Positions 1 to 64,000 of a stretch of 64,000 bases of DNA are shown here, in pieces. Source of the DNA: Heyndrickxia coagulans 36D1. Its GTDB lineage: Bacteria > Bacillota > Bacilli > Bacillales > Bacillaceae_C. Made by a program: the position numbers and the translations under genes. Every line of letters begins with the position of its first letter. The first letter of the stretch is position 1. The notes beneath the pieces are model-generated. The model was not told where the DNA came from. It worked only from the letters and a program-made list of their open reading frames with translations, and ran no database searches. The stretch is taken from contig NC_016023.1 in assembly GCF_000169195.2 (NCBI RefSeq), forward strand, positions 1,736,001-1,800,000, read 5' to 3'.

Positions 1-409
1 TTTCGTGGTCACCGATATATGCGCCGTCTGTAAAATAGGCGTGGAACAGTTTTTCGGCGAGTTCCGCTCCTTTGCCTTCAGCCGCGGCAAATTTTTCAAG
101 GCGGTGTGCATCCAGCGTGTTTGTCGGCTTCATGTTGTCAAAATCATAACGAAGCCCGACCGTTGCCGCCTGTTCACCGATGCCGTGGTTTGCCTGTTTT
201 GCTTCTTCCATGCTGATGCCGTATTTTTCGGCAATCGCTTCATGGATATTTTTTCCAATGCCTTTTTCAGCAGCAGGGTCAAGTTCAAAAGCTTTAAATT
301 CAACTTCCACCTGGTCCCGGTGCGGAAATTGTGCCAGTGCCATTTCCAAACGCCGTTTTCCAATATAGCAAAATGGACAGACAAAGTCAGACCACACTTC
401 AATTTTCAT
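1..409 (-). CDS. DsbA-family (FrnE-like) thiol-disulfide oxidoreductase, 3' end cut by the window
   Basis: The minus strand read from the ATG at 409 is open to the window edge (136 codons), so the C-terminus is missing. The protein starts MKIEVWSDFVCPFCYIGKRR, with a CPFC redox motif at residues 11-14 directly after the first strand. This is the layout of the DsbA/FrnE family of thioredoxin-fold oxidoreductases. A later GIGEQAATVGLRYDF segment also suits the family. A GGGGTG ribosome site lies just upstream of the ATG. No signal peptide is visible, so it is probably cytoplasmic. It is divergent from the yebE-like gene at 561. The substrate is not inferable. Confidence 0.85.
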   Translation of the reverse strand, partial: MKIEVWSDFVCPFCYIGKRRLEMALAQFPHRDQVEVEFKAFELDPAAEKGIGKNIHEAIAEKYGISMEEAKQANHGIGEQAATVGLRYDFDNMKPTNTLDAHRLEKFAAAEGKGAELAEKLFHAYFTDGAYIGDHE

Positions 410-560
410 ATGAACACCCCATTTCTTTCGATTACCCCCTATCGTATCACAAAAAAGTTTTATCATAAAAAATCATGCTTATGGACACGTTTACTTTGCT
501 CCGGCCGTGATATGATGGAAAAGAAGCAAAATGAATGTGTGATGAGGAGGGGGAAAATCA

Positions 561-1103
561 TTGCTCCACAATAGTATTGTCACGGTACTGATTATTTTTG
601 TTGTTAATATTATCTATGTATCCTTTTCGACAACGAGGATGATTCTAACGTTAAAAGGATACCGGTATATTGCCGCTTTTGTCAGCATGGTTGAAATTAT
701 CGTGTATATCATCGGTCTCGGGCTTGTTCTTGACAATCTGAATAAGATCCAAAACATTATTGCGTATGCGGCCGGTTACGGAATCGGTGTTATGGTGGGG
801 ATGAAAATTGAAGAAAAACTGGCGCTCGGCTATATTACGGTCAATGTCATTACAACAGGGGCAAATCTAGATTTGGCAAAAAAATTGCGGGAAAGCGGCT
901 ACGGCGTGACTACATGGGATGCGCACGGGCTTGAAGGGGATCGGATTGCCCTCCAGGTTTTGACGCCGAGGAAATATGAGCTGAAATTATACCAAGCGAT
1001 AAAGACGATTGATCCAAAGGCCTTTATCATTGCATACGAGCCGAAAACCATTTACGGCGGTTTTTGGGTAAAAGCGGTGAAGAAAGGAAAATTGAACAAA
1101 TGA
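561..1103 (+). CDS. yebE: UPF0316 / DUF2179 membrane protein (YebE-like)
   Basis: 180 residues. The first 70 or so form about three hydrophobic membrane segments, followed by a soluble DUF2179-type domain ([20 protein letters not shown], then [20 protein letters not shown]). This is the architecture of the B. subtilis YebE / UPF0316 family, whose biochemical role is unknown. The start is the TTG at 561, placed seven bases after a strong GAGGAGGGGG site. A TATGAT at 511-516 is a plausible -10 element. The stop overlaps the start of the next small gene (ATGA), and the yebE-yebG-purE order matches B. subtilis. Confidence 0.85.
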
Positions 1104-1312
1104 AAAAACAGTTTGAAGTGTTTGAAAATGAGACCATTGCGGACTGTCTGGCAAGAATGGAAAAAGAAGGCTTCCAACCGGTCAGAAGAATCGAAAAGCC
1201 GGTGTTCCGGGAAGTCAAGAAAAACGGCAAGAAAGAATATGAGCCGGTCACGAGAAAAATTATTTTTGAAGGAAGAAAAACAAGTTCAGACCCGAACATT
1301 CCCGACCTGTAA
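1100..1312 (+). CDS. yebG: NETI-motif protein (YebG-like)
   Basis: 70 residues starting [20 protein letters not shown]; the NETI sequence at residues 10-13 names the family. The ATG at 1100 overlaps the upstream TGA and follows an AGAAAGGA site, which indicates translational coupling to the yebE-like gene. The protein is rich in Lys and Glu with no membrane segment. Its function is unknown. Its last codons overlap the PurR-box-like sites of the purine operon. Confidence 0.8.
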
Positions 1313-1332
1313 AACATGAATTATTCGTTGAC
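1288..1332 (+). promoter_or_regulatory. Tandem PurR-box-like sites
   Basis: The first site (1288-1300) contains CCGAAC followed by ATT and resembles the Bacillus PurBox consensus AWWWCCGAACWWT, mainly in its core. A weaker inverted site (1320-1332) matches at ATTCGTTG and overlaps the -35 element. Two inverted boxes upstream of the pur promoter are the known arrangement for the PurR repressor/PRPP system. The 19-nt gap and weak second site lower certainty. Confidence 0.5.
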
Positions 1333-1356
1333 AGCAACAACTCTCCCTGTTAAGAT
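1328..1356 (+). promoter_or_regulatory. Sigma-A promoter of the pur operon
   Basis: TTGACA at 1328-1333 and TAAGAT at 1351-1356 with a 17-nt spacer form a near-consensus vegetative promoter. Transcription should begin near 1363, just before the riboswitch aptamer. Confidence 0.8.
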
Positions 1357-1377
1357 AAAAATACAAAGTGAATATGA

Positions 1378-1447
1378 CCCTCATATATAATGGGAATACG
1401 GCCCATACGTCTCTACCCGGTTACCGTAAATAATCGGACTATGAGGG
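1378..1447 (+). promoter_or_regulatory. Guanine (purine) riboswitch aptamer
   Basis: P1 pairs CCCTCAT (1378-1384) with ATGAGGG (1441-1447). P2 is TGGG...CCCA (1391-1405). P3 pairs the bases around 1417-1420 with 1434-1437. The conserved J2/3 CTCTACC and the L3 segment TACCGTAAAT are present. The specificity base in J3/1 (ACTAT, position 1439) is C, so guanine or hypoxanthine is expected rather than adenine. It lies between the pur promoter and a terminator, as in B. subtilis purE. Confidence 0.93.
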
Positions 1448-1495
1448 AAAGCGGAAGTTGGGAATCACAAGGTTTTCCATGCTTATTTGTGCTGC

Positions 1496-1554
1496 ACCCG
1501 GATGGACTGCTTTCTCTCTAAAAAAGAGCGGGCAGATCTGTCCGGGTTTTTTTT
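1496..1554 (+). terminator. Riboswitch-controlled intrinsic terminator
   Basis: ACCCGGA (1496-1502) pairs with TCCGGGT (1541-1547), helped by inner TGC/GCA pairing, and is followed by eight T residues. It sits after the aptamer and before purE. Guanine binding should favour this hairpin and stop transcription. Confidence 0.85.
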
Positions 1555-1579
1555 GTACATAAATAGGGGAGGGATGCAG

Positions 1580-2080
1580 GTGGCAGTTGAAGTTGGCATC
1601 ATTATGGGCAGCATTTCAGACTGGGAAACGATGAAACATGCATGCGGCGTGCTGGATGAATTGAACGTGCCTTACGAGAAAAAAGTCGTCTCTGCACACC
1701 GGACGCCGGATCTGATGTTTCAATATGCGGAACAGGCAAGAAGCAGGGGCGTAAAAGTCATCATTGCGGGAGCAGGCGGCGCGGCTCATTTGCCGGGGAT
1801 GGTCGCAGCAAAAACGACGTTGCCAGTCATCGGCGTGCCGGTCCAGTCGAAAGCGTTGAACGGCCTTGACTCTTTGCTTTCAATCGTGCAAATGCCGGGC
1901 GGTGTCCCGGTTGCAACGGTCGCGATCGGAAAAGCGGGCGCAACGAATGCCGGACTGCTTGCCGCCCAAATTTTATCCATAACAAACGAACATATTGCCA
2001 AAAGGCTTGAACAAAGGCGGGAAAGACTTTCGAAAAACGTATATGAAAGCAGTGATCAACTTGAACAGGAAAATGATTAA
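1580..2080 (+). CDS. purE: N5-CAIR mutase, PurE
   Basis: 166 residues. It converts N5-carboxyaminoimidazole ribonucleotide to CAIR in purine synthesis. The GSISDW motif (residues 10-15), SAHRTP with His40, and [11 protein letters not shown] are class I PurE signatures. I chose the GTG at 1580 because the GGGGAGGG site at 1566-1573 is then correctly spaced. The ATG at 1574 abuts that site and would be poorly initiated. First gene of the operon, overlapping purK by 8 nt. Confidence 0.95.
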
Positions 2081-3221
2081 ACCGGGGAGTACAATCGGCA
2101 TCATCGGCGGTGGCCAACTCGGGAGAATGATGGCCCTTGCCGCAAAAGAGGCAGGTTTCCGGATCATTGTCCTTGATCCTGTGCCGGATTGCCCGTGTGC
2201 GCAGGTAGCGGACGGGCAAATCACGGCGCCATATGATGATGAAGCGGCATTGCGGGCGCTCGGGGAACGATGCGATGTGCTCACCTACGAATTTGAAAAT
2301 ATCGATTATGAAACATTGAAAAAGGCCACCGGATTTGCCCATGTCCCACAAGGAGCGGAGCTGATCCGGATCACGCAGGACCGTATTTTTGAAAAAGAAG
2401 CGGTTGCAAAAGCAGGCGTCCGAGTTGCGCCGTACCGCGTCGTTGAAAACGCGGCGGATTTGAAAGAAGCTGTTGCGGAAATTGGCTATCCATGTATTTT
2501 AAAAACGGCGCGTGGCGGTTATGATGGAAAAGGGCAGATCACGCTTCGGCATGAAGGGGATCTTAAGGAAACGGATCCGCTTCTTGCCCACGGCGCATGT
2601 GTCCTTGAAAAAATGATTCCATTTACAAAGGAACTTTCTGTCATCATCACCCGGAACGAAGCAGGGGAAACGAGCCTTTTTCCGGTAGTTGAAAATATTC
2701 ATCACAACCATATTTTGCATCAAACAATCGCGCCGGCACGGGTGGAAAATACGGTGAAAAAAGAGGCGGAGCAACTCGCCCTAAAGGTGGCAGAGCGGCT
2801 TCATTTAACCGGTACGCTTGCAGTCGAAATGTTTTTAGAAGCGGACGGTACGCTTTATGTCAATGAACTGGCACCGCGCCCGCATAATTCCGGACATTAC
2901 TCAATTGAAGCCTGTTCGATTTCGCAGTTTGGCCAGCATATCCGCGCGATCTGCAACTGGCCGCTCCGCAAAGTGGAACTTTTAAAACCGGCTGTCATGG
3001 TCAATCTGCTCGGCCAGCACGTCGAAAGGGCGCTTACGCAAATTCCTTACCAGCCGGAGTGGTCGGTCCATCTTTACGGCAAAAAAGAAGCGAAATTCCA
3101 GCGGAAGATGGGCCATATTACAGTGCTGACAGAGGAAATCGAAGAGACTTTGCTTTCCCTTGAACAATCCGGTGTATGGCAGGATGTACAGAAACGATCG
3201 GAGGCAGCAGTGAATGATTGA
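2073..3221 (+). CDS. purK: N5-CAIR synthetase, PurK
   Basis: 382 residues of the ATP-grasp family. It carboxylates AIR with bicarbonate and ATP to give the PurE substrate. The N-terminal [12 protein letters not shown] loop and the ATP-grasp segment [14 protein letters not shown] are visible, as is the late [14 protein letters not shown] motif typical of PurK. The ATG at 2073 (MIKPGST) follows an AGGA site and overlaps the purE stop. The 3' end overlaps the purB start. Confidence 0.95.
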
Positions 3222-4509
3222 ACGCTATACAAGGCCTGAAATGGGCGCCATCTGGACAGACGAAAATAAATACAAAGCATGGCTTGAAGTGGAAATCCTT
3301 GCCTGTGAAGCATGGGCGGAGCTTGGGGAAATCCCGAAAGCAGATGTGCAAAAAATCCGTGAAAATGCCAGATTTGATGTTGAAAGAATTTTAGAAATTG
3401 AGCAGGAAACGCGCCACGATGTTGTCGCTTTTACAAGGGCCGTTTCGGAGTCGCTCGGCGAAGAAAGAAAATGGGTGCATTACGGGCTGACGTCCACGGA
3501 TGTGGTCGATACGGCGCTTTCTTATTTGATCAAACAGGCAAATGAAATCATTGAAAAAGACCTTGAACGTTTTATTGAAATTTTAAAGCAAAAAGCAATT
3601 GAACATAAATACACCGTCATGATGGGCCGTACCCACGGCGTCCATGCCGAACCGACCACTTTTGGCCTGAAAATGGCGCTCTGGCACGAAGAAATGAAAC
3701 GGAATCTCGAACGCTTCAGGCAAGCGGCGGACGGCATCCGTTACGGGAAATTAAGCGGTGCTGTCGGGACATATGCCAACATCGACCCGTTCGTTGAGCA
3801 GTATGTCTGCGAAAAACTCGGCTTAAAGCCGGCGCCAATTTCCACACAAACGCTGCAACGCGACCGCCACGCTTATTACATCGCGACCTTGTCTTTGATT
3901 GCGACATCGATTGAAAAATTTGCTACGGAAATCAGGGGGCTGCAAAAAAGCGAAACCCGTGAAGTGGAAGAGTTTTTCAGCAAAGGGCAGAAAGGATCGT
4001 CCGCGATGCCGCATAAACGCAACCCGATCGGTTCGGAAAATATGACCGGGATGGCGCGGGTGCTGCGCGGCTATATGGTAACGGCGTATGAAAATGTCTC
4101 CCTTTGGCATGAGCGCGACATCTCGCATTCTTCCGCGGAACGGATTATTTTGCCGGATGCAACGATTGCTATTAATTATATGCTGAACCGGTTCGGCAAT
4201 ATTGTGAAAAACCTGACCGTCTTCCCGGAAAATATGAAACGGAACATGGACAAAACGCTCGGTCTCATTTATTCACAGCGGGTTTTGCTTGCTTTGATTG
4301 ATAAAGGCATGTCCCGTGAAGCGGCATACGATACGGTGCAGCCAAAAGCGATGGAGTCGTGGGAGAAACAGGTACCGTTTAAGGAACTGTTGAAAAAAGA
4401 CCCGGCCATCCAAAGCAGGCTCACGGAAGCGGAACTCGAGGCATGCTTTGACTACCATTATCATTTGAAACATGTCGATACGATTTTTGACCGTCTCGGG
4501 TTGAACTGA
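3214..4509 (+). CDS. purB: Adenylosuccinate lyase, PurB
   Basis: 431 residues of the fumarase/aspartase superfamily. It cleaves SAICAR to AICAR and adenylosuccinate to AMP. The signature loop [17 protein letters not shown] is intact, as are the [11 protein letters not shown] and MMGRTHG segments carrying catalytic residues. The ATG at 3214 overlaps the end of purK by 8 nt. The gene ends before a GC-rich hairpin pair that separates it from purC. Confidence 0.96.
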
Positions 4510-4510
4510 A

Positions 4511-4577
4511 CCGGGGCGGCCGGGTGAATCCAGCCCGGCTGTCCCGGAAAATAAAAAGCGGCTGCAAAATTTGCAGC
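4511..4577 (+). repeat. Two intergenic hairpins between purB and purC
   Basis: A GC-rich imperfect palindrome spans 4511-4547: CCGGGGCGGCCGGG pairs with CCCGGCTGTCCCGG across a short loop. A second, perfect hairpin (GCTGCAAA/TTTGCAGC) spans 4561-4577. Neither ends in a T tract, so they are not standard terminators. They may stabilise RNA ends or attenuate expression within the operon. Confidence 0.7.
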
Positions 4578-4597
4578 AGGCTTAAGGAGGCAGGCGC

Positions 4598-5308
4598 ATG
4601 CTTGTATACGAGGGGAAAGCAAAACGGTTGTATGAAACAGAGGATCCGGATGTATTGCGCGTTGAGTATAAAGACTCGGCCACCGCGTTTAATGGCGTGA
4701 AAAAAGCGGAGATTGAAGGAAAAGGGCAGCTGAACAATGAGATTTCCAGCCTGATCTTTAAGCGGCTTGCGGAAAAAGGGGTCAAGAGCCATTTTATCCG
4801 TAAAATATCGGAACGCGAACAGCTTGTGCGCCGGGTGGAGATCATCCCGCTTGAAGTAGTCGTCCGCAATGTCGTGGCGGGCAGCCTTGCAAAGCGCCTC
4901 GGGCTTGAAGAAGGAACGCCGGCCGGGCAGCCGGTTGTCGAATTTTATTATAAAAAGGATGAACTCGGCGACCCGCTCATTACAGAAGACCATGTACGGC
5001 TTTTAGGGATTGCAAGTTCGGAAGATTTGCAGTTTTTAAGAAAACAGGCACTGGCTGTAAATGAGAGCCTAAAGGCGCTGTTTGCCGAAATCGGCGTCCG
5101 CCTTGTGGATTTCAAACTCGAGTTCGGACGCGGACGTGACGGGGCGATCCTGTTGGCTGATGAAATTTCCCCGGATACGTGCAGGCTCTGGGACCGGGCA
5201 ACGAATGAAAAGTTGGATAAAGATGTGTTCCGCCGGGATTTGGGCAGTTTAACGGAAGTTTACCAGGAAATCTTAAATCGCTTGAGAGGAGATATTTCGC
5301 ATGTATAA
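4598..5308 (+). CDS. purC: SAICAR synthetase, PurC
   Basis: 236 residues. It joins CAIR and aspartate with ATP to give SAICAR. Family segments seen are YEGKAKRLY near the start, [15 protein letters not shown] in the middle, and [11 protein letters not shown] followed by [14 protein letters not shown] near the C-terminus. Start ATG 4598 follows an AAGGAGG site. Ends overlapping purS by 8 nt. Confidence 0.96.
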
Positions 5309-5555
5309 AGTGAAAGTCTATGTCACCTTGCGCGAAGGCATCCTTGATCCACAAGGGGTTGCCATCAAACAGTCGCTTGCCCAGCTCGGCTACAGCGAAG
5401 TGCAGGACGTGCGGGCCGGAAAATATTTGGAGCTGCTTATAGAAAAAACGGACCGGGACCTGGATGACGTCATCCGGGAAGTGTGCGGGCGGGTGCTCTC
5501 AAATCCTGTCATCGAAGACTACCGCTATGAAATTGAGGAGTGTGTTGCGCCGTGA
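5301..5555 (+). CDS. purS: FGAM synthase subunit PurS
   Basis: 84 residues, the usual PurS size. PurS bridges PurL and PurQ in the three-part formylglycinamidine ribonucleotide synthase of Gram-positive bacteria. The sequence begins [20 protein letters not shown] and continues with the family's [20 protein letters not shown] stretch. Start overlaps the purC end; stop overlaps the purQ GTG (GTGA). Confidence 0.95.
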
Positions 5556-6235
5556 AGTTTGCATGTCTTGTTTTTCCGGGATCGAACTGTGACACCGATA
5601 TGTTTCATGCGATTCAAGATGCACTTGGTGAAGAAGCGGCATACGTCCGCCATGATGCGGATTGTTTAGATGGATTTGACGGGATCCTCCTGCCGGGCGG
5701 TTTTTCGTACGGCGACTATTTGCGGACAGGCGCGATCGCACGCTTTTCGCCGGTTATGCAGGCTGTTCAAAGAGCTGCTGAAGAAGGCAAACCGGTGCTC
5801 GGCGTCTGCAACGGGTTTCAAATTCTGCTTGAAGCCGGCCTTTTGCCAGGGGCCATGCTCCGGAACGCAGGCTTGAAATTCGTCTGCAAAACGGTACCGC
5901 TTGTGGTCGAAAATGCCGTAACGATGTTTACTTCCCTGTATGAACATGGGGAAACGATCCGGATTCCAGTTGCCCACGGGGAAGGGAACTATACTTGTGA
6001 TAAAGAAACGCTCGAAAAGCTGAAAGAAAATAGGCAAATTGTGTTCACGTACGGGGAAAATCCTAACGGGAGTATTGCCAATATTGCGGGAATTATGAAC
6101 GAACAAGGTAATGTACTCGGGATGATGCCCCATCCGGAACGGGCCGTTGAGACATTACTCGGAAGCACGGACGGCTTGAAGCTGTTCAAATCCATTGTGA
6201 AAAACTGGAGGGAATCCCATGCCGTTATTGCTTGA
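5552..6235 (+). CDS. purQ: FGAM synthase glutaminase subunit PurQ
   Basis: 227 residues, equal to the B. subtilis length. Class I glutamine amidotransferase supplying ammonia to PurL. The nucleophile motif GVCNGFQIL and the late HPERAVE His/Glu pair are present. I chose the GTG at 5552 ([12 protein letters not shown]) over an upstream in-frame start because it overlaps the purS stop and gives the family N-terminus. The GAGGAG site at 5535-5540 serves it. Confidence 0.95.
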
Positions 6236-8468
6236 ACCAGGACCGGCCGAAATCAAGAGCCAAAAGATTTACCGTGAAATCGGGCTGACAGACGAAGAAT
6301 TCGCACGGGTCGAAGCGATTCTCGGCCGGACGCCGAATTATACCGAAACAGGGCTGTTTGCCGTCATGTGGTCGGAACATTGCAGCTATAAAAATTCTAA
6401 GCCGGTCTTAAAAAAGTTTCCGGTAAAAGGCGAACGCGTTCTCCAGGGGCCCGGGGAAGGCGCCGGCATCATCGATATCGGCGACGGGCTGGCGGTTGTT
6501 TTTAAAATTGAAAGCCATAACCACCCGTCTGCGATTGAACCGTACCAGGGCGCGGCAACGGGTGTCGGCGGGATTATCCGCGATGTGTTTTCGATGGGGG
6601 CAAGGCCGGTTGCGCTCCTCAATTCGCTCCGTTTCGGCGAACTCGATTCTCCGCGGGTGAAACATCTTTTCAAAGAAGTCGTTGCCGGAATTGCGGGCTA
6701 CGGCAATTGCATCGGCATTCCGACAGTCGGCGGAGAAGTGGCATTTGACCCGTGTTATGACGGCAATCCGCTCGTCAACGCGATGTGCGTCGGCCTGATC
6801 GAACATAAAGACATTCAAAAAGGGCAGGCGCGCGGCATCGGCAACACGGTCATGTATGTCGGCGCAAAAACAGGAAGGGATGGCATCCACGGCGCCACTT
6901 TTGCCTCCGGGCAGCTCAGCGAAGATTCGGATGAAAAGCGTCCGGCAGTCCAGGTTGGCGATCCGTTTATGGAAAAACTGCTCCTTGAAGCCTGCCTCGA
7001 ACTTGTCCGCCATGATGCGCTCGTCGGCATCCAGGATATGGGGGCGGCCGGGCTCATCAGCTCCTCTTCCGAAATGGCCAGCAAGGCGGGCGTCGGGCTT
7101 GTGATGAATCTTGACCGCATTCCGCAACGCGAAACCGGGATGACACCATACGAAATGATGCTCTCCGAATCGCAGGAACGGATGCTGATTGTCGTAAAAA
7201 AGGGCCGGGAACCGGAAATCATCCGCCTTTTTCAAAAATACGGGCTCGATGCTGTTGCCATCGGAACGGTAACCGATGATAAAAGGCTGAAACTGTACCA
7301 CCACGGCGAACTTGTCGCAGATGTGCCGGCCGATGCGCTTGCAGAGGATGCGCCCGTCTACCATAAACCGTCCAAAGAGCCGGCTTACTTTGCGGCCTAT
7401 CAGGTGATGAAACCGCAAATTCCGGCGGTGGAAAATCTTCAGGAAACCTTTTTCCAATTGCTCAAACAGCCAACCATTGCCAGCAAAGAATGGGTGTATG
7501 AACAGTACGACTATCAGGTGCGGACGAACACGGTGGTCATGCCGGGATCAGATGCAGCCGTCATCCGGATACGCGGGACAAGAAAAGCGCTCGCGATGAC
7601 AACGGACTGCAACGCCCGCTACGTCTATTTGGATCCGGAAACGGGCGGGAAAATCGCAGTGGCGGAAGCGGCGCGCAACATTGTCTGTTCCGGGGCCCAG
7701 CCGCTTGGCGTGACAGACTGCCTGAACTTCGGCGCACCGGAAAAACCGGAAATTTTCTGGCAGCTCGAAAAGGCAGCAGACGGCATGAGCGAAGCGTGCC
7801 GCGCGCTTGAAACACCGGTCATTGGCGGCAATGTCTCACTGTACAATGAAACATTGCAAAAAACAGGAAATGGGGAAGTGTCCGTACAGGCCGTGTATCC
7901 GACACCGATTGTCGGCATGGTCGGGCTTCTCGAAGACATTACTCATGCGACCACGCAGACATTTAAACAGGCTGGTGACCTCATTTATCTAATCGGGGAA
8001 GCAAAACCGGAATTCGGTGGCAGCGAACTGCAAAAGCTTACAGACGGCCAAATTTCCGGAAAACCGCCGGCACTCGATTTGGAAACCGAAGCCCGGCGAG
8101 AGCACCAACTGCTTGCTGCGATCCAGTCCGGCCTTGTGCAAAGCGCCCATGACGTCTCAGAAGGCGGTTTTGCACCGGCACTCGCCGAATGCCTGTTTGG
8201 GACGGAAAATTTGGGGGCCCATGTCGTTTTAAAAGGCAACCCGGTTACGGCGTTATTCAGCGAAACCCAGTCACGATTTATTGTGTCAGTGAAAAAAGAG
8301 CACCAGCAGGTTTTTCAAAATTTGGTGAATGAGGCTGTTTGGATAGGCCATGTCACGGATGATAAGCAAATGACCATCAAAGGGGAAAACGGGGAGACGT
8401 GGATTCTGGCGGATACAGCGGAATGTGAAACGGCTTGGAAAGGAGCCTTAAGATGCTTGCTGAAATAA
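6219..8468 (+). CDS. purL: FGAM synthase large subunit PurL (small form)
   Basis: 749 residues, the small-PurL form that needs PurS and PurQ. It catalyses ATP-dependent amidation of FGAR. Motifs include [42 protein letters not shown] and DMGAAGL. The C-terminal half repeats the PurM-like fold. ATG 6219 follows GGAGGG. Overlaps purQ by 17 nt and purF by 16 nt. Confidence 0.96.
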
Positions 8469-9877
8469 AGGGATTAAATGAGGAATGCGGGATTTTCGCG
8501 GTATGGGGCCACAAAGATGCAGCGCAACTTGCCTATTACGGGCTCCACAGCCTGCAGCACAGGGGGCAAGAAGGTGCGGGTATCGTAGTCAAACAAAACG
8601 GGCGCCTCATTGGCAAAAAAGGGGAAGGGCTTGTGACGGAAGTATTTTCAGCCCAGTCTTTTGCCGGGCTTGACGGGGATGCAGCCCTCGGGCATGTCCG
8701 CTATGCAACAGCGGGTGGTGGCGGGATTGAAAATGTCCAGCCGCTTCTGTTCCATTCGCAAAACGGCAGCCTTGCGCTTGCGCATAATGGCAATCTCGTC
8801 AACGCGCATACATTGAAGCACCAGCTTGAAATGCAGGGCAGCATTTTCCAGACGACATCCGATACAGAGGTGCTCGCCCATTTAATGAAAAGAAGCGGCT
8901 ACCGTACCATGAAAGAACAGATGAAAAGCGCGCTTACGATGCTAAAGGGGGCGTATGCATTTGCTGTTATGACTGAAGATGAGCTGCTCGTCGCCCTTGA
9001 CCCAAACGGTTTGCGCCCACTTTCACTCGGACAAATCGGCGACGCTTACTGCGTTGCGTCGGAAACATGCGCGCTTGATATTGTCGGGGCTGAGTTTATC
9101 CGCGATATCCGTCCTGGTGAACTCGTATCGATCAGCAGCCGCGGCATTGAGTCGGAGCAGTATGCGTATGCTGCGAATCCGGCCATTTGTACAATGGAAT
9201 ATGTCTATTTTTCCCGGCCGGACAGCAATATCCACGGCATCAACGTTCATGCCGCACGCAAAAATATGGGGAGAAGGCTTGCGATCCAGGCGGGCATTGA
9301 CGCGGATGTCGTAACCGGCGTGCCCGATTCAAGCATTTCGGCGGCGATCGGTTACGCGGAACAATCCGGCATCCCCTATGAAATGGGCCTGATCAAAAAC
9401 CGCTATGTCGGGCGCACGTTCATCCAGCCGTCGCAGTCGCTGCGCGAACAGGGCGTGAAAATGAAACTGTCGCCGGTGCGCGCTATCGTCGAAGGAAAGC
9501 GGGTGGTCATGGTCGATGATTCGATCGTGCGCGGAACGACAAGCAAACGGATCGTCACCATGCTCCGCGATGCCGGGGCAACGGAAGTGCATGTATGCAT
9601 CAGCTCGCCGCCGATGAAACATCCGTGTTTTTACGGCATTGACACATCGACGCATGAAGAACTGATCGCAGCCCGCCACAGCGTGGAGGAAATCCGCCAG
9701 ATGATCGGCGCGGACACCCTCACTTTTTTGACGGTGGACAATATGCTCGAAGCAATTGGCAGGCCGGCCATTAATGAAACATGCGGCCAGTGCCTCGCCT
9801 GTTTTACCGGCAAGTATCCGACGGAAATCTATCCGGATACGGTACTGCCACATGAAAAAGAACTGATTCAAAAATAG
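8453..9877 (+). CDS. purF: Amidophosphoribosyltransferase, PurF
   Basis: 474 residues. First committed step: PRPP + glutamine to phosphoribosylamine. The 11-residue propeptide ([11 protein letters not shown]) precedes catalytic Cys12, exposed by self-cleavage in the Bacillus enzyme. The PRPP loop [14 protein letters not shown] is intact. Cys residues in [13 protein letters not shown] near the C-terminus fit the oxygen-sensitive 4Fe-4S cluster. I set the start at 8453, nine bases after AAGGAG, so that the propeptide has the family length. Confidence 0.96.
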
Positions 9878-9896
9878 CAATTAACGGAGGATTCCT

Positions 9897-10940
9897 ATGG
9901 CAAACACATACCGGGATGCTGGCGTCGACATCGAAGCAGGCTATGAAGCGGTCAAACGGATGGGAAAGCATGTGGCGCGGACAAACCGGGCGGGGGCAAT
10001 CGGTGCACTCGGCGGATTTGGCGGCATGTTTGACTTATCCGCGCTCCATTACGAGAAGCCCGTGCTTGTTTCCGGAACGGACGGCGTCGGCACGAAACTG
10101 AAACTTGCCTTTTTAACAAATAAGCATGATACGATCGGCATCGATTGTGTCGCCATGTGCGTCAATGACATCATTGTCCAGGGAGCGGAACCGCTTTTTT
10201 TCCTCGATTATATCGGTTGCGGCAGCCAGAACCCGGAAACGATTGAGCAAATTGTAAAAGGCGTGGCTGAAGGATGTGTGCAGGCAGGGTGCGCACTCGT
10301 CGGCGGAGAAACGGCGGAAATGCCGGATATGTATGAACAAGGCGAATACGATTTGGCGGGATTTGCGGTTGGTGCATGTGAAAAAGATGCGCTTGTCACG
10401 GGTAACACCGCACCCGGAGATGTTTTAATCGGTCTTGCCTCAAGTGGCATTCACAGTAACGGCTATTCGCTGATCCGGAAAATTTTTTTCAAAGACCATG
10501 CGATGACCGTTGATACGATTTTGCCGGAACTGGGCCGGCCGCTTGGGGAAGTGCTGTTAACCCCGACCAAAATTTACGTCAAATCGGTGCTTTCCGCGTT
10601 GAAAAAATTTGAGGTTAAAGGAATGGCACATGTAACAGGCGGCGGGTTTTATGAAAATATTCCGCGCATGCACAGAGACGGGCTCGGTGTTGAAATCAGC
10701 CTCGGTTCATGGCCGGTCCCACCCGTTTTTTCCGCTGTGGCATCTTACGGTAACGTCAGCCGCGATGAGATGTTTCACGTTTTTAACATGGGAATCGGGT
10801 TTGTCCTCGCGGTGAAGGCGGAAGAGGCACAGGCCGCTGTTTCCTTTTTCAACCAGTCCGGGGAACAAGCTTTCATCATCGGCCATGTTACAAATACGGC
10901 GGGTGTCCGTTTTGCAGCAGGGAGCAGAGGCAATGCATAA
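9897..10940 (+). CDS. purM: AIR synthetase, PurM
   Basis: 347 residues. It cyclises FGAM to AIR with ATP. The opening [18 protein letters not shown], the [12 protein letters not shown] loop, [12 protein letters not shown] and [14 protein letters not shown] are PurM signatures. ATG 9897 follows GGAGG. The gene overlaps purN by 8 nt, so the two are probably translationally coupled. Confidence 0.96.
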
Positions 10941-11526
10941 AATGGCTGTTTTTGCATCGGGCAGCGGCACCAATTTCCAGGCGATTTGTGATGCAGTCAA
11001 AAAAGGGGAACTTGATGCCGCGATTGAACTGCTGGTATGTGACCGTGAAGATGCGTATGTCATCCGCCGGGCAGCACAGGAAAACATCCCGGCGTTTGTG
11101 TTCAATCCGAAAACGTATCCGGATAAGCGGGCGTATGAGCAGGAAATTTTGGCGCAGTTACAGAAAAAACAGATTGAATGGATCATCCTGGCCGGCTATA
11201 TGCGGCTGATCGGGCCGGTGCTCCTGAATCAGTATCCACGGAAAATCATCAATATCCATCCGTCGTTGCTGCCGGCTCTCCCGGGAAAAAATGCGATCGG
11301 GCAGGCGCTTGCGGCAGGCGTGAAAATAACGGGCGTAACCGTTCATTATGTCGATGAAGGCATGGATACCGGGCCGATTATTGCACAGGCGGCTGTCCCT
11401 GTGCTTGACGGGGACACATACGAAACACTGGCGGCAAGAATTCATCAGACAGAGCATATGCTGTATCCGGATGTGCTCAGGAAGCTAGTGGAAAATCAAA
11501 CCAACATGGAGGTTTTACCAGAATGA
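10933..11526 (+). CDS. purN: GAR transformylase, PurN
   Basis: 197 residues. It transfers a formyl group from 10-formyl-THF to glycinamide ribonucleotide. The start [18 protein letters not shown] carries the phosphate loop. The catalytic Asn-His-Asp set is seen in [14 protein letters not shown] and the later [13 protein letters not shown]. The ATG at 10933 overlaps the purM stop and follows a GGGAGCAGAGG site. Overlaps purH by 4 nt. Confidence 0.95.
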
Positions 11527-13052
11527 AAAGAGCATTAATCAGTGTATCGGATAAAACAGGGGTAACGGCATTTGCACAAAGTTTGAGCGGGCTCGGCTTT
11601 GAAATTCTCTCAACCGGCGGCACGAAAAAAGCGCTGGAAGAAGCCGGCGTGCCTGTTACGGGGGTGGAAGAGGTAACAGGTTTCCCGGAAATTTTGGAAG
11701 GCAGGGTAAAAACGCTCCATCCAAATATCCACGGCGGGCTTTTGGCAAAACGGACGCCGGACCATGAACAGCAAATCGCAGCGCACGGGATCAAACCGAT
11801 TGACCTTGTCTGTGTCAACCTTTATCCGTTCCGAGAGACGATTGCAAAGGCGGATGTCACGGAAGAAGAGGCCATTGAAAATATTGATATCGGCGGACCG
11901 TCAATGCTGCGTGCGGCTGCAAAAAATTTCGAATATGTCACCGTTGTTACGGACGCAGGGGACTACGGCAAAGTGATTGACGAAATCAAAACGCACGGCG
12001 ATGTGACGAAAGATACGAAAAAAGCGTTGGCTGCAAAAGTTTTCCGCCATACAGCAGCGTATGACGCCATGATTGCCGATTATATGACAACGCTTGTTGG
12101 CGAAGAGGCCCCGGAGAATGTCACTTTTACATATGAGCTCAAGCAAACGCTCCGTTACGGGGAAAACCCGCACCAAAAAGCAAGCTTTTATATTAACCCG
12201 CTTGGTTCGCCGTTTTCGATTGCGCATGCAAGGCAGCTGCACGGCAAAGCATTATCGTACAATAATATCCGCGATGCAGATGCCGCCCTGCAGATCGTAA
12301 AAGATTTCAAGGAACCGGCAGCTGTAGCCGTAAAGCATATGAATCCGTGCGGCATCGGGGTCGGAGATTCGGCGCTTGAAGCGTATAAAAAAGCGTACGA
12401 GGCAGATTCGAAATCGATTTTCGGCGGCATCGTCGCATTCAACCGGCCTGTTGACCCGGAAACGGCCAAGCTGCTACATGAAATTTTTCTCGAAATTGTA
12501 ATTGCCCCGTCGTTTGCGGACGAAGCGTTTGACATTTTGGCAAGCAAGAAAAATATCCGCCTTTTGACTGTGCCTTTTACGGAAGCGCACAAACCGGAAA
12601 AAATCATTACTTCCGTAGAAGGCGGGCTGCTGATCCAGGATCAGGACACCTATACTTTAGATGAAGCCCAAGTGAAAACTGTCACAAAACGTGAGCCGAC
12701 AGAACAGGAATGGAAGGCTTTAAAACTGGCCTGGAAAGTGGTAAAACATGTGAAATCAAATGCGATTGTGGTGACGGATACTGAAAAAACGCTTGGCATC
12801 GGCGCCGGGCAGATGAACCGCGTTGGCGCGGCAGAAATTGCGTTGGCCCAGGCCGGCGAAAAAGCAAAAGGAGCCGCGATGGCATCCGATGCGTTTTTCC
12901 CGATGGACGACACTGTCGAAGCAGCTGCCAAAGCTGGCATTACCGCGATCATCCAGCCGGGCGGCTCCATCCGCGACGAAGACTCCATTAAAAAGGCCGA
13001 TGAATACGGCATCGCCATGGTCTTCACCGGCATCCGCCACTTTAAACACTAA
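11523..13052 (+). CDS. purH: AICAR transformylase / IMP cyclohydrolase, PurH
   Basis: 509 residues, bifunctional, for the last two steps to IMP. The N-terminal MGS-like cyclohydrolase domain ([17 protein letters not shown], then [15 protein letters not shown]) is followed by the AICAR transformylase domain with [13 protein letters not shown] and SDAFFPMDD. It overlaps purN (ATGA). A 263-nt gap to purD follows, longer than other junctions in the operon. Confidence 0.96.
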
Positions 13053-13315
13053 CAGAAAAGCGCAGCGTACGGCTTACTTTGGCGGACACAATGACTGCAG
13101 GCGAACCGATGCCCGCTTATCAAAAGGGAAAAGGCGCAGAAGTACGCAAGCCCGGGAAGCAGAGCCGGGTAAACAGAAAAGCGAAGGCCACTGTCCGGCC
13201 AGGACCGGCGAACGTTTCGGCAGGAAATTTGTCCCTGGGTGCCCGTTATATCAGATCATAAAATTAGTCAGAAGACCTTACAAAATAATGGACAAAGAGA
13301 GGAGGCCACGTTAAA
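13053..13315 (+). other. Unusual 263-nt gap between purH and purD
   Basis: Other junctions in this operon overlap or are under 90 nt. This gap holds two near-copies of ACAGAAAAGCG (about 13053 and 13173) and a CCCGG/CCGGG hairpin. A 60-codon open frame (13079-13261) has no convincing ribosome site or family resemblance. The purD ribosome site (AGAGGAGG) is at its right end. No clear terminator. Confidence 0.6.
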
Positions 13316-14566
13316 ATGAAAGTACTTGTAATCGGCAGCGGCGGCCGCGAGCATGCCGTCTGCAAAAAATTATCGGAAAGCGCCCGCGTTGATAAAATTT
13401 ATTGCGCACCGGGAAACGGCGGCATTGCGCAAATCGCCGAAATCGTTCCGATCCATGAAACGGACACGGCTTCTTTGCTTGCTTTTGCAAAAGACAAGGG
13501 CATTGAACTGACAGTTGTCGGTCCGGAAGCCCCTTTAAGCGCAGGGATTGTCGACGAATTTCAAAATGCCGGCTTGAAAATATTCGGGCCGACAAAACAA
13601 GCGGCTCGGATTGAAAGCAGCAAAGCATTCGCAAAAGAACTGATGCAAAAATACAGCATTCCGACTGCGGATTACCGTGTTTTTTCCGACTATGCAGAGG
13701 CAGAAAAACATATTGAAAAAAAAGGCGCACCGATCGTCATTAAAGCAGACGGCCTCGCCGCCGGAAAAGGTGTAACCGTTGCGATGACACCGGGAGAAGC
13801 AAAGGATGCGCTCCGTGCCGCCCTGATCGGGAAGAAATTCGGGGAAGCCTCAAACCAAGTGGTTGTAGAAGAATTTTTAAAAGGGGAAGAATTTTCCCTG
13901 ATGGCGTTTGTCCGGGAAGAAGAAGTGTATCCCATGGTCATCGCGCGCGACCATAAGCGTGCCTATGACGGTGACAGCGGCCCGAATACAGGCGGAATGG
14001 GCGCCTACTCCCCGGTTCCGCAAATCCCGGATGAAGAAGTGAAAAAGGCAGTGGAACATATTTTGCGCCCGGCAGCTAGAGCGTTGAAAGAGGAAGGCTG
14101 CCCGTTTACCGGCGTCCTGTATGCCGGCTTAATGTTGACCGAAAATGGCGTAAAGGTGATTGAATTCAATGCCCGTTTCGGTGACCCGGAAACGGAGGTT
14201 GTGCTCGAAAGGCTTGAATCGGATCTGGCAGAGATTTTTCTCGATCTGTTGGACGGCAAAACTCCTTCCATCAAGTGGCGCAAGGAAGCTGTATTAGGGG
14301 TTGTGATTGCGGCAAACGGCTATCCGGGTGCGTACGAAAAAGGGATTCCCATTCCGTCGCTTTCAAAATTGAAGTCTTTTGTTTTCCATGCCGGCACGCG
14401 TCTGGAGGGGGAAAGGCTTGTATCAAACGGCGGCAGGGTTCTTTTCATCGGAAGGAGAGCCGGTACGCTGGAAGAAGCGAGAAAAGCACTGTATCATGAA
14501 TTGGAAAGGCTCCGTTTGGATGGTTTTTTTTACCGGAGAGATATCGGAAAAAGAAATCAGGCTTAG
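13316..14566 (+). CDS. purD: GAR synthetase, PurD
   Basis: 416 residues. An ATP-grasp ligase joining phosphoribosylamine and glycine. VLVIGSGGREHAVCKKL opens the protein. IKADGLAAGKGVTVA binds ATP, and the family motif GPNTGGMGAYSP and FNARFGDPETEVVLERL follow. Last gene of the operon, with a strong terminator 7 nt after the stop. The C-terminal tail (about the last 30 residues) is basic and less conserved. Confidence 0.95.
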   Translation: MKVLVIGSGGREHAVCKKLSESARVDKIYCAPGNGGIAQIAEIVPIHETDTASLLAFAKDKGIELTVVGPEAPLSAGIVDEFQNAGLKIFGPTKQAARIESSKAFAKELMQKYSIPTADYRVFSDYAEAEKHIEKKGAPIVIKADGLAAGKGVTVAMTPGEAKDALRAALIGKKFGEASNQVVVEEFLKGEEFSLMAFVREEEVYPMVIARDHKRAYDGDSGPNTGGMGAYSPVPQIPDEEVKKAVEHILRPAARALKEEGCPFTGVLYAGLMLTENGVKVIEFNARFGDPETEVVLERLESDLAEIFLDLLDGKTPSIKWRKEAVLGVVIAANGYPGAYEKGIPIPSLSKLKSFVFHAGTRLEGERLVSNGGRVLFIGRRAGTLEEARKALYHELERLRLDGFFYRRDIGKRNQA

Positions 14567-14572
14567 CCCTTG

Positions 14573-14619
14573 AGGCAAAAGGCTGGAAAATCCCGGCCTT
14601 TTGCCTGGTATGTTTTTTG
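14573..14619 (+). terminator. Intrinsic terminator of the pur operon
   Basis: A 14-bp stem (AGGCAAAAGGCTGG with CCGGCCTTTTGCCT) and a short loop are followed by a T-rich tract ending in six Ts. Confidence 0.9.
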
Positions 14620-14661
14620 CACAGTTGGTAATGTTTCCCATTCCTTATATTGCCTTCTCGT

Positions 14662-14892
14662 TTACACTTCTTCCTGGCCGCCATTCATTTGCCGGTTTTG
14701 AATGAGATCTGTTACAGGGCAGTAACGGACAATCCCTTCTCCCACTTTCATGGCACCCATGAGCGCAACACATAAATAGCTGCAGCGCCCCGGTTTTTTC
14801 GATAATTTAGCTGTGGCCCATGCAAGCGAAGTGAGCCCGCACGTAATCCGGATTAAGGCATTTAAAATGCCAATATTGGGTGCGATTTTCAT
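14662..14892 (-). CDS. Small DUF2892 (YgaP-like) membrane protein
   Basis: 76 residues starting MKIAPNIGILNALIRITCGL. The asparagine-rich start followed by two hydrophobic segments around GLTSLAWATA and YLCVALMGAMKVGEGIVRYCPV is the DUF2892 pattern, often found alone or after rhodanese domains. The ATG at 14892 lies 9 nt after GGAAAGGAG; upstream in-frame ATGs overlap that site. Cys residues at the second segment (RYCPV) are typical. Role unknown. It is transcribed against its neighbours. Confidence 0.7.
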   Translation of the reverse strand: MKIAPNIGILNALIRITCGLTSLAWATAKLSKKPGRCSYLCVALMGAMKVGEGIVRYCPVTDLIQNRQMNGGQEEV

Positions 14893-14997
14893 GATGAACA
14901 TCTCCTTTCCCATGTTTTCGAACTTCTTTACTGCTTTAATGGATAAAATATGGTAATATATGAATATATTAGGGTCTCCCTAGGGAGGAATGAGACA

Positions 14998-16740
14998 ATG
15001 CTTGACCAACGTTACAGATGGAAAAACAAACAAATCAGGGAACATGTCGCCGTGCTGGACGGCAAGCTTTCGCCAGACATGGTTTTAACAAATGCCCGGT
15101 TTCTTCATTCGACGTTAAGAAAATGGGTTACGGGCAATATTTGGATTTATCAGGACCGGATTGTATACACCGGGGAAAAACTGCCTGAAAAGACATCCGG
15201 ATGCGAAATCACCGATTGCTCGGGGCAGTGGCTTGTGCCCGGGTATATTGAACCGCATGTCCATCCGTTTCAACTTTATAATCCCCAAACCTTTGCCCAT
15301 TATGCAGCGCAAAAAGGGACAACAACATTGATCAACGATAACCTCATGCTCGTTTTATTAACAGACAAAAAGAAAGCGTTTTCTCTGATGCAAAAGCTCC
15401 GCCATTCACCGGTTACGATGTATTGGTGGGCCCGGTTCGACGGGCAGACGGAGCTTGTGGACGAAGAAATGGTTTTTTCTCACGAGTGTGTAAAATCGTG
15501 GCTCGAGCATGATGCTGTCCTGCAGGGAGGGGAATTGACCGGCTGGCCGAAACTGGCGGACGGCGACGACTTAATACTCCATTGGATTCAGGAAGCCAAG
15601 CGGATGCGGAAAAAAATTGAAGGCCATTTCCCGGGTGCCTCCGAGAAAACATTGGCAAAAATGATGCTGTTTGGGGCAGACTGTGACCATGAAGCGATGA
15701 CGGGCAAGGAAGTACTGAACCGGCTGATGCAGGGATACACGGTGTCTTTGCGCCACTCATCCATCCGCCCCGATCTGCCTGTGTTACTGGATGAAATGAA
15801 AGCGCTCGGCATTGACCAGTATGATCAAATGTTTTTTACAACCGACGGCAGCTCGCCTGCTTTTTACGAAGAAGGCGTGATCGACAGGATGATTCAAATC
15901 GCGATGGAACACGGGGTGCCCCCGGTGGACGCATACTTAATGGCAAGCTACAATGTGGCGCGTTACTACAATATCCAGCATTTGCACGGTATCATTGCAA
16001 CAGGCCGGGTGGCAAGTATCAATTTTTTGGAGAGCGAAACAAATCCGGTGCCTGTTTCGGTTCTGTCGAAAGGAGTTTGGTTGAAAAAAGATGGCAAAGG
16101 AATCGAACCGGAAGAACCGGTCGATTGGGCATTGTACGGTCAAGGCCCGCTTGAACTGGATTGGGATCTCGAACCGGACGATTTGCAATTTTCCATGCCA
16201 TTCGGACTAGAGATGTCCAACAGTGTCATTACAAGGCCGTACTCCATTTCGTATGACGTATCGTATGAAGTGCTTCCGGACAACTATGAAGATAATTTTC
16301 TCATGTTAATGAATAAAAAAGGAAAATGGCGGATCAACACACTGGTGAAAGGATTTGCCAAAAATCTGATGGGCCTTGCCTCTTCTTATTCATCAACAGG
16401 CGACATTCTTTGCATTGGAAAATCAAAGAGCGATATGCTGCTTGCATTTAAACGGATGAAAGAAATGGGCGGCGGCATCGTGATTGCGGAAAACGGGAAA
16501 ATCATCCATGAGATTCCGCTCCCGGTCGGCGGCATCATGTCGGATAAAAGCATGGATGAACTGATCGGGGATATGAAAAAATTTTCCAGTATTTTAAGGG
16601 ACCGCGGCTATGCATATGATGATCCGATGTATTCTTTGCTCTTTTTATGCGCGACCCATTTGCCCTATATCCGGATCACTTCCAAAGGAATGTACGATGT
16701 GATGAAGAAAACGATACTCTTTCCAACAATAATGCGTTAA
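14998..16740 (+). CDS. yerA: Adenine deaminase-like amidohydrolase, YerA
   Basis: 580 residues. The metal-dependent hydrolase fold is shown by VPGYIEPHVHPFQLYNP (HxH metal ligands) and GLRHSS-type segments such as VSLRHSSIRPDLP, then FTTDGSSP. It resembles B. subtilis YerA, annotated as a putative adenine deaminase; the substrate is not certain. The start MLDQRYRWKNKQ at 14998 follows a GGAGG site; an upstream in-frame start at 14950 lacks one. Its place directly after the purine operon would suit purine salvage. Confidence 0.85.
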   Translation: MLDQRYRWKNKQIREHVAVLDGKLSPDMVLTNARFLHSTLRKWVTGNIWIYQDRIVYTGEKLPEKTSGCEITDCSGQWLVPGYIEPHVHPFQLYNPQTFAHYAAQKGTTTLINDNLMLVLLTDKKKAFSLMQKLRHSPVTMYWWARFDGQTELVDEEMVFSHECVKSWLEHDAVLQGGELTGWPKLADGDDLILHWIQEAKRMRKKIEGHFPGASEKTLAKMMLFGADCDHEAMTGKEVLNRLMQGYTVSLRHSSIRPDLPVLLDEMKALGIDQYDQMFFTTDGSSPAFYEEGVIDRMIQIAMEHGVPPVDAYLMASYNVARYYNIQHLHGIIATGRVASINFLESETNPVPVSVLSKGVWLKKDGKGIEPEEPVDWALYGQGPLELDWDLEPDDLQFSMPFGLEMSNSVITRPYSISYDVSYEVLPDNYEDNFLMLMNKKGKWRINTLVKGFAKNLMGLASSYSSTGDILCIGKSKSDMLLAFKRMKEMGGGIVIAENGKIIHEIPLPVGGIMSDKSMDELIGDMKKFSSILRDRGYAYDDPMYSLLFLCATHLPYIRITSKGMYDVMKKTILFPTIMR

Positions 16741-16873
16741 AATAATAAAGTAATGGAAATGGTTAAGCGTGGCGTAAAAAGGGAGATGGTTCGTTTCTAA
16801 AAAACCTCTTTCTGTACGGCAGGTTGCGGTTTGCCGTTCGGTGTATTTAAGAAATGTGATTGGAGTTGCAAAA

Positions 16874-17881
16874 ATGGGAAAGAAACGACTGATTGGTCTG
16901 ATGTTCCTCCTGTTGGTGCTATCGGCATGCGGCCGCCAGCATGGTACAGGCAGTCAGCAGCAGGGAGCCGGAAAATCTGCGGCACACCGGTGGACCGCAC
17001 CGCTGACAGGGCTTCGGACAACAAACAGGCCAGCAAAACGGGCGGTTGCCGTCATGATCAATAATCATCCGCTTGCACGCCCGCAGTCAGGGTTAAGTTC
17101 AGCCGATGTGGTCTATGAAGCCCTGGCAGAAGGGGAAATCACCCGGTTTGTCGCAATTTTTGAGAGCCATATGCCGGCCAAATTCGGGCCTGTCCGGAGC
17201 GCCAGACCGTATTTCATCAAGCTGGCAAAGGGATACGATGCTTTATATATTGCCCACGGCTACAGCCCGGGCGCGAAAAAGCTGCTCGATTCGGGCTATG
17301 TCGATGAACTGAACGGCATGCAGTATGACGGCACTTTGTTCAAACGGTCGGCGGCCAGAAAAGCGCCCCATAATTCCTATATCACTTATCAAAATATTTT
17401 AAAGGGCGCACGGAAAAAAGGCTATGTAATGAACCAGCCTCCGTCTCCTCTTTCTTTTGCCTCTGCCAATGAAGTGAAAAACATTTCGGGCATTTCTGCG
17501 GGGAAAGTCAGTATCCGTTATTCAAGCCGGGAAAATTTAAATGCCGTGTACCGGTATAACGCAGAAAAAGGAAAGTATGACCGCTACTCTGGCGGGGTGG
17601 AGACGGTGGATGCAAACAACGATCAACCGGTCCTCATCGACAATTTGTTCATTGTTGCTGCTAAACATAAGCTGATTGACAGTCACGGGCGCAAGGATAT
17701 TGATTTAACATCTGGAGGCAAAGCGTATCTCATCCAAAAGGGAAAGCTCCGGGAAGTCGAATGGGAAAATGACAACGGCAGGATTCTTCCGTATCAAAAC
17801 GGGGAACCGGTCAAACTGGTGCCGGGAAAAACATGGATCAATATTGTACCAACTTTAAGCAGTGTTACCGTTACAGATTAG
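16874..17881 (+). CDS. yerB: DUF3048 lipoprotein, YerB
   Basis: 335 residues. An N-terminal lipoprotein signal (MGKKRLIGLMFLLLVLSAC) has lipobox LSAC with Cys19, so the mature protein is anchored outside the membrane. The DUF3048 region follows (ARPQSGLSSADVVYEALAEG, GPVRSARPYFIKLAKGYDAL). Function unknown. ATG 16874 follows TGGAG. Located between yerA and yerC as in B. subtilis. Confidence 0.9.
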   Translation: MGKKRLIGLMFLLLVLSACGRQHGTGSQQQGAGKSAAHRWTAPLTGLRTTNRPAKRAVAVMINNHPLARPQSGLSSADVVYEALAEGEITRFVAIFESHMPAKFGPVRSARPYFIKLAKGYDALYIAHGYSPGAKKLLDSGYVDELNGMQYDGTLFKRSAARKAPHNSYITYQNILKGARKKGYVMNQPPSPLSFASANEVKNISGISAGKVSIRYSSRENLNAVYRYNAEKGKYDRYSGGVETVDANNDQPVLIDNLFIVAAKHKLIDSHGRKDIDLTSGGKAYLIQKGKLREVEWENDNGRILPYQNGEPVKLVPGKTWINIVPTLSSVTVTD

Positions 17882-17949
17882 GCAGGGGTTCGGGCAGTCC
17901 GGCAGAGCCGTGCTGGAAAGCAATAGAGTAAAGGAGAAGAAAAACGTTT

Positions 17950-18282
17950 ATGCAAATAGACAAATTACGCGGAAAAGCGCTGGATCAGCTGTTTGAAGCG
18001 ATCCTGTCGCTTGAAACGATTGAAGAGTGCTACCGTTTTTTTGACGATTTATGCACCGTCAACGAAATTCAGGCGATGACGCAGCGCCTGGAAGTGGCGA
18101 GAATGCTGCGCAACGATAAGACGTACCATGCGATTGAGACGGAAACCGGCGCGAGCACAGCTACTATCTCCCGTGTCAAACGCTGCCTGAATTATGGCAA
18201 CGATTCCTACCAGATGGTCCTCGACCGGATCGAAAAAAAACAAAGGCAGGAAAACCGTACAGAAGAAGAACCATCAGAATAA
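17950..18282 (+). CDS. yerC: TrpR-like DNA-binding protein, YerC
   Basis: 110 residues of the YerC/YecD family, related in fold to the Trp repressor. The helix-turn-helix lies near DKTYHAIETETGASTATISR, preceded by NEIQAMTQRLEVARML. It probably regulates transcription, but the target and ligand are unknown. An AAAGGAGA site precedes the ATG, and a terminator follows directly. Confidence 0.88.
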   Translation: MQIDKLRGKALDQLFEAILSLETIEECYRFFDDLCTVNEIQAMTQRLEVARMLRNDKTYHAIETETGASTATISRVKRCLNYGNDSYQMVLDRIEKKQRQENRTEEEPSE

Positions 18283-18289
18283 AAAGAAA

Positions 18290-18320
18290 AAGCTCTTCTT
18301 TTAAAAGAAGGGCTTTTTTT
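18290..18320 (+). terminator. Intrinsic terminator after yerC
   Basis: AGCTCTTCTTTT pairs with AAAAGAAGGGCT and ends in seven Ts. The rest of the gap to pcrB (to 18583) holds a promoter-like sequence near its right end and nothing else I recognise. Confidence 0.85.
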
Positions 18321-18537
18321 ACGCAGAACAACCGCTTTTCGTGATAGAATCACGGGGCTTGGCGCATCTTGCTAGAAAAGTTGCGCTTTTCATTTTTCCT
18401 TCTGCCGGCACCGCTTTTTTTGCATAAGCATACAGGAGAGATTTTCCGGCTTTAATGGGGGGAAAGCGCGGCGTTTCCGGGCAGGCCTGTTATATTTTCC
18501 CGTTCCGATGAAAAGCTTTTTTGCCTGTACCTTCAAA

Positions 18538-18546
18538 TGCTATAAT
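18538..18546 (+). promoter_or_regulatory. Probable pcrB-pcrA-ligA promoter (extended -10)
   Basis: TGCTATAAT is an extended -10 element. No clear -35 at the ideal distance. It lies about 38 nt before the pcrB start. Confidence 0.45.
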
Positions 18547-18583
18547 GGGCTATGATGGATGAAGAATGGAGGATTTCCGGTTG

Positions 18584-19279
18584 ATGTATGATGTGCGTGA
18601 ATGGCGGCATGCCTTCAAATTGGATCCGAATAAAGATATTTCGGAAAAAGATTTGGAAAAAGTTTGCGAGTCCGGCACGGATGCAGTGATTATCGGTGGA
18701 ACGGACGGTGTCACCCTTGATAACACGTTACAGTTAATGTCAAGGGTGAGAAGATACGCCGTGCCGTGCTGCCTCGAAGTATCGGATCCGGACGCAATCG
18801 CACCAGCTTATGACCTTTACTTGATTCCGGCGGTTTTAAACAGCAAAAATACAACTTGGATCACCGGTGCCCACCATAAAGCAGTGAAAGCATACGGGGA
18901 ATGGATGAATTGGAATGAGATCGTCATGGAAGGCTACTGTATTTTAAATCCGGACTGTAAAGCCGCTCAGCTTGCAGAAGCAGCAACCGGCCTTGATGAC
19001 GACGACGTTCTCGCTTATGCAAGCATGGCGGAGCATATGTTCAAGTTTCCGGTTTTTTATTTGGAATACAGCGGCACTTACGGAGATCCAAAGCTTGTTG
19101 AAAAAGTGAAAACAGTACTGGAAGATACCGTTTTGTTTTACGGCGGCGGCATCCGCACTGCGGCACAGGCTGCGGAGATGGCACGGGCTGCAGATGTAGT
19201 GGTCGTCGGCAATGTGGTTTATGAAAATATACACGAGGCCGTGAAAACGGTTCGGGTTGTAAAGCAAACAGGTTTGTGA
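18584..19279 (+). CDS. pcrB: Heptaprenylglyceryl phosphate synthase, PcrB
   Basis: 231 residues, TIM-barrel fold. It joins glycerol-1-phosphate and heptaprenyl diphosphate to make an archaea-like ether lipid precursor. Motifs: [39 protein letters not shown] and the phosphate-binding FYGGGIRT and VVVGNVVYE loops. I chose ATG 18584 (MYDVREW), which matches the family start and follows GGAGG at 18570. First of a row with pcrA, ligA and camS. Confidence 0.93.
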
Positions 19280-19316
19280 TAAAATAGAACAAACATTCTC
19301 ATTTGGTGGTGAAATC

Positions 19317-22300
19317 ATGCAATTTTTAACCGACCGTATTCTGAACGGGCTGAACCCCGAACAGAAAGAAGCGGTCAAAACAACGGAAGGGCCGCTTTTG
19401 ATTCTTGCCGGGGCGGGAAGCGGCAAAACGCGGGTGCTGACTCGCCGCGTTGCCTATTTAATGGTGGAAAAAGGCGTGAATCCGTATAATATTTTAGCGA
19501 TTACGTTTACCAATAAGGCCGCCCGCGAAATGAAAGACAGGATTGCCGGGATCATGGGTGGTGCTGCTGAAGAAGTGTGGATATCCACCTTCCATTCGAT
19601 GTGCGTGCGCATTTTGCGGAGGGATATCGACAGGATCGGCTTTAACCGCAATTTTTCAATCCTTGACGCGACCGACCAGCTATCGGTCATTAAAAACCTT
19701 TTAAAAGAAAAAAATCTGGATCCGAAAAAATTTGATCCACGGGCGATTTTAGGGAAAATCAGCAGCGCGAAAAATGAACTGATTGATTTTGAGCAGTACG
19801 CCAAACAAGCGGGCGATTTTTTTGACCAAATTGTCAGTGACGTATACGAGGCTTACCAGCAACGCCTGAAGAAAAACCAGTCGCTTGACTTTGACGATCT
19901 GATCATGATGACAATCCAATTGTTCAAGCGCGTCCCGGAAGTCCTCGAATACTACCAAAGAAAATTTCAATACATCCACGTTGATGAGTATCAGGATAGT
20001 GCGACACGTTGCTAATTGAAAAGATTAGCCACCAGCGAAAGCTGGGAGAACTGATGATTCGAAGAGTCGAATGAAGGAGTAACGCCCGGAAAGGCTCTCC
20101 CTGATCCTCCGAATAGCGTCAAGATAGGTAAGGATCTTGAGGTTATAAGCTCGGTGAAGTCGGCTGAATGCTGCCGTAACAAGTCAAGTTGACGAAAGCT
20201 TTCCAGAGGTGGAAGGTGCAGCAAATAAGCCGGGGGTCTATAAAACACTCATGGTGAGAATGTTAGTGAACAACAACTAACTGACGAAAATCCGAATGTA
20301 CGGTTCTAGAGGTATAGATGCTAGAAATGGCATTGTCACGGTACGTGGCGCTAGTGAGGTGGAGTAAGAATTGTCTTTATGAAACACCTTGACGTGTTAC
20401 AGGCACGTCCAAGCTAGCAGGACTAGAGGATTCACCTAAAAGTGTATGTACAGATAGAATCATCGGAACGTGGGAAGCTGACAACGCGGAGGACTTACCG
20501 GCCAATGAAGCGGTGATAAGGAAAAGCGAAGGCTATAACTTATCTTTATGTCAGTGAAAGTGGTGGCACAGTACCGTTGAGGTGATGGAAACATCATGGA
20601 GGGATAGCCACTAGTCAATTTGTTAAAGCAACTACATTTATCGTCTATCAGGTTCGAGTATGACTAAGAGAAACGAAAGCTGCCAGTAACCGGGTGGTGA
20701 TTAGTTGACTGATAACAACCAAAAGCTAAAGAAAGACGAGAATGCCCTAGATAAAATCAACAAACTTCGCGATTTGGTTGGAAACGATAAAATAGTAGGT
20801 ATTATAACGCGATAACAAATTGATGGAACGCCGTATGAGGGGAAACTCTCATGTACGGTGTGAATGGGGGGAAAAGCTGGAGATGACTTCAAAGGCTTAC
20901 CTATCCATATCCAATAAATCCCAGTATACACTTGTGAAATTGTTGGCTTCAAGGTTTCAGAATTTGTGTGTTGTCGGGGATAATGACCAGTCGATTTACC
21001 GTTGGCGCGGTGCGGATATTGCCAATATCTTGTCATTTGAAAAAGATTACCCGAACGCGAAAGTCATTTTGCTCGAGCAAAACTACCGCTCGACGAAGAA
21101 AATTTTACAGGCGGCCAATAAAGTCATCGAAAACAACGCAAACCGGAAAAAGAAAAATTTATGGACGGAAAACGATGAGGGGCAAAATCTCGTCTATTAC
21201 CGGGCAGACAGCGAACAGGGGGAAGCGCAGTTTGTTGCCGGAAAAATTAAGGAACTCACTGCATCGGGTAAACGCCGGTACTCCGATATTGCCATTTTGT
21301 ACCGCACGAACGCCCAGTCCCGTGTCATCGAAGAAGTATTGATGAAATCGAACATTGCCTACAATATCGTCGGCGGCACCCGTTTCTACGACCGGAAAGA
21401 AATTAAAGATATTCTCGCGTATTTGCGGGTCATCGCCAATCCGGATGACGACCTCAGCCTGACCCGGATTATCAATGTGCCGAAACGCGGGATCGGTCAG
21501 ACTTCATTGGATAAGATCGTGCGTTATGCGGCGGACCAGGATGTTTCCTTATTTACGGCACTTCAGGAAATCGATTTTATCGGCCTCAGTCCGAAAATTA
21601 CCAAAGCCTGCCGAGAATTTTACGAGCTTATCAGCAATTTTACCCGGATGCAGGAATATTTATCCGTTACCGAACTGGTGGAAGAATTGCTGGACAAGTC
21701 CGGCTACCGGGATGCGCTGAAACTGGAAAAATCGCTTGAAGCCGAAAGCCGGCTCGAAAATATTGATGAATTTCTTTCAGTTGCCCAGGAATTTGAGAAA
21801 GAGAACGATGACAAAAGCCTTGTTGCCTTTTTGACGGATTTGGCGCTTGTCGCGGATATTGACCGGCTTGAAGAAGATGATGCACAAAAAGATGCCGTTG
21901 TATTAATGACGTTACATGCCGCCAAAGGGCTTGAATTTCCGGTTGTCTTCCTGATCGGCATGGAAGAGGGCATTTTCCCACACAGCCGTTCCCTCATGGA
22001 CGAAGCGGAAATGGAAGAGGAAAGGCGGCTCATGTATGTCGGCGTCACGCGGGCACAAGAGGAGCTGTACCTGACCAATGCTGAAGTGCGGACGCTTTAC
22101 GGGCGCATGAACATCAATCCTGTTTCACGGTTTATCAATGAAATCCCGGAAGAACTGATCGAGGATATTCGCAAGGAGGAAAAAGACCGGCTCGATTTCC
22201 GCCAGGTTTCAAGCGGCAATACGAGAAGAAAAGAGAAACGGCCGCCTGTTGTTCCTGCCTGGCAACAAAACAGGGCCGGCAATCCTTCCTGGCAAGTGGG

Positions 22301-22451
22301 CGATAAAGCCGAACATAAAAAATGGGGGATCGGCACGGTTGTCAGTGTCAAGGGAGAAGGCAAATCAGCTGAACTTGACATTGCATTCCCGAGCCCTGTC
22401 GGCATCAAACGGCTTTTAGCCGAGTTTGCGCCGATTACAAAAATAGAATAG
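19317..22451 (+). CDS. pcrA: ATP-dependent DNA helicase PcrA, split by a group II intron
   Basis: Coding parts are 19317-19998 and 20911-22451; joined they give 740 residues, the normal PcrA length. It is an SF1A 3'-5' helicase for repair and plasmid replication, essential in B. subtilis. Walker A AGAGSGKT is at residues 31-38. Exon 1 ends inside codon 228 after VDEYQD (motif II). Exon 2 continues [10 protein letters not shown], then [16 protein letters not shown] (motif III), [25 protein letters not shown] and the C-terminal Tudor-like [16 protein letters not shown]. Without splicing, exon 1 reads five codons into the intron and stops, giving a dead 232-residue product. No frameshift is seen in either exon. 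Confidence 0.95.
19999..20910 (+). mobile_element. ORF-less group II intron in pcrA
   Basis: The 5' end is GTGCGACACG, the group II GUGYG start. The 3' end is CCTATCCATAT, matching the usual AY end. Domain V is recognisable at about 20826-20862 as a GCCGTATGAG...CTCATGTACGGT hairpin with a GGAAA-type loop and a two-base bulge; the domain VI stem follows. Removing exactly 912 nt restores the pcrA frame (D-T-N-K). No reverse transcriptase or maturase is encoded. The only open stretch in the domain IV position (about 20704-20817) is 37 codons from a TTG. Splicing would need a maturase encoded elsewhere, or RNA self-splicing. Confidence 0.93.
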
Positions 22452-22505
22452 AATAAGTCTGGACAACGAAAGGGACACAGGCGGCAAATGCCACTTTTGC
22501 CCTGA

Positions 22506-24530
<2,025 letters not shown>

Positions 24531-24571
24531 ATGCAAGGGAAAGCGAGAAATCAAAAAGGTGGAAAGGCAGT

Positions 24572-25738
24572 ATGAAAAAATGGTACCCCCTCATCATATC
24601 GATGGTTTTACTGGCAGGCTGTTCACCGGGTTTCGGCTCGGATAACAAAGTGGTCCAGAAAAGCAACAATAAAAAAGAAACATCCGTTGTTTCGAGTTAC
24701 CAAATTTCCGACCAGTATTATAAAAATATTTACCCCTATAAAACGAGCAAATCGCGGGGGCTCGTTGTCAGCAACTTAAATACTTCATATGATATCGAGG
24801 AATTTGAAACCGGCCTGATGCGGGTTGCGCAGAGAAACTACCCGCCGGATGACTATCTTTTTCAGGAAGGCCAGTATCTGACTTCCGACACCATAACAAA
24901 ATGGCTGAACCGGAAATATACGGTAGACCAGTTGAAAAAGAAAGGCCTGAAAGAACAGGACAATGTCGGGCTGAATCCGGTGAATGATGAAAAAGGATCG
25001 GCAAAGCAGCAAAACGAGAAAAACCCGATTTATTTGGCGCAAATTCTCGAACAGGATTATTTAACAAAAGACAGCAAAGGGAACGTCAAACTGTCCGGCG
25101 TTGCCATCGGGCTTGCCCTGAACTCGGTTTATTACTATCAGACGGAAAAGTACGGTTCCACGTATGACGTCAATATTTCCCAAAAAACGCTGGACGAAAA
25201 AGGGAAGCAGATTGCATCGGAAGTCGTCCAGCGCCTGCGCAAGATGGATGGATTGAAAAATGTCCCGATTACGATCGGGCTGTACAAACAGCAGAGCAAG
25301 GATTCCGTTATTCCCGGAAATTACTTTGCTTACGCTACCGTTCCGGCAAACAGCACATCTGCAGACGATTGGAAAAACATCAATGAAAAATATTATTTGT
25401 TCCCGTCCGACGATGCGGAAAAAGCCCATCGTGATGATGAGAAAACATTTGAGAATTTTAAAACGGACATTGAAGACTTTTTCCCGAATTACACCGGGTG
25501 TATTGGCAGGGCAAGATACAGCGACGGGCAGCTTGCTGATTTAAGCATCGACATTCCGATCCAGTTTTATGGCCAGGCGGAAGTCATTGCCTTTACGCAA
25601 TATGTCGCCGGCTTGGTGGTCAAAACCTTCCCGGATTATGTCAATTTACAAGTGAGCATCACGGCTAACAATGAAGCAAAAGCGCTCATTGTAAGAGAAT
25701 CAAAAGCAAAAGACCCGACCGTCCACATTTATAACTGA
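24572..25738 (+). CDS. camS: CamS-family sex-pheromone lipoprotein (YerH)
   Basis: 388 residues. A lipoprotein signal ends in LAGC (Cys17), so the protein is a membrane-anchored lipoprotein outside the cell. The CamS domain is recognisable (SDQYYKNIYPYKTSKSRGLV, GLMRVAQRNYPPDDYLFQEG, QIPIQFYGQAEVI-like end). In enterococci and staphylococci the signal peptide of this family yields a pheromone; the role in bacilli is unclear. Last gene of the pcrB-pcrA-ligA-camS row. Confidence 0.92.
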   Translation: MKKWYPLIISMVLLAGCSPGFGSDNKVVQKSNNKKETSVVSSYQISDQYYKNIYPYKTSKSRGLVVSNLNTSYDIEEFETGLMRVAQRNYPPDDYLFQEGQYLTSDTITKWLNRKYTVDQLKKKGLKEQDNVGLNPVNDEKGSAKQQNEKNPIYLAQILEQDYLTKDSKGNVKLSGVAIGLALNSVYYYQTEKYGSTYDVNISQKTLDEKGKQIASEVVQRLRKMDGLKNVPITIGLYKQQSKDSVIPGNYFAYATVPANSTSADDWKNINEKYYLFPSDDAEKAHRDDEKTFENFKTDIEDFFPNYTGCIGRARYSDGQLADLSIDIPIQFYGQAEVIAFTQYVAGLVVKTFPDYVNLQVSITANNEAKALIVRESKAKDPTVHIYN

Positions 25739-25740
25739 AA

Positions 25741-25779
25741 AAAGAGCAGATACATGAAAATTGTATCTGCTCTTTTTTT
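25741..25779 (+). terminator. Intrinsic terminator after camS
   Basis: AGAGCAGATACA pairs with TGTATCTGCTCT across a short loop, followed by seven Ts. Confidence 0.92.
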
Positions 25780-25844
25780 AGTATGTCACATTTCAAAAAA
25801 GGAAAACATTTTTTAAGTTTTTTTCAAAAAAAGGCTACCATTTT

Positions 25845-25858
25845 TGAAAACACTGTTA
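25845..25858 (+). promoter_or_regulatory. Candidate CcpA (cre) site before aceB
   Basis: TGAAAACACTGTTA matches the cre pattern at 11 of 14 positions, and a TATAAT lies at 25859-25864. Carbon catabolite repression of a glyoxylate-shunt gene would be sensible, but the match is imperfect. Confidence 0.35.
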
Positions 25859-25913
25859 TATAATAAAAACATGCAAAACATACTGTATTATAACAAGGAA
25901 AGGGAGTGCAGAT

Positions 25914-27509
25914 ATGGAGACCAAAGCACCAGGCATTACCGTAACGGGATCCATCCATGACGGGTATGACGACATATTGACCCCGGAAGCGCTGCAATTT
26001 TTGGAACAGCTGGAGCGGCATTTCGGCGAAAGGCGGCGTGAACTGCTGGCCTACAGAAAAAAGCGCGATGAAGAAATCAAATCGGGCAAGCTTCCACATT
26101 TTCTCGAAGAAACGGCCTCCATCCGCGAATCCGACTGGACCATTGCCCCGCTTCCCGAAGATTTGCAGGACAGGCGTGTGGAGATTACCGGGCCGGTTGA
26201 CCGGAAAATGGTGATCAATGCTTTGAATTCAGGCGCAAAAATATTTATGGCCTGCTTTGAAGATGCTACTTCCCCGACATGGGAGAATATCATTGAAGGC
26301 CAGATCCATCTCCGTGATGCGGTCAACCGGACGATTACTTTTACCGGGCCGAATGGAAAAGAATACAAACTGGCCGATCATCCCGCTGTCTTAATCGTCA
26401 GACCGCGCGGATGGCATTTGGAAGAGAAACATATTTTAGTAGACGGTAAACCTATATCCGGCAGTTTAACAGATTTCGGGCTTTACTTCTTCCATAATGC
26501 CCGCAGGCTCCTTGAAAACAGCACAGGCCCGTACTTTTACCTGCCAAAAATGGAAAGCCATCTGGAAGCGCGCCTTTGGAATGATGTTTTTATCTTTGCT
26601 CAAAAGTATATCGGCATCCCGAAAGGCACCATTAAAGCGACTGTCCTGATTGAAACGATTATGGCTGCATTTGAAATGGACGAAATCCTTTACGAACTGA
26701 AAGAGCATTCGGCAGGCCTCAACTGCGGGCGCTGGGACTATATTTTCAGCTATATTAAAAAACTGCGTACCAATCCGCAGTTTATTACGCCAGACAGGTC
26801 TCTTGTCACCATGACGGTCCCGTTTATGCGCGCTTATTCGCTTTTGACCATTAAGACGTGCCACCGCCGGAATGCGCCGGCAATCGGGGGAATGGCCGCG
26901 CAGATCCCGGTAAAAGACGACCCGGCAAAAAATGAAGAAGCCTTCCAAAAGGTGCGTGCCGATAAAGAGCGGGAAGCAAGAGACGGGCATGACGGCACCT
27001 GGGTTGCGCATCCTGGGCTTGTGCCAGTCGCCTTGGAAGCATTTAATAAAGAAATGCCTGAGCCGAACCAAATCCACTCCGGCAAGCAGATGGATTTTAC
27101 GGCGACGGCAGATGATCTGCTTGCTGTGCCGCAAGGGGAAATCACGGAAAAAGGAATCCGTGAAAACATTTATGCCGGCATCCAGTACATCGAATCCTGG
27201 CTCAGGGGAAGGGGTGCTGTGCCGATCTCGAACTTAATGGAAGATGCGGCGACGGCTGAAATTTCTCGCACCCAGCTTTGGCACTGGATTCGCCATCCGA
27301 AGGGCGTGCTTCAAGACGGCAGAAAAGTGACGATTGAGCTATATGAACAAATCAAAGCGGAAGAACTGGAACGCATCCGCCGGGAAATCGGGGAGGAATA
27401 TTACCGGGCCGGCCGTTTTGAAGAAGCAGTAGCCTTATTTGACCGGCTTGTTAAAGAAGACGAATTTATTGAATTTTTAACCTTACCGGCGTATGAATTG
27501 CTGGGCTGA
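25914..27509 (+). CDS. aceB: Malate synthase A
   Basis: 531 residues. Condenses glyoxylate with acetyl-CoA to malate, the second step of the glyoxylate shunt. Signatures: [47 protein letters not shown], the [20 protein letters not shown] Mg-site region and the late [15 protein letters not shown]. Start ATG 25914 follows AAAGGGAG. It precedes isocitrate lyase, so the pair forms a complete shunt, which B. subtilis 168 lacks. Confidence 0.95.
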
Positions 27510-27722
27510 TCGAAAGGTGATTTAACGAGGCATGTCCGTAACAAGGGGAGACGTACAATGGAAAGCTCTGCAGTCATGTAGAGAGGTATCATATGAATAT
27601 CGTAAGCTCTATATGTTAGCTGCTTTAGCCGCAGCCGTATAAAGGGGAATCGTTTGAACCCCGGGAAAGCCTTATTTTGCCTGCGGATTTACATTATATT
27701 GAAAAAATGGGAGGAATTTTTG
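27510..27722 (+). other. aceB-aceA spacer with two tiny open frames
   Basis: Each tiny frame has a ribosome-site-like sequence: ATG 27558 to TAG 27581 (7 codons, after GGGGAG) and ATG 27593 to TAG 27619 (8 codons, after GAGAGG). A short inverted repeat GCTGC...GCAGC follows near 27620. The aceA ribosome site GGGAGG is at 27709-27714. Whether these are leader peptides or chance is open. Confidence 0.4.
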
Positions 27723-29000
27723 ATGGTAAACGAAAAAGCGCTTGAATTGAAACGAAGCTGGGAGAAAGATGAAAGGTGGCAGGGGATTGTCCGCCCGTAT
27801 GCTCCGGAAGACGTGCTCAAACTGAGGGGTTCTGTTCAAATTGAATATACTTTGGCGCGCAGGGGGGCGGAAAAATTCTGGAATCTGCTGCATACGGAAG
27901 ATTATATCCATGCATTGGGTGCACTCACGGGAAATCAGGCCGTCCAGCAGGTAAAGGCCGGATTGAAAGCCATTTATTTAAGCGGCTGGCAGGTTGCAGC
28001 TGATGCGAACCTTGCCGGGCAAATGTATCCGGACCAAAGCCTGTATCCGGCGAACAGCGTGCCGAATGTCGTCAAACGGATCAACCAGGCCCTGCAGCGT
28101 GCCGACCAGATCCACCATGCAGAAGGGGACGAACGGATTGATTGGTTTGCGCCGATCGTTGCCGATGCAGAAGCCGGTTTTGGCGGCCCGTTAAACGTAT
28201 TCGAACTGACAAAAGCGATGATCGAAGCGGGTGCCGCGTCTGTCCATCTTGAAGACCAGCTTTCATCCGAGAAGAAATGCGGCCATTTGGGCGGCAAAGT
28301 GTTGCAGCCGACACAAACAGCTATCCGCCACTTGATTGCAGCCCGCCTTGCTGCTGATGTCATGGGCGTGCCGACCGTTATCATTGCCCGTACGGATGCA
28401 AATGCGGCAAATCTGATCACAAGCAATGTTGACCCATATGATGCGCCGTTTATCACCGGGGAACGGACAGCGGAAGGTTTTTACCGCACAAAAGCAGGCA
28501 TAGACCAGGCGATTGCCCGCGGCCTTGCTTACGCGCCATATGCCGATATGATCTGGTGCGAAACGAGTGAGCCGAATCTGGACGAAGCACGCCGGTTTGC
28601 AGAAGCGATCCATGAAAAATTCCCGGGTAAACTTTTGGCTTACAACTGCTCGCCGTCGTTCAACTGGAAGAAGAAACTCGATGACAAAACAATTGCGAAC
28701 TTCCAGAAAGAAATTGCGCGCATGGGCTATAAATTCCAGTTCGTTACGCTTGCCGGCTTCCATGCCTTGAACCACAGCATGTTTGAACTGGCCCGCAACT
28801 ACCGCGACCGCGGCATGGCAGCCTATTCCGAACTGCAGCAGGCCGAATTTGCAAACGAACAATATGGTTACACGGCAACACGCCATCAGCGCGAAGTCGG
28901 GACCGGTTATTTCGATGAAGTCTCGATGGTCATCTCAGGCGGCACTTCTTCCACCACCGCACTCACAGGATCGACCGAGCAGGAACAATTCATTCATTAA
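27723..29000 (+). CDS. aceA: Isocitrate lyase
   Basis: 425 residues. Splits isocitrate into glyoxylate and succinate. The catalytic signature KKCGH is at residues 184-188 with Cys186. [19 protein letters not shown] and HLEDQ hold the Mg site, and [14 protein letters not shown] and [12 protein letters not shown] follow. I chose ATG 27723 ([13 protein letters not shown]), which follows GGGAGG; an upstream in-frame start adds a non-conserved stretch. Ends at a strong terminator. Confidence 0.96.
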
Positions 29001-29019
29001 ATTGGAACATGCCAAAACA

Positions 29020-29056
29020 CGGCAGGCCTAAGCAAAGCCTGCCCGTTTTCTTTTTT
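29020..29056 (+). terminator. Intrinsic terminator after aceA
   Basis: CGGCAGGC pairs with GCCTGCCCG region across a nine-base loop and is followed by a T-rich tract. Confidence 0.85.
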
Positions 29057-29074
29057 GCAACCCTGGCGCCCCCC

Positions 29075-29104
29075 TTGCTTAAGGGCGGGCTTTTCTGCTA
29101 TGAT
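29075..29104 (+). promoter_or_regulatory. Probable gatCAB promoter
   Basis: TTGCTT (29075-29080) and TATGAT (29099-29104) are 18 nt apart, about 145 nt before gatC. The long leader shows no structure I recognise. Confidence 0.5.
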
Positions 29105-29247
29105 CAATAGTATTGCAGGGTTCGATTCGCCCCATATGAACGGACAGTCAGGCCCCGCTTTCCGGGTTGTGCTGCGGGGCAATGAACTGCACGCCCGATT
29201 GGTTCCACGTACAATTGATGTGACTTTTATAACGGAGGTGAAAGGCT

Positions 29248-29538
29248 ATGCCTGATATTTCAAAAGAACAAGTCCAACACGTTGCCGACCTGGCACGCCT
29301 TGAAATGAATGAGACGGAAACGGAAAAGTTTACGAAACAGCTGGGGGATATTATCCATTTTGCGGAATCATTAAATGAACTTGACACAACCGGGGTTCCG
29401 CCGACCACGCACGTACTCGAAATCCGCAATGTGATGCGCGAAGATACGGTGGAAAAAGGACTGCCGCGCGAGCTTGTGTTGAAAAATGCACCGGATACTC
29501 AGGACGGCATGATCCGTGTGCCGACAATTGTAGAATAA
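29248..29538 (+). CDS. gatC: Asp/Glu-tRNA amidotransferase subunit GatC
   Basis: 96 residues. Small subunit that stabilises GatA on GatB in the enzyme converting Glu-tRNA(Gln) and Asp-tRNA(Asn). The pattern [20 protein letters not shown] and the [16 protein letters not shown] stretch are typical. Start ATG 29248 follows GGAGGTG. The gatCAB order is standard in bacilli. Confidence 0.95.
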
Positions 29539-29550
29539 GGAGGGGAAAGC

Positions 29551-31008
29551 ATGTCTTTATTTGACCATAAAATCTCGGAGCTCCACGAGTTTTTACATAA
29601 TAAGGAAGTTAAAGTATCAGAACTTGTTGATGAAGCGTATCAAAAGATTTCAGAAACAGACGACAAAGTGAAAGCTTTTTTAACGTTAGATGAAGAACGG
29701 GCCCGCAAAACCGCAGCGGAACTGGACGGCAAAATCGGCTCGCCGGAAGCTGAAAATGTGCTGTTCGGCATGCCGATCGGAATCAAGGACAATATTGTCA
29801 CGAAAGATTTGCGGACAACCTGTGCCAGCAAAATCCTTGAAAACTTCGATCCCATTTATGATGCCACGGTTATGGAAAAATTACATAAGGAAAAGACGAT
29901 CACAATCGGCAAATTGAATATGGATGAATTTGCGATGGGTTCGTCGACGGAAAATTCCGCATTCCAAATCACCCGTAACCCTTGGAACCTGGATACGGTG
30001 CCGGGCGGTTCTTCCGGTGGTTCGGCTGCAGCCGTGGCAGCGGGAGAAGTACCGTTTGCGCTTGGATCCGATACCGGTGGCTCGATCCGCCAGCCGGCCG
30101 CATTTTGCGGGGTTGTCGGAATGAAGCCGACTTACGGGCGCGTTTCCCGTTTTGGCCTTGTCGCATTCGCCTCTTCGCTCGACCAGATCGGGCCGATTAC
30201 CCGGACCGTGGAAGACAATGCCTATCTTTTACAGGCGATTTCCGGGCTTGACCGGCATGATTCTACCTCAGCCGACGTGGAAGTGCCGAACTATGTGGAG
30301 GCGCTCAAAGGTGATGTAAAAGGCTTGAAAATTGCCGTGCCAAAAGAATACTTAGGTGAAGGCGTCAGCGAAGAAGCACGCCAGGCTGTTCTCAATGCCT
30401 TGAAAGTGCTGGAAAAGCTCGGTGCCACATGGGAAGAAGTGTCGCTGCCGCATTCGAAATACGGCGTGGCCACCTATTATTTGCTTGCTTCATCCGAAGC
30501 GTCTTCCAACCTGGCCCGTTTCGACGGCGTCCGCTACGGCTACCGTTCGCCAAACGCCACGAACCTCGAAGAATTATATAAAAAGACCCGTTCGGAAGGT
30601 TTTGGGGACGAAGTAAAACGCCGCATCATGCTTGGAACTTTTGCGCTAAGTGCAGGCTATTACGATGCGTATTACAAGAAAGCACAACAGGCCCGCACCC
30701 TGATCAAAAAAGACTTTGACGATGTACTCGAAAAATATGATGTCATCATCGGGCCGACCACGCCGACGCCGGCTTTTAAAATCGGGGAAAAAATAGAAGA
30801 TCCGTTAACGATGTATGCGAATGATATTTTAACCATTCCGGTCAACTTGGCAGGCGTTCCGGGGATCTCTGTTCCATGTGGGTTTGCAGGTGGGCTGCCA
30901 TTAGGGCTGCAAATCATCGGGAAGCATTTTGACGAAAGCACCGTGTACCGCGTTGCCCACGCATTTGAACAGGCGACGGACTTCCATAACCAAAAACCGC
31001 AATTGTAA
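29551..31008 (+). CDS. gatA: Asp/Glu-tRNA amidotransferase subunit GatA
   Basis: 485 residues of the amidase-signature family. It releases ammonia from glutamine for GatB. The Lys79, Ser154 and Ser178 triad is visible in [16 protein letters not shown] and [13 protein letters not shown]. Twelve nt after gatC, with an AAGGAGGGG site. Confidence 0.96.
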
Positions 31009-31020
31009 GGGGTGAAAAAG

Positions 31021-32454
31021 ATGAATTTTGAAACAGTGATCGGACTTGAAGTGCACGTTGAACTCAAAACCAATACGAAAATTTTCTCGCCGGCGCCTGC
31101 GCATTTCGGGGCAGAACCGAATACGAACACAAATGTTATTGATCTCGGCTATCCGGGGGTGCTTCCGGTACTGAATAAAAAAGTGGTTGACTACGCAATG
31201 AAGGCGGCCATGGCGCTGAACTGCGAAATTGCAACCGAAACGAAATTCGACCGGAAAAACTATTTTTACCCGGACAACCCGAAAGCCTATCAGATTTCCC
31301 AATTTGATAAACCGATCGGGAAAAACGGCTGGATTGAAATCGAAGTGGACGGCATAAAGAAAAAGATCGGTATTACCCGTATTCACATGGAAGAAGACGC
31401 CGGGAAACTGTTCCACGCGGCAAATGAAGGGTATTCTCTCGTCGATTTGAACCGCCAAGGCACGCCACTAATTGAAATTGTTTCGGAACCGGATATTCGT
31501 ACGCCGGAAGAAGCGTATGCGTATCTTGAAAAATTAAAATCCATCATTCAATATACCGGCGTTTCCGACTGCAAAATGGAAGAAGGGTCACTCCGCTGCG
31601 ATGCCAATATTTCCATCCGTCCAATCGGGCAGGAAACATTCGGCACGAAAACCGAACTGAAAAACTTGAACTCGTTCAACTATGTGCGCAAAGGCCTGCA
31701 GTATGAGCAGGAACGCCAGAAACAAGTGCTGCTTGCAGGCGGTGTGATCCAACAGGAAACACGCCGTTTTGACGAAGCAACCGGCAAAACGATTTTGATG
31801 CGGGTGAAAGAAGGCTCGGACGATTACCGCTATTTCCCGGAACCGGATCTTGTGGATCTGTATATTGATGACGCCTGGAAAGAACGGGTGCGCGCCGAAA
31901 TCCCGGAACTTCCGGATGAACGGAAAAAGCGTTACACGGAAGAACTCGGGCTCCCGGCTTATGATGCCATGGTGCTCACACTCACGAAAGAAATGTCCGA
32001 TTTCTTTGAAGCGACGATCGCAGCCGGCGCCGATGCAAAACAGGCATCGAACTGGCTGATGGGCGAAGTGTCCGCGTACTTGAATTCAGCCCAGAAAGAA
32101 CTGCATGATATTGCTCTGACACCAGAAAGCCTTGCCGGCATGATCAAATTGATCGAAAACGGCACGCTCTCTTCAAAATTGGCGAAGAAAGTGTTCCGCG
32201 AACTGGTCGAAAAAGGCGGCGACCCGGAAAAAATCGTCAAGGAAAAAGGACTTGTGCAAATTTCTGATGAAGGCGAGCTTTTAAAAATTGTAACAGAAGT
32301 GCTGGATAAAAACGAACAATCCATTATTGACTATAAAAACGGAAAAGACCGGGCGCTCGGCTTTTTGGTCGGACAGGTCATGAAAGCAACAAAAGGGCAG
32401 GCCAACCCACCGATTGTCAATAAACTGCTGATTCAGGAAATGAATAAACGTTAA
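31021..32454 (+). CDS. gatB: Asp/Glu-tRNA amidotransferase subunit GatB
   Basis: 477 residues. The kinase-amidase subunit that phosphorylates the misacylated tRNA and transfers ammonia. [49 protein letters not shown] and the C-terminal YqeY-like tail domain ([16 protein letters not shown]) are clear. I chose ATG 31021 rather than the GTG at 31012 because the AAGGGGTG site covers that codon and the family begins MNFE. Ends at a terminator. Confidence 0.96.
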
Positions 32455-32460
32455 GTTTTC

Positions 32461-32491
32461 AAAAAAAGCGGTGTGCCCCACCGCTTTTTTT
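32461..32491 (+). terminator. Intrinsic terminator after gatB
   Basis: AAAAAAAGCGGTG pairs with CACCGCTTTTTTT; near-perfect stem with a U tract on the plus strand and A tract that could also work on the minus strand. Confidence 0.92.
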
Positions 32492-32556
32492 GTTTTAAAA
32501 TTTGGTGACCGGGTATATAACGAAAGGGTGAAATTGACGATAGGAGGCTGCAAACA

Positions 32557-32763
32557 ATGTGTGATTGCTTATTTGAACTGACAACCACGTGTGCATATTG
32601 TTTGAGAAAAGCCGGCAAAGAAATTGATGCTGTTTATCCGGTGTATGACTGGAAAACAAATAAACTGCTCGGTTATTATTGCAAAGAACATTTTTTAAAA
32701 GTGAAAATCCGGAATTTGATCGAAGAAACTGTTGAAAAACAGGCAAATCCGGTAGAAGCTTAA
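32557..32763 (+). CDS. Small Cys-rich protein, possible zinc-binding
   Basis: 68 residues, not a family I recognise. Cys residues at positions 2, 4, 12 and 15 (CDC, then CAYC) and a later YYCKEHF (Cys42, His45) could form one zinc site. No signal peptide or membrane segment. The ATG at 32557 follows a good GATAGGAGG site, and a terminator begins about 40 nt after the stop. It is a free-standing transcription unit between gatB and a stress gene, and real expression is likely from the flanking signals. Confidence 0.65.
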   Translation: MCDCLFELTTTCAYCLRKAGKEIDAVYPVYDWKTNKLLGYYCKEHFLKVKIRNLIEETVEKQANPVEA

Positions 32764-32801
32764 AACACTTGCGATAAAGTTGCCAGTTGAATAGAATGCA
32801 T

Positions 32802-32838
32802 AAAAAGAGCGGGCAAAGTGGATGCCGGCTCTTTTTAT
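32802..32838 (+). terminator. Terminator after the small Cys-rich gene
   Basis: AAAAAGAGC (32802-32810) pairs with GCTCTTTTT (32828-32836), with additional GC pairs inside. Confidence 0.8.
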
Positions 32839-32946
32839 GTAAGCGCATCCAAATTGCGTGTCTTTTCAAAATGTACTGCCAAATAACGTAGGCTGTGCTA
32901 TAATAAGGGTAACAATTGGAGAAAAAGAAAGAGAGTACGAATACGG

Positions 32947-32982
32947 CAAAAAACCGGTTCAGCGTGCGGGCTGAACCGGTTT
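32947..32982 (-). terminator. Terminator of the KGG-repeat gene
   Basis: A perfect 13-bp stem (AAACCGGTTCAGC with GCTGAACCGGTTT). On the minus strand it is followed by a run of Ts, 18 nt after the gene's stop codon. Confidence 0.88.
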
Positions 32983-32999
32983 GGGTGAAACCATTCCTC

Positions 33000-33266
33000 T
33001 TAATCTTCACCGTTGTTTTTCGCTCTTGCGTTACCGCCTTTTTCTCCAATTTCTTGATAGAAATCTTTGTCATGGCTGTCGGCAGTGGCTTCTCCACCTT
33101 TTTTACCAATTTCCTGATAGAATTCTTTGCCGTGTTTTTCGGAAGTGGTTTCTCCACCCTTTTTACCAATTTCTTGATAGAATTCTTTATCGTGACTGTC
33201 AGCAGTAGCTTCTCCGCCTTTGCGACCTGCTTCTTCTACTGTCATTTTTTTATCTTTGTCTGCCAT
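33000..33266 (-). CDS. KGG-repeat general stress protein (GsiB/Con-10-like)
   Basis: 88 residues made almost wholly of a repeated about 22-residue unit: GRKGGEATADSHDKEFYQEI, then two more KGG units with ETTSEKHGKEFYQEI and EATADSHDKDFYQEI. This hydrophilic glycine-rich KGG repeat is the hallmark of B. subtilis GsiB and fungal Con-10, induced by desiccation or general stress. The start at 33266 follows AAAGGAGAG. A sigma-B-like promoter lies upstream. The near-identical DNA repeats mean the copy number could vary between strains. Confidence 0.88.
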   Translation of the reverse strand: MADKDKKMTVEEAGRKGGEATADSHDKEFYQEIGKKGGETTSEKHGKEFYQEIGKKGGEATADSHDKDFYQEIGEKGGNARAKNNGED

Positions 33267-33318
33267 TTCAAATCTCTCCTTTGTTCGGTGATTTTGAATA
33301 TCGCTTACGGTGTCATAT

Positions 33319-33343
33319 ATACCACGATCTAGCAGGAATAAAC
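33319..33343 (-). promoter_or_regulatory. Sigma-B-like promoter of the KGG stress gene
   Basis: On the minus strand GTTTAT, 13 nt, then TGGTAT, close to the sigma-B consensus GTTTAA-N12-15-GGGTAT. It lies about 55 nt before the gene start, which fits a general stress gene. Confidence 0.65.
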
Positions 33344-33474
33344 TTTCACCAAAAAATAATAGACAAAAATGGAATCATCTTTTAAGCAGCGCCCGTCCGG
33401 AAAACGTTGTAAAAATGGGCATGCACCCTTTGAGAGACAGGTTTTGGAGGGGTGGAAACCGGGATGGGCAAATT

Positions 33475-33770
33475 GATTTTTGAAGGCTTCAAAAAAAGAC
33501 CAAAAAGAGAGCCGAAATCCGGTCGAATTGTCCTTTTGGAGGGTTCAAAAAGACAAAAGGGGATTGAAATCCGGTCGAACTGTCCTTTTGGAGGGTTTAA
33601 AAAGACAAAAGGGAACTGGAATCCGTTCGAATTGTCCTTTTGGGGGCTTCAAAAAGACAAAAGAGAGCCAGACCCGGGGCCAATTGTCCTTTTGGAGGGC
33701 TTAAAAAGACAAAAAAGAGTACCGGACCGGGAGCAAACTGTCCTTTTAAAAACTCCAATAAGGAAATAAA
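33475..33770 (+). repeat. Tandem array of about 52-bp units, five copies
   Basis: The core TGTCCTTTTGGAGGG recurs at 33529, 33581, 33632, 33684 and, degenerate, 33738: steps of 52, 51, 52 and 54. Each unit holds an imperfect hairpin in which TTGTCNTTTT pairs with AAAANGACAA. Units vary at the linker (AATCCGGTCGAA and similar). The period is not a multiple of three, so the long open frame across it is not a protein repeat. It lies between the stress gene and the acetyltransferase. Confidence 0.85.
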
Positions 33771-33924
33771 GAGCCTGTAAGCTGTGCGTCTAGTGCAGAA
33801 ACGTTTAAAATAGAATAAGGATGCATGTCGAGTCACTTTTTTCATCCCTGTTGTTGCGAAAAAAAGGTTTTTTCATGCCGGGCAGCGAAAAGAACGGATA
33901 AAGCACTTGAAAGGGGAAAAGAAA

Positions 33925-34725
33925 ATGGAAGAACAGGTGGAGGCTTATTTGAATTACTTAAAGCTTGAACGTGAAGAGCCGGGGCTGAATTTTTTGCAGC
34001 GGCTCATCCAGCACCATCTTTCTTGTGTCCCCTATGAAACGTTCAGCAAGTTTCATTACTTCCGTGAGGGGATTTACATACCTCCGTTTGAGACTTTTGT
34101 GGAGCATTTATGGGAAAAAGGATGGGGCGGCACCTGTTTTACATTAAACATCAATTTTGCGCGGCTGTTGCGTGGCTTGGGTTTTCAATGCTCGTTTGTG
34201 CGTGTGGTGCCCGGCCATGTCGCGCTGATGGTTTTATTAAACGAAAAAAAACTGTACGTGGATGTCGGCTACGGCTCCCCGATCATGAAGCCGGTTGAAC
34301 TTGAGGCAAAACGGCGCCACGTGCTCCATGGTTTTGGTGAAGATATCATTTTTACGCAGCTTGAGCCCGGCCGTTACGAAATCGACCGCCGTTCAAATGG
34401 GAAATCTTTTGTGAAAAAAACAATTGAATGGCTGCCGCTTACGGAAGACGATTTGAAAGAAGATATTCGTGCATCATACCTTGACGACAACGCCAATCAG
34501 ACGATGCGCAGGGTGACCGCCGTTCGCTTCAACGGGCGGGAATGCTACTATTTGCGCGACCGCTCATTAAAAATTATGAACTACCGCAATATCCGCGAGC
34601 TGCACATGCGGGATTTCGCCCGCTGGAAAGATACCATCGGGGAAGTATACAAGATCGGCGAAGATGCTCTGCTGGAAACGATACAATTTCTGAATGAGCG
34701 CGGCATCCGTTTGTTCAGCCCGTGA
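33925..34725 (+). CDS. Arylamine N-acetyltransferase family protein
   Basis: 266 residues. The Cys-His-Asp triad of the NAT family is visible: GWGGTCFTLN (Cys71), VPGHVALM (His98) and YVDVGYGSP (Asp113). The N-terminal LNFLQRLIQHHLSCVPYET stretch also fits. NATs move acetyl groups from acetyl-CoA to arylamines or hydrazines; the natural substrate is unknown. I chose ATG 33925, eight bases after AAAGGGG. Soluble, monocistronic. Confidence 0.9.
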   Translation: MEEQVEAYLNYLKLEREEPGLNFLQRLIQHHLSCVPYETFSKFHYFREGIYIPPFETFVEHLWEKGWGGTCFTLNINFARLLRGLGFQCSFVRVVPGHVALMVLLNEKKLYVDVGYGSPIMKPVELEAKRRHVLHGFGEDIIFTQLEPGRYEIDRRSNGKSFVKKTIEWLPLTEDDLKEDIRASYLDDNANQTMRRVTAVRFNGRECYYLRDRSLKIMNYRNIRELHMRDFARWKDTIGEVYKIGEDALLETIQFLNERGIRLFSP

Positions 34726-35082
34726 TGATGCGGAAGTATGGAAAATTTTAGGGTGCATGCACAAATCATCCATGCCTGCACGTCCCCCTTTCCTTGAACC
34801 ACTTTGGTATAAGGCAAAGGCAGTCCCTACGCACACGGCAGCCGAAAATGTGCCTTTTTGCGGCCAAGGCGCACGCCGCACCTTGCTGTTAGTGGATTTT
34901 TTTTCAAAAAAGTTGTATGATAATTCGGTGGATGTATGAAGGATTTGCCCCATGCAGAAAGAACGGACAACATATCGAGCAGTTTCCCTATCCGGGTCTG
35001 TTTTGGGGAAACTGTCCTTTGCCTGCGCGAAACGGGATTACATAAATACGCATGTACATCAACATAAATAAGGATGATGCGA
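34726..35082 (+). other. 357-nt gap before dgkB
   Basis: No gene recognised on either strand. It contains a T8 run next to CAAAAAA (about 34899-34912) and a TATGATAAT (34916) that could be a -10 element for dgkB. I see no clear -35 sequence or hairpin terminator. Confidence 0.5.
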
Positions 35083-35997
35083 ATGAAACGAGCAAGAATC
35101 ATATATAATCCGACTTCCGGCCGTGAAGCGTTTAAGCGCCATCTCCCGGATGTGCTGCAAAAATTGGAGGTGGCCGGATATGAAACGTCCTGCCATGCCA
35201 CAACCGGCGGCGGGGATGCCATTAAAGCAGCAAGGAAAGCGGTTGAACGCAAGTATGATATTGTCGTGGCAGCCGGTGGGGACGGCACGATCAATGAAGT
35301 CGTCAACGGCATTGCCGAACAGGATTACCGGCCGAAACTCGGCGTCATCCCAATGGGTACGACCAATGATTTTGCGCGCGCCCTGCAAATCCCGCGTGAT
35401 GTGCAGGCAGCAACGGAAATTATCGTAAAAGGCGATACCCTTCCGGTCGATATTGGGAAAATGAATGAGAAATATTTTATCAATATCGGTGGCGGCGGGC
35501 GGCTCACGGAACTGACATATGATGTGCCAAGCCGGCTGAAGACGATGCTCGGCCAGCTCGCCTATTATTTAAAAGGGATTGAAATGCTGCCTTCGATCCG
35601 CGCGACTCAGATGACGATTGAATATGACGGGAAGCTGTTTGAAGGCGAAGCGATGATGTTTTTAATCGGCCTGACGAATTCCATTGGCGGCTTTGAAAAA
35701 CTTGCTCCGGACTCTTCAATCAATGACGGCCTGTTTACGTTAATGATTTTGAAAAAAACGAACCTGGCTGAGTTCATCCGGGTTGTTACCCTTGCGCTGC
35801 GCGGTGAACATTTGAATGACCCGAACGTCATTTACACCTCCGCCAGCCGCGTAAAAGTTCATTCACCGGATAAAATTTTATTAAATCTGGACGGCGAACT
35901 CGGCGGAGAAGCCCCTGCTGTTTTTGAAAACCTGTACCGCCATCTCGAAGTCTTTGCGCCGCTTGATAAAATCCGCCCGCAAGACAGGGTTGACTGA
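35083..35997 (+). CDS. dgkB: Diacylglycerol kinase, DgkB
   Basis: 304 residues. Phosphorylates diacylglycerol released during lipoteichoic acid synthesis so it re-enters phospholipid synthesis. MKRARIIYNPTSG opens the protein; the nucleotide loop AAGGDGTINEVVNG has GGDGT at 65-69. IPMGTTNDFARAL and the EYDGKLFEGEAMMFL C-terminal domain follow. ATG 35083 follows AAGGA; earlier ATGs at 35074 and 35077 overlap the site. The last nine codons lie inside an about 150-bp repeat that is duplicated downstream. Confidence 0.94.
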   Translation: MKRARIIYNPTSGREAFKRHLPDVLQKLEVAGYETSCHATTGGGDAIKAARKAVERKYDIVVAAGGDGTINEVVNGIAEQDYRPKLGVIPMGTTNDFARALQIPRDVQAATEIIVKGDTLPVDIGKMNEKYFINIGGGGRLTELTYDVPSRLKTMLGQLAYYLKGIEMLPSIRATQMTIEYDGKLFEGEAMMFLIGLTNSIGGFEKLAPDSSINDGLFTLMILKKTNLAEFIRVVTLALRGEHLNDPNVIYTSASRVKVHSPDKILLNLDGELGGEAPAVFENLYRHLEVFAPLDKIRPQDRVD

Positions 35998-36300
35998 CAA
36001 AAGAACGGGAAGCGGGCTTTTGTGAAAACACTGTCATCCTGGGTTTTTAGCAACAACCATCTTGGTAAAAAACCGGAAGCAGTCCCGGTTTTTAAAATCT
36101 GTGCCATCTCTGATTGGCAACATCCGCCCGCCGGACAAGGCTGACTGACAAAAGAACGGGAAGCGGGTATGCAGGTTGCCGGCTTTTGAAAACACTGCCA
36201 TTGCGGGTTTTTAGCACCAACCGCCTTGGTGAAAAGACCGGAAAGAAGTCCCAGATTTTGGAAGTCTGAGCCATCTCTGATTGGAAATAATGCCTGTAGG
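35971..36300 (+). repeat. Direct duplication of the dgkB 3' end (about 150-bp unit)
   Basis: Unit A starts with ATCCGCCCGC at 35971, in the last codons of dgkB. Unit B starts with ATCCGCCCG at 36122. Shared blocks in order: TGACTGACAAAAGAACGGGA, then GGGTTTTTAGCA, then CTTGGT, then GCCATCTCTGATTGG. B has extra bases after AAGCGGG. A more degenerate third piece (about 36290-36420) shares GCCGGAAGCA motifs. No gene is seen in this 440-nt gap. Confidence 0.8.
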
Positions 36301-36309
36301 ACAAGATTA

Positions 36310-36347
36310 AACGCCGGAAGCATACACGCAGACTGCCGGCGTTTTTT
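36310..36347 (+). terminator. Intrinsic terminator, probably of dgkB
   Basis: AACGCCGG pairs with CCGGCGTT and is followed by six Ts, about 310 nt after the dgkB stop, downstream of the duplicated units. Confidence 0.75.
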
Positions 36348-36437
36348 AAATCTGTAGTCCAACCCGGCATTTTGTGCAACCCCTGCTCCATTGAAAAAGC
36401 CGGAAGCAGTATAAAAAGCTTTCGACGTTTTTTACAA

Positions 36438-37916
36438 TCAACTTTCCTTTTTCATTGCGGAAAGGCTGTCATTAAATTCTTCTTCAATGCCTGCATGGTG
36501 TTTGTAGGTTGCGATGCTGATCACCATGCTGACAATCAGGTTAAAGGCAAAACCCGGTACCATGGAGTACAATTTGGCATCCATTCCTGACACGGTCCAG
36601 ATAATCACTGTCACGGCACCCACAATCATACCGAAAAGGGCGCCCCAGTGGTTCATCTTGCGCCAGAACAGGCTCAAAAAGATCACCGGCCCGAATGATG
36701 CGCCAAACCCGGCCCATGCATAGCTGACAAGCTGCAAAATGGTGGAATCGCGGTTTAAAGCGAGCAATGCAGCGACAACAGAAACAACAAGCACCGCGAG
36801 CCTTCCGAAAAATACCGACTCTTTATCCGAAGCATTGCGACGGAAGAAGAGCTTATACAGATCTTCTGTCAGCGCACTTGAAGTGACAAGCAGCTGGGAC
36901 GAGACGGTGCTCATAATCGCCGCAAGCACTGCTGCCAGCACAAATCCGGCAATGAGCGGATGGAATAAAATCTGCCCAAGCTGGATAAAAACCGTTTCCG
37001 GATTATCCAATTTATGGCCGGGCTGATGGAAATAAGCGATCCCGATCAGCGCAGTAAGGGATGTGCCGATCAGCGATAAAATCATCCAGCTGATCCCGAT
37101 TCTGCGCGCGCTTTTTGTTTCTTTTACCGATTTAATTGCCATGAAACGGACAATAATATGCGGCTGGCCGACATAGCCGAGCCCCCACGCGAGCGCGGAA
37201 ATGATCCCCAATGCCGTTGTCCCTTTGAAAAAGTCCAGCAAATCCGGATTGATCGATTTCACGGTATGGAAAGTTTCAACCGGCCCGCCCGTTTTGGTAA
37301 AAGCCACAATCGGCACAAGAACGAGCGCGATGACCATGATCAGCCCTTGGACAAAATCGGTCCATGAAACAGCGAGAAACCCGCCGAAAAGCGTGTACAA
37401 CACAACAACGCCCGCAACGATGATCAGCCCTAAATAATAGGACGTATGGAATGAGTTTTCAAAAAAGACGGCCCCGGATACCATCCCGGAAGATACATAA
37501 AGCGTAAAGAAAATTAAAATGACAAGTGCAGAAACAAGCCGCAGCATTTTGGTCGGGTCTTTGAAACGGTTTTCAAGATAAGAAGGGATCGTAATGGAAT
37601 CACCGGCCACCTTTGTATAGGAGCGGAGACGCGGTGCCACAAGCCGCCAGTTTAAATAGGCCCCAATCGTAAGTCCGATCGCAATCCATGCATCAGCAAG
37701 CCCGGTCAGATAAATACCGCCCGGCAGGCCCATCAACAGCCATCCACTCATATCGGCAGCGCCTGCGCTTAAAGCAGCAACTGCAGGGCCGAGCGAACGT
37801 CCGCCGAGCATATAATCATCGAGGTTGCTCGTCCGCCGGTAAGCCACCCAGCCGATCCAGAGCATCAGCACCATATAAATGGCGATCGAAATCATTTTTA
37901 ATGTTTGATCACTCAA
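36438..37916 (-). CDS. Sodium/proline symporter (PutP/OpuE-like)
   Basis: 492 residues, sodium:solute symporter family with about 13 membrane segments. YMLGGRSLGPAVAALSAGAADMSGWLLMGLPG near the N-terminus and the GGFLAVSWTDFVQG signature are typical of PutP. FYAWAGFGASFGPVI-type text (SYAWAGFGASFGPVIFLSLF) follows. In B. subtilis the paralog in this neighbourhood is OpuE, which imports proline for osmoprotection; which role applies here cannot be told from sequence. The start at 37916 follows a GGGGGAAA site. Convergent with dgkB. Confidence 0.9.
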   Translation of the reverse strand: MSDQTLKMISIAIYMVLMLWIGWVAYRRTSNLDDYMLGGRSLGPAVAALSAGAADMSGWLLMGLPGGIYLTGLADAWIAIGLTIGAYLNWRLVAPRLRSYTKVAGDSITIPSYLENRFKDPTKMLRLVSALVILIFFTLYVSSGMVSGAVFFENSFHTSYYLGLIIVAGVVVLYTLFGGFLAVSWTDFVQGLIMVIALVLVPIVAFTKTGGPVETFHTVKSINPDLLDFFKGTTALGIISALAWGLGYVGQPHIIVRFMAIKSVKETKSARRIGISWMILSLIGTSLTALIGIAYFHQPGHKLDNPETVFIQLGQILFHPLIAGFVLAAVLAAIMSTVSSQLLVTSSALTEDLYKLFFRRNASDKESVFFGRLAVLVVSVVAALLALNRDSTILQLVSYAWAGFGASFGPVIFLSLFWRKMNHWGALFGMIVGAVTVIIWTVSGMDAKLYSMVPGFAFNLIVSMVISIATYKHHAGIEEEFNDSLSAMKKES

Positions 37917-38107
37917 GAAGCGTTTCCCCCTTTGTTTTTGGTCCTTTCAACAACATTTTATCATCATAATATCTGTTTAATAAAGGTGTATTTTTAAAAA
38001 CGGTCGAATATTCAAGAAAACAGTCCGCGGCAACTGATTGTTTTTCGCATTCAAAGCCGCTTTATGTTAAAATTTCCGTAGCCATTAAGACGAAAAGGAA
38101 GACAGGC

Positions 38108-39481
38108 ATGAAAAAAACATTATCGGTTCAAAAGAACGAAGAAATAGAGGTTGTTTTTGAAGATTTGACGCATGACGGTGCAGGGGTGGCAAAGGTGGAC
38201 GGCTATCCGCTGTTTGTCAAAAACGGCTTGCCAGGGGAGAAAGCCCGCATTAAAGTCATTAAAGCCAACAAGAACTACGGGATCGGTCGCCTCCTCGAAC
38301 TGTACGAAAGGAGCCCGTACCGCGTCGACATCCCGAAAGAAGACGCACCGAAATACGGTGGCTGCCAGCTTGCACATATCCGCTATGATGGCCAGCTTAT
38401 GTACAAAGAAAATCAGGTGCGCCAGGCACTCGCCCGGATTGGAAAAATTGAAGGCGCCCGCATCCATCCGATGATCGGCATGGACAACCCGTGGCATTAC
38501 CGGAACAAAGCCCAGGTGCCGGTCGGCGAAAAAAATGGGAAACTCGTAGCCGGCTTTTTTAAACCGAGAACCCATGAAATACTAGATGCCGATGAGAGCG
38601 TGATCCAGCTTCCGGCGGTAAACGAAGCCGTCCAAGTGGTAAAAGAAATTTGCCGGGAACTTGGCATCCCGGCTTACGATGAGGAACATCACAGCGGCGT
38701 CCTCCGCCACATCATGGTGCGTTACGGGAGGAAGACCGGCGAGCTGATGGTCGTCCTGATCACGAGAACAGTGGAACTGCCGCATCGGAAAAAACTCGTG
38801 GATTTAGTGGTCTCGCGCCTGCCGCAAGTTAAGTCGATCGTGCACAATATCAACCCGAAGCGCACAAACGTGATTTTAGGGGAGAAAACCAAAGTACTGT
38901 GGGGAAATGAGGTCATTTACGACAAAATCGGGGATATAAAATTCGCCATCTCCGCGCCTTCTTTTTACCAGGTCAATCCCGTTCAGACGAAAGTGCTGTA
39001 TGAAAAAGCGCTCGAGTACGCGGAACTTACCGGCAGCGAAACGGTCATTGATGCATACTGTGGCATCGGGACAATTTCGCTTTTCCTTGCACAGAAGGCC
39101 CGCAAAGTATTCGGCGTAGAAATTGTGCCGGAAGCGATTGAAGATGCAAAGCGAAATGCGGCGCTCAACGGTATCACGAATGTGGAGTTTGAAGCGGGCA
39201 CAGCGGAAACGGTCATCCCAAAATGGTACGAGGCAGGCAACAAGGCAGATGTCTTAGTGGTTGACCCGCCGCGCAAAGGCTGTGACGAAGCCCTGCTCAA
39301 AACCATCCTGGAGATGAAACCGCAAAAAGTCGTCTACGTCTCCTGCAACCCGGCAACATTGGCAAGAGACTTGCGGTTCCTGGAAACGGGAGGATACCGT
39401 ACAGTGGAAGTACAGCCTGTTGACATGTTTCCGCATACGACACATGTGGAAGTCGTCACAAAATTGCTGTTTGGGATGTAG
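38108..39481 (+). CDS. rlmCD: 23S rRNA (uracil-5-)-methyltransferase, RlmCD/RlmD type (YefA)
   Basis: 457 residues. TRAM domain at the N-terminus ([20 protein letters not shown]), then a Rossmann methyltransferase domain with [32 protein letters not shown] and the catalytic [14 protein letters not shown]. The 4Fe-4S site of the family (Cx5CGGC plus a distal Cys) is mostly lost: [14 protein letters not shown] keeps only Cys85, and the later site reads ADESVIQ. Otherwise intact and full length. Confidence 0.92.
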
Positions 39482-39505
39482 AATAATATAAAACATTTCC
39501 CATTC

Positions 39506-39541
39506 AGACCCGGATTTCATTTTCGATTTCTGGGTCTTTTT
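39506..39541 (+). terminator. Terminator after rlmCD
   Basis: AGACCC pairs with GGGTCT and ends in TTTTTC. The rest of the 362-nt gap to 39843 is AT-rich and shows nothing else recognisable except the AAAGGAGG ribosome site at its end. Confidence 0.7.
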
Positions 39542-39843
39542 CATATTAAATTACGATGTCTCTTTCGATTACTTTTCCTACAATATCTTATCGAATTATT
39601 TTTTGTGCAAAAGGAATGTCTTGAGCCTTTGTAACTTCAGGGCTAGGAAACAGAGTAACAAGGTTTAGTGCATTTTATATAGTGTCCAAAGACTATTAAA
39701 CAAACGAGCATTTAATTTAACTTCTATATTCAAGATTATTTTTCTATTCTAGTACAAACAGCCATGTCAACCCATTGGTGGATTCGGTATAATGTGAGAG
39801 AATAGAATCATAAAAAATTCCTTTAAAATAAAGGAGGACGGGT

Positions 39844-40341
39844 ATGAAGCAGCTATATATGAAGCAGAAGGTTTTTAGTTTAAGCGGCAAATTTACGGTC
39901 AAGGATCAACAGGAACGAGATGTTTATTATGTTGAGGGCAGCTTTTTGCAAATCCCTAAGACGTTCTCGATTATGAATACAAAATGAGAGGAAGTCGCGC
40001 TTATTACGAAAAAGGCGTTTAGCTTTCTTCCAAAGTTTATTGTCGAGGTAAATGGACGAGAAGTGTTAACAATAAAGAAAGAGCTATCCTTCTTTAAGGC
40101 ACGCTATACGATTGATGCGGCAGGAATTGAAGTGCGTGGGAATTGGCTGGATATGGATTTTGAAGTGTTGCGGCACGGTGAAGTGGTCGGTAAAGTTAGT
40201 AAGGAATGGTTTACTTGGGGCGATAGTTACAAAATTCAAATCTTAAAAGAAGAAATGGAAACGATTCTCATAGCTATCGTTGTCGCCATCGATTGTGTAA
40301 AGGCTGATCAGGCAGCTGCAAACTCGCCAGCAACATATTAA
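39844..40341 (+). pseudogene. LURP-one-related / YxjI-like gene with in-frame TGA
   Basis: 166 codons read in one frame from ATG 39844 to the stop at 40341, interrupted only by TGA at 39985-39987. Before it: MKQLYMKQKVFSLSGKFTVK and YYVEGSFLQIPKTFSIMNTK. After it: EEVALITKKAFSFLPKFIVE and FKARYTIDAAGIEVRGNWLD. This is the Tubby-C-like LURP1/YxjI family, phospholipid-scramblase-like in fold, of unknown role. The TGA replaces a position where CGA (Arg) is the likely ancestor. Good AAAGGAGG site upstream. An internal ATG at 40063 could give a C-terminal fragment only. Confidence 0.75.
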
Positions 40342-40767
40342 AGGGAAAAGTGACACTTTAATCACTCTGGGTCTCACACCCTTTTTTAAACTTATGGTTT
40401 GCACATACACATTTCCATAGATTTGACAGATGTGAAGAGTGTGATACCGAAGAAAAGGATTAAAAGCTGGATGAAAGCGGATTAATTATGTAATTCAAAT
40501 AAAAATGTGAACTTATAAAAGATATATTGAAAAATGAAAGGAGCGTAAATATAATGAAAGAACCAGATAGGAAAAAACTATATCCAATGAAAACATAAAA
40601 ACAGTTTGTTATAAGTAATTTACCTTCGAAGTTTATCACTTAAAATTTTTATTTAAACAGAGGGTTACATGGTAAATAAAATAGATACCATTGAGTAACA
40701 TTTGTTGATTGAAACAAGCAAATGCCGGGAATCCGGGAGTTTTTTAAACGAATGGGAGGGATGTTAA
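40342..40767 (+). other. 426-nt AT-rich gap with a 14-codon open frame
   Basis: ATG 40554 to TAA 40598 encodes 14 residues (MKEPDRKKLYPMKT) after a strong AAAGGAG site; it could be a remnant of a decayed gene or a leader. An ATG-proximal GGGAGG ribosome site for the next gene is at 40753. No terminator hairpin found. Confidence 0.4.
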
Positions 40768-41790
40768 ATGCGTGTCACTGAGCTGAGAGAGCTCCTTGAA
40801 AAATACAGTAAGGACGACTTAAGCAAAATGATGATTGAATTGTATAAGGCGATACCGAAAAAAGTGCGTGATGAAAAAGAAATTGATGGGATGTTGCAAG
40901 ATTTTCAGCAGTACAAAGAAGCTGAAAAGATAAAAAAAGAGAAAGAAAAACATGTTGACCTTAATGATTTGGAACGTGAAATTACGCAATTCATTCAAAA
41001 TGCTTATAAACAAAATTACATTGCCCCAAATCGGTATGTTAGCAAAAAGGAACGTCCCAAGTGGCGATTCAAGGTCAAATCATACATAAAACAATTGCAA
41101 CAGGTACCCGTTGAAGGAAACGAAGGGAAGCGTGCTACAGATTTACTCGATGCACTGTATGAAATGTTATGTTATGGGTGTGGCTATTACATCTTTAACA
41201 CAGACAATCCCTTTAGATCTATTGGTATGGAGCAAGTGGAATTATTCGATATTCTCCTAAAAAGAAAATTCAGTATGGGGATTAACAAAGAAACTATAAG
41301 TTCTGCCCTGAAACAAATTATTAATTATCATCTCGACATGGATACACTGCGGTCATCTTTATTCAACGTGTTCATTGCGAATTTGAGAACTGTGGATGCT
41401 AAAGAAATAGCAATCGAACAATGCCATCATTTTCTAATGGGATTGAAGCAGCGAACGATAACGCCAGAAGAGACATGGGTTTGGAAGGATGATGAATATA
41501 GCCGGGAGCGAAATATAAATGAATTGATTGAAACGGTTTTCAAACTAAAGATGGAACTGTGTGAATATGAGTCAGCTATCCGTTATTTTAAAAGCAATAT
41601 TCAGGAAGAATCTAAAGAAGACGCATTGTTTAGCTTGCTCAATAAGCTTAAAACATACAATCAGAAAGATTATTGGCTAAGAGAATACGAGGAGGCTATA
41701 AAAAAAGGCATAAGGCCGAGGGAAGAACTGCAATTTACCTATCAATATTTAAAAGAAAACGGCGAATTTAACATTGATGAAGACATGTAG
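40768..41790 (+). CDS. Uncharacterised 340-aa protein
   Basis: I do not recognise this family. A charged, Lys/Glu-rich segment at residues 40-70 looks like a coiled coil. The rest is mainly helical with no signal peptide or membrane segment. Notable stretches: RWRFKVKSYIKQLQQVP, MLCYGCGYYIFNTDNPF and TPEETWVWKDDEYSRERN. The GGGAGG site precedes ATG 40768, and a perfect-stem terminator follows 18 nt after the stop, so it is probably a complete single-gene unit. Codon use is AT-richer than in the core genes to the left, suggesting an accessory gene. Confidence 0.75.
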   Translation: MRVTELRELLEKYSKDDLSKMMIELYKAIPKKVRDEKEIDGMLQDFQQYKEAEKIKKEKEKHVDLNDLEREITQFIQNAYKQNYIAPNRYVSKKERPKWRFKVKSYIKQLQQVPVEGNEGKRATDLLDALYEMLCYGCGYYIFNTDNPFRSIGMEQVELFDILLKRKFSMGINKETISSALKQIINYHLDMDTLRSSLFNVFIANLRTVDAKEIAIEQCHHFLMGLKQRTITPEETWVWKDDEYSRERNINELIETVFKLKMELCEYESAIRYFKSNIQEESKEDALFSLLNKLKTYNQKDYWLREYEEAIKKGIRPREELQFTYQYLKENGEFNIDEDM

Positions 41791-41808
41791 TAACGTTCTT
41801 CAACAAGG

Positions 41809-41840
41809 ACCAAGGATTGGCACACCAATCCTTGGTTTTC
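41809..41840 (+). terminator. Intrinsic terminator after the 340-aa gene
   Basis: ACCAAGGATTGG pairs perfectly with CCAATCCTTGGT, four-base loop, then TTTT. Confidence 0.85.
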
Positions 41841-42011
41841 GTATATTCACCTGTAAGAAGGTTGGTAATTGGTAGGGTGGTGGTAGATTCCTGTATCCGT
41901 AACCAGAAGTTAAAAAGGATACTGTAAAGATTTGGTATCTCCTTATTCAGTTTCACAGGTTAAATATAAAAATATAGAACTGATCCCGTGAAAATATCAT
42001 TTAATTTTTTA

Positions 42012-42518
42012 TCAAATAAATATTTCTATTGTATCTTTTTCTTTAACAGCAGTATGATTTTTAATTGTATTTTTATTCAATAGTATTTTCCCCTCTTTAA
42101 TTAACGAACAAATTTGATTCCTACTTATATCAATGAGTTGATTTCCAAGCAACTTATCGATACGAACAGGTTCATCTAAATAATTTATATTAATACAAAT
42201 CTTATTAAATCCGTTTTTTAAGTGTGTAACCAAATTAATTTTTTCGTTATCATTCTGGGGTGCTTCATTCGGAAAATCCCTATTTTTAATTTCCAACTTA
42301 GGGTCATACGATTTAAAGATTTTCTCTTTTCTATTCCAAGTGTGGTTTTTTTCGCATTTAAAAATAGTAAATTTATAAATATTTTTTCCGTTTGAATTAT
42401 GTCTTCTCATTAAAGTGTCATAAAAATTTACTACCTTTCCGCAATTTGGGCAATACTTGACTACAGTTTCAACTTTTTCCCCATTATGAACGGACCAATT
42501 GTAGGTAATAATATTCAT
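42012..42518 (-). CDS. S4-domain protein with N-terminal zinc-finger-like motif
   Basis: 168 residues from ATG 42518, which follows GAGGTG (a TTG at 42533 overlaps that site). The N-terminal part has KYCPNCGKVV and a later KCEKNH, a possible zinc site. The C-terminal 55 residues, from EPVRIDKLLGNQLIDISRNQ through SLIKEGKILLNKN to VKEKDTIEIFI, form a typical S4 RNA-binding fold. It likely binds structured RNA, but the partner is unknown. AT-rich, isolated, minus strand. Confidence 0.7.
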   Translation of the reverse strand: MNIITYNWSVHNGEKVETVVKYCPNCGKVVNFYDTLMRRHNSNGKNIYKFTIFKCEKNHTWNRKEKIFKSYDPKLEIKNRDFPNEAPQNDNEKINLVTHLKNGFNKICININYLDEPVRIDKLLGNQLIDISRNQICSLIKEGKILLNKNTIKNHTAVKEKDTIEIFI

Positions 42519-43095
42519 AGTTACACACCTCAATGGAAATTTTCATTTTATTAAAGTGCTTCTTTTGTTTATATTTATCTCTCAAAATGAAATAAATGAA
42601 GAATAATACTTCTACTATTACGTAGGATAAATCCGTTTTCATAAAGAATCAAAAGACATTCACAAGATACCCCTGGTCACTATTGTTGATACAATAGCCT
42701 TCTCATATTGATGCAGCATATTGCTCTTCAAACTCCTCGTAGTAAAGAACCTCAATTATACCTGACCAATCCAATATACAACCTACAAAATCGTTTATAT
42801 CCAATCCCTTCATTTCATAGGTATCATCATCATTAACAGTTCCTGTTGCATCTTCGATAAAAGTGACTTTATATCCCCTTTCAAATGCAGTTATAGCAGT
42901 AAATAAACAGCAATACTCTGTATTAAATCCTGTAATATATAGATGATCAATATTTTTTTCCTTTAAAATAGAATCTAACTTTGTACCGCATATTCCGCAC
43001 GTAAATTTTTCTATTTTGTGATTTTTTTAAAGGAATTTTCTCCTTCTTTGTAGAATTGAATGATTATCTAACTAGAGGAAGATGAGGAAATTTTT

Positions 43096-44781
43096 ATGTC
43101 AGATCAAATTTTAACCTTACATGTGGGGCCGTCTCAACTTTTATCTAAACTGTGTGATGAAATAGAACTCGAAAAGACCATTAATAATTTAGTCAAATGG
43201 GATTCTGTCCGTTGTCATATCTCACCCGGAACAAGGATTAAAGCCCTTGTCTTAAACATTTTATGCAGTGGCAAGCCCCTTTATAAGGTTCATGAATTCT
43301 ATCAAAACCTAGATTCTGAGATGCTTTTCGATACATCGATTTCACCCGATCAATTAAATGATGATGCATTAGGAAGAGCATTAGATTACTTGTATAAAGC
43401 CGAAGCATGGAAAGTATATTCCACCCTTGCATTAAAAGCATTAAAAAAATTGAATCTTCCTATTGGTGTACTCCATAACGATACAACATCAATTTCTGTT
43501 TACGGTGAATATAAACAACCGAAGGAAGATGGACTGCAAATTACGTACGGGTATAGTAAGGCCCATAGGCCTGACTTAAAACAAATCGTTCTGGGGATGG
43601 GGGTCACACCTGAACGAATTCCTATTCTTGCAAAAGTAGAAAATGGGAATACTTCGGATAAATCTTGGAATGTGGAATTCATTCAAAAGATGAGAAAAAT
43701 CCTTTCCCATGAAGATTGGAAAAATCTCATTTATCAAGCCGATTCTGCATTAATCACAACGGAAAATCTAGCGGAAATTCAACAACAAAATTTATCGTTT
43801 ATTTCCCGTTTACCTGATACATTCGGTTTAAGCACAGAACTAAAGAAAGAGGCATGGTTGCTCAATAACTGGGAAAGGGTAGGCTCACTTAGCAATAAAA
43901 AAGACGCAGCTATTTACCAAATTCAAGCTTTTGAAAGACAAATTCAAAACCTTCCTTACCGGTTTCTTGTTGTCCACTCAAACAATTTAGATCAACGAAA
44001 AGAGAAAACCCTAAATCGGGCGATCGAAAAGGAAGAAATAAAATTAAAAAAAGAGATAGAAAAACTAAGTAAAGTTATCTTTCATTGTAAAGAGGACGCA
44101 CTAGAAGCAATTCAATCTTTTAAGAAAAAACAAAAGGCTTCATATTTCTGTTATAAACTAAACGTCCAGATGAGTGATCAACCTATCAAACGAAAAAAGA
44201 GAGGAAGACCTAAAAAGGACGAACAGACAAAACGAGAACAAATCTATCAGATACAACTGGAATCGTTTGAAAAAGATCATGATTTTATCGAAAATAAGAA
44301 AAGAATGCTCAGCACTTTTGTTTTAATCACAAATAAATTAGACGAGGAGACACTATCCAATCAAGAAGTTTTGAGGGTTTATAAAGGACAGTCGGCCGTT
44401 GAGACCCGTTTCCGATTAATCAAAGATTCACAAATGATTGATGCCATTTACTTGAAAACCCCGGAAAGGGTTGAGGCCTTAGGGATTGTGTATGTGATGG
44501 CTTTATTAATCTATGGAATTTTAGAATATCGAGTTAGAAAAGAACTGAAAGAAAAGAACCTATCTCTAATCTTGAAAGGAAAAAGGAAACTCTATCAACC
44601 CACAGGTCAAGCATTGTTAGAGCAATTAGAAGATATCACCGTGATCCTTATAAATCAAAATCGACAAAAATTAAGGCTCTTACCCGATAATATTGATTCA
44701 CAAGCCAAAAAAATCATTGAATTATGCGGGTATGATCTATCAATATACGTGTCAAAAAATGTCGAAAACAAAGGCGAATAA
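43096..44781 (+). CDS. IS1634-family transposase, copy A
   Basis: 561 residues. The N-terminal DUF4277-like region (LHVGPSQLLSKLCDEIELEK) is followed by a DDE domain with GVLHNDTTSISVYG, IYQADSALITTENL and the C-terminal QSAVETRFRLIKDSQ carrying the late Glu. A basic KRKKRGRPKK stretch may help DNA binding. Full length with no lesion, so probably active. Start ATG 43096 follows AAGATGAGGA. Confidence 0.92.
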   Translation: MSDQILTLHVGPSQLLSKLCDEIELEKTINNLVKWDSVRCHISPGTRIKALVLNILCSGKPLYKVHEFYQNLDSEMLFDTSISPDQLNDDALGRALDYLYKAEAWKVYSTLALKALKKLNLPIGVLHNDTTSISVYGEYKQPKEDGLQITYGYSKAHRPDLKQIVLGMGVTPERIPILAKVENGNTSDKSWNVEFIQKMRKILSHEDWKNLIYQADSALITTENLAEIQQQNLSFISRLPDTFGLSTELKKEAWLLNNWERVGSLSNKKDAAIYQIQAFERQIQNLPYRFLVVHSNNLDQRKEKTLNRAIEKEEIKLKKEIEKLSKVIFHCKEDALEAIQSFKKKQKASYFCYKLNVQMSDQPIKRKKRGRPKKDEQTKREQIYQIQLESFEKDHDFIENKKRMLSTFVLITNKLDEETLSNQEVLRVYKGQSAVETRFRLIKDSQMIDAIYLKTPERVEALGIVYVMALLIYGILEYRVRKELKEKNLSLILKGKRKLYQPTGQALLEQLEDITVILINQNRQKLRLLPDNIDSQAKKIIELCGYDLSIYVSKNVENKGE

Positions 44782-44800
44782 CACACAACAGGAGGAATTC

Positions 44801-44881
44801 ATGAAAAGAATGTCGAATTCAATAGAACTTTATCGAAAATTCCTCAAAAATAAGAAGATATCATCCCACCAAAATGTTTAA
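44801..44881 (+). other. 26-codon open frame at the tail of IS1634 copy A
   Basis: ATG 44801 follows a strong CAGGAGGAA site 19 nt after the transposase stop and encodes 26 residues (MKRMSNSIELYRKF...). In copy B the same place reads MKRMSN then TGA. This loss suggests the frame is not needed for transposition. Confidence 0.35.
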
Positions 44882-45209
44882 ATATAGTTCATTCAAAAAT
44901 TAAAATGAATTTTATTTAAGACGTGCGAAATGTGGGTTGTACCAAAAAATGCACTTGGAGTGTTTTTGGTTATAGTAAGATCCGCATATTGAGCAAATTC
45001 CTTATCAATATCACTCTTTTCAGTATTTTCAGCTAGTGGACTATTTGGATCCTTATCTATATGTTTTGTTAATACCACCAAATCTTTTGCATCTTTAAAC
45101 CTTTTTATAATGTTCTTGATTTTATTCCTTTCTTCACTAAAGTCCTTCATTTCTAATATTCCATTTTGCATATCTAAAACAAGTAGTGCTTTCATAAAAG
45201 AATCTCCTT

Positions 45210-45413
45210 TTAAATTAGTTTTTTAATATTATCCATAACATTCAATCTATGTATTTCCTCTACTGTTCTTTTTCCATCATAAATGGATAATACAGAATCA
45301 ATCGCTCTATCAGGATCTTCAATTTCAATTGCGCCATTAGGAATAGTTCCTATAGACAATTTCTTACCGAAGGGTACCATCATGAGATGCTTACGTACTA
45401 ATGGATACTTCAC
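45210..45413 (-). CDS. Short protein resembling a RiPP recognition element / ThiF N-terminus, possibly truncated
   Basis: 67 residues from GTG 45413 after GGGGGAAGG. The end SVLSIYDGKRTVEEIHRLNV resembles the winged-helix RRE (PqqD-like) regions at the start of TOMM ThiF/cyclodehydratase proteins, and the upstream PFGKKLSIGTIPNGAIEIED also suits such a start. The rest of a cyclodehydratase is absent. It ends 14 nt before the split cysteine hydrolase gene, with which it could be co-transcribed. The match is by eye and weak. Confidence 0.4.
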   Translation of the reverse strand: MKYPLVRKHLMMVPFGKKLSIGTIPNGAIEIEDPDRAIDSVLSIYDGKRTVEEIHRLNVMDNIKKLI

Positions 45414-45639
45414 AATACCTTCCCCCAGTCTTTGTGTTTCATCTTATATACAGAATTGTACACTAAATATAAATATTTGTAAATCCCTATTAGACTTAAA
45501 TTTAGCAATATTCCATCAGGAAATAAAACCCCATTCTCATATTACTCCCTATTTTTAATGGGTCCTCCAAAATACTTCGAATCCCTCAAAAGGCCAAAAA
45601 GTTTAGGGAGAAAAGTAAATAAAAATCTAATTTTTCCTA

Positions 45640-45830
45640 ATACTTTTACTCCAAAGGGTGTTTCTAAGATGTTAAACAGGCTTGGATTCAGCTACTCTAT
45701 GGCAACGTATACTTTGATAAAGCTGATCTGGACAAAAAAAGAGTTCAAAGAAGCCACTTTTCCGGAGTTGAAAAAGGAACTGGAGAATGGTCTCATTGAT
45801 CACTTGTTATTAACTGCCGTTGATACTTTC
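45640..45830 (+). pseudogene. IS630-family transposase fragment, frameshifted
   Basis: The translated stretch FTPKGVSKMLNRLGFSYSMA, then FKEATFPELKKELENGLIDH, matches the N-terminal HTH and linker of IS630-type transposases. The expected KADLDK piece (AAAGCTGATCTGGACAAA at about 45719) is in another frame. No DDE domain follows, and an unrelated sequence begins soon after, so this is an old remnant. Confidence 0.6.
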
Positions 45831-46053
45831 CGACTAAACAACACCAGCCCGAACCGCTTTTTTCCGTGGAGTGCCTGGCGTTGCTATCCTTGAATCAAGA
45901 GATTTTAAGATAAGTTATATCCACTCCGGCCATATCTCTTGCTTTTTTCTGAATTTGTAATATATTTTTCAAATGGTATGATTGTGCTATCAATATAGAG
46001 TTCCAGCCGGGAGTGAGCAAAATGAAAATATCAGCGCAAGATAAGGTATTTAC

Positions 46054-47415
46054 TCAACTTTCGCAGACTGAAACAGGTAGGTATACCTTGATATAATTCG
46101 GCAGACCCGCAATCCATTGTTGTAGTTGACTTTTGATCAGTTGTTGAATTTTCTTATTACTTTTATCCAGAGTATCTTCAAGAATCTCGACTAACTGCTG
46201 CAATGCAACAGCCCAATCAAGGTCATCTATTTCATCACATAATTCATAAAACATGCCACCTAATGTTCTGTCATCTACACTGCAACGGTTTTGCCATGAC
46301 AAGACAATATACCTTGCAAACACAATGGTCGTGTGGCTGATAAGCGCGTCATATGAACGACTCTGGAATTCCTTTTGTAGTTTTAATAGGGACTTTGTTG
46401 TTTTGAAGAAAACCTCAATATCCCAACGCATCCCGTAAATACGGATGATTTCCTGGTCACTCAGTGTACAGTCTGTACTCAAAATCGCCAACCAGTCGCT
46501 TTTCTTGTTGCGGTTGCGAACAAAGACAACTTTAATTGGCACGCCATTGGCCTGCGTTGTATGGATGGAACGCAAGATTCCTTTCTTTCCACTAGTCGGT
46601 TTAGCTAGACGATACAATTCATCTAGGCTAACACGCTTACCATCGACAAAATAGCGTTGTTTTAATTTTTTGACCATACCAATTACGTCAAGACCTTGTT
46701 CTGTAATCTCCTTGATGAGAGGTTGTTGGGTGAACCACGAATCCATTAGAACATAGGAAGCATCGATACCAGAATTCATCGCCCGGGCAATCATGCCAGG
46801 AATCTGTTCTGGTGCCGTTTGTAATGCTTCTTTTCGGCGCTTATAACCGGAGCTACGTTTATCGATATTTTCGGATATGCCGTTGATCTGGCTCTTTTTC
46901 GAACTCAATAATGAGAAGTCAACGGGTAGGAATGTTGCGCCATCAGACCATCCTAATGTCAACATGCGGAATCCTTTGTAAAAACGCATTTTTTGAGATG
47001 CATGATCAAAGCAGCGAGCCAGAAGCTCAACGTGTTTGCTTCGGTTCCGGTCATAAGATGAATCATCTAAAATCAATACTTTCGGACGGTCATGACGTGT
47101 CAATTTCGAAACTTTTCCAATCACTGAGGCAACCAGTGAAAGGAGGAAACGACGCCAGTTGAACGTTGATTGGTTGAGAAACCGATAAACGGTATCTTTG
47201 GCTGGGATGTCTGTAGCTTTCTTACTTTCCAACATCCTGAACCAGTTTTTGTTTTCAAAGATCATACAAAAAATCAATTGAAAAATGTAGGCACAAGAAA
47301 AACCAAAGGACTTCGTAATACCGGCGATTCGCAAGTGTTTCAACACATTCAACTCTTTAAATGTTGATTTTATTTCATTTGGTAGTTGATTATTCAGGCT
47401 GTTTTTCGCTATCAT
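46054..47415 (-). CDS. IS4-family transposase
   Basis: 453 residues from ATG 47415. A GTG at 47427 is in frame, but it overlaps the GAGGTG ribosome site. DDE elements: VLILDDSSYDRNRSKHVELL, YVLMDSWFTQQPLI, and the IS4 YREK-like signature YGMRWDIEVFFKTTKSLLK. Undamaged, so potentially active. Its ribosome site is part of a hairpin. Confidence 0.9.
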   Translation of the reverse strand: MIAKNSLNNQLPNEIKSTFKELNVLKHLRIAGITKSFGFSCAYIFQLIFCMIFENKNWFRMLESKKATDIPAKDTVYRFLNQSTFNWRRFLLSLVASVIGKVSKLTRHDRPKVLILDDSSYDRNRSKHVELLARCFDHASQKMRFYKGFRMLTLGWSDGATFLPVDFSLLSSKKSQINGISENIDKRSSGYKRRKEALQTAPEQIPGMIARAMNSGIDASYVLMDSWFTQQPLIKEITEQGLDVIGMVKKLKQRYFVDGKRVSLDELYRLAKPTSGKKGILRSIHTTQANGVPIKVVFVRNRNKKSDWLAILSTDCTLSDQEIIRIYGMRWDIEVFFKTTKSLLKLQKEFQSRSYDALISHTTIVFARYIVLSWQNRCSVDDRTLGGMFYELCDEIDDLDWAVALQQLVEILEDTLDKSNKKIQQLIKSQLQQWIAGLPNYIKVYLPVSVCES

Positions 47416-47423
47416 AGTAGGAG

Positions 47424-47482
47424 ACACCTCTTCTATTTGGTAGTGATTTTCGATAAATCAACTATACCAAAAGTAGAGGTGT
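47424..47482 (-). promoter_or_regulatory. Hairpin hiding the IS4 transposase ribosome site
   Basis: On the minus strand ACACCTCTACTTTTGGTATAG pairs (imperfectly) with CTACCAAATAGAAGAGGTGT; only its two arms are given here, at 47462-47482 and 47424-47443. The GAGGTG serving the ATG at 47415 is in the 3' arm. In transcripts entering from outside, this would block translation. On the plus strand the stem is followed by six Ts, so it may also terminate. Confidence 0.6.
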
Positions 47483-50231
47483 TTTTTCATATATTAATTT
47501 TACTGTCAAGTGCTGTATCTGAGACGTAATAGACATTAGCCAGCACTGAATTTATTATGATTTTCTAGGTGCGAAAGTTGAGGTATTTAAATTACTAAGC
47601 GAATTAAATACCGCCAAAGATGGAATTACTGCATCAGAAATTGCAGAAAAGCTTTCCCTTTCAAGGCAAGTAGTAAGTCATTATCTTTCCAGGTTACTTG
47701 AAGAAGGAAAAGTGGCAAAAACAGCCACAAAACCTGTCTATTGGTCTGTTATAAGCAAGATGAAAACGGAAGACGTCTTCGAATCTTTTATTGGATATCA
47801 TGGCAGCCAGAGTGAAATCATACAACGTTGCCAGGCGGCGGTTAAATACCCTCCTAACGGTTTAAATATATTGATCACCGGACAAAGAGGTGTCGGCAAA
47901 AGTTTTCTCGCGTCGTTAATCTATCAGTATGCCATAAATCAAGAGGTTATTAAAAAAACGCCCCTTACATTGTTTTAAACTGTGCAGACTACGCAGACAA
48001 TGCAGAATTATTATCTTCTGTTCTGTTTGGTTATAAAAAGGGTGCTTTTACGGGGGCAACCCGGAAAAAGACGGGCTTATCCAAGAGGCGGACGGTGGCT
48101 TTTTATTTTTAGACGAGATCCATAGATTATCTAAAGAAAACCAGGAAAAGCTTTTTTTGTTCATGGATACCGGCAAATACAGACCGCTCGGGGAAAATAA
48201 GACATGGAATGAATCGAAAGTCCGATTTATTTTCGCAACCACAGAAAATGAGGAAAATATATTTTTAGAAACATTTCTGAGAAGGATTCAAGTACATGTT
48301 ACTATTTCTAATTTCAATAACCGGCCATTGGCTGAAAAAATACAGTTAATAAAATATATGTTTTATCAAGAAGCAAACATCCTTCAAAAAAATATATTGG
48401 TTAAAGGAGAGTCCGTACAATTATTATTAAACAGCCATTTTAATGGCAACATCGGAAAGTTAAAAAATATGATTAAGCTGAGTTGTGCTGATGCTTATAA
48501 TCATCATCCCGACCATGATACTTTACTGATAAGCCCCGGTACCATTTCTGATATGCCTGTTCGGAAAGCGGAAACAAGCAAGTATCCGCACAATTATCTC
48601 TTGATTGAATATGCATTCCCTTTTGATTTTGACCAGGAGCATGCAGATGGCTTCATGCTGGAATTGAAAAAAATCATGTCAGATTTGCACGATGCTAAAG
48701 GCACGGGTTCAAAGGCGTCATTGGAACAATTAAAAAACAGATTACAGACGCTTCATTTAAAAAGCTTGGGTAACTTTTCTTACTTTGAAAATGTATCCAA
48801 TCAAAGCATAATGTATGTAAAGAACATGTTTATTCAAAAATGGGAAGATATCATTATGAACCGGTACGGGATTGTAAACAGTGTATCAATAGACAAAATC
48901 AGCTTTGATTTTTATTATTACATTCATGAGAAAAAGATACCCTTTTTAGGCTGTTTAAAGGATTTAAATATAGAAATTCAAACGGTTTATCCAAGAACGA
49001 GTTATATTGCCGATAAATTTGTCAGTTCCCTGCACTTAACAAGCGAAAAAAGTGCGTTCCTAAAAATAGTGATCTCCCTCCTGCTATCTGATTATGTGAA
49101 AGAAGATATTGAACTGAAGGGTTTGCTCATCGCTCATGGAGAAAGCACGGCCAGCAGTATCCAGTCTGTGGTCAACCGATTATGTGAAACATATGTTTTT
49201 GAAGCCATTGATATGCCGATCAATACAGCACTGGAAAATATTATTACAGAAGCACGTATGTTTATTCATCATCAGGCGAATCCGGACGGGCTTACTTTAT
49301 TAGTTGATATGGGTTCGCTCAGCAAACTGTATTCATCCATTAAGAACGCTCTGCAGGGTGATTTATTAATAGTCGACAACTTAACCACCTCGATTGCACT
49401 GGACATAGGGCTTAAAATAAAAAACAGGGTGCCTTTTAAAACCATAGCAGAGAACAGTCTGTCGAAAAATATAAAATTGAAACCCAGTATTTTGAAGGCT
49501 TCTCAAAAACAAAAAACATCATTATTTCTTGTATGTCCGGCATGGGCATATCGGAAAAAATTAAAGATATCATGAGCAAGTATTTATCTACAGAAAAGAT
49601 AGAAGTATTAACGATGGAATACAGGGAATTGAAAAATACAATTGACAGGAATTCAAAAAATTATTTTGACAAAACAAAGCTTGTCATTACCACAACGGAC
49701 TTACCAAGCTCTTTTTCCATTCCCCATGTCAATATATACAATATGCTGGATGCAGAGGGTATTTCCAATTTATGGAGTTTAATTTATAACGATATCAGTA
49801 GAAATTCCTTTGATAAAATGATTCAGGAATTGCTAAAACTATTTTCAATACAAGGCGTGGTAGACCGGCTGAAATTTTTAAATCCCGTTGTTGTGATCAA
49901 TGAAGTGGAAAATGTTTTGACAAAATATGAAAATTATTATCGTATTACGTTTACTGGAAAAGTAAAGTTAAATTTGTATATGCACATCGCTCTTATGATA
50001 GAACGTCTTTTTATTTCTCGAGAAGAAAAAGAGGATATTAAAGAGAAATTGTCAGAACCCGAAGCGGAATTCTACGTTACTTCAAAAAATATTTTTAAGC
50101 CAATGGAAAATAATTACAACATTATGGTCAGCCAATACGAAATCTCGTTGTTATACCAATTAATTGGCCCGTTTATTCAAAAATGAGAGGGCTTTCGTGA
50201 ATCCCGTAATCTGTCTATCCAGTGTTCCTGT

Positions 50232-50253
50232 TGTGTCCAATTTTTTGGACACA
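50232..50253 (+). promoter_or_regulatory. Palindromic upstream activator site
   Basis: TGTGTCCAA and TTGGACACA form a perfect 9-bp inverted repeat with a four-T spacer, centred about 60 nt before the -24 element. It is a likely binding site for the LevR-like activator. No U tract follows the stem, so a terminator is less likely. Confidence 0.6.
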
Positions 50254-50300
50254 TTATTTTTTACAATTGAAATGCCTGGCATACCTGTTTTTTAAAAGAC

Positions 50301-50316
50301 TGGCACGGAAATTGCA
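50301..50316 (+). promoter_or_regulatory. Sigma-54 (-24/-12) promoter of the PTS operon
   Basis: TGGCAC at 50301-50306, five bases, then TTGCA at 50312-50316: a consensus RpoN promoter. It lies 44 nt before EIIA and directly follows the sigma-54 activator gene. Confidence 0.92.
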
Positions 50317-50359
50317 TTAATAATATACGAAAAACCGATGAGACGAAAGGAGGAGAGAA

Positions 50360-50800
50360 ATGAACAAAATATTAGTTGCCACTCATGGTTATTTTGCAAA
50401 CGGCATCAAAAGCAGTATTAAACTTCTTACGGGTGTGGAAGAAAACATCTATTTTTTGAATGCATACGTCAATGATGAGAGCATTGACAAACAAATTGAA
50501 CATTTTTTCCAATCTGCAAGTGAAGAAAATGAAATTATTATCTTTACTGATTTATACGGAGGAAGTGTAACCCAGAAGATCATTGCTTACGCCAGTTCCA
50601 TAAAAAGAAAAGTGCATCTCATTTCCGGTTTTAACTTACCGGTCATCCTTGAAGTCGTGCTTTCAACAAAAAAACTGACGGATCAGCTGCTAGAGGAAAT
50701 GGTTGCCGATTCTCAGAAACAAATGAAATTAATCGAACTAAGCAATCTTTCCAAACAGGAAACGGAAAAAGATAACAATGAGGATTTATTTTTTAATTAG
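50360..50800 (+). CDS. PTS mannose-family EIIA component
   Basis: 146 residues. MNKILVATHGYFANGIKSSI carries the phosphorylation His9. IIIFTDLYGGSVTQKI matches the conserved DLxGGSP-like loop. It receives phosphate from HPr and passes it to EIIB. An AAAGGAGGAGA site precedes ATG 50360. First gene after the sigma-54 promoter. A variable acidic tail (KDNNEDLFFN) ends it. Intact. Confidence 0.9.
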   Translation: MNKILVATHGYFANGIKSSIKLLTGVEENIYFLNAYVNDESIDKQIEHFFQSASEENEIIIFTDLYGGSVTQKIIAYASSIKRKVHLISGFNLPVILEVVLSTKKLTDQLLEEMVADSQKQMKLIELSNLSKQETEKDNNEDLFFN

Positions 50801-50811
50801 GAGGGATTAAG

Positions 50812-51303
50812 ATGATCGTTGCTCTGAGAGTGGATGAAAGATTAATACATGGACAAGTAGCCATGACTTGGACGAAGGCGTTAAAACTTGATGGTTTAGT
50901 AGTTGCAAATGATGAGGCAGCAAATAATGAAATTCAAAAAATGAGTTTGAAAATGGCTGTGCCTCAAGAGATAAAATGCATTATTAAAACGGTGGAGTCT
51001 GCAATACAACTGCTGAACGACCCAAGGGCTCAAAAAATGAGGCTTATGGTATTGGTCACAACTGTGAAAGATGCTGTTACAATTTGCGAAAGATTTCAGG
51101 ACATTGAACTCGTAAATATCGGAAACGCCGGAAAAATGACAGATGGGGAAAAGATCACATTCTCAAAAGAAGTCATGCTCACACAAGAAGAAATTGATCA
51201 TTTAGAAACATTGGTAAAGCTGTATCCAAATACAGAATTTCAGCCTACTCCAGCCATGGAAAAAAAGTTAGCTGTAAATATCCTTAAAAACATAAGACGT
51301 TAG
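50812..51303 (+). CDS. PTS mannose-family EIIB component
   Basis: 163 residues. The start MIVALRVDERLIHGQVAMTW has the phosphorylated His13 in the RxxHGQ motif. LVNIGNAGKMTDGEKI and the ITFSKEVMLTQEEIDHLETL stretch are family features. It phosphorylates the sugar during transport. Follows EIIA by 11 nt with AGGAGGG. Intact. Confidence 0.92.
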   Translation: MIVALRVDERLIHGQVAMTWTKALKLDGLVVANDEAANNEIQKMSLKMAVPQEIKCIIKTVESAIQLLNDPRAQKMRLMVLVTTVKDAVTICERFQDIELVNIGNAGKMTDGEKITFSKEVMLTQEEIDHLETLVKLYPNTEFQPTPAMEKKLAVNILKNIRR

Positions 51304-51315
51304 GAGGAATACCTT

Positions 51316-52116
51316 GTGTATGATGCAATTGTCGTCGCGTTTGCAGTATTTGCAGGAGTTGCAGGACATGAATTGCTTGGCATGTCTATGCTAAGCCGCC
51401 CAATCGTTGTCGCTCCTCTTACGGGTTTATTACTGGGGTACTTAAACACAGGACTCCTTGTAGGGGCGTCTCTGGAAACAATATTTATGGGCGTCGTCAA
51501 TATTGGCATATCCAGTACAGCAGAGCCTTCACTGGCAGCAGGATTAGCCACTGTTTTTTCAATCAACATGGGCGGGAATATGGGCGCGATTATCCCGTTG
51601 GTTTTTCCATTAGCCATTTTAGGACTGCAATTGATGAACTTGATCTTTTCTTTTGTTATCGGGCCATTTGCACCGAAATTCAGAAAGCTCGCGCTTGAAG
51701 GAAAAGAAAAATCAATCGTCGGCCTTCACTATGGATTATGGTTCTTACACTATGGTTTATATGCGCTCATCCCATTTTTCGCGGTATTGTTTGGATCGGA
51801 TGTTGTCAGAGATGTATTAAACAGTATTCCGAAAGTGATTATGAATGGTTTAACAGTTGCCGGGAACATGTTGCCTGCCGTAGGGATGGCAATGCTGTTA
51901 ATGATGCTATGGGATAATAAAATTGCTGCTTACTTCTTTTTAGGCGTTGTATTGGTTGCATATTTAAAACTTCCTTTAATTGCTGTCGCTACAATCGCGT
52001 TTATCATTGCTGTCGTTGTTTCTCCAAGAGATCTTCAATTGAAAAAGATGGCAACGGCAAGTGCCCCGGATGTAAATGCCGCCATCTCGGATGAAGAGGA
52101 GGACTTTTTCAAATGA
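51316..52116 (+). CDS. PTS mannose-family EIIC component
   Basis: 266 residues of membrane protein. VVAFAVFAGVAGHELLGMSM and GLLLGYLNTGLLVGASLETI are typical of the EII-Sor/Man C subunit. About seven hydrophobic segments. With EIID it forms the sugar channel. GTG 51316 follows TAGGAGG. Overlaps the next gene by 4 nt. Intact. Confidence 0.92.
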   Translation: MYDAIVVAFAVFAGVAGHELLGMSMLSRPIVVAPLTGLLLGYLNTGLLVGASLETIFMGVVNIGISSTAEPSLAAGLATVFSINMGGNMGAIIPLVFPLAILGLQLMNLIFSFVIGPFAPKFRKLALEGKEKSIVGLHYGLWFLHYGLYALIPFFAVLFGSDVVRDVLNSIPKVIMNGLTVAGNMLPAVGMAMLLMMLWDNKIAAYFFLGVVLVAYLKLPLIAVATIAFIIAVVVSPRDLQLKKMATASAPDVNAAISDEEEDFFK

Positions 52117-52934
52117 AACTAACACAGAACCTTAGTAAAGACGAAAAGAAAATGATTAGAAAAATGTTTTGGCGTTCCGCTACCATGTATATTTCGGTCA
52201 ATCCGATTACGATGGGAGGAGGCGGTTTTTGCTACTCTATGATACCGTTTATTCACCATTTCTATAAAAATAAAGAAGACCGGAAATTAGCGCTTGAAAG
52301 GCATACAGCTTATTTTAGTACAACTATCCCCTTTGCTTCTTTTGTGATGGGAATTGCCGGTTCAATGGAAAAGGAAAACAGTGAGAAACCTAACTTTGAT
52401 CCGAAAAGTATTAATGCCATTAAATTAAGTTTGATGGGGCCGTTAGCCGGCATTGGTGATTCCCTTTTTTGGGGTGTATGGCGTGTTGTATGTGCCGGAC
52501 TGGCAATCGGGCTTGCAAATGCGGGGAATTTCCTGGCACCGCTTATCTTTTTATTGGCGTTTAATATACCCAACTATTTAATCCGGTATTACGGCGCATT
52601 TTTAGGATATTCACTTGGGTCCAAGTATATTGAAAAAATGTATTCAGAAGGCATTATCGCAGTTTTAACAAAAGCTGCCAGTATTTTAGGGCTGATCATG
52701 GTTGGTGCGATGGCTGTCCAAATGGTTAAATTTAAAACAGTCTTAGCTTTTCATATGCATGGAAAAGAAATCATGAACGTCCAAAATGTATTGGATAGTA
52801 TTTTTGTAGGAATCATTCCTTTGCTGATCACTTTTCTTTGCTTCTATTTATTGAAGAAAAAAGTAAATGTTATCGCAATTATCTTCGGGATCATGGTTTT
52901 AGGCGTACTGTTGTCTGTCTTGGGCATTGTCTAA
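52113..52934 (+). CDS. PTS mannose-family EIID component
   Basis: 273 residues. KKMIRKMFWRSATMYISVNP and NAIKLSLMGPLAGIGDSLFW are the EIID signatures, the latter being the classic GPLAGIGD loop. C-terminal membrane segments complete the translocator. Overlaps EIIC by 4 nt (ATGA), and is followed by the glycosidase-like gene after 21 nt. Intact. Confidence 0.92.
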   Translation: MKLTQNLSKDEKKMIRKMFWRSATMYISVNPITMGGGGFCYSMIPFIHHFYKNKEDRKLALERHTAYFSTTIPFASFVMGIAGSMEKENSEKPNFDPKSINAIKLSLMGPLAGIGDSLFWGVWRVVCAGLAIGLANAGNFLAPLIFLLAFNIPNYLIRYYGAFLGYSLGSKYIEKMYSEGIIAVLTKAASILGLIMVGAMAVQMVKFKTVLAFHMHGKEIMNVQNVLDSIFVGIIPLLITFLCFYLLKKKVNVIAIIFGIMVLGVLLSVLGIV

Positions 52935-53701
52935 AAAAATTCGGGAGAAAATAATATGGCAAAAAACATAACTCAATTTATCGATGAATCGGTCAATCCC
53001 TATTTCAATTTAACAATTGAGAACGGAAAATATTTTAGTACAAATAAAGAAAGTTATTATCTCAAGCAACTGCCGGATCAATCTTTTTCTTTTGATGTTA
53101 CAAATAATAAAGTGACATCCAGTATAGATGAGTTTGGAACCATTAAAAGCATATCGTTTTATCATGGTAATTATTTAACGGAAGACAAACCCGGGGTATG
53201 GGTATCAAAGGATTTTGTTCAGGAAAATGACTTATCATTTAAAATACGTTATGATGATAAACTTTATGACTTTAAAAATTCCAAAAACAGGGTTGAGGCA
53301 GACCTGGTGTTTAATTTGTTTCCAAGAATTAAACACGACTTAAAAGATTTAAAATGCACCATCATTGTGTATGCACCCGTCGGAAGAACGGGTGCAAGAC
53401 TAAGCTGCCTTGTCTATGGGATCTATATTGAAAATTTGAAGCCAACAAATCTTACAGGCGAACTCATATTGCCAAAGTTGTATGAAAAGAAATACTCGGA
53501 TCGGCGCAATATTTTAATGCATTGCCCGCAAAGCGCGGATAAAAAAACAGTCCATTTTTCTATAAGTCCGGGTAAAGCAAAGTTCATACCATTCATCTTA
53601 TGTGATCCGAATGCTTACAGCTCTGAGGAGTAAAAATTTTTCGTGATAATTTAACTATTCCCCCCCCAAAAATGCGGCTAAATATGTAATAATTTAAATA
53701 A

Positions 53702-53786
53702 TTAGAGCTTGCTGGACGAATATTTTGGCATGGCTTAGTGACAAGTCGAATACAAGCTAAAATTTGATTCGTTCAGCAAGCCCTAA
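53702..53786 (+). repeat. Internal inverted repeat upstream of the IS transposase
   Basis: TTAGAGCTTGCTGGACGAAT (53702-53721) pairs with ATTCGTTCAGCAAGCCCTAA (about 53767-53786) with few mismatches, about 45-nt loop. It lies between the IS end and the transposase start. It could block incoming transcription or act in regulation. Confidence 0.7.
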
Positions 53787-53818
53787 TTAAACTTGGCTGT
53801 TTTGAGGGGGTTTTTATT

Positions 53819-55129
53819 TTGGTTACTAGAAAAGAAAAAAGAAATCGTGAAAAAGAAGCAAATTATTTTTTCGAGTTCCTTAAAATTCAGAAGCATTTTT
53901 TCAAAGACCTGATGAATAACCTAAAAAAGGTAGCAGACCACCGACATCAAAGCTATATCACTTATGGTCCAGAGGTCCTTTTATTTACGATGATGTTGAA
54001 AAATATGACCGGCCTAAAATCCATGAGAAACATGAGTGAGCGTTTTAATAAAGAAGAATGTATTAAAAATGTAGGGAAGGTGTTAGGCTTAGATTTTCTT
54101 GAAGAACTTCCACATTATGATACAATTAACGACTTTTTATCTGGCTTAGATGTAAATGAATTAGAAAAAATTAGAACGTATATGATTAAAGAATTATTGA
54201 AAAAAAGGTCTCTCGAGTCTTATCGAATTGAAGGAAAGTACTGGGGTGTCATCATTGATGGAACTGGATTACACACCTTTCATAAGAAACATTGTAAACA
54301 CTGCCTGAGACGGGCATATACAAATAAAGAAACAGGAGAAACGAACGTACTTTATATGCACCATGTACTTGAAGCCAAGCTTGTCGTGGGGGATATGGTC
54401 TTCAGTATTGCCTCCGAATTTATCGAAAATGAATCAGAAAATGTTTCTAAGCAAGATTGTGAATTAAAAGCCTTCGACAGGCTGGCAAAGAAAATAAAAA
54501 AAATATTTAAAAGACTACCGATTTGTATCTTGGGAGATAGTCTCTATGCATGTGAAACGGTATTTAATCTGTGCAGGGCGCACAAATGGAAATATATATG
54601 CAGATTTAAGGAAGGGAGAATTAAAAGTATCTCGACGGAGTTTAAGGCAATAAAAGAGCTGGAACAAAGTAAGGATCAGAATTCATTAGTTTGGGTGAAT
54701 GATATTGCCTACAAAGACAGAACGGTCAATCTGATGGAGGCCACAATGAAAACAGAGGATGGGAAATCGAAAGAGTATGTATTTATAACGGATATTAAAA
54801 TCACGAAAAAGAACGTGGAACGACTCATCGCTGCAGGAAGAAGCCGCTGGAAGATTGAAAATCAAGGATTTAACGAACAAAAAAATAATCGTTACAATAT
54901 AGAACATGCCAATAGCCAAAACTACACAGCCATGAAAAATCATTATTTATTAGTTCAAATAACAGATATTATTAGACAGCTGTTTGAAAAAGGTTCGTCA
55001 ATCTTAAAAGCACTCAAAAAAACGGCAAAAGAAAAATCCTCAAATCTGTTGGAATCGTTTCGGACACGCATTTTAACAGACGAGGATTTCACCCATTTAA
55101 GTAAGCCAATACAAGTAAGGTTTACTTAA
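53819..55129 (+). CDS. IS4-like DDE transposase of the 1708-bp IS
   Basis: 436 residues from TTG 53819, which follows GAGGGGG. N-terminal KKVADHRHQSYITYGPEVLL; candidate catalytic Asp in WGVIIDGTGLHTFHKKHC and CILGDSLYACETVF; late Glu in AGRSRWKIENQGFNEQKNNR. A CKHCLRR Cys pair is unusual. The gene is undamaged. I cannot give a firm IS family name. Confidence 0.8.
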   Translation: MVTRKEKRNREKEANYFFEFLKIQKHFFKDLMNNLKKVADHRHQSYITYGPEVLLFTMMLKNMTGLKSMRNMSERFNKEECIKNVGKVLGLDFLEELPHYDTINDFLSGLDVNELEKIRTYMIKELLKKRSLESYRIEGKYWGVIIDGTGLHTFHKKHCKHCLRRAYTNKETGETNVLYMHHVLEAKLVVGDMVFSIASEFIENESENVSKQDCELKAFDRLAKKIKKIFKRLPICILGDSLYACETVFNLCRAHKWKYICRFKEGRIKSISTEFKAIKELEQSKDQNSLVWVNDIAYKDRTVNLMEATMKTEDGKSKEYVFITDIKITKKNVERLIAAGRSRWKIENQGFNEQKNNRYNIEHANSQNYTAMKNHYLLVQITDIIRQLFEKGSSILKALKKTAKEKSSNLLESFRTRILTDEDFTHLSKPIQVRFT

Positions 55130-57415
55130 TGGTTATATTATAGCAAAGGATGTGATGTAAAAAAAGGTTTTTTTGAAGTTGTCCACAATTTTAAAAAAGA
55201 AATTTGCAAATTCGGCTCTTTTTGACTTTGAAAGCAGAAAAAATAGATGGAAAAATTTTCTAAATGTGGATAAGTCATTTTATCATAAAACATCTAAAAA
55301 TTGATGAATTTACTCTTCAGAACTGCGAATGCTTATGAAGATCTTGACAAAGCAGAAAACGCCAATGAGGAATACGGAATATATGAAACCTATTCATATT
55401 ATAAAGAACGCTTTGGAACGCTTTCCATAAAGCATGATCCAATGGCAGCATATCTTTTGCAAAGGGCGTTGTATCAAAGTTTGGGTGCTTTAACGATGAA
55501 TTCGAAGGATGAGATTGTCGGGGCGAATTGGGGAACAACACCGGTAACGAATAGGATATGGAATAAGGATATGTATTACGCTTATCTTCCGTTCTCGATT
55601 TTTGAACCCCATTTGTATAAAAAAGGCATCTTATGGTTCCTGCAATACGGAATTAAATTTCCTGGAAGCAAATTTAGAGGGGGATTATTTCATTCCCTTA
55701 GCAATTCACTGTCTTCGATTATGATGGCAGGGATGTATTTCGAAGCAACCGGTGACCGAACATTTTTCCTGGAGCATCCAGAGGTGTATCCGAAAATGTT
55801 AAATATATTAGAGGAAATCCTAAACAGCAGACAAGCATCCGAACCTTACTTGTTTCACTCACTTTGGCTGTCAGATGCTTACTCACTGGGAAAATATCAC
55901 CTTGGTACAAATATTTGTGTCTGGAAAGGTTGCCAGTCATTATCAACAATCGCAGCGTTCGTATACCATGACATGGAAAAAGCGAATGAATTAAAAAATA
56001 TAGCAAACTTCATTAAAGAAGATATAGAAAAATACATGACAATAGATGGAACTCACGGGAAACAGTATCTAGAAGGCATTGGCGGATTAACAAATGATAC
56101 AAAAACTGTTTATCCTCTGCAACCCTACCAGGACGACATTACGAAACAAGGATTAATTTTTCTTACGGATGTCATTGAAAATGGAAGTATAAATCTTGTC
56201 ATGCATGACGGGGAAGAAACGGACACGACCTTAATGCCCTACTACGGATATAAATCCTATAGTGATCCCATATTAAGGAACTATATAGCCTTCAGCATGA
56301 GTCATGAAAATCCGACTTATAATCCGGAAAATAAAGGGATTAAATGGGGAAATGAATCCGGTGCAACTTTTCCGGGTTACATTACTGCCATGTTAGGCAT
56401 TACAGATGAGGAAAGTATGAATGGAGAAGAAGGATATTTACGTGAGCTAAAACGTCTTGCCGACTTAGATGGATCATGGTGGTGGTGGCCGTACCAGCTA
56501 AATTGTAAGCGGGGGGATGTGGTAAGAATGAACAGCTGCGGAAAGTGCAGCTGGGCATCTGGCACATTTGCCACGTTATTTGTAACACAAATATTAGGCA
56601 TTCAATATAACGCGCTTGCTAAAACGCTGTATTTCAGGCCTTTTTCACCATCCGGCAGTTTTAAATGGGAAAATTTGATGTATGGCTATTCTAAATTCGA
56701 CTTGTCATTTGAAAAAGACGATGAGGTTTCTATTCGTATTACAAACAAGAATGAAGACTTGGTCGAAGCTTTCGTTGAAATCATTACCGAGAAAAAGCCT
56801 TATGATCAAACGAAAAAGATGCTTTTGCCATTTCAAGAATCCAGCTTTCTTAACCAAAAAACCGTGCTGGTCAAAGTAAAAATACCGCCTCATGAAACCT
56901 TTGAAATGATAACGAAAGACTAAATTTACATTTACGCTGTGCCAAAATGTGTATTGGGGTGTGAAATATGAATATCTTAAATAATGTAACCAGATTCAAA
57001 GGAGAACAGTCCAGAACCATCTCTCCGGAGAATCCTACTGGAGAAAAAGGGAAGGCATGCATGTTTGACAGTAAACTTGGCCCGGGCAGAAAAGGAAGAG
57101 GAAGCATATCACTGCCGCAAGGGAAAGAAACAGTCATTGCTGAGATATCCGGCACAGGCATCATCAAACATATGTGGATGACCATTCGGGAAAATACTGA
57201 AAAAGGCAGCTTTGTGCTCAGGGATGTAATTTTAAGAATATATTGGGATGGGGCTCGAACACCAGCTGTAGAAACACCGCTCGGAGACTTCTTTTGTAAC
57301 GGATTCGGCGAAAGATACGATGTAAATTCTTTGCCAATCGTCGTCAATCCAAATGGTGGGATGAATTCTTATTTTGAAATGCCTTTTAGAAAAAAAGCAA
57401 AAATCACCATTACAA

Positions 57416-59366
57416 CCCACATTTCGCACGTCTTAAATAAAATTCATTTTAATTTTTGAATGAACTATATTTAAACATTTTAGTGGGATGATATCTTCTT
57501 ATTTTTGAGGAATTTTCGATAAAGTTCTTTTCAATTCGACATTCTTTTCATGAATTCCTCCTGTTGTGTGTTATTTGCCTTGGTTTTCGACATTTTTTGA
57601 CGCGTATATTGATAGATCATACCCGCATAATTCAATGATTTTTTTGGCTTGTGAATCAATATTATCGGGTAAGAGCCTTATTTTTTGTTGATTTTGATTT
57701 ATAAGGATCACGGTAATATCTTCTAATTGCTCTAACAATGCTTGGCCTGTGGGTTGAGAGAGTTTCCTTTTTCCTTTCAAGATTAGAGATAGGTTCTTTT
57801 CTTTCAGTTCTTTTCTAACTCGATATTCTAAAATTCCATAGATTAATAAAGCCATCACATACACAATACCTAAGGCCTCAACCCTTTCTGGGGTTTTCAA
57901 GTAAATGGCATCAATCATTTGTGAATCTTTGATTAATCGGAAACGGGTCTCAGCGGCCGACTGTCCTTTATAAACCCTCAAAACTTCTTGATTGGATAGT
58001 GTCTCCTCATCTAATTTATTTGTGATTAAAACAAAAGTGCTGAGCATTTTTTTCTTATTTTCGATAAAATCATGATCTTTTTCAAACGATTCCAGTTGTA
58101 TCTGATAGATTTGTTCTCGTTTTGTCTGTTCGTCCTTTTTAGGTCTTCCTCTCTTTTTTCGTTTGATAGGTTGATCACTCATCTGGACGTTTAGTTTATA
58201 ACAGAAATATGAAGCCTTTTGTTTTTTCTTAAAAGATTGAATTGCTTCTAGTGCGTCCTCTTTACAATGAAAGATAACTTTACTCAGTTTTTCTATCTCT
58301 TTTTTTAATTGTATTTCTTCCTTTTCGATCGCCCGATTTAGGGTTTTCTCTTTTCGTTGATCTAAATTGTTTGAGTGGACAACAAGAAACCGGTAAGGAA
58401 GGTTTTGAATTTGTCTTTCAAAAGCTTGAATTTGGTAAATAGCTGCGTCTTTTTTATTGCTAAGTGAGCCTACCCTTTCCCAGTTATTGAGCAACCATGC
58501 CTCTTTCTTTAGTTCTGTGCTTAAACCGAATGTATCAGGTAAACGGGAAATAAACGATAAATTTTGTTGTTGAATTTCCGCTAGATTTTCCGTTGTGATT
58601 AATGCAGAATCGGCTTGATAAATGAGATTTTTCCAATCTTCATGGGAAAGGATTTTTCTCATCTTTTGAATGAATTCCACATTCCAAGATTTATCCGAAG
58701 TATTCCCATTTTCTACTTTTGCAAGGATAGGAATTCGTTCAGGTGTGACCCCCATCCCCAGAACGATTTGTTTTAAGTCAGGCCTATGGGCCTTACTATA
58801 CCCGTACGTAATTTGCAGTCCATCTTCCTTCGGTTGCTTATATTCGCCGTAAACAGAAATTGAGGTTGTATCGTTATGCAGTATACCAATAGGAAGATTC
58901 AATTTTTTTAGTGCTTTTAATGCAAGGGTGGAATAGACTTTCCATGCTTCGGCTTCATACAAGTAATCTAATGCTCTTCCTAATGCATCATCATTTAATT
59001 GATCGGGTGAAACCGATGTATCGAAAAGCATCTCAGAATCTAGGTTTTGATAGAATTCATGAACCTTATAAAGGGGCTTGCCACTGCATAAAATGTTTAA
59101 GACAAGGGCTTTAATCCTTGTTCCGGGTGAGATATGACAACGGACAGAATCCCATTTGACTAAATCATTAATGGTTTTTTCGAGTTCTATTTCATCACAC
59201 AGTTTAGATAAAAGTTGAGACGGCCCCACATGTAAGGTTAAAATTTGATCTGACATAAAAATTTCCTCGTCTTCCCCTAGTTTAGATAATCATTCAATTC
59301 TACAAAGAAGGAGAAAATTCCTTTAAAAAAATCTTAAAATGGAAAAATTTACGTGCGGAATATGCG
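57416..59366 (-). mobile_element. IS1634-family element, copy B
   Basis: 1951 bp, inverted relative to copy A and nearly identical to it. Terminal repeats CCCACATTTCGCACG and CGTGCGGAATATGCG. TTACAA duplications at 57410-57415 and 59367-59372; on the element's own strand this is TTGTAA, like the TTGTAC target of copy A. One extra base near the transposase start accounts for the length difference. Confidence 0.92.
57571..59256 (-). CDS. IS1634-family transposase, copy B
   Basis: 561 residues, differing from copy A at only a handful of positions (for example QSAAETRF for QSAVETRF, KLSQPTGQ for KLYQPTGQ). The reading frame is intact. The Val-to-Ala change lies next to the late catalytic Glu but spares it. 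Confidence 0.92.
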   Translation of the reverse strand: MSDQILTLHVGPSQLLSKLCDEIELEKTINDLVKWDSVRCHISPGTRIKALVLNILCSGKPLYKVHEFYQNLDSEMLFDTSVSPDQLNDDALGRALDYLYEAEAWKVYSTLALKALKKLNLPIGILHNDTTSISVYGEYKQPKEDGLQITYGYSKAHRPDLKQIVLGMGVTPERIPILAKVENGNTSDKSWNVEFIQKMRKILSHEDWKNLIYQADSALITTENLAEIQQQNLSFISRLPDTFGLSTELKKEAWLLNNWERVGSLSNKKDAAIYQIQAFERQIQNLPYRFLVVHSNNLDQRKEKTLNRAIEKEEIQLKKEIEKLSKVIFHCKEDALEAIQSFKKKQKASYFCYKLNVQMSDQPIKRKKRGRPKKDEQTKREQIYQIQLESFEKDHDFIENKKKMLSTFVLITNKLDEETLSNQEVLRVYKGQSAAETRFRLIKDSQMIDAIYLKTPERVEALGIVYVMALLIYGILEYRVRKELKEKNLSLILKGKRKLSQPTGQALLEQLEDITVILINQNQQKIRLLPDNIDSQAKKIIELCGYDLSIYASKNVENQGK

Positions 59367-60064
59367 TTACAAATGAGCATCCTAAAGATATTTCATCCTT
59401 CTTTTATACCATTAATTATAATTTAGTAGATGAATTGGATAATGATGTACTTTACTTCCATGCATATTGGAATCGGGAAAGACAAACCAAATTACAAAAA
59501 GATTATGTGGTAATTGACAATATTCATGGACATGGATATTATGTGGGAACTTTTCTTGCTCTGACTGCTTTGGAAAGATATTGGTGGGGAGAAGGTGAAT
59601 TTAAATTTTATATTGATGGCGACGAACAGTATCCCACCATCTCTTCTACAGGAACAGAAGATTATTTCGGGGGAGCCTGGGCTTTTCATCAGAAGGATCT
59701 ATATGGCAGACCTTCTGCAAAAAATTACTCAACATTATTCTTGGGCTATCCATTCCATTCCAATCGGGATGCTACAAGAGACCGTTTTGAAACCGGCAAA
59801 CTGAATGCGGTTCATGCATTTGGTGACGACGGATTGCCCCGGCATGGATTATACCGGTGGCATCTCCTGGATCCCATTGCGTTTAAAGAAAATTTGAAAG
59901 TAACATTACAGCAAATAGGAAATGATGACATTCAATTATTTGAAAGGGAAGATGACGTGTCAACCGTTGCGTATTGGTATCAAAATAGTGCAGAAGGAGC
60001 AATGGACCCGATTCCGGACAGGCGGGCAAGGCTGCCGCGTTAATTCACAAAAGTTGGGTATACG

Positions 60065-60101
60065 AAAGCCCCTTCCTCGGAAAAACCGGGGAAGGGGTTT
60101 T
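60065..60101 (+). terminator. Terminator of the PTS/glycosidase operon
   Basis: AAAGCCCCTTCCTCGG pairs with CCGGGGAAGGGGTTT around an A5 loop and ends in TTTT, 21 nt after the GH172 stop. Confidence 0.85.
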
Positions 60102-60313
60102 CATGGAATCATTAGAGGATAAAGGCCAGTTTGGAAAGAGGAAAAAAGATCTCTGTTTCCTCTATTGCTGGTAATCCATCCTGCCCTTTTAGAATCCGAT
60201 TCTCTAATGCAGTTTTTGTGCAAGATCACGGGGAACATTTTTATGTTATGATTCTGCGGCGTTCCTAGTCTGGGTTCCGTTCAGAAAGCAGCTTATACTT
60301 TGCATCCATCATG

Positions 60314-61144
60314 TCAGCATTTAAGTCTTATGCTGTAAAACCGCATCGCTTCAAGACGGCCTTTCGTTTCGAATACGCCAGCTTCAATTAGCTTTCTGAT
60401 GCGATATTCAAGAAATGTATCCCCCACGTATTGGTCTAAATGCCCGATTACCTCGCCAATGACCCTGGCTGAATTTATAAACTTCCTTGCATTGCCTTTA
60501 CCATGCAGCTTTTTTACTTTGTCGATAATAAATTCATCGAAATAGTCTTCAGAAACGCTAAATATTTTTCCGTTCTGCCAGATCCTTAAAGTCTCCCGGG
60601 TTTCTGCAAGACTAAGCCATTCTTTTTTCAAACCTGTTCTATCATGGTCCGTCAACAGATTTCCAGCGCCATGTTCATATATGTGTTGGAACTTTTCAGG
60701 GATCATTTCGCCTGAATGAAGCAATGTATATTTTACATTTTTTACCGGGAATCGTTTTTCATACTCCTTTGTCGTGTTTATAACGGTTATATCCATATTT
60801 TTATCTTTTAATAGATACACAGCGAATCGCAATCCTACTTGTTCGTGCGCATTATCAGAGGTCCAAATTGTTACATGCTCCTCATCAGCTACTGAGTTGA
60901 TCTGATCGAGTGATCTTTTAAATTCTTTGAGATAATCCGGAATTTCATCAAATTCATCACTCATGCACTTTTCCATCCACTTCAATCTGGATTTAACTCC
61001 GATTTCTTCATTTAACTTATAAATGGGGCCAACGGAAAATATATCCCAAAAAGAGATGACCGTATCCTTCTTATCAAGTCCCATTTTCCTTAATGTATGT
61101 TTCAAGCTGCCCGAAGCTGTTGCACCAAATAGAATATGTATCAT
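60314..61144 (-). CDS. DUF1835 / DUF3658 protein
   Basis: 276 residues. MIHILFGATASGSLKHTLRK and VISFWDIFSVGPIYKLNE are the DUF1835 start. DNAHEQVGLRFAVYLLKDKN follows, and the DUF3658 C-terminal part begins near WLSLAETRETLRIWQNG. Function unknown, no membrane segment. Start ATG 61144 follows AAGGGGATGG. Convergent with the GH172 gene. Confidence 0.82.
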   Translation of the reverse strand: MIHILFGATASGSLKHTLRKMGLDKKDTVISFWDIFSVGPIYKLNEEIGVKSRLKWMEKCMSDEFDEIPDYLKEFKRSLDQINSVADEEHVTIWTSDNAHEQVGLRFAVYLLKDKNMDITVINTTKEYEKRFPVKNVKYTLLHSGEMIPEKFQHIYEHGAGNLLTDHDRTGLKKEWLSLAETRETLRIWQNGKIFSVSEDYFDEFIIDKVKKLHGKGNARKFINSARVIGEVIGHLDQYVGDTFLEYRIRKLIEAGVFETKGRLEAMRFYSIRLKC

Positions 61145-61665
61145 TTATCCATCCCCTTTAGTTTCGTTTTCCTCCCTCCACCAAATCCAAACCAGTCGAT
61201 CACGTTCTATGCGACACGGATTGAATAGAAAACCCGCCCAATCCCTCATGCGTCGTATATGTAATCGCTGCATCATGATAATGAGATAGAAAGATTAGTC
61301 TTCAGGTAAGTTGGGTCAATCATTCACCCATTTACATTTCCTCATACCCCATTCACAGGTTACCATTTGAAAGCTTACCAAACGCTGGTATCCTTGCATC
61401 ACCGAAATTAGCTGAGAAGAAAAGGGTACCTGTTACTGTATAACGGGTACCCTTTTGAGGTGCAACATTAAAAAATAAGTTAACAACACAAGCAAAGGTA
61501 GGAAAAATCTCATATTGTCACTGACACTTTAAAATGGCGAGAAACTGATGGGATCATTTGTCCGAACGTTGACGGCATTATTGTCACTCATAGGGGAAGC
61601 CATCTTGTAATACCGCGGCTTCCCCTATGACTTTAATATAAAAAAGAAGTAATAGCTTACCTTTA
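61145..61665 (+). other. 521-nt gap with two perfect hairpins
   Basis: 61420-61456: AAAAGGGTACC...GGTACCCTTTT. 61591-61627: TAGGGGAAGCC pairs with GGCTTCCCCTA. Neither has a full T tract. The second is 39 nt beyond the SDR stop and may terminate that gene. No gene recognised. Confidence 0.6.
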
Positions 61666-62439
61666 TTATCTATATACAAGTCCACCATCTGTTAAAATTG
61701 CTTGTCCTGTTATATAATCAGCGTCATCTGATGCTAAGAATGAAACTAAGTTTGCTACATCTTCCGGGGTTTGATATCTTCCTAATGCTATTTCAGAAGA
61801 AAACTTTTCAAATGCTTCACCAGGTTTTAAATCATCACTATATTTGACCATTTCTTCATCAATTCGATCCCACATTTTCGTCTTAGCGACACCAGGGCAG
61901 TATGCATTCACTGTAATTTGATATTTGGCTAATTCTTTGGCAGCGGAATGAGTAAAGGATTTAACTGCGTGTTTCGTAGCTGAGTATGTACCCAACATTT
62001 CGTAGGATTCATGTCCAGCTATACTGCATGCGTTGATAATTTTCCCTTTTGATTTCTGGCTTATAAATTGTTCGGCTGCTGCTTGTGTTCCAAAAACAAC
62101 GCCATTTACATTAATACTAAAGAGCTTATTCAGCTGTTCCTCTGTAATTTCTAAGAATGGGGATACTGCATCAATTCCAGCATTATTTACAAATACATCT
62201 AAATGGCCAAACTTCTCAACACCTTTTTTAACAAGATTAAATTGGTCATTTCGTTTAGACACGTCACCTTTGACGCCAATAACATCATAACCTTTATTTT
62301 TAAATTCGTTGACGGTTTCATTTAATAGTTGTTCGTTAATATCATGAACAACAACACTAAAACCATCTGAGCATAATCTTTCTGCAATGCCTTTTCCTAA
62401 CCCACCAGCTGATCCTGTTACAATTGCAACTTTAGACAT
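61666..62439 (-). CDS. SDR oxidoreductase, acetoin/diacetyl reductase-like
   Basis: 257 residues of classical short-chain dehydrogenase. Cofactor loop TGSAGGLG at 8-15, NNAG at 85-88, and the Ser139, Tyr152, Lys156 triad ([17 protein letters not shown]). The text around [20 protein letters not shown] and [18 protein letters not shown] resembles BudC-type diacetyl/acetoin reductases, which make acetoin or 2,3-butanediol with NADH. The exact substrate and stereochemistry are inferred. ATG 62439 follows AAAGGAGATC. Monocistronic. Confidence 0.85.
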
Positions 62440-62919
62440 AAAAAAGATCTCCTTTACAATAATTTAAATTATTCATAATATAGAATAACAGTTTCTATGA
62501 AGCATGTGCAACCAAAGTCTCTCCAGCCTTCTTCCATATCCAAAGTGGAGCTTGAACCAATCTCCACATCGAACCTTGTAATCCGGTGATTACCTAGAAG
62601 ACTATTCCAACAATCGAGTTCCTCATTATTTTATGCCTTCCCACCCGGTTCTATAGCTTCCCCCCATTCCTATAATGCTTTATACTCGGTTAAGATTCGT
62701 TCAACATGCATCGCAGCAACTCACAACGTCATCAAGTAGCAGGTTGTACATACATTGTTGAGCTAACAGGGAAAACCTTGAGCTCTCCTATAAATTCTTA
62801 GCTAATACGGCTTTCGAAATGAAGACTGATATTAATATCGAAACGATTGAAACAATAGAAAGAACCAGAAAGGAATAACTTTGGATCAGATATATGAAAA
62901 TTAACAAGGAGTGGAATCT
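62440..62919 (+). other. 480-nt gap
   Basis: Contains the SDR upstream region at its left end. I see no gene, clear promoter pair or hairpin elsewhere. The ribosome site AACAAGGAG at the right end serves the DUF2750-like gene. Confidence 0.5.
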
Positions 62920-63292
62920 ATGAATTCAAAAGAAGTTGAAGCAGTTTTTACACTCCAAGTGTTTAAAAGATATGAATATTTTATTAAAAAGAGTGTTGAT
63001 TATGAAGAAATTTGGGGACTATACCACCATGGCTGGGCGATGTCTAAGGATGATAACGGATGTCCGCTTGTAAATTTTTGGCCCAAAAAAAATTGCACAA
63101 AAATGTGCAGTAGAAGAATGGAAAGAGTACCATGCAAAAAAAATTGACCTTTATGAATTTATGAACGAATGGTTACCTGGGATGAAATCAGACGGTATTA
63201 AGCCATCCATATTTTGGAATAACGTTGATTCAGTCGTAGTAGATACAGAAAGACTAAAAAAAGACTTGGATGAAGAACTTGAGAATTATTAG
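62920..63292 (+). pseudogene. DUF2750 protein gene with one frameshift
   Basis: MNSKEVEAVFTLQVFKRYEY starts the family; the frame continues to YHHGWAMSKDDNGCPLVNFW, then an A8 run at 63085-63092 shifts it. Removing one A lets it run on as KKIAQKCAVEEWKEYHAKKI, then FMNEWLPGMKSDGIKPSIFW, to the stop at 63292, giving 123 residues. Either a real frameshift or a homopolymer error in the sequence. Function of the family unknown. Confidence 0.7.
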
Positions 63293-63549
63293 GTGAACCA
63301 AAACCGTTTTTCCTTTTTTTATCAGGATTTTTAAAGATCGAACCGCCTTTGAACCAGATCCGAGCGGCTATATCCATGAACCTTTTATTCGGACAACATC
63401 TTACCTTCCCTGAGAAAAACTGCATACAGTTGGATCTATACTGGAAGATGCCAAAATCACAATCAGGAAAGCTTATGCAGGATGACATCGTTCCCACACT
63501 AAAAAAATAAGGCCTATTGTATCTGCAAGACCTTAAAAAGAGGCGTAAC

Positions 63550-64000
63550 AAAATGATAAATTTTTTTGTTTTGTTGGTTTAAAAAACCGAAACCTGTTTC
63601 ACTTTATATTCTAAAAACAGGCCAGGGTTAAACCGCCAGGCCTGTTGGTTTTGGCTAAAGTAAGTTCAAAGCTGAACATTTGGTCAAAGGGTACAACGGC
63701 AAAGATGCAAAAAATGATAAATTTTTTGTTTCAGTGTTTTAAAAGTTCGAAGCTTATTTCACTTTATATCATGAAGATAGTCCTGGGGTTAAACTGCCAA
63801 GCTTGTGGGTTTTGGCTAAAGTAAGTTCAAATCTGAGTGTTTGGTCAAAGGGTACACGGCAAGCATAAAAAAATGATGATTTTTTGTTTCGGTGGTTTAA
63901 AAATCCAAAATCTGATTCACTTTATATCCTAAAAACAGGCCTGGGGTTAAACTGCCAAGCCAGTGGGATGTGGCTAAAGTAAGTTCAAAGCTGAGCACGT
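63550..64000 (+). repeat. Tandem repeat of about 160 bp, three copies, cut by the window
   Basis: Copies start with AAAATGATRA at 63550, 63711 and 63870 (steps 161 and 159). Shared blocks in order: TTTTTTGTTT, TTCACTTTATAT, GGGTTAAAC, GCTAAAGTAAGTTCAAA, TTTGGTCAAAGGGTAC. Copy 1 has a perfect AACAGGCC/GGCCTGTT stem that is degenerate in copies 2 and 3. No open frame runs through it. The third copy runs off the end, so the array is probably longer. Confidence 0.88.

What the first reader, a model, noticed from the sequence alone, without database searches (positions are those of the whole stretch)
19999..20910. ORF-less group II intron at the catalytic motif of an essential helicase gene
pcrA is interrupted directly after the codons for DEYQD (motif II) by 912 nt with a GTGCGAC start, a domain V hairpin and an AY end. 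Excision restores a 740-residue PcrA exactly. PcrA is essential in B. subtilis, so the cell should depend on efficient splicing. Most bacterial group II introns avoid housekeeping genes and encode their own maturase; this one does neither. Automated annotation would report two broken pcrA pieces.
Basis: partly seen in the sequence, partly recalled or inferred. Interest (0 to 1): 0.82.

Follow-up and report, generated by a model that had tools for sequence, protein, structure and literature searches.

The report
Helper-less splicing intron in essential helicase gene
An essential bacterial DNA-helicase gene is interrupted, inside the codons of its catalytic motif, by a self-splicing RNA intron that has lost its own helper protein; the same spot carries related introns in other bacteria and the helper has been lost there repeatedly, which makes these genes natural test cases for how a selfish intron turns into a dependent, splicing-only passenger.

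Summary
Confirmed. Window 19999-20910 is a 912-nt group II intron (RF02004 196 bits, RF00029 61.8 bits) inside pcrA, one base into the codon after DEYQD; excision gives a 740-aa PcrA, and no second intact PcrA was found in the one-contig genome. Heyndrickxia coagulans DSM 1 holds the same intron at the same site with a 621-aa RT/maturase/HNH protein; the window copy lacks 1755 nt of it, in frame. Both exons evolve under purifying selection (dN/dS 0.058). A pattern scan of the 84,980-species collection gave 35 loci, 27 of them helicase genes with the same junction. Of 27 introns extracted, 26 were resolved; all 26 restore the helicase frame and 13 are ORF-less, needing at least 7 ORF changes on the tree. 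EBS1 and EBS3 bases covary with the target codons. The window genome's four maturases belong to other intron classes; two other (draft) hosts show no group II maturase over NCBI's cut-off, and one nearly complete genome has three ORF-less introns in pcrA and one RT-degenerate maturase. Splicing is inferred, not shown.

The parts
19317..19998 (+). pcrA 5' exon (codons 1-227 plus first base of codon 228; Walker A, motif Ia, motif II DEYQD)
   Evidence: best NCBIfam TIGR01073 pcrA 385.6 bits for the 227 aa (partial protein, model cut-off 911 is for the whole protein)
19993..19998 (+). IBS1 (AGGATA), last six bases of the 5' exon
   Evidence: pairs with EBS1; same pairing complete in 26 of 26 introns tested
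19999..20910 (+). ORF-less group II intron, 912 nt, GTGCGAC...TCCATAT
20046..20244 (+). RF02004 group-II-D1D4-5 match
   Evidence: 196.1 bits, E 4e-45
20372..20377 (+). EBS1 (TGTCTT); first base covaries with exon base -1 (U with A in 22 of 22, C with G in 4 of 4)
20426..20426 (+). EBS3 (G); covaries with first base of 3' exon (G with C in 22 of 22, A with T in 4 of 4), i.e. IIB-type exon recognition
20646..20684 (+). domain IV segment before the former ORF (TATCAGGTTCGAGTATGACTAAGAG...), likely DIVa, the maturase docking site; retained here
   Evidence: alignment; the name DIVa is by position and by what PMC2882425 says of subgroup IIA introns (passage)
20705..20815 (+). remnant of the maturase ORF: TTG start, 36 codons, stop; N- and C-terminal ends joined in frame
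20733..20734 (+). deletion junction: 1755 nt present in H. coagulans DSM 1 are absent here
20826..20910 (+). domains V and VI (RF00029)
   Evidence: 61.8 bits, E 9.9e-10; fold z -4.83
20903..20903 (+). bulged A of domain VI, candidate branch point, 8 nt from the 3' end
   Evidence: fold; role inferred
20911..22451 (+). pcrA 3' exon (rest of codon 228 to stop)

Best explanation
It is a group IIB-type intron of a lineage that homes to the codons for motif II (DEYQD) of UvrD-type helicases. Shown by sequence: a complete mobile form with RT/maturase/HNH protein sits at the same base of pcrA in H. coagulans DSM 1; the window copy lost 1755 nt of that ORF in frame and keeps the D1-D3, D5 and D6 parts that the models and comparisons see. 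Inferred: the pre-mRNA folds, EBS1 (20372-20377) and EBS3 (20426) hold the exon ends AGGATA and C, the bulged A of D6 attacks the 5' splice site, and the joined mRNA gives the 740-aa PcrA. Since no cognate maturase is left in the genome, splicing must work with no cognate help: either the ribozyme suffices with general host RNA factors, or one of the four resident maturases of other intron classes helps in trans (I put these about even). Purifying selection on pcrA then keeps the ribozyme splicing while nothing keeps the mobility protein, which explains why ORF loss recurs at this site.
For: Models and fold. 740-aa PcrA restored; 26 of 26 resolved introns at this site restore the helicase frame (a 27th, Epulopiscium D08, was not resolved). 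dN 0.0087, dS 0.149 over 740 codons, exon 1 dN 0.0037 / dS 0.136, exon 2 dN 0.011 / dS 0.156. No second PcrA in the one-contig genome, only the two pieces, a 31% paralogue and a partial match to an AddA-sized 1249-aa frame. Full-length sister with 735 of 735 identical 5' bases, chance 6e-13 at the 3.76% divergence of the aligned flanks. EBS1-IBS1 complete in 26 of 26, with U/C at its first base following A/G of the exon (22 and 4), and EBS3 G/A following C/T (22 and 4). No other RF02004 intron and best related protein 46% over the RT part in the own genome.
Against: No RNA data: splicing, its efficiency and its site are not shown. The four covarying G/C introns fall in two clades of the tree, so they are about two events, not four. 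EBS2 could not be fixed: the best columns pair fully in 18 or 12 of 26 for -12..-8. Perfect identity of the 5' 735 nt with DSM 1 beside 4 differences in the last 177 nt fits recent transfer or recombination as well as constraint, so the intron's own conservation is not proof of function.
Confidence: 0.87

Rival explanations
1. Splicing of the window intron strictly needs a resident maturase of another intron class acting in trans (one of three 474-aa copies or the 434-aa protein).
For: The genome holds four RTs over the TIGR04416 cut-off, 426-433 bits, with intact YADD in those read. The likely DIVa segment is retained. Trans-acting and relaxed-specificity maturases are described for Thermosynechococcus (PMC2882425, passages). 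Kurthia pcrA and addA hold ORF-less introns of 893 nt each with 16 differences, so an ORF-less form moved between genes, which needs an RT in trans.
Against: Those proteins are 46% and 39% identical over the RT part only and sit in introns of other structural models, RF02001/RF01998 and RF02003. In Bacillus sp. FJAT-29937 the only RT found has no maturase domain in Pfam, scores 120.5-124.2 bits against a cut-off of 300, and the likely DIVa is deleted.
Confidence: 0.42
2. PcrA works as two separately translated pieces, or the cell lives without PcrA; the intron is dead.
For: The 3' reading frame stays open back into D5-D6 with an in-frame ATG in the window. Loss of pcrA in B. subtilis can be suppressed by other mutations (abstract of PMC7385302 in the listing).
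Against: The D5-D6 frame into exon 2 is open for 29 or more codons in only 18 of 26 introns (6 and 3 of 26 in the other frames), so it is not kept. The 5' piece ends right after motif II. dN/dS 0.058 on both sides. Three introns in one pcrA or four would need four or five pieces.
Confidence: 0.04
3. The ORF deletion is an assembly or culture artefact of this one genome.
For: Only one genome of this species was available; the sister DSM 1 has the ORF. Near the left edge lies a 9-base sequence that recurs before the right edge.
Against: The genome is one contig, 100% complete. The junction is not at the repeat itself but 3' of it, and four further differences to DSM 1 lie after it. Twelve other ORF-less introns at this site have been found with other junctions.
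Confidence: 0.03
4. The intron is a regulator: splicing changes with temperature or Mg2+ and sets the PcrA level.
For: Nothing direct; any obligatory splicing step could be rate-limiting.
Against: Three other same-genus genomes have pcrA without the intron, and the intron content of pcrA varies from 0 to 4 among relatives, as for a passenger.
Confidence: 0.06

Closest known systems
Mobile group II intron at pcrA motif II of Heyndrickxia coagulans DSM 1 (L039/L066)
   Same: Same insertion base, first 735 nt identical, same D5-D6 apart from single changes
   Different: 2667 nt with a 621-aa RT/maturase/HNH protein (TIGR04416 335.6 bits)
C.te.I1 of Clostridium tetani (PMC3919590, passages; PMC4424553, passages)
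   Same: ORF-less bacterial group II intron in a genome without a related IEP; described there as the first, and in the 2015 review as the sole, such case
   Different: C.te.I1 lies by a surface-layer gene and splices alternatively; here a single exact excision in an essential helicase gene, with a full-length sister known
recA intron of Geobacillus kaustophilus (Chee and Takami 2005, cited in PMC3522654, passage; paper itself not read)
   Same: Group II intron in an essential recombination/repair gene of a Bacillales member
   Different: Other gene; that intron is called active there; whether it encodes its IEP was not read
ORF-less TeI3 introns of Thermosynechococcus elongatus (PMC2882425, passages)
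   Same: ORF deleted inside domain IV, remnants of both ends left
   Different: There one deletion event followed by spread of 17 copies with a driver IEP in the genome; here a single copy per genome in most hosts and many separate deletions at one site
B.th.I5 in plasmid gene pXO1-08, 'two helicase domains' (PMC3261151, table passage), and the prophage/host helicase intron in PMC12350094 (passage)
   Same: Group II introns inside helicase genes
   Different: Plasmid, phage or DEAD-box helicase genes; not pcrA; site relation not tested

Membership tests
Group II intron | 5' end GUGYG | tested here: met
   GTGCGAC at 19999
Group II intron | D1-D4 structure | tested here: met
   RF02004 196.1 bits, full model 1-201
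Group II intron | Domain V and domain VI with bulged A, 3' end AY | tested here: met
   RF00029 61.8 bits full length; fold; ends AT
Group II intron | EBS1-IBS1 pairing | tested here: met
   6 of 6 pairs in the window, complete in 26 of 26 introns
Group II intron | Exact exon ligation in RNA | not testable with these tools
   only the reading frame of the joined exons was tested
Subgroup IIB | 3' exon recognised by EBS3 (recalled definition) | tested here: met
   intron nt 428 covaries with the first 3' exon base, 26 of 26; EBS2 remained inconclusive
Mobile group II retroelement | Encodes RT/maturase | tested here: not met
   36-codon remnant only; longest frame 54 codons; hence a derivative, not a member
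ORF-less intron without any related IEP (C.te.I1 kind) | No IEP-related gene in the genome | tested here: inconclusive
   no cognate IEP, but four IEPs of other classes

The most novel reading that the evidence does not exclude
In Bacillales, essential and repair helicase genes (pcrA, addA) act as permanent hosts in which group II introns home to the codons of the conserved helicase motifs, lose their mobility proteins again and again, and are left as splicing-only ribozymes, some served by an RT-dead trans maturase: a bacterial version of the step that led to organellar splicing-only introns and, perhaps, to the spliceosome.
Probability: 0.35. Interest if true: 0.88.

Novelty: new variant of a known kind. 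Interest (0 to 1): 0.74.

Why it matters
[quoted passage not shown] PMC3522654 (passage) says 'virtually never' in housekeeping genes. Here one site in a gene essential in B. subtilis carries 13 ORF-less of 26 resolved introns with many separate ORF losses, beside ORF-bearing sisters as controls. That makes a standing question testable: can a bacterial group II intron splice well enough for an essential gene without its maturase, and what replaces it? Gene finders also split such genes: on the Peribacillus plasmid the two helicase parts are listed as separate proteins with no intron feature.

Tried and rejected
EBS1 candidate at intron nt 544 (TATCTT): full pairing in only 9 of 26, dropped for nt 374, 26 of 26. 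EBS2: no column pairs fully in all; left open. Split-protein idea: D5-D6 frame open in 18 of 26 only, rejected as a conserved feature. Phage origin: the junction pattern has 0 matches in viral contigs; the best phage DNA matches cover 48% of the intron at 69% identity. Eight of the 35 pattern loci were dropped as chance because they had no RF02004 match and no helicase frame upstream (L062, L067, L074, L081, L084, L087, L089, L091). Two Clostridium muellerianum loci (L064, L079) are cut by contig or locus ends and were left out of the intron table; L079's gene fits AddA best but weakly (135 bits against 99 for PcrA). Epulopiscium D08 was dropped from the alignment: the nearest D5-D6 gives no helicase frame, so a nested intron is likely but was not worked out. 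Whether ORF-lessness clusters on the tree: it does not (306 of 500 shuffles as low). The deletion was first taken for recombination at the 9-base repeat; the junction lies 3' of it and does not coincide, so left open. Literature: searches listed nothing about introns in pcrA or addA; most subscription journals are not in that library.

Full report
What is there. The window lies in a one-contig genome of 3,552,226 bases, 100% complete; the size and the close match to Heyndrickxia coagulans DSM 1 place it in or beside that species (I recall the size as that of strain 36D1; no call shows this). pcrA runs from 19317 to 22451 and is interrupted at 19999-20910 by a 912-nt group II intron: GTGCGAC start, RF02004 at 196.1 bits, RF00029 at 61.8 bits, D5-D6 fold z -4.83 with a bulged A 8 nt from the end. 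The intron sits one base into codon 228; joined exons give 740 aa. PcrA was sought in the own genome: the two pieces, a 31% paralogue of 748 aa and a weak partial match in a 1249-aa frame are all that pass E 1e-10.

Where it came from. The first 735 nt are identical in both; the window then continues with DSM 1 position 2491, so 1755 nt are missing, 585 codons, in frame, leaving a 36-codon ORF. The last 177 nt differ at 4 places. The aligned flanks diverge by 3.76%, so 0 of 735 has a chance of 6e-13 if the intron evolved at that rate; recent homing into one of the two species, or exchange between them, is the simplest reading, strong constraint the other. Three of the four other same-genus genomes, G001, G003 and G004, have an uninterrupted pcrA (81-88% identity).

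Is pcrA alive? Between window and DSM 1, 740 codons give dN 0.0087 and dS 0.149, ratio 0.058; both exons behave alike. A dead or split gene would not be expected to look like this.

A lineage at one site. I scanned the collection of 84,980 species genomes for the codons of DE(Y/F)Q(D/N) followed after one base by GTGYGAC: 35 loci. Eight are chance (no RF02004, no helicase frame). The other 27 lie in 24 genomes: 18 in pcrA, 7 in addA by NCBIfam, one in a gene that fits AddA weakly (L079), one in a UvrD-like gene without clear name (L083). A plasmid of Peribacillus asahii carries the same kind of intron at the same place of a PcrA/Rep-like helicase gene. In a sample of 397 genomes of the order, 7 have the pattern, G000 and DSM 1 among them, so it is uncommon. 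Viral contigs has none. With the window I extracted 27 introns (25 of the 27 loci, the plasmid and the window); 26 were resolved, and in all 26 the joined exons continue the helicase frame.

Loss of the helper. Of the 26, 13 are ORF-less (699-1071 nt) and 13 carry an ORF of 617-636 codons (2664-2723 nt). On a tree of the RNA parts the ORF label needs 9 changes, at least 7 forced by well supported branches. Against their nearest ORF-bearing relatives the 13 show 12 different junctions; only the Kurthia pair shares one (for B. chungangensis, B15-48 and L. antri the alignment near the junction is patchy). The Kurthia pcrA and addA introns are both 893 nt with 16 differences, so an ORF-less intron moved between two genes, which needs an RT from elsewhere. 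The likely DIVa segment is kept in the window, decayed in B. chungangensis and Viridibacillus soli, and deleted in Bacillus sp. FJAT-29937 and Metalysinibacillus.

Who could help? In 25 genomes or records searched with the 621-aa protein (E 1e-20), 22 have a match. Among the hosts of ORF-less introns, Lysinibacillus antri (62%), Metalysinibacillus (52%), FJAT-42315, L. mangiferihumi (50%), B15-48, Kurthia (49%) and L. xylanilyticus (48%) have a related protein elsewhere; B. chungangensis has 45%, the window genome 46%, FJAT-29937, V. soli and the P. asahii plasmid record none (the P. asahii chromosome was not searched). The window genome has four RTs over the TIGR04416 cut-off, in introns of RF02001/RF01998 and RF02003 type. 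FJAT-29937 has a single RT, 120.5-124.2 bits (cut-off 300) and no maturase domain in Pfam; V. soli has fragments only. Both are drafts, and repeated introns fall into assembly gaps, so absence is not proven. G192, three contigs and 100% complete, has three ORF-less introns in pcrA, at motif Ia, II and VI, whose removal gives an intact reading frame, and one group II-type RT (512 aa, 228 bits, under the cut-off) with a type II maturase domain. That protein sits in an intron of addA at QSI|YRF; its RT site reads YADS, and the motif-A aspartate appears to be E (by eye). Of 31 RT ORFs compared (28 caught by a filter that required PQGG, 3 more added later), 29 have YADD; the other two are this one and B15-48's YAED. 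Both come from genomes with ORF-less pcrA introns. Two cases are suggestive only; B15-48 also has other RTs.

How it picks its site. EBS1 at intron nt 374-379 pairs completely with the last six exon bases in 26 of 26. Where the exon ends in A (22) the partner is U, where it ends in G (4, all addA with a Val codon) it is C. Intron nt 428 is G where the 3' exon starts with C (22) and A where it starts with T (4). The four lie in two clades, so about two independent retargetings between Thr and Val codons. EBS2 was not fixed.

More sites. pcrA of Metalysinibacillus jejuensis holds four group II introns, at motif Ia (NKA|AREM), II, III (QSI|YRWRG) and VI (YV|GLTRA), read off the sequence; FJAT-42315 has three, Kurthia and Metasolibacillus two, L. 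mangiferihumi one at the motif VI site only. Conserved protein motifs mean conserved DNA targets, as known for inteins and group I introns (general knowledge).

Literature. PMC4424553, PMC3919590, PMC2882425, PMC3522654, PMC12350094, PMC8919778 and PMC3261151 were read in passages only. None of those passages describes pcrA or addA introns. Waldern et al. 2020 and Simon et al. 2008, the likeliest places, are not held, so a prior mention cannot be excluded.

Verdict. The single intron is a new ORF-less member of a known class; the repeated, same-site loss of the helper in essential or repair helicase genes is what is new, as far as my searches show. Splicing, and what replaces the maturase, remain to be shown at the bench.

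Noticed in passing
L150 (G192:C1:309000-317000), introns 543-1627, 2105-3059, 4188-5156: pcrA of an unnamed, 100% complete relative has three ORF-less group II introns at helicase motifs Ia, II and VI; removal restores the frame.
   Followed up: partly
L161 4650-6188 (L153): A 512-aa intron protein in addA (QSI|YRF site) keeps a maturase domain but has YADS instead of YADD: a possible maturase-only protein.
   Followed up: partly
L133 (Metalysinibacillus jejuensis pcrA): Four group II introns in one pcrA gene, at motifs Ia, II, III and VI; the motif III intron holds a 387-codon frame whose end resembles the maturase part of L153 by eye.
   Followed up: partly
L128, L131, L134, L135: Further pcrA intron sites at LDFDD|LIM (about aa 195) and at motif VI (about aa 607), with their own, more distant RT proteins.
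   Followed up: partly
L111 (G076): 621-aa intron protein of Bacillus sp. B15-48 reads YAED at the RT site.
   Followed up: no
L140 about 6250-3265: Epulopiscium D08 pcrA intron holds two D5-D6 matches, probably a nested (twin) intron.
   Followed up: no
L080: Kurthia huakuii addA carries a second intron with a 623-codon RT frame (YADD) 38.7% identical to the L153 protein.
   Followed up: no
L051: Peribacillus asahii plasmid pOM18: helicase gene annotated as two separate proteins around an unannotated intron, beside a DNA methyltransferase and a DEAD/DEAH helicase gene.
   Followed up: partly
window 1361-1461: Purine riboswitch aptamer, 80 bits.
   Followed up: no
Priestia megaterium plasmids, hits H11-H13: Related introns (about 68% identity) overlap genes annotated as 'damage repair protein'.
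   Followed up: no
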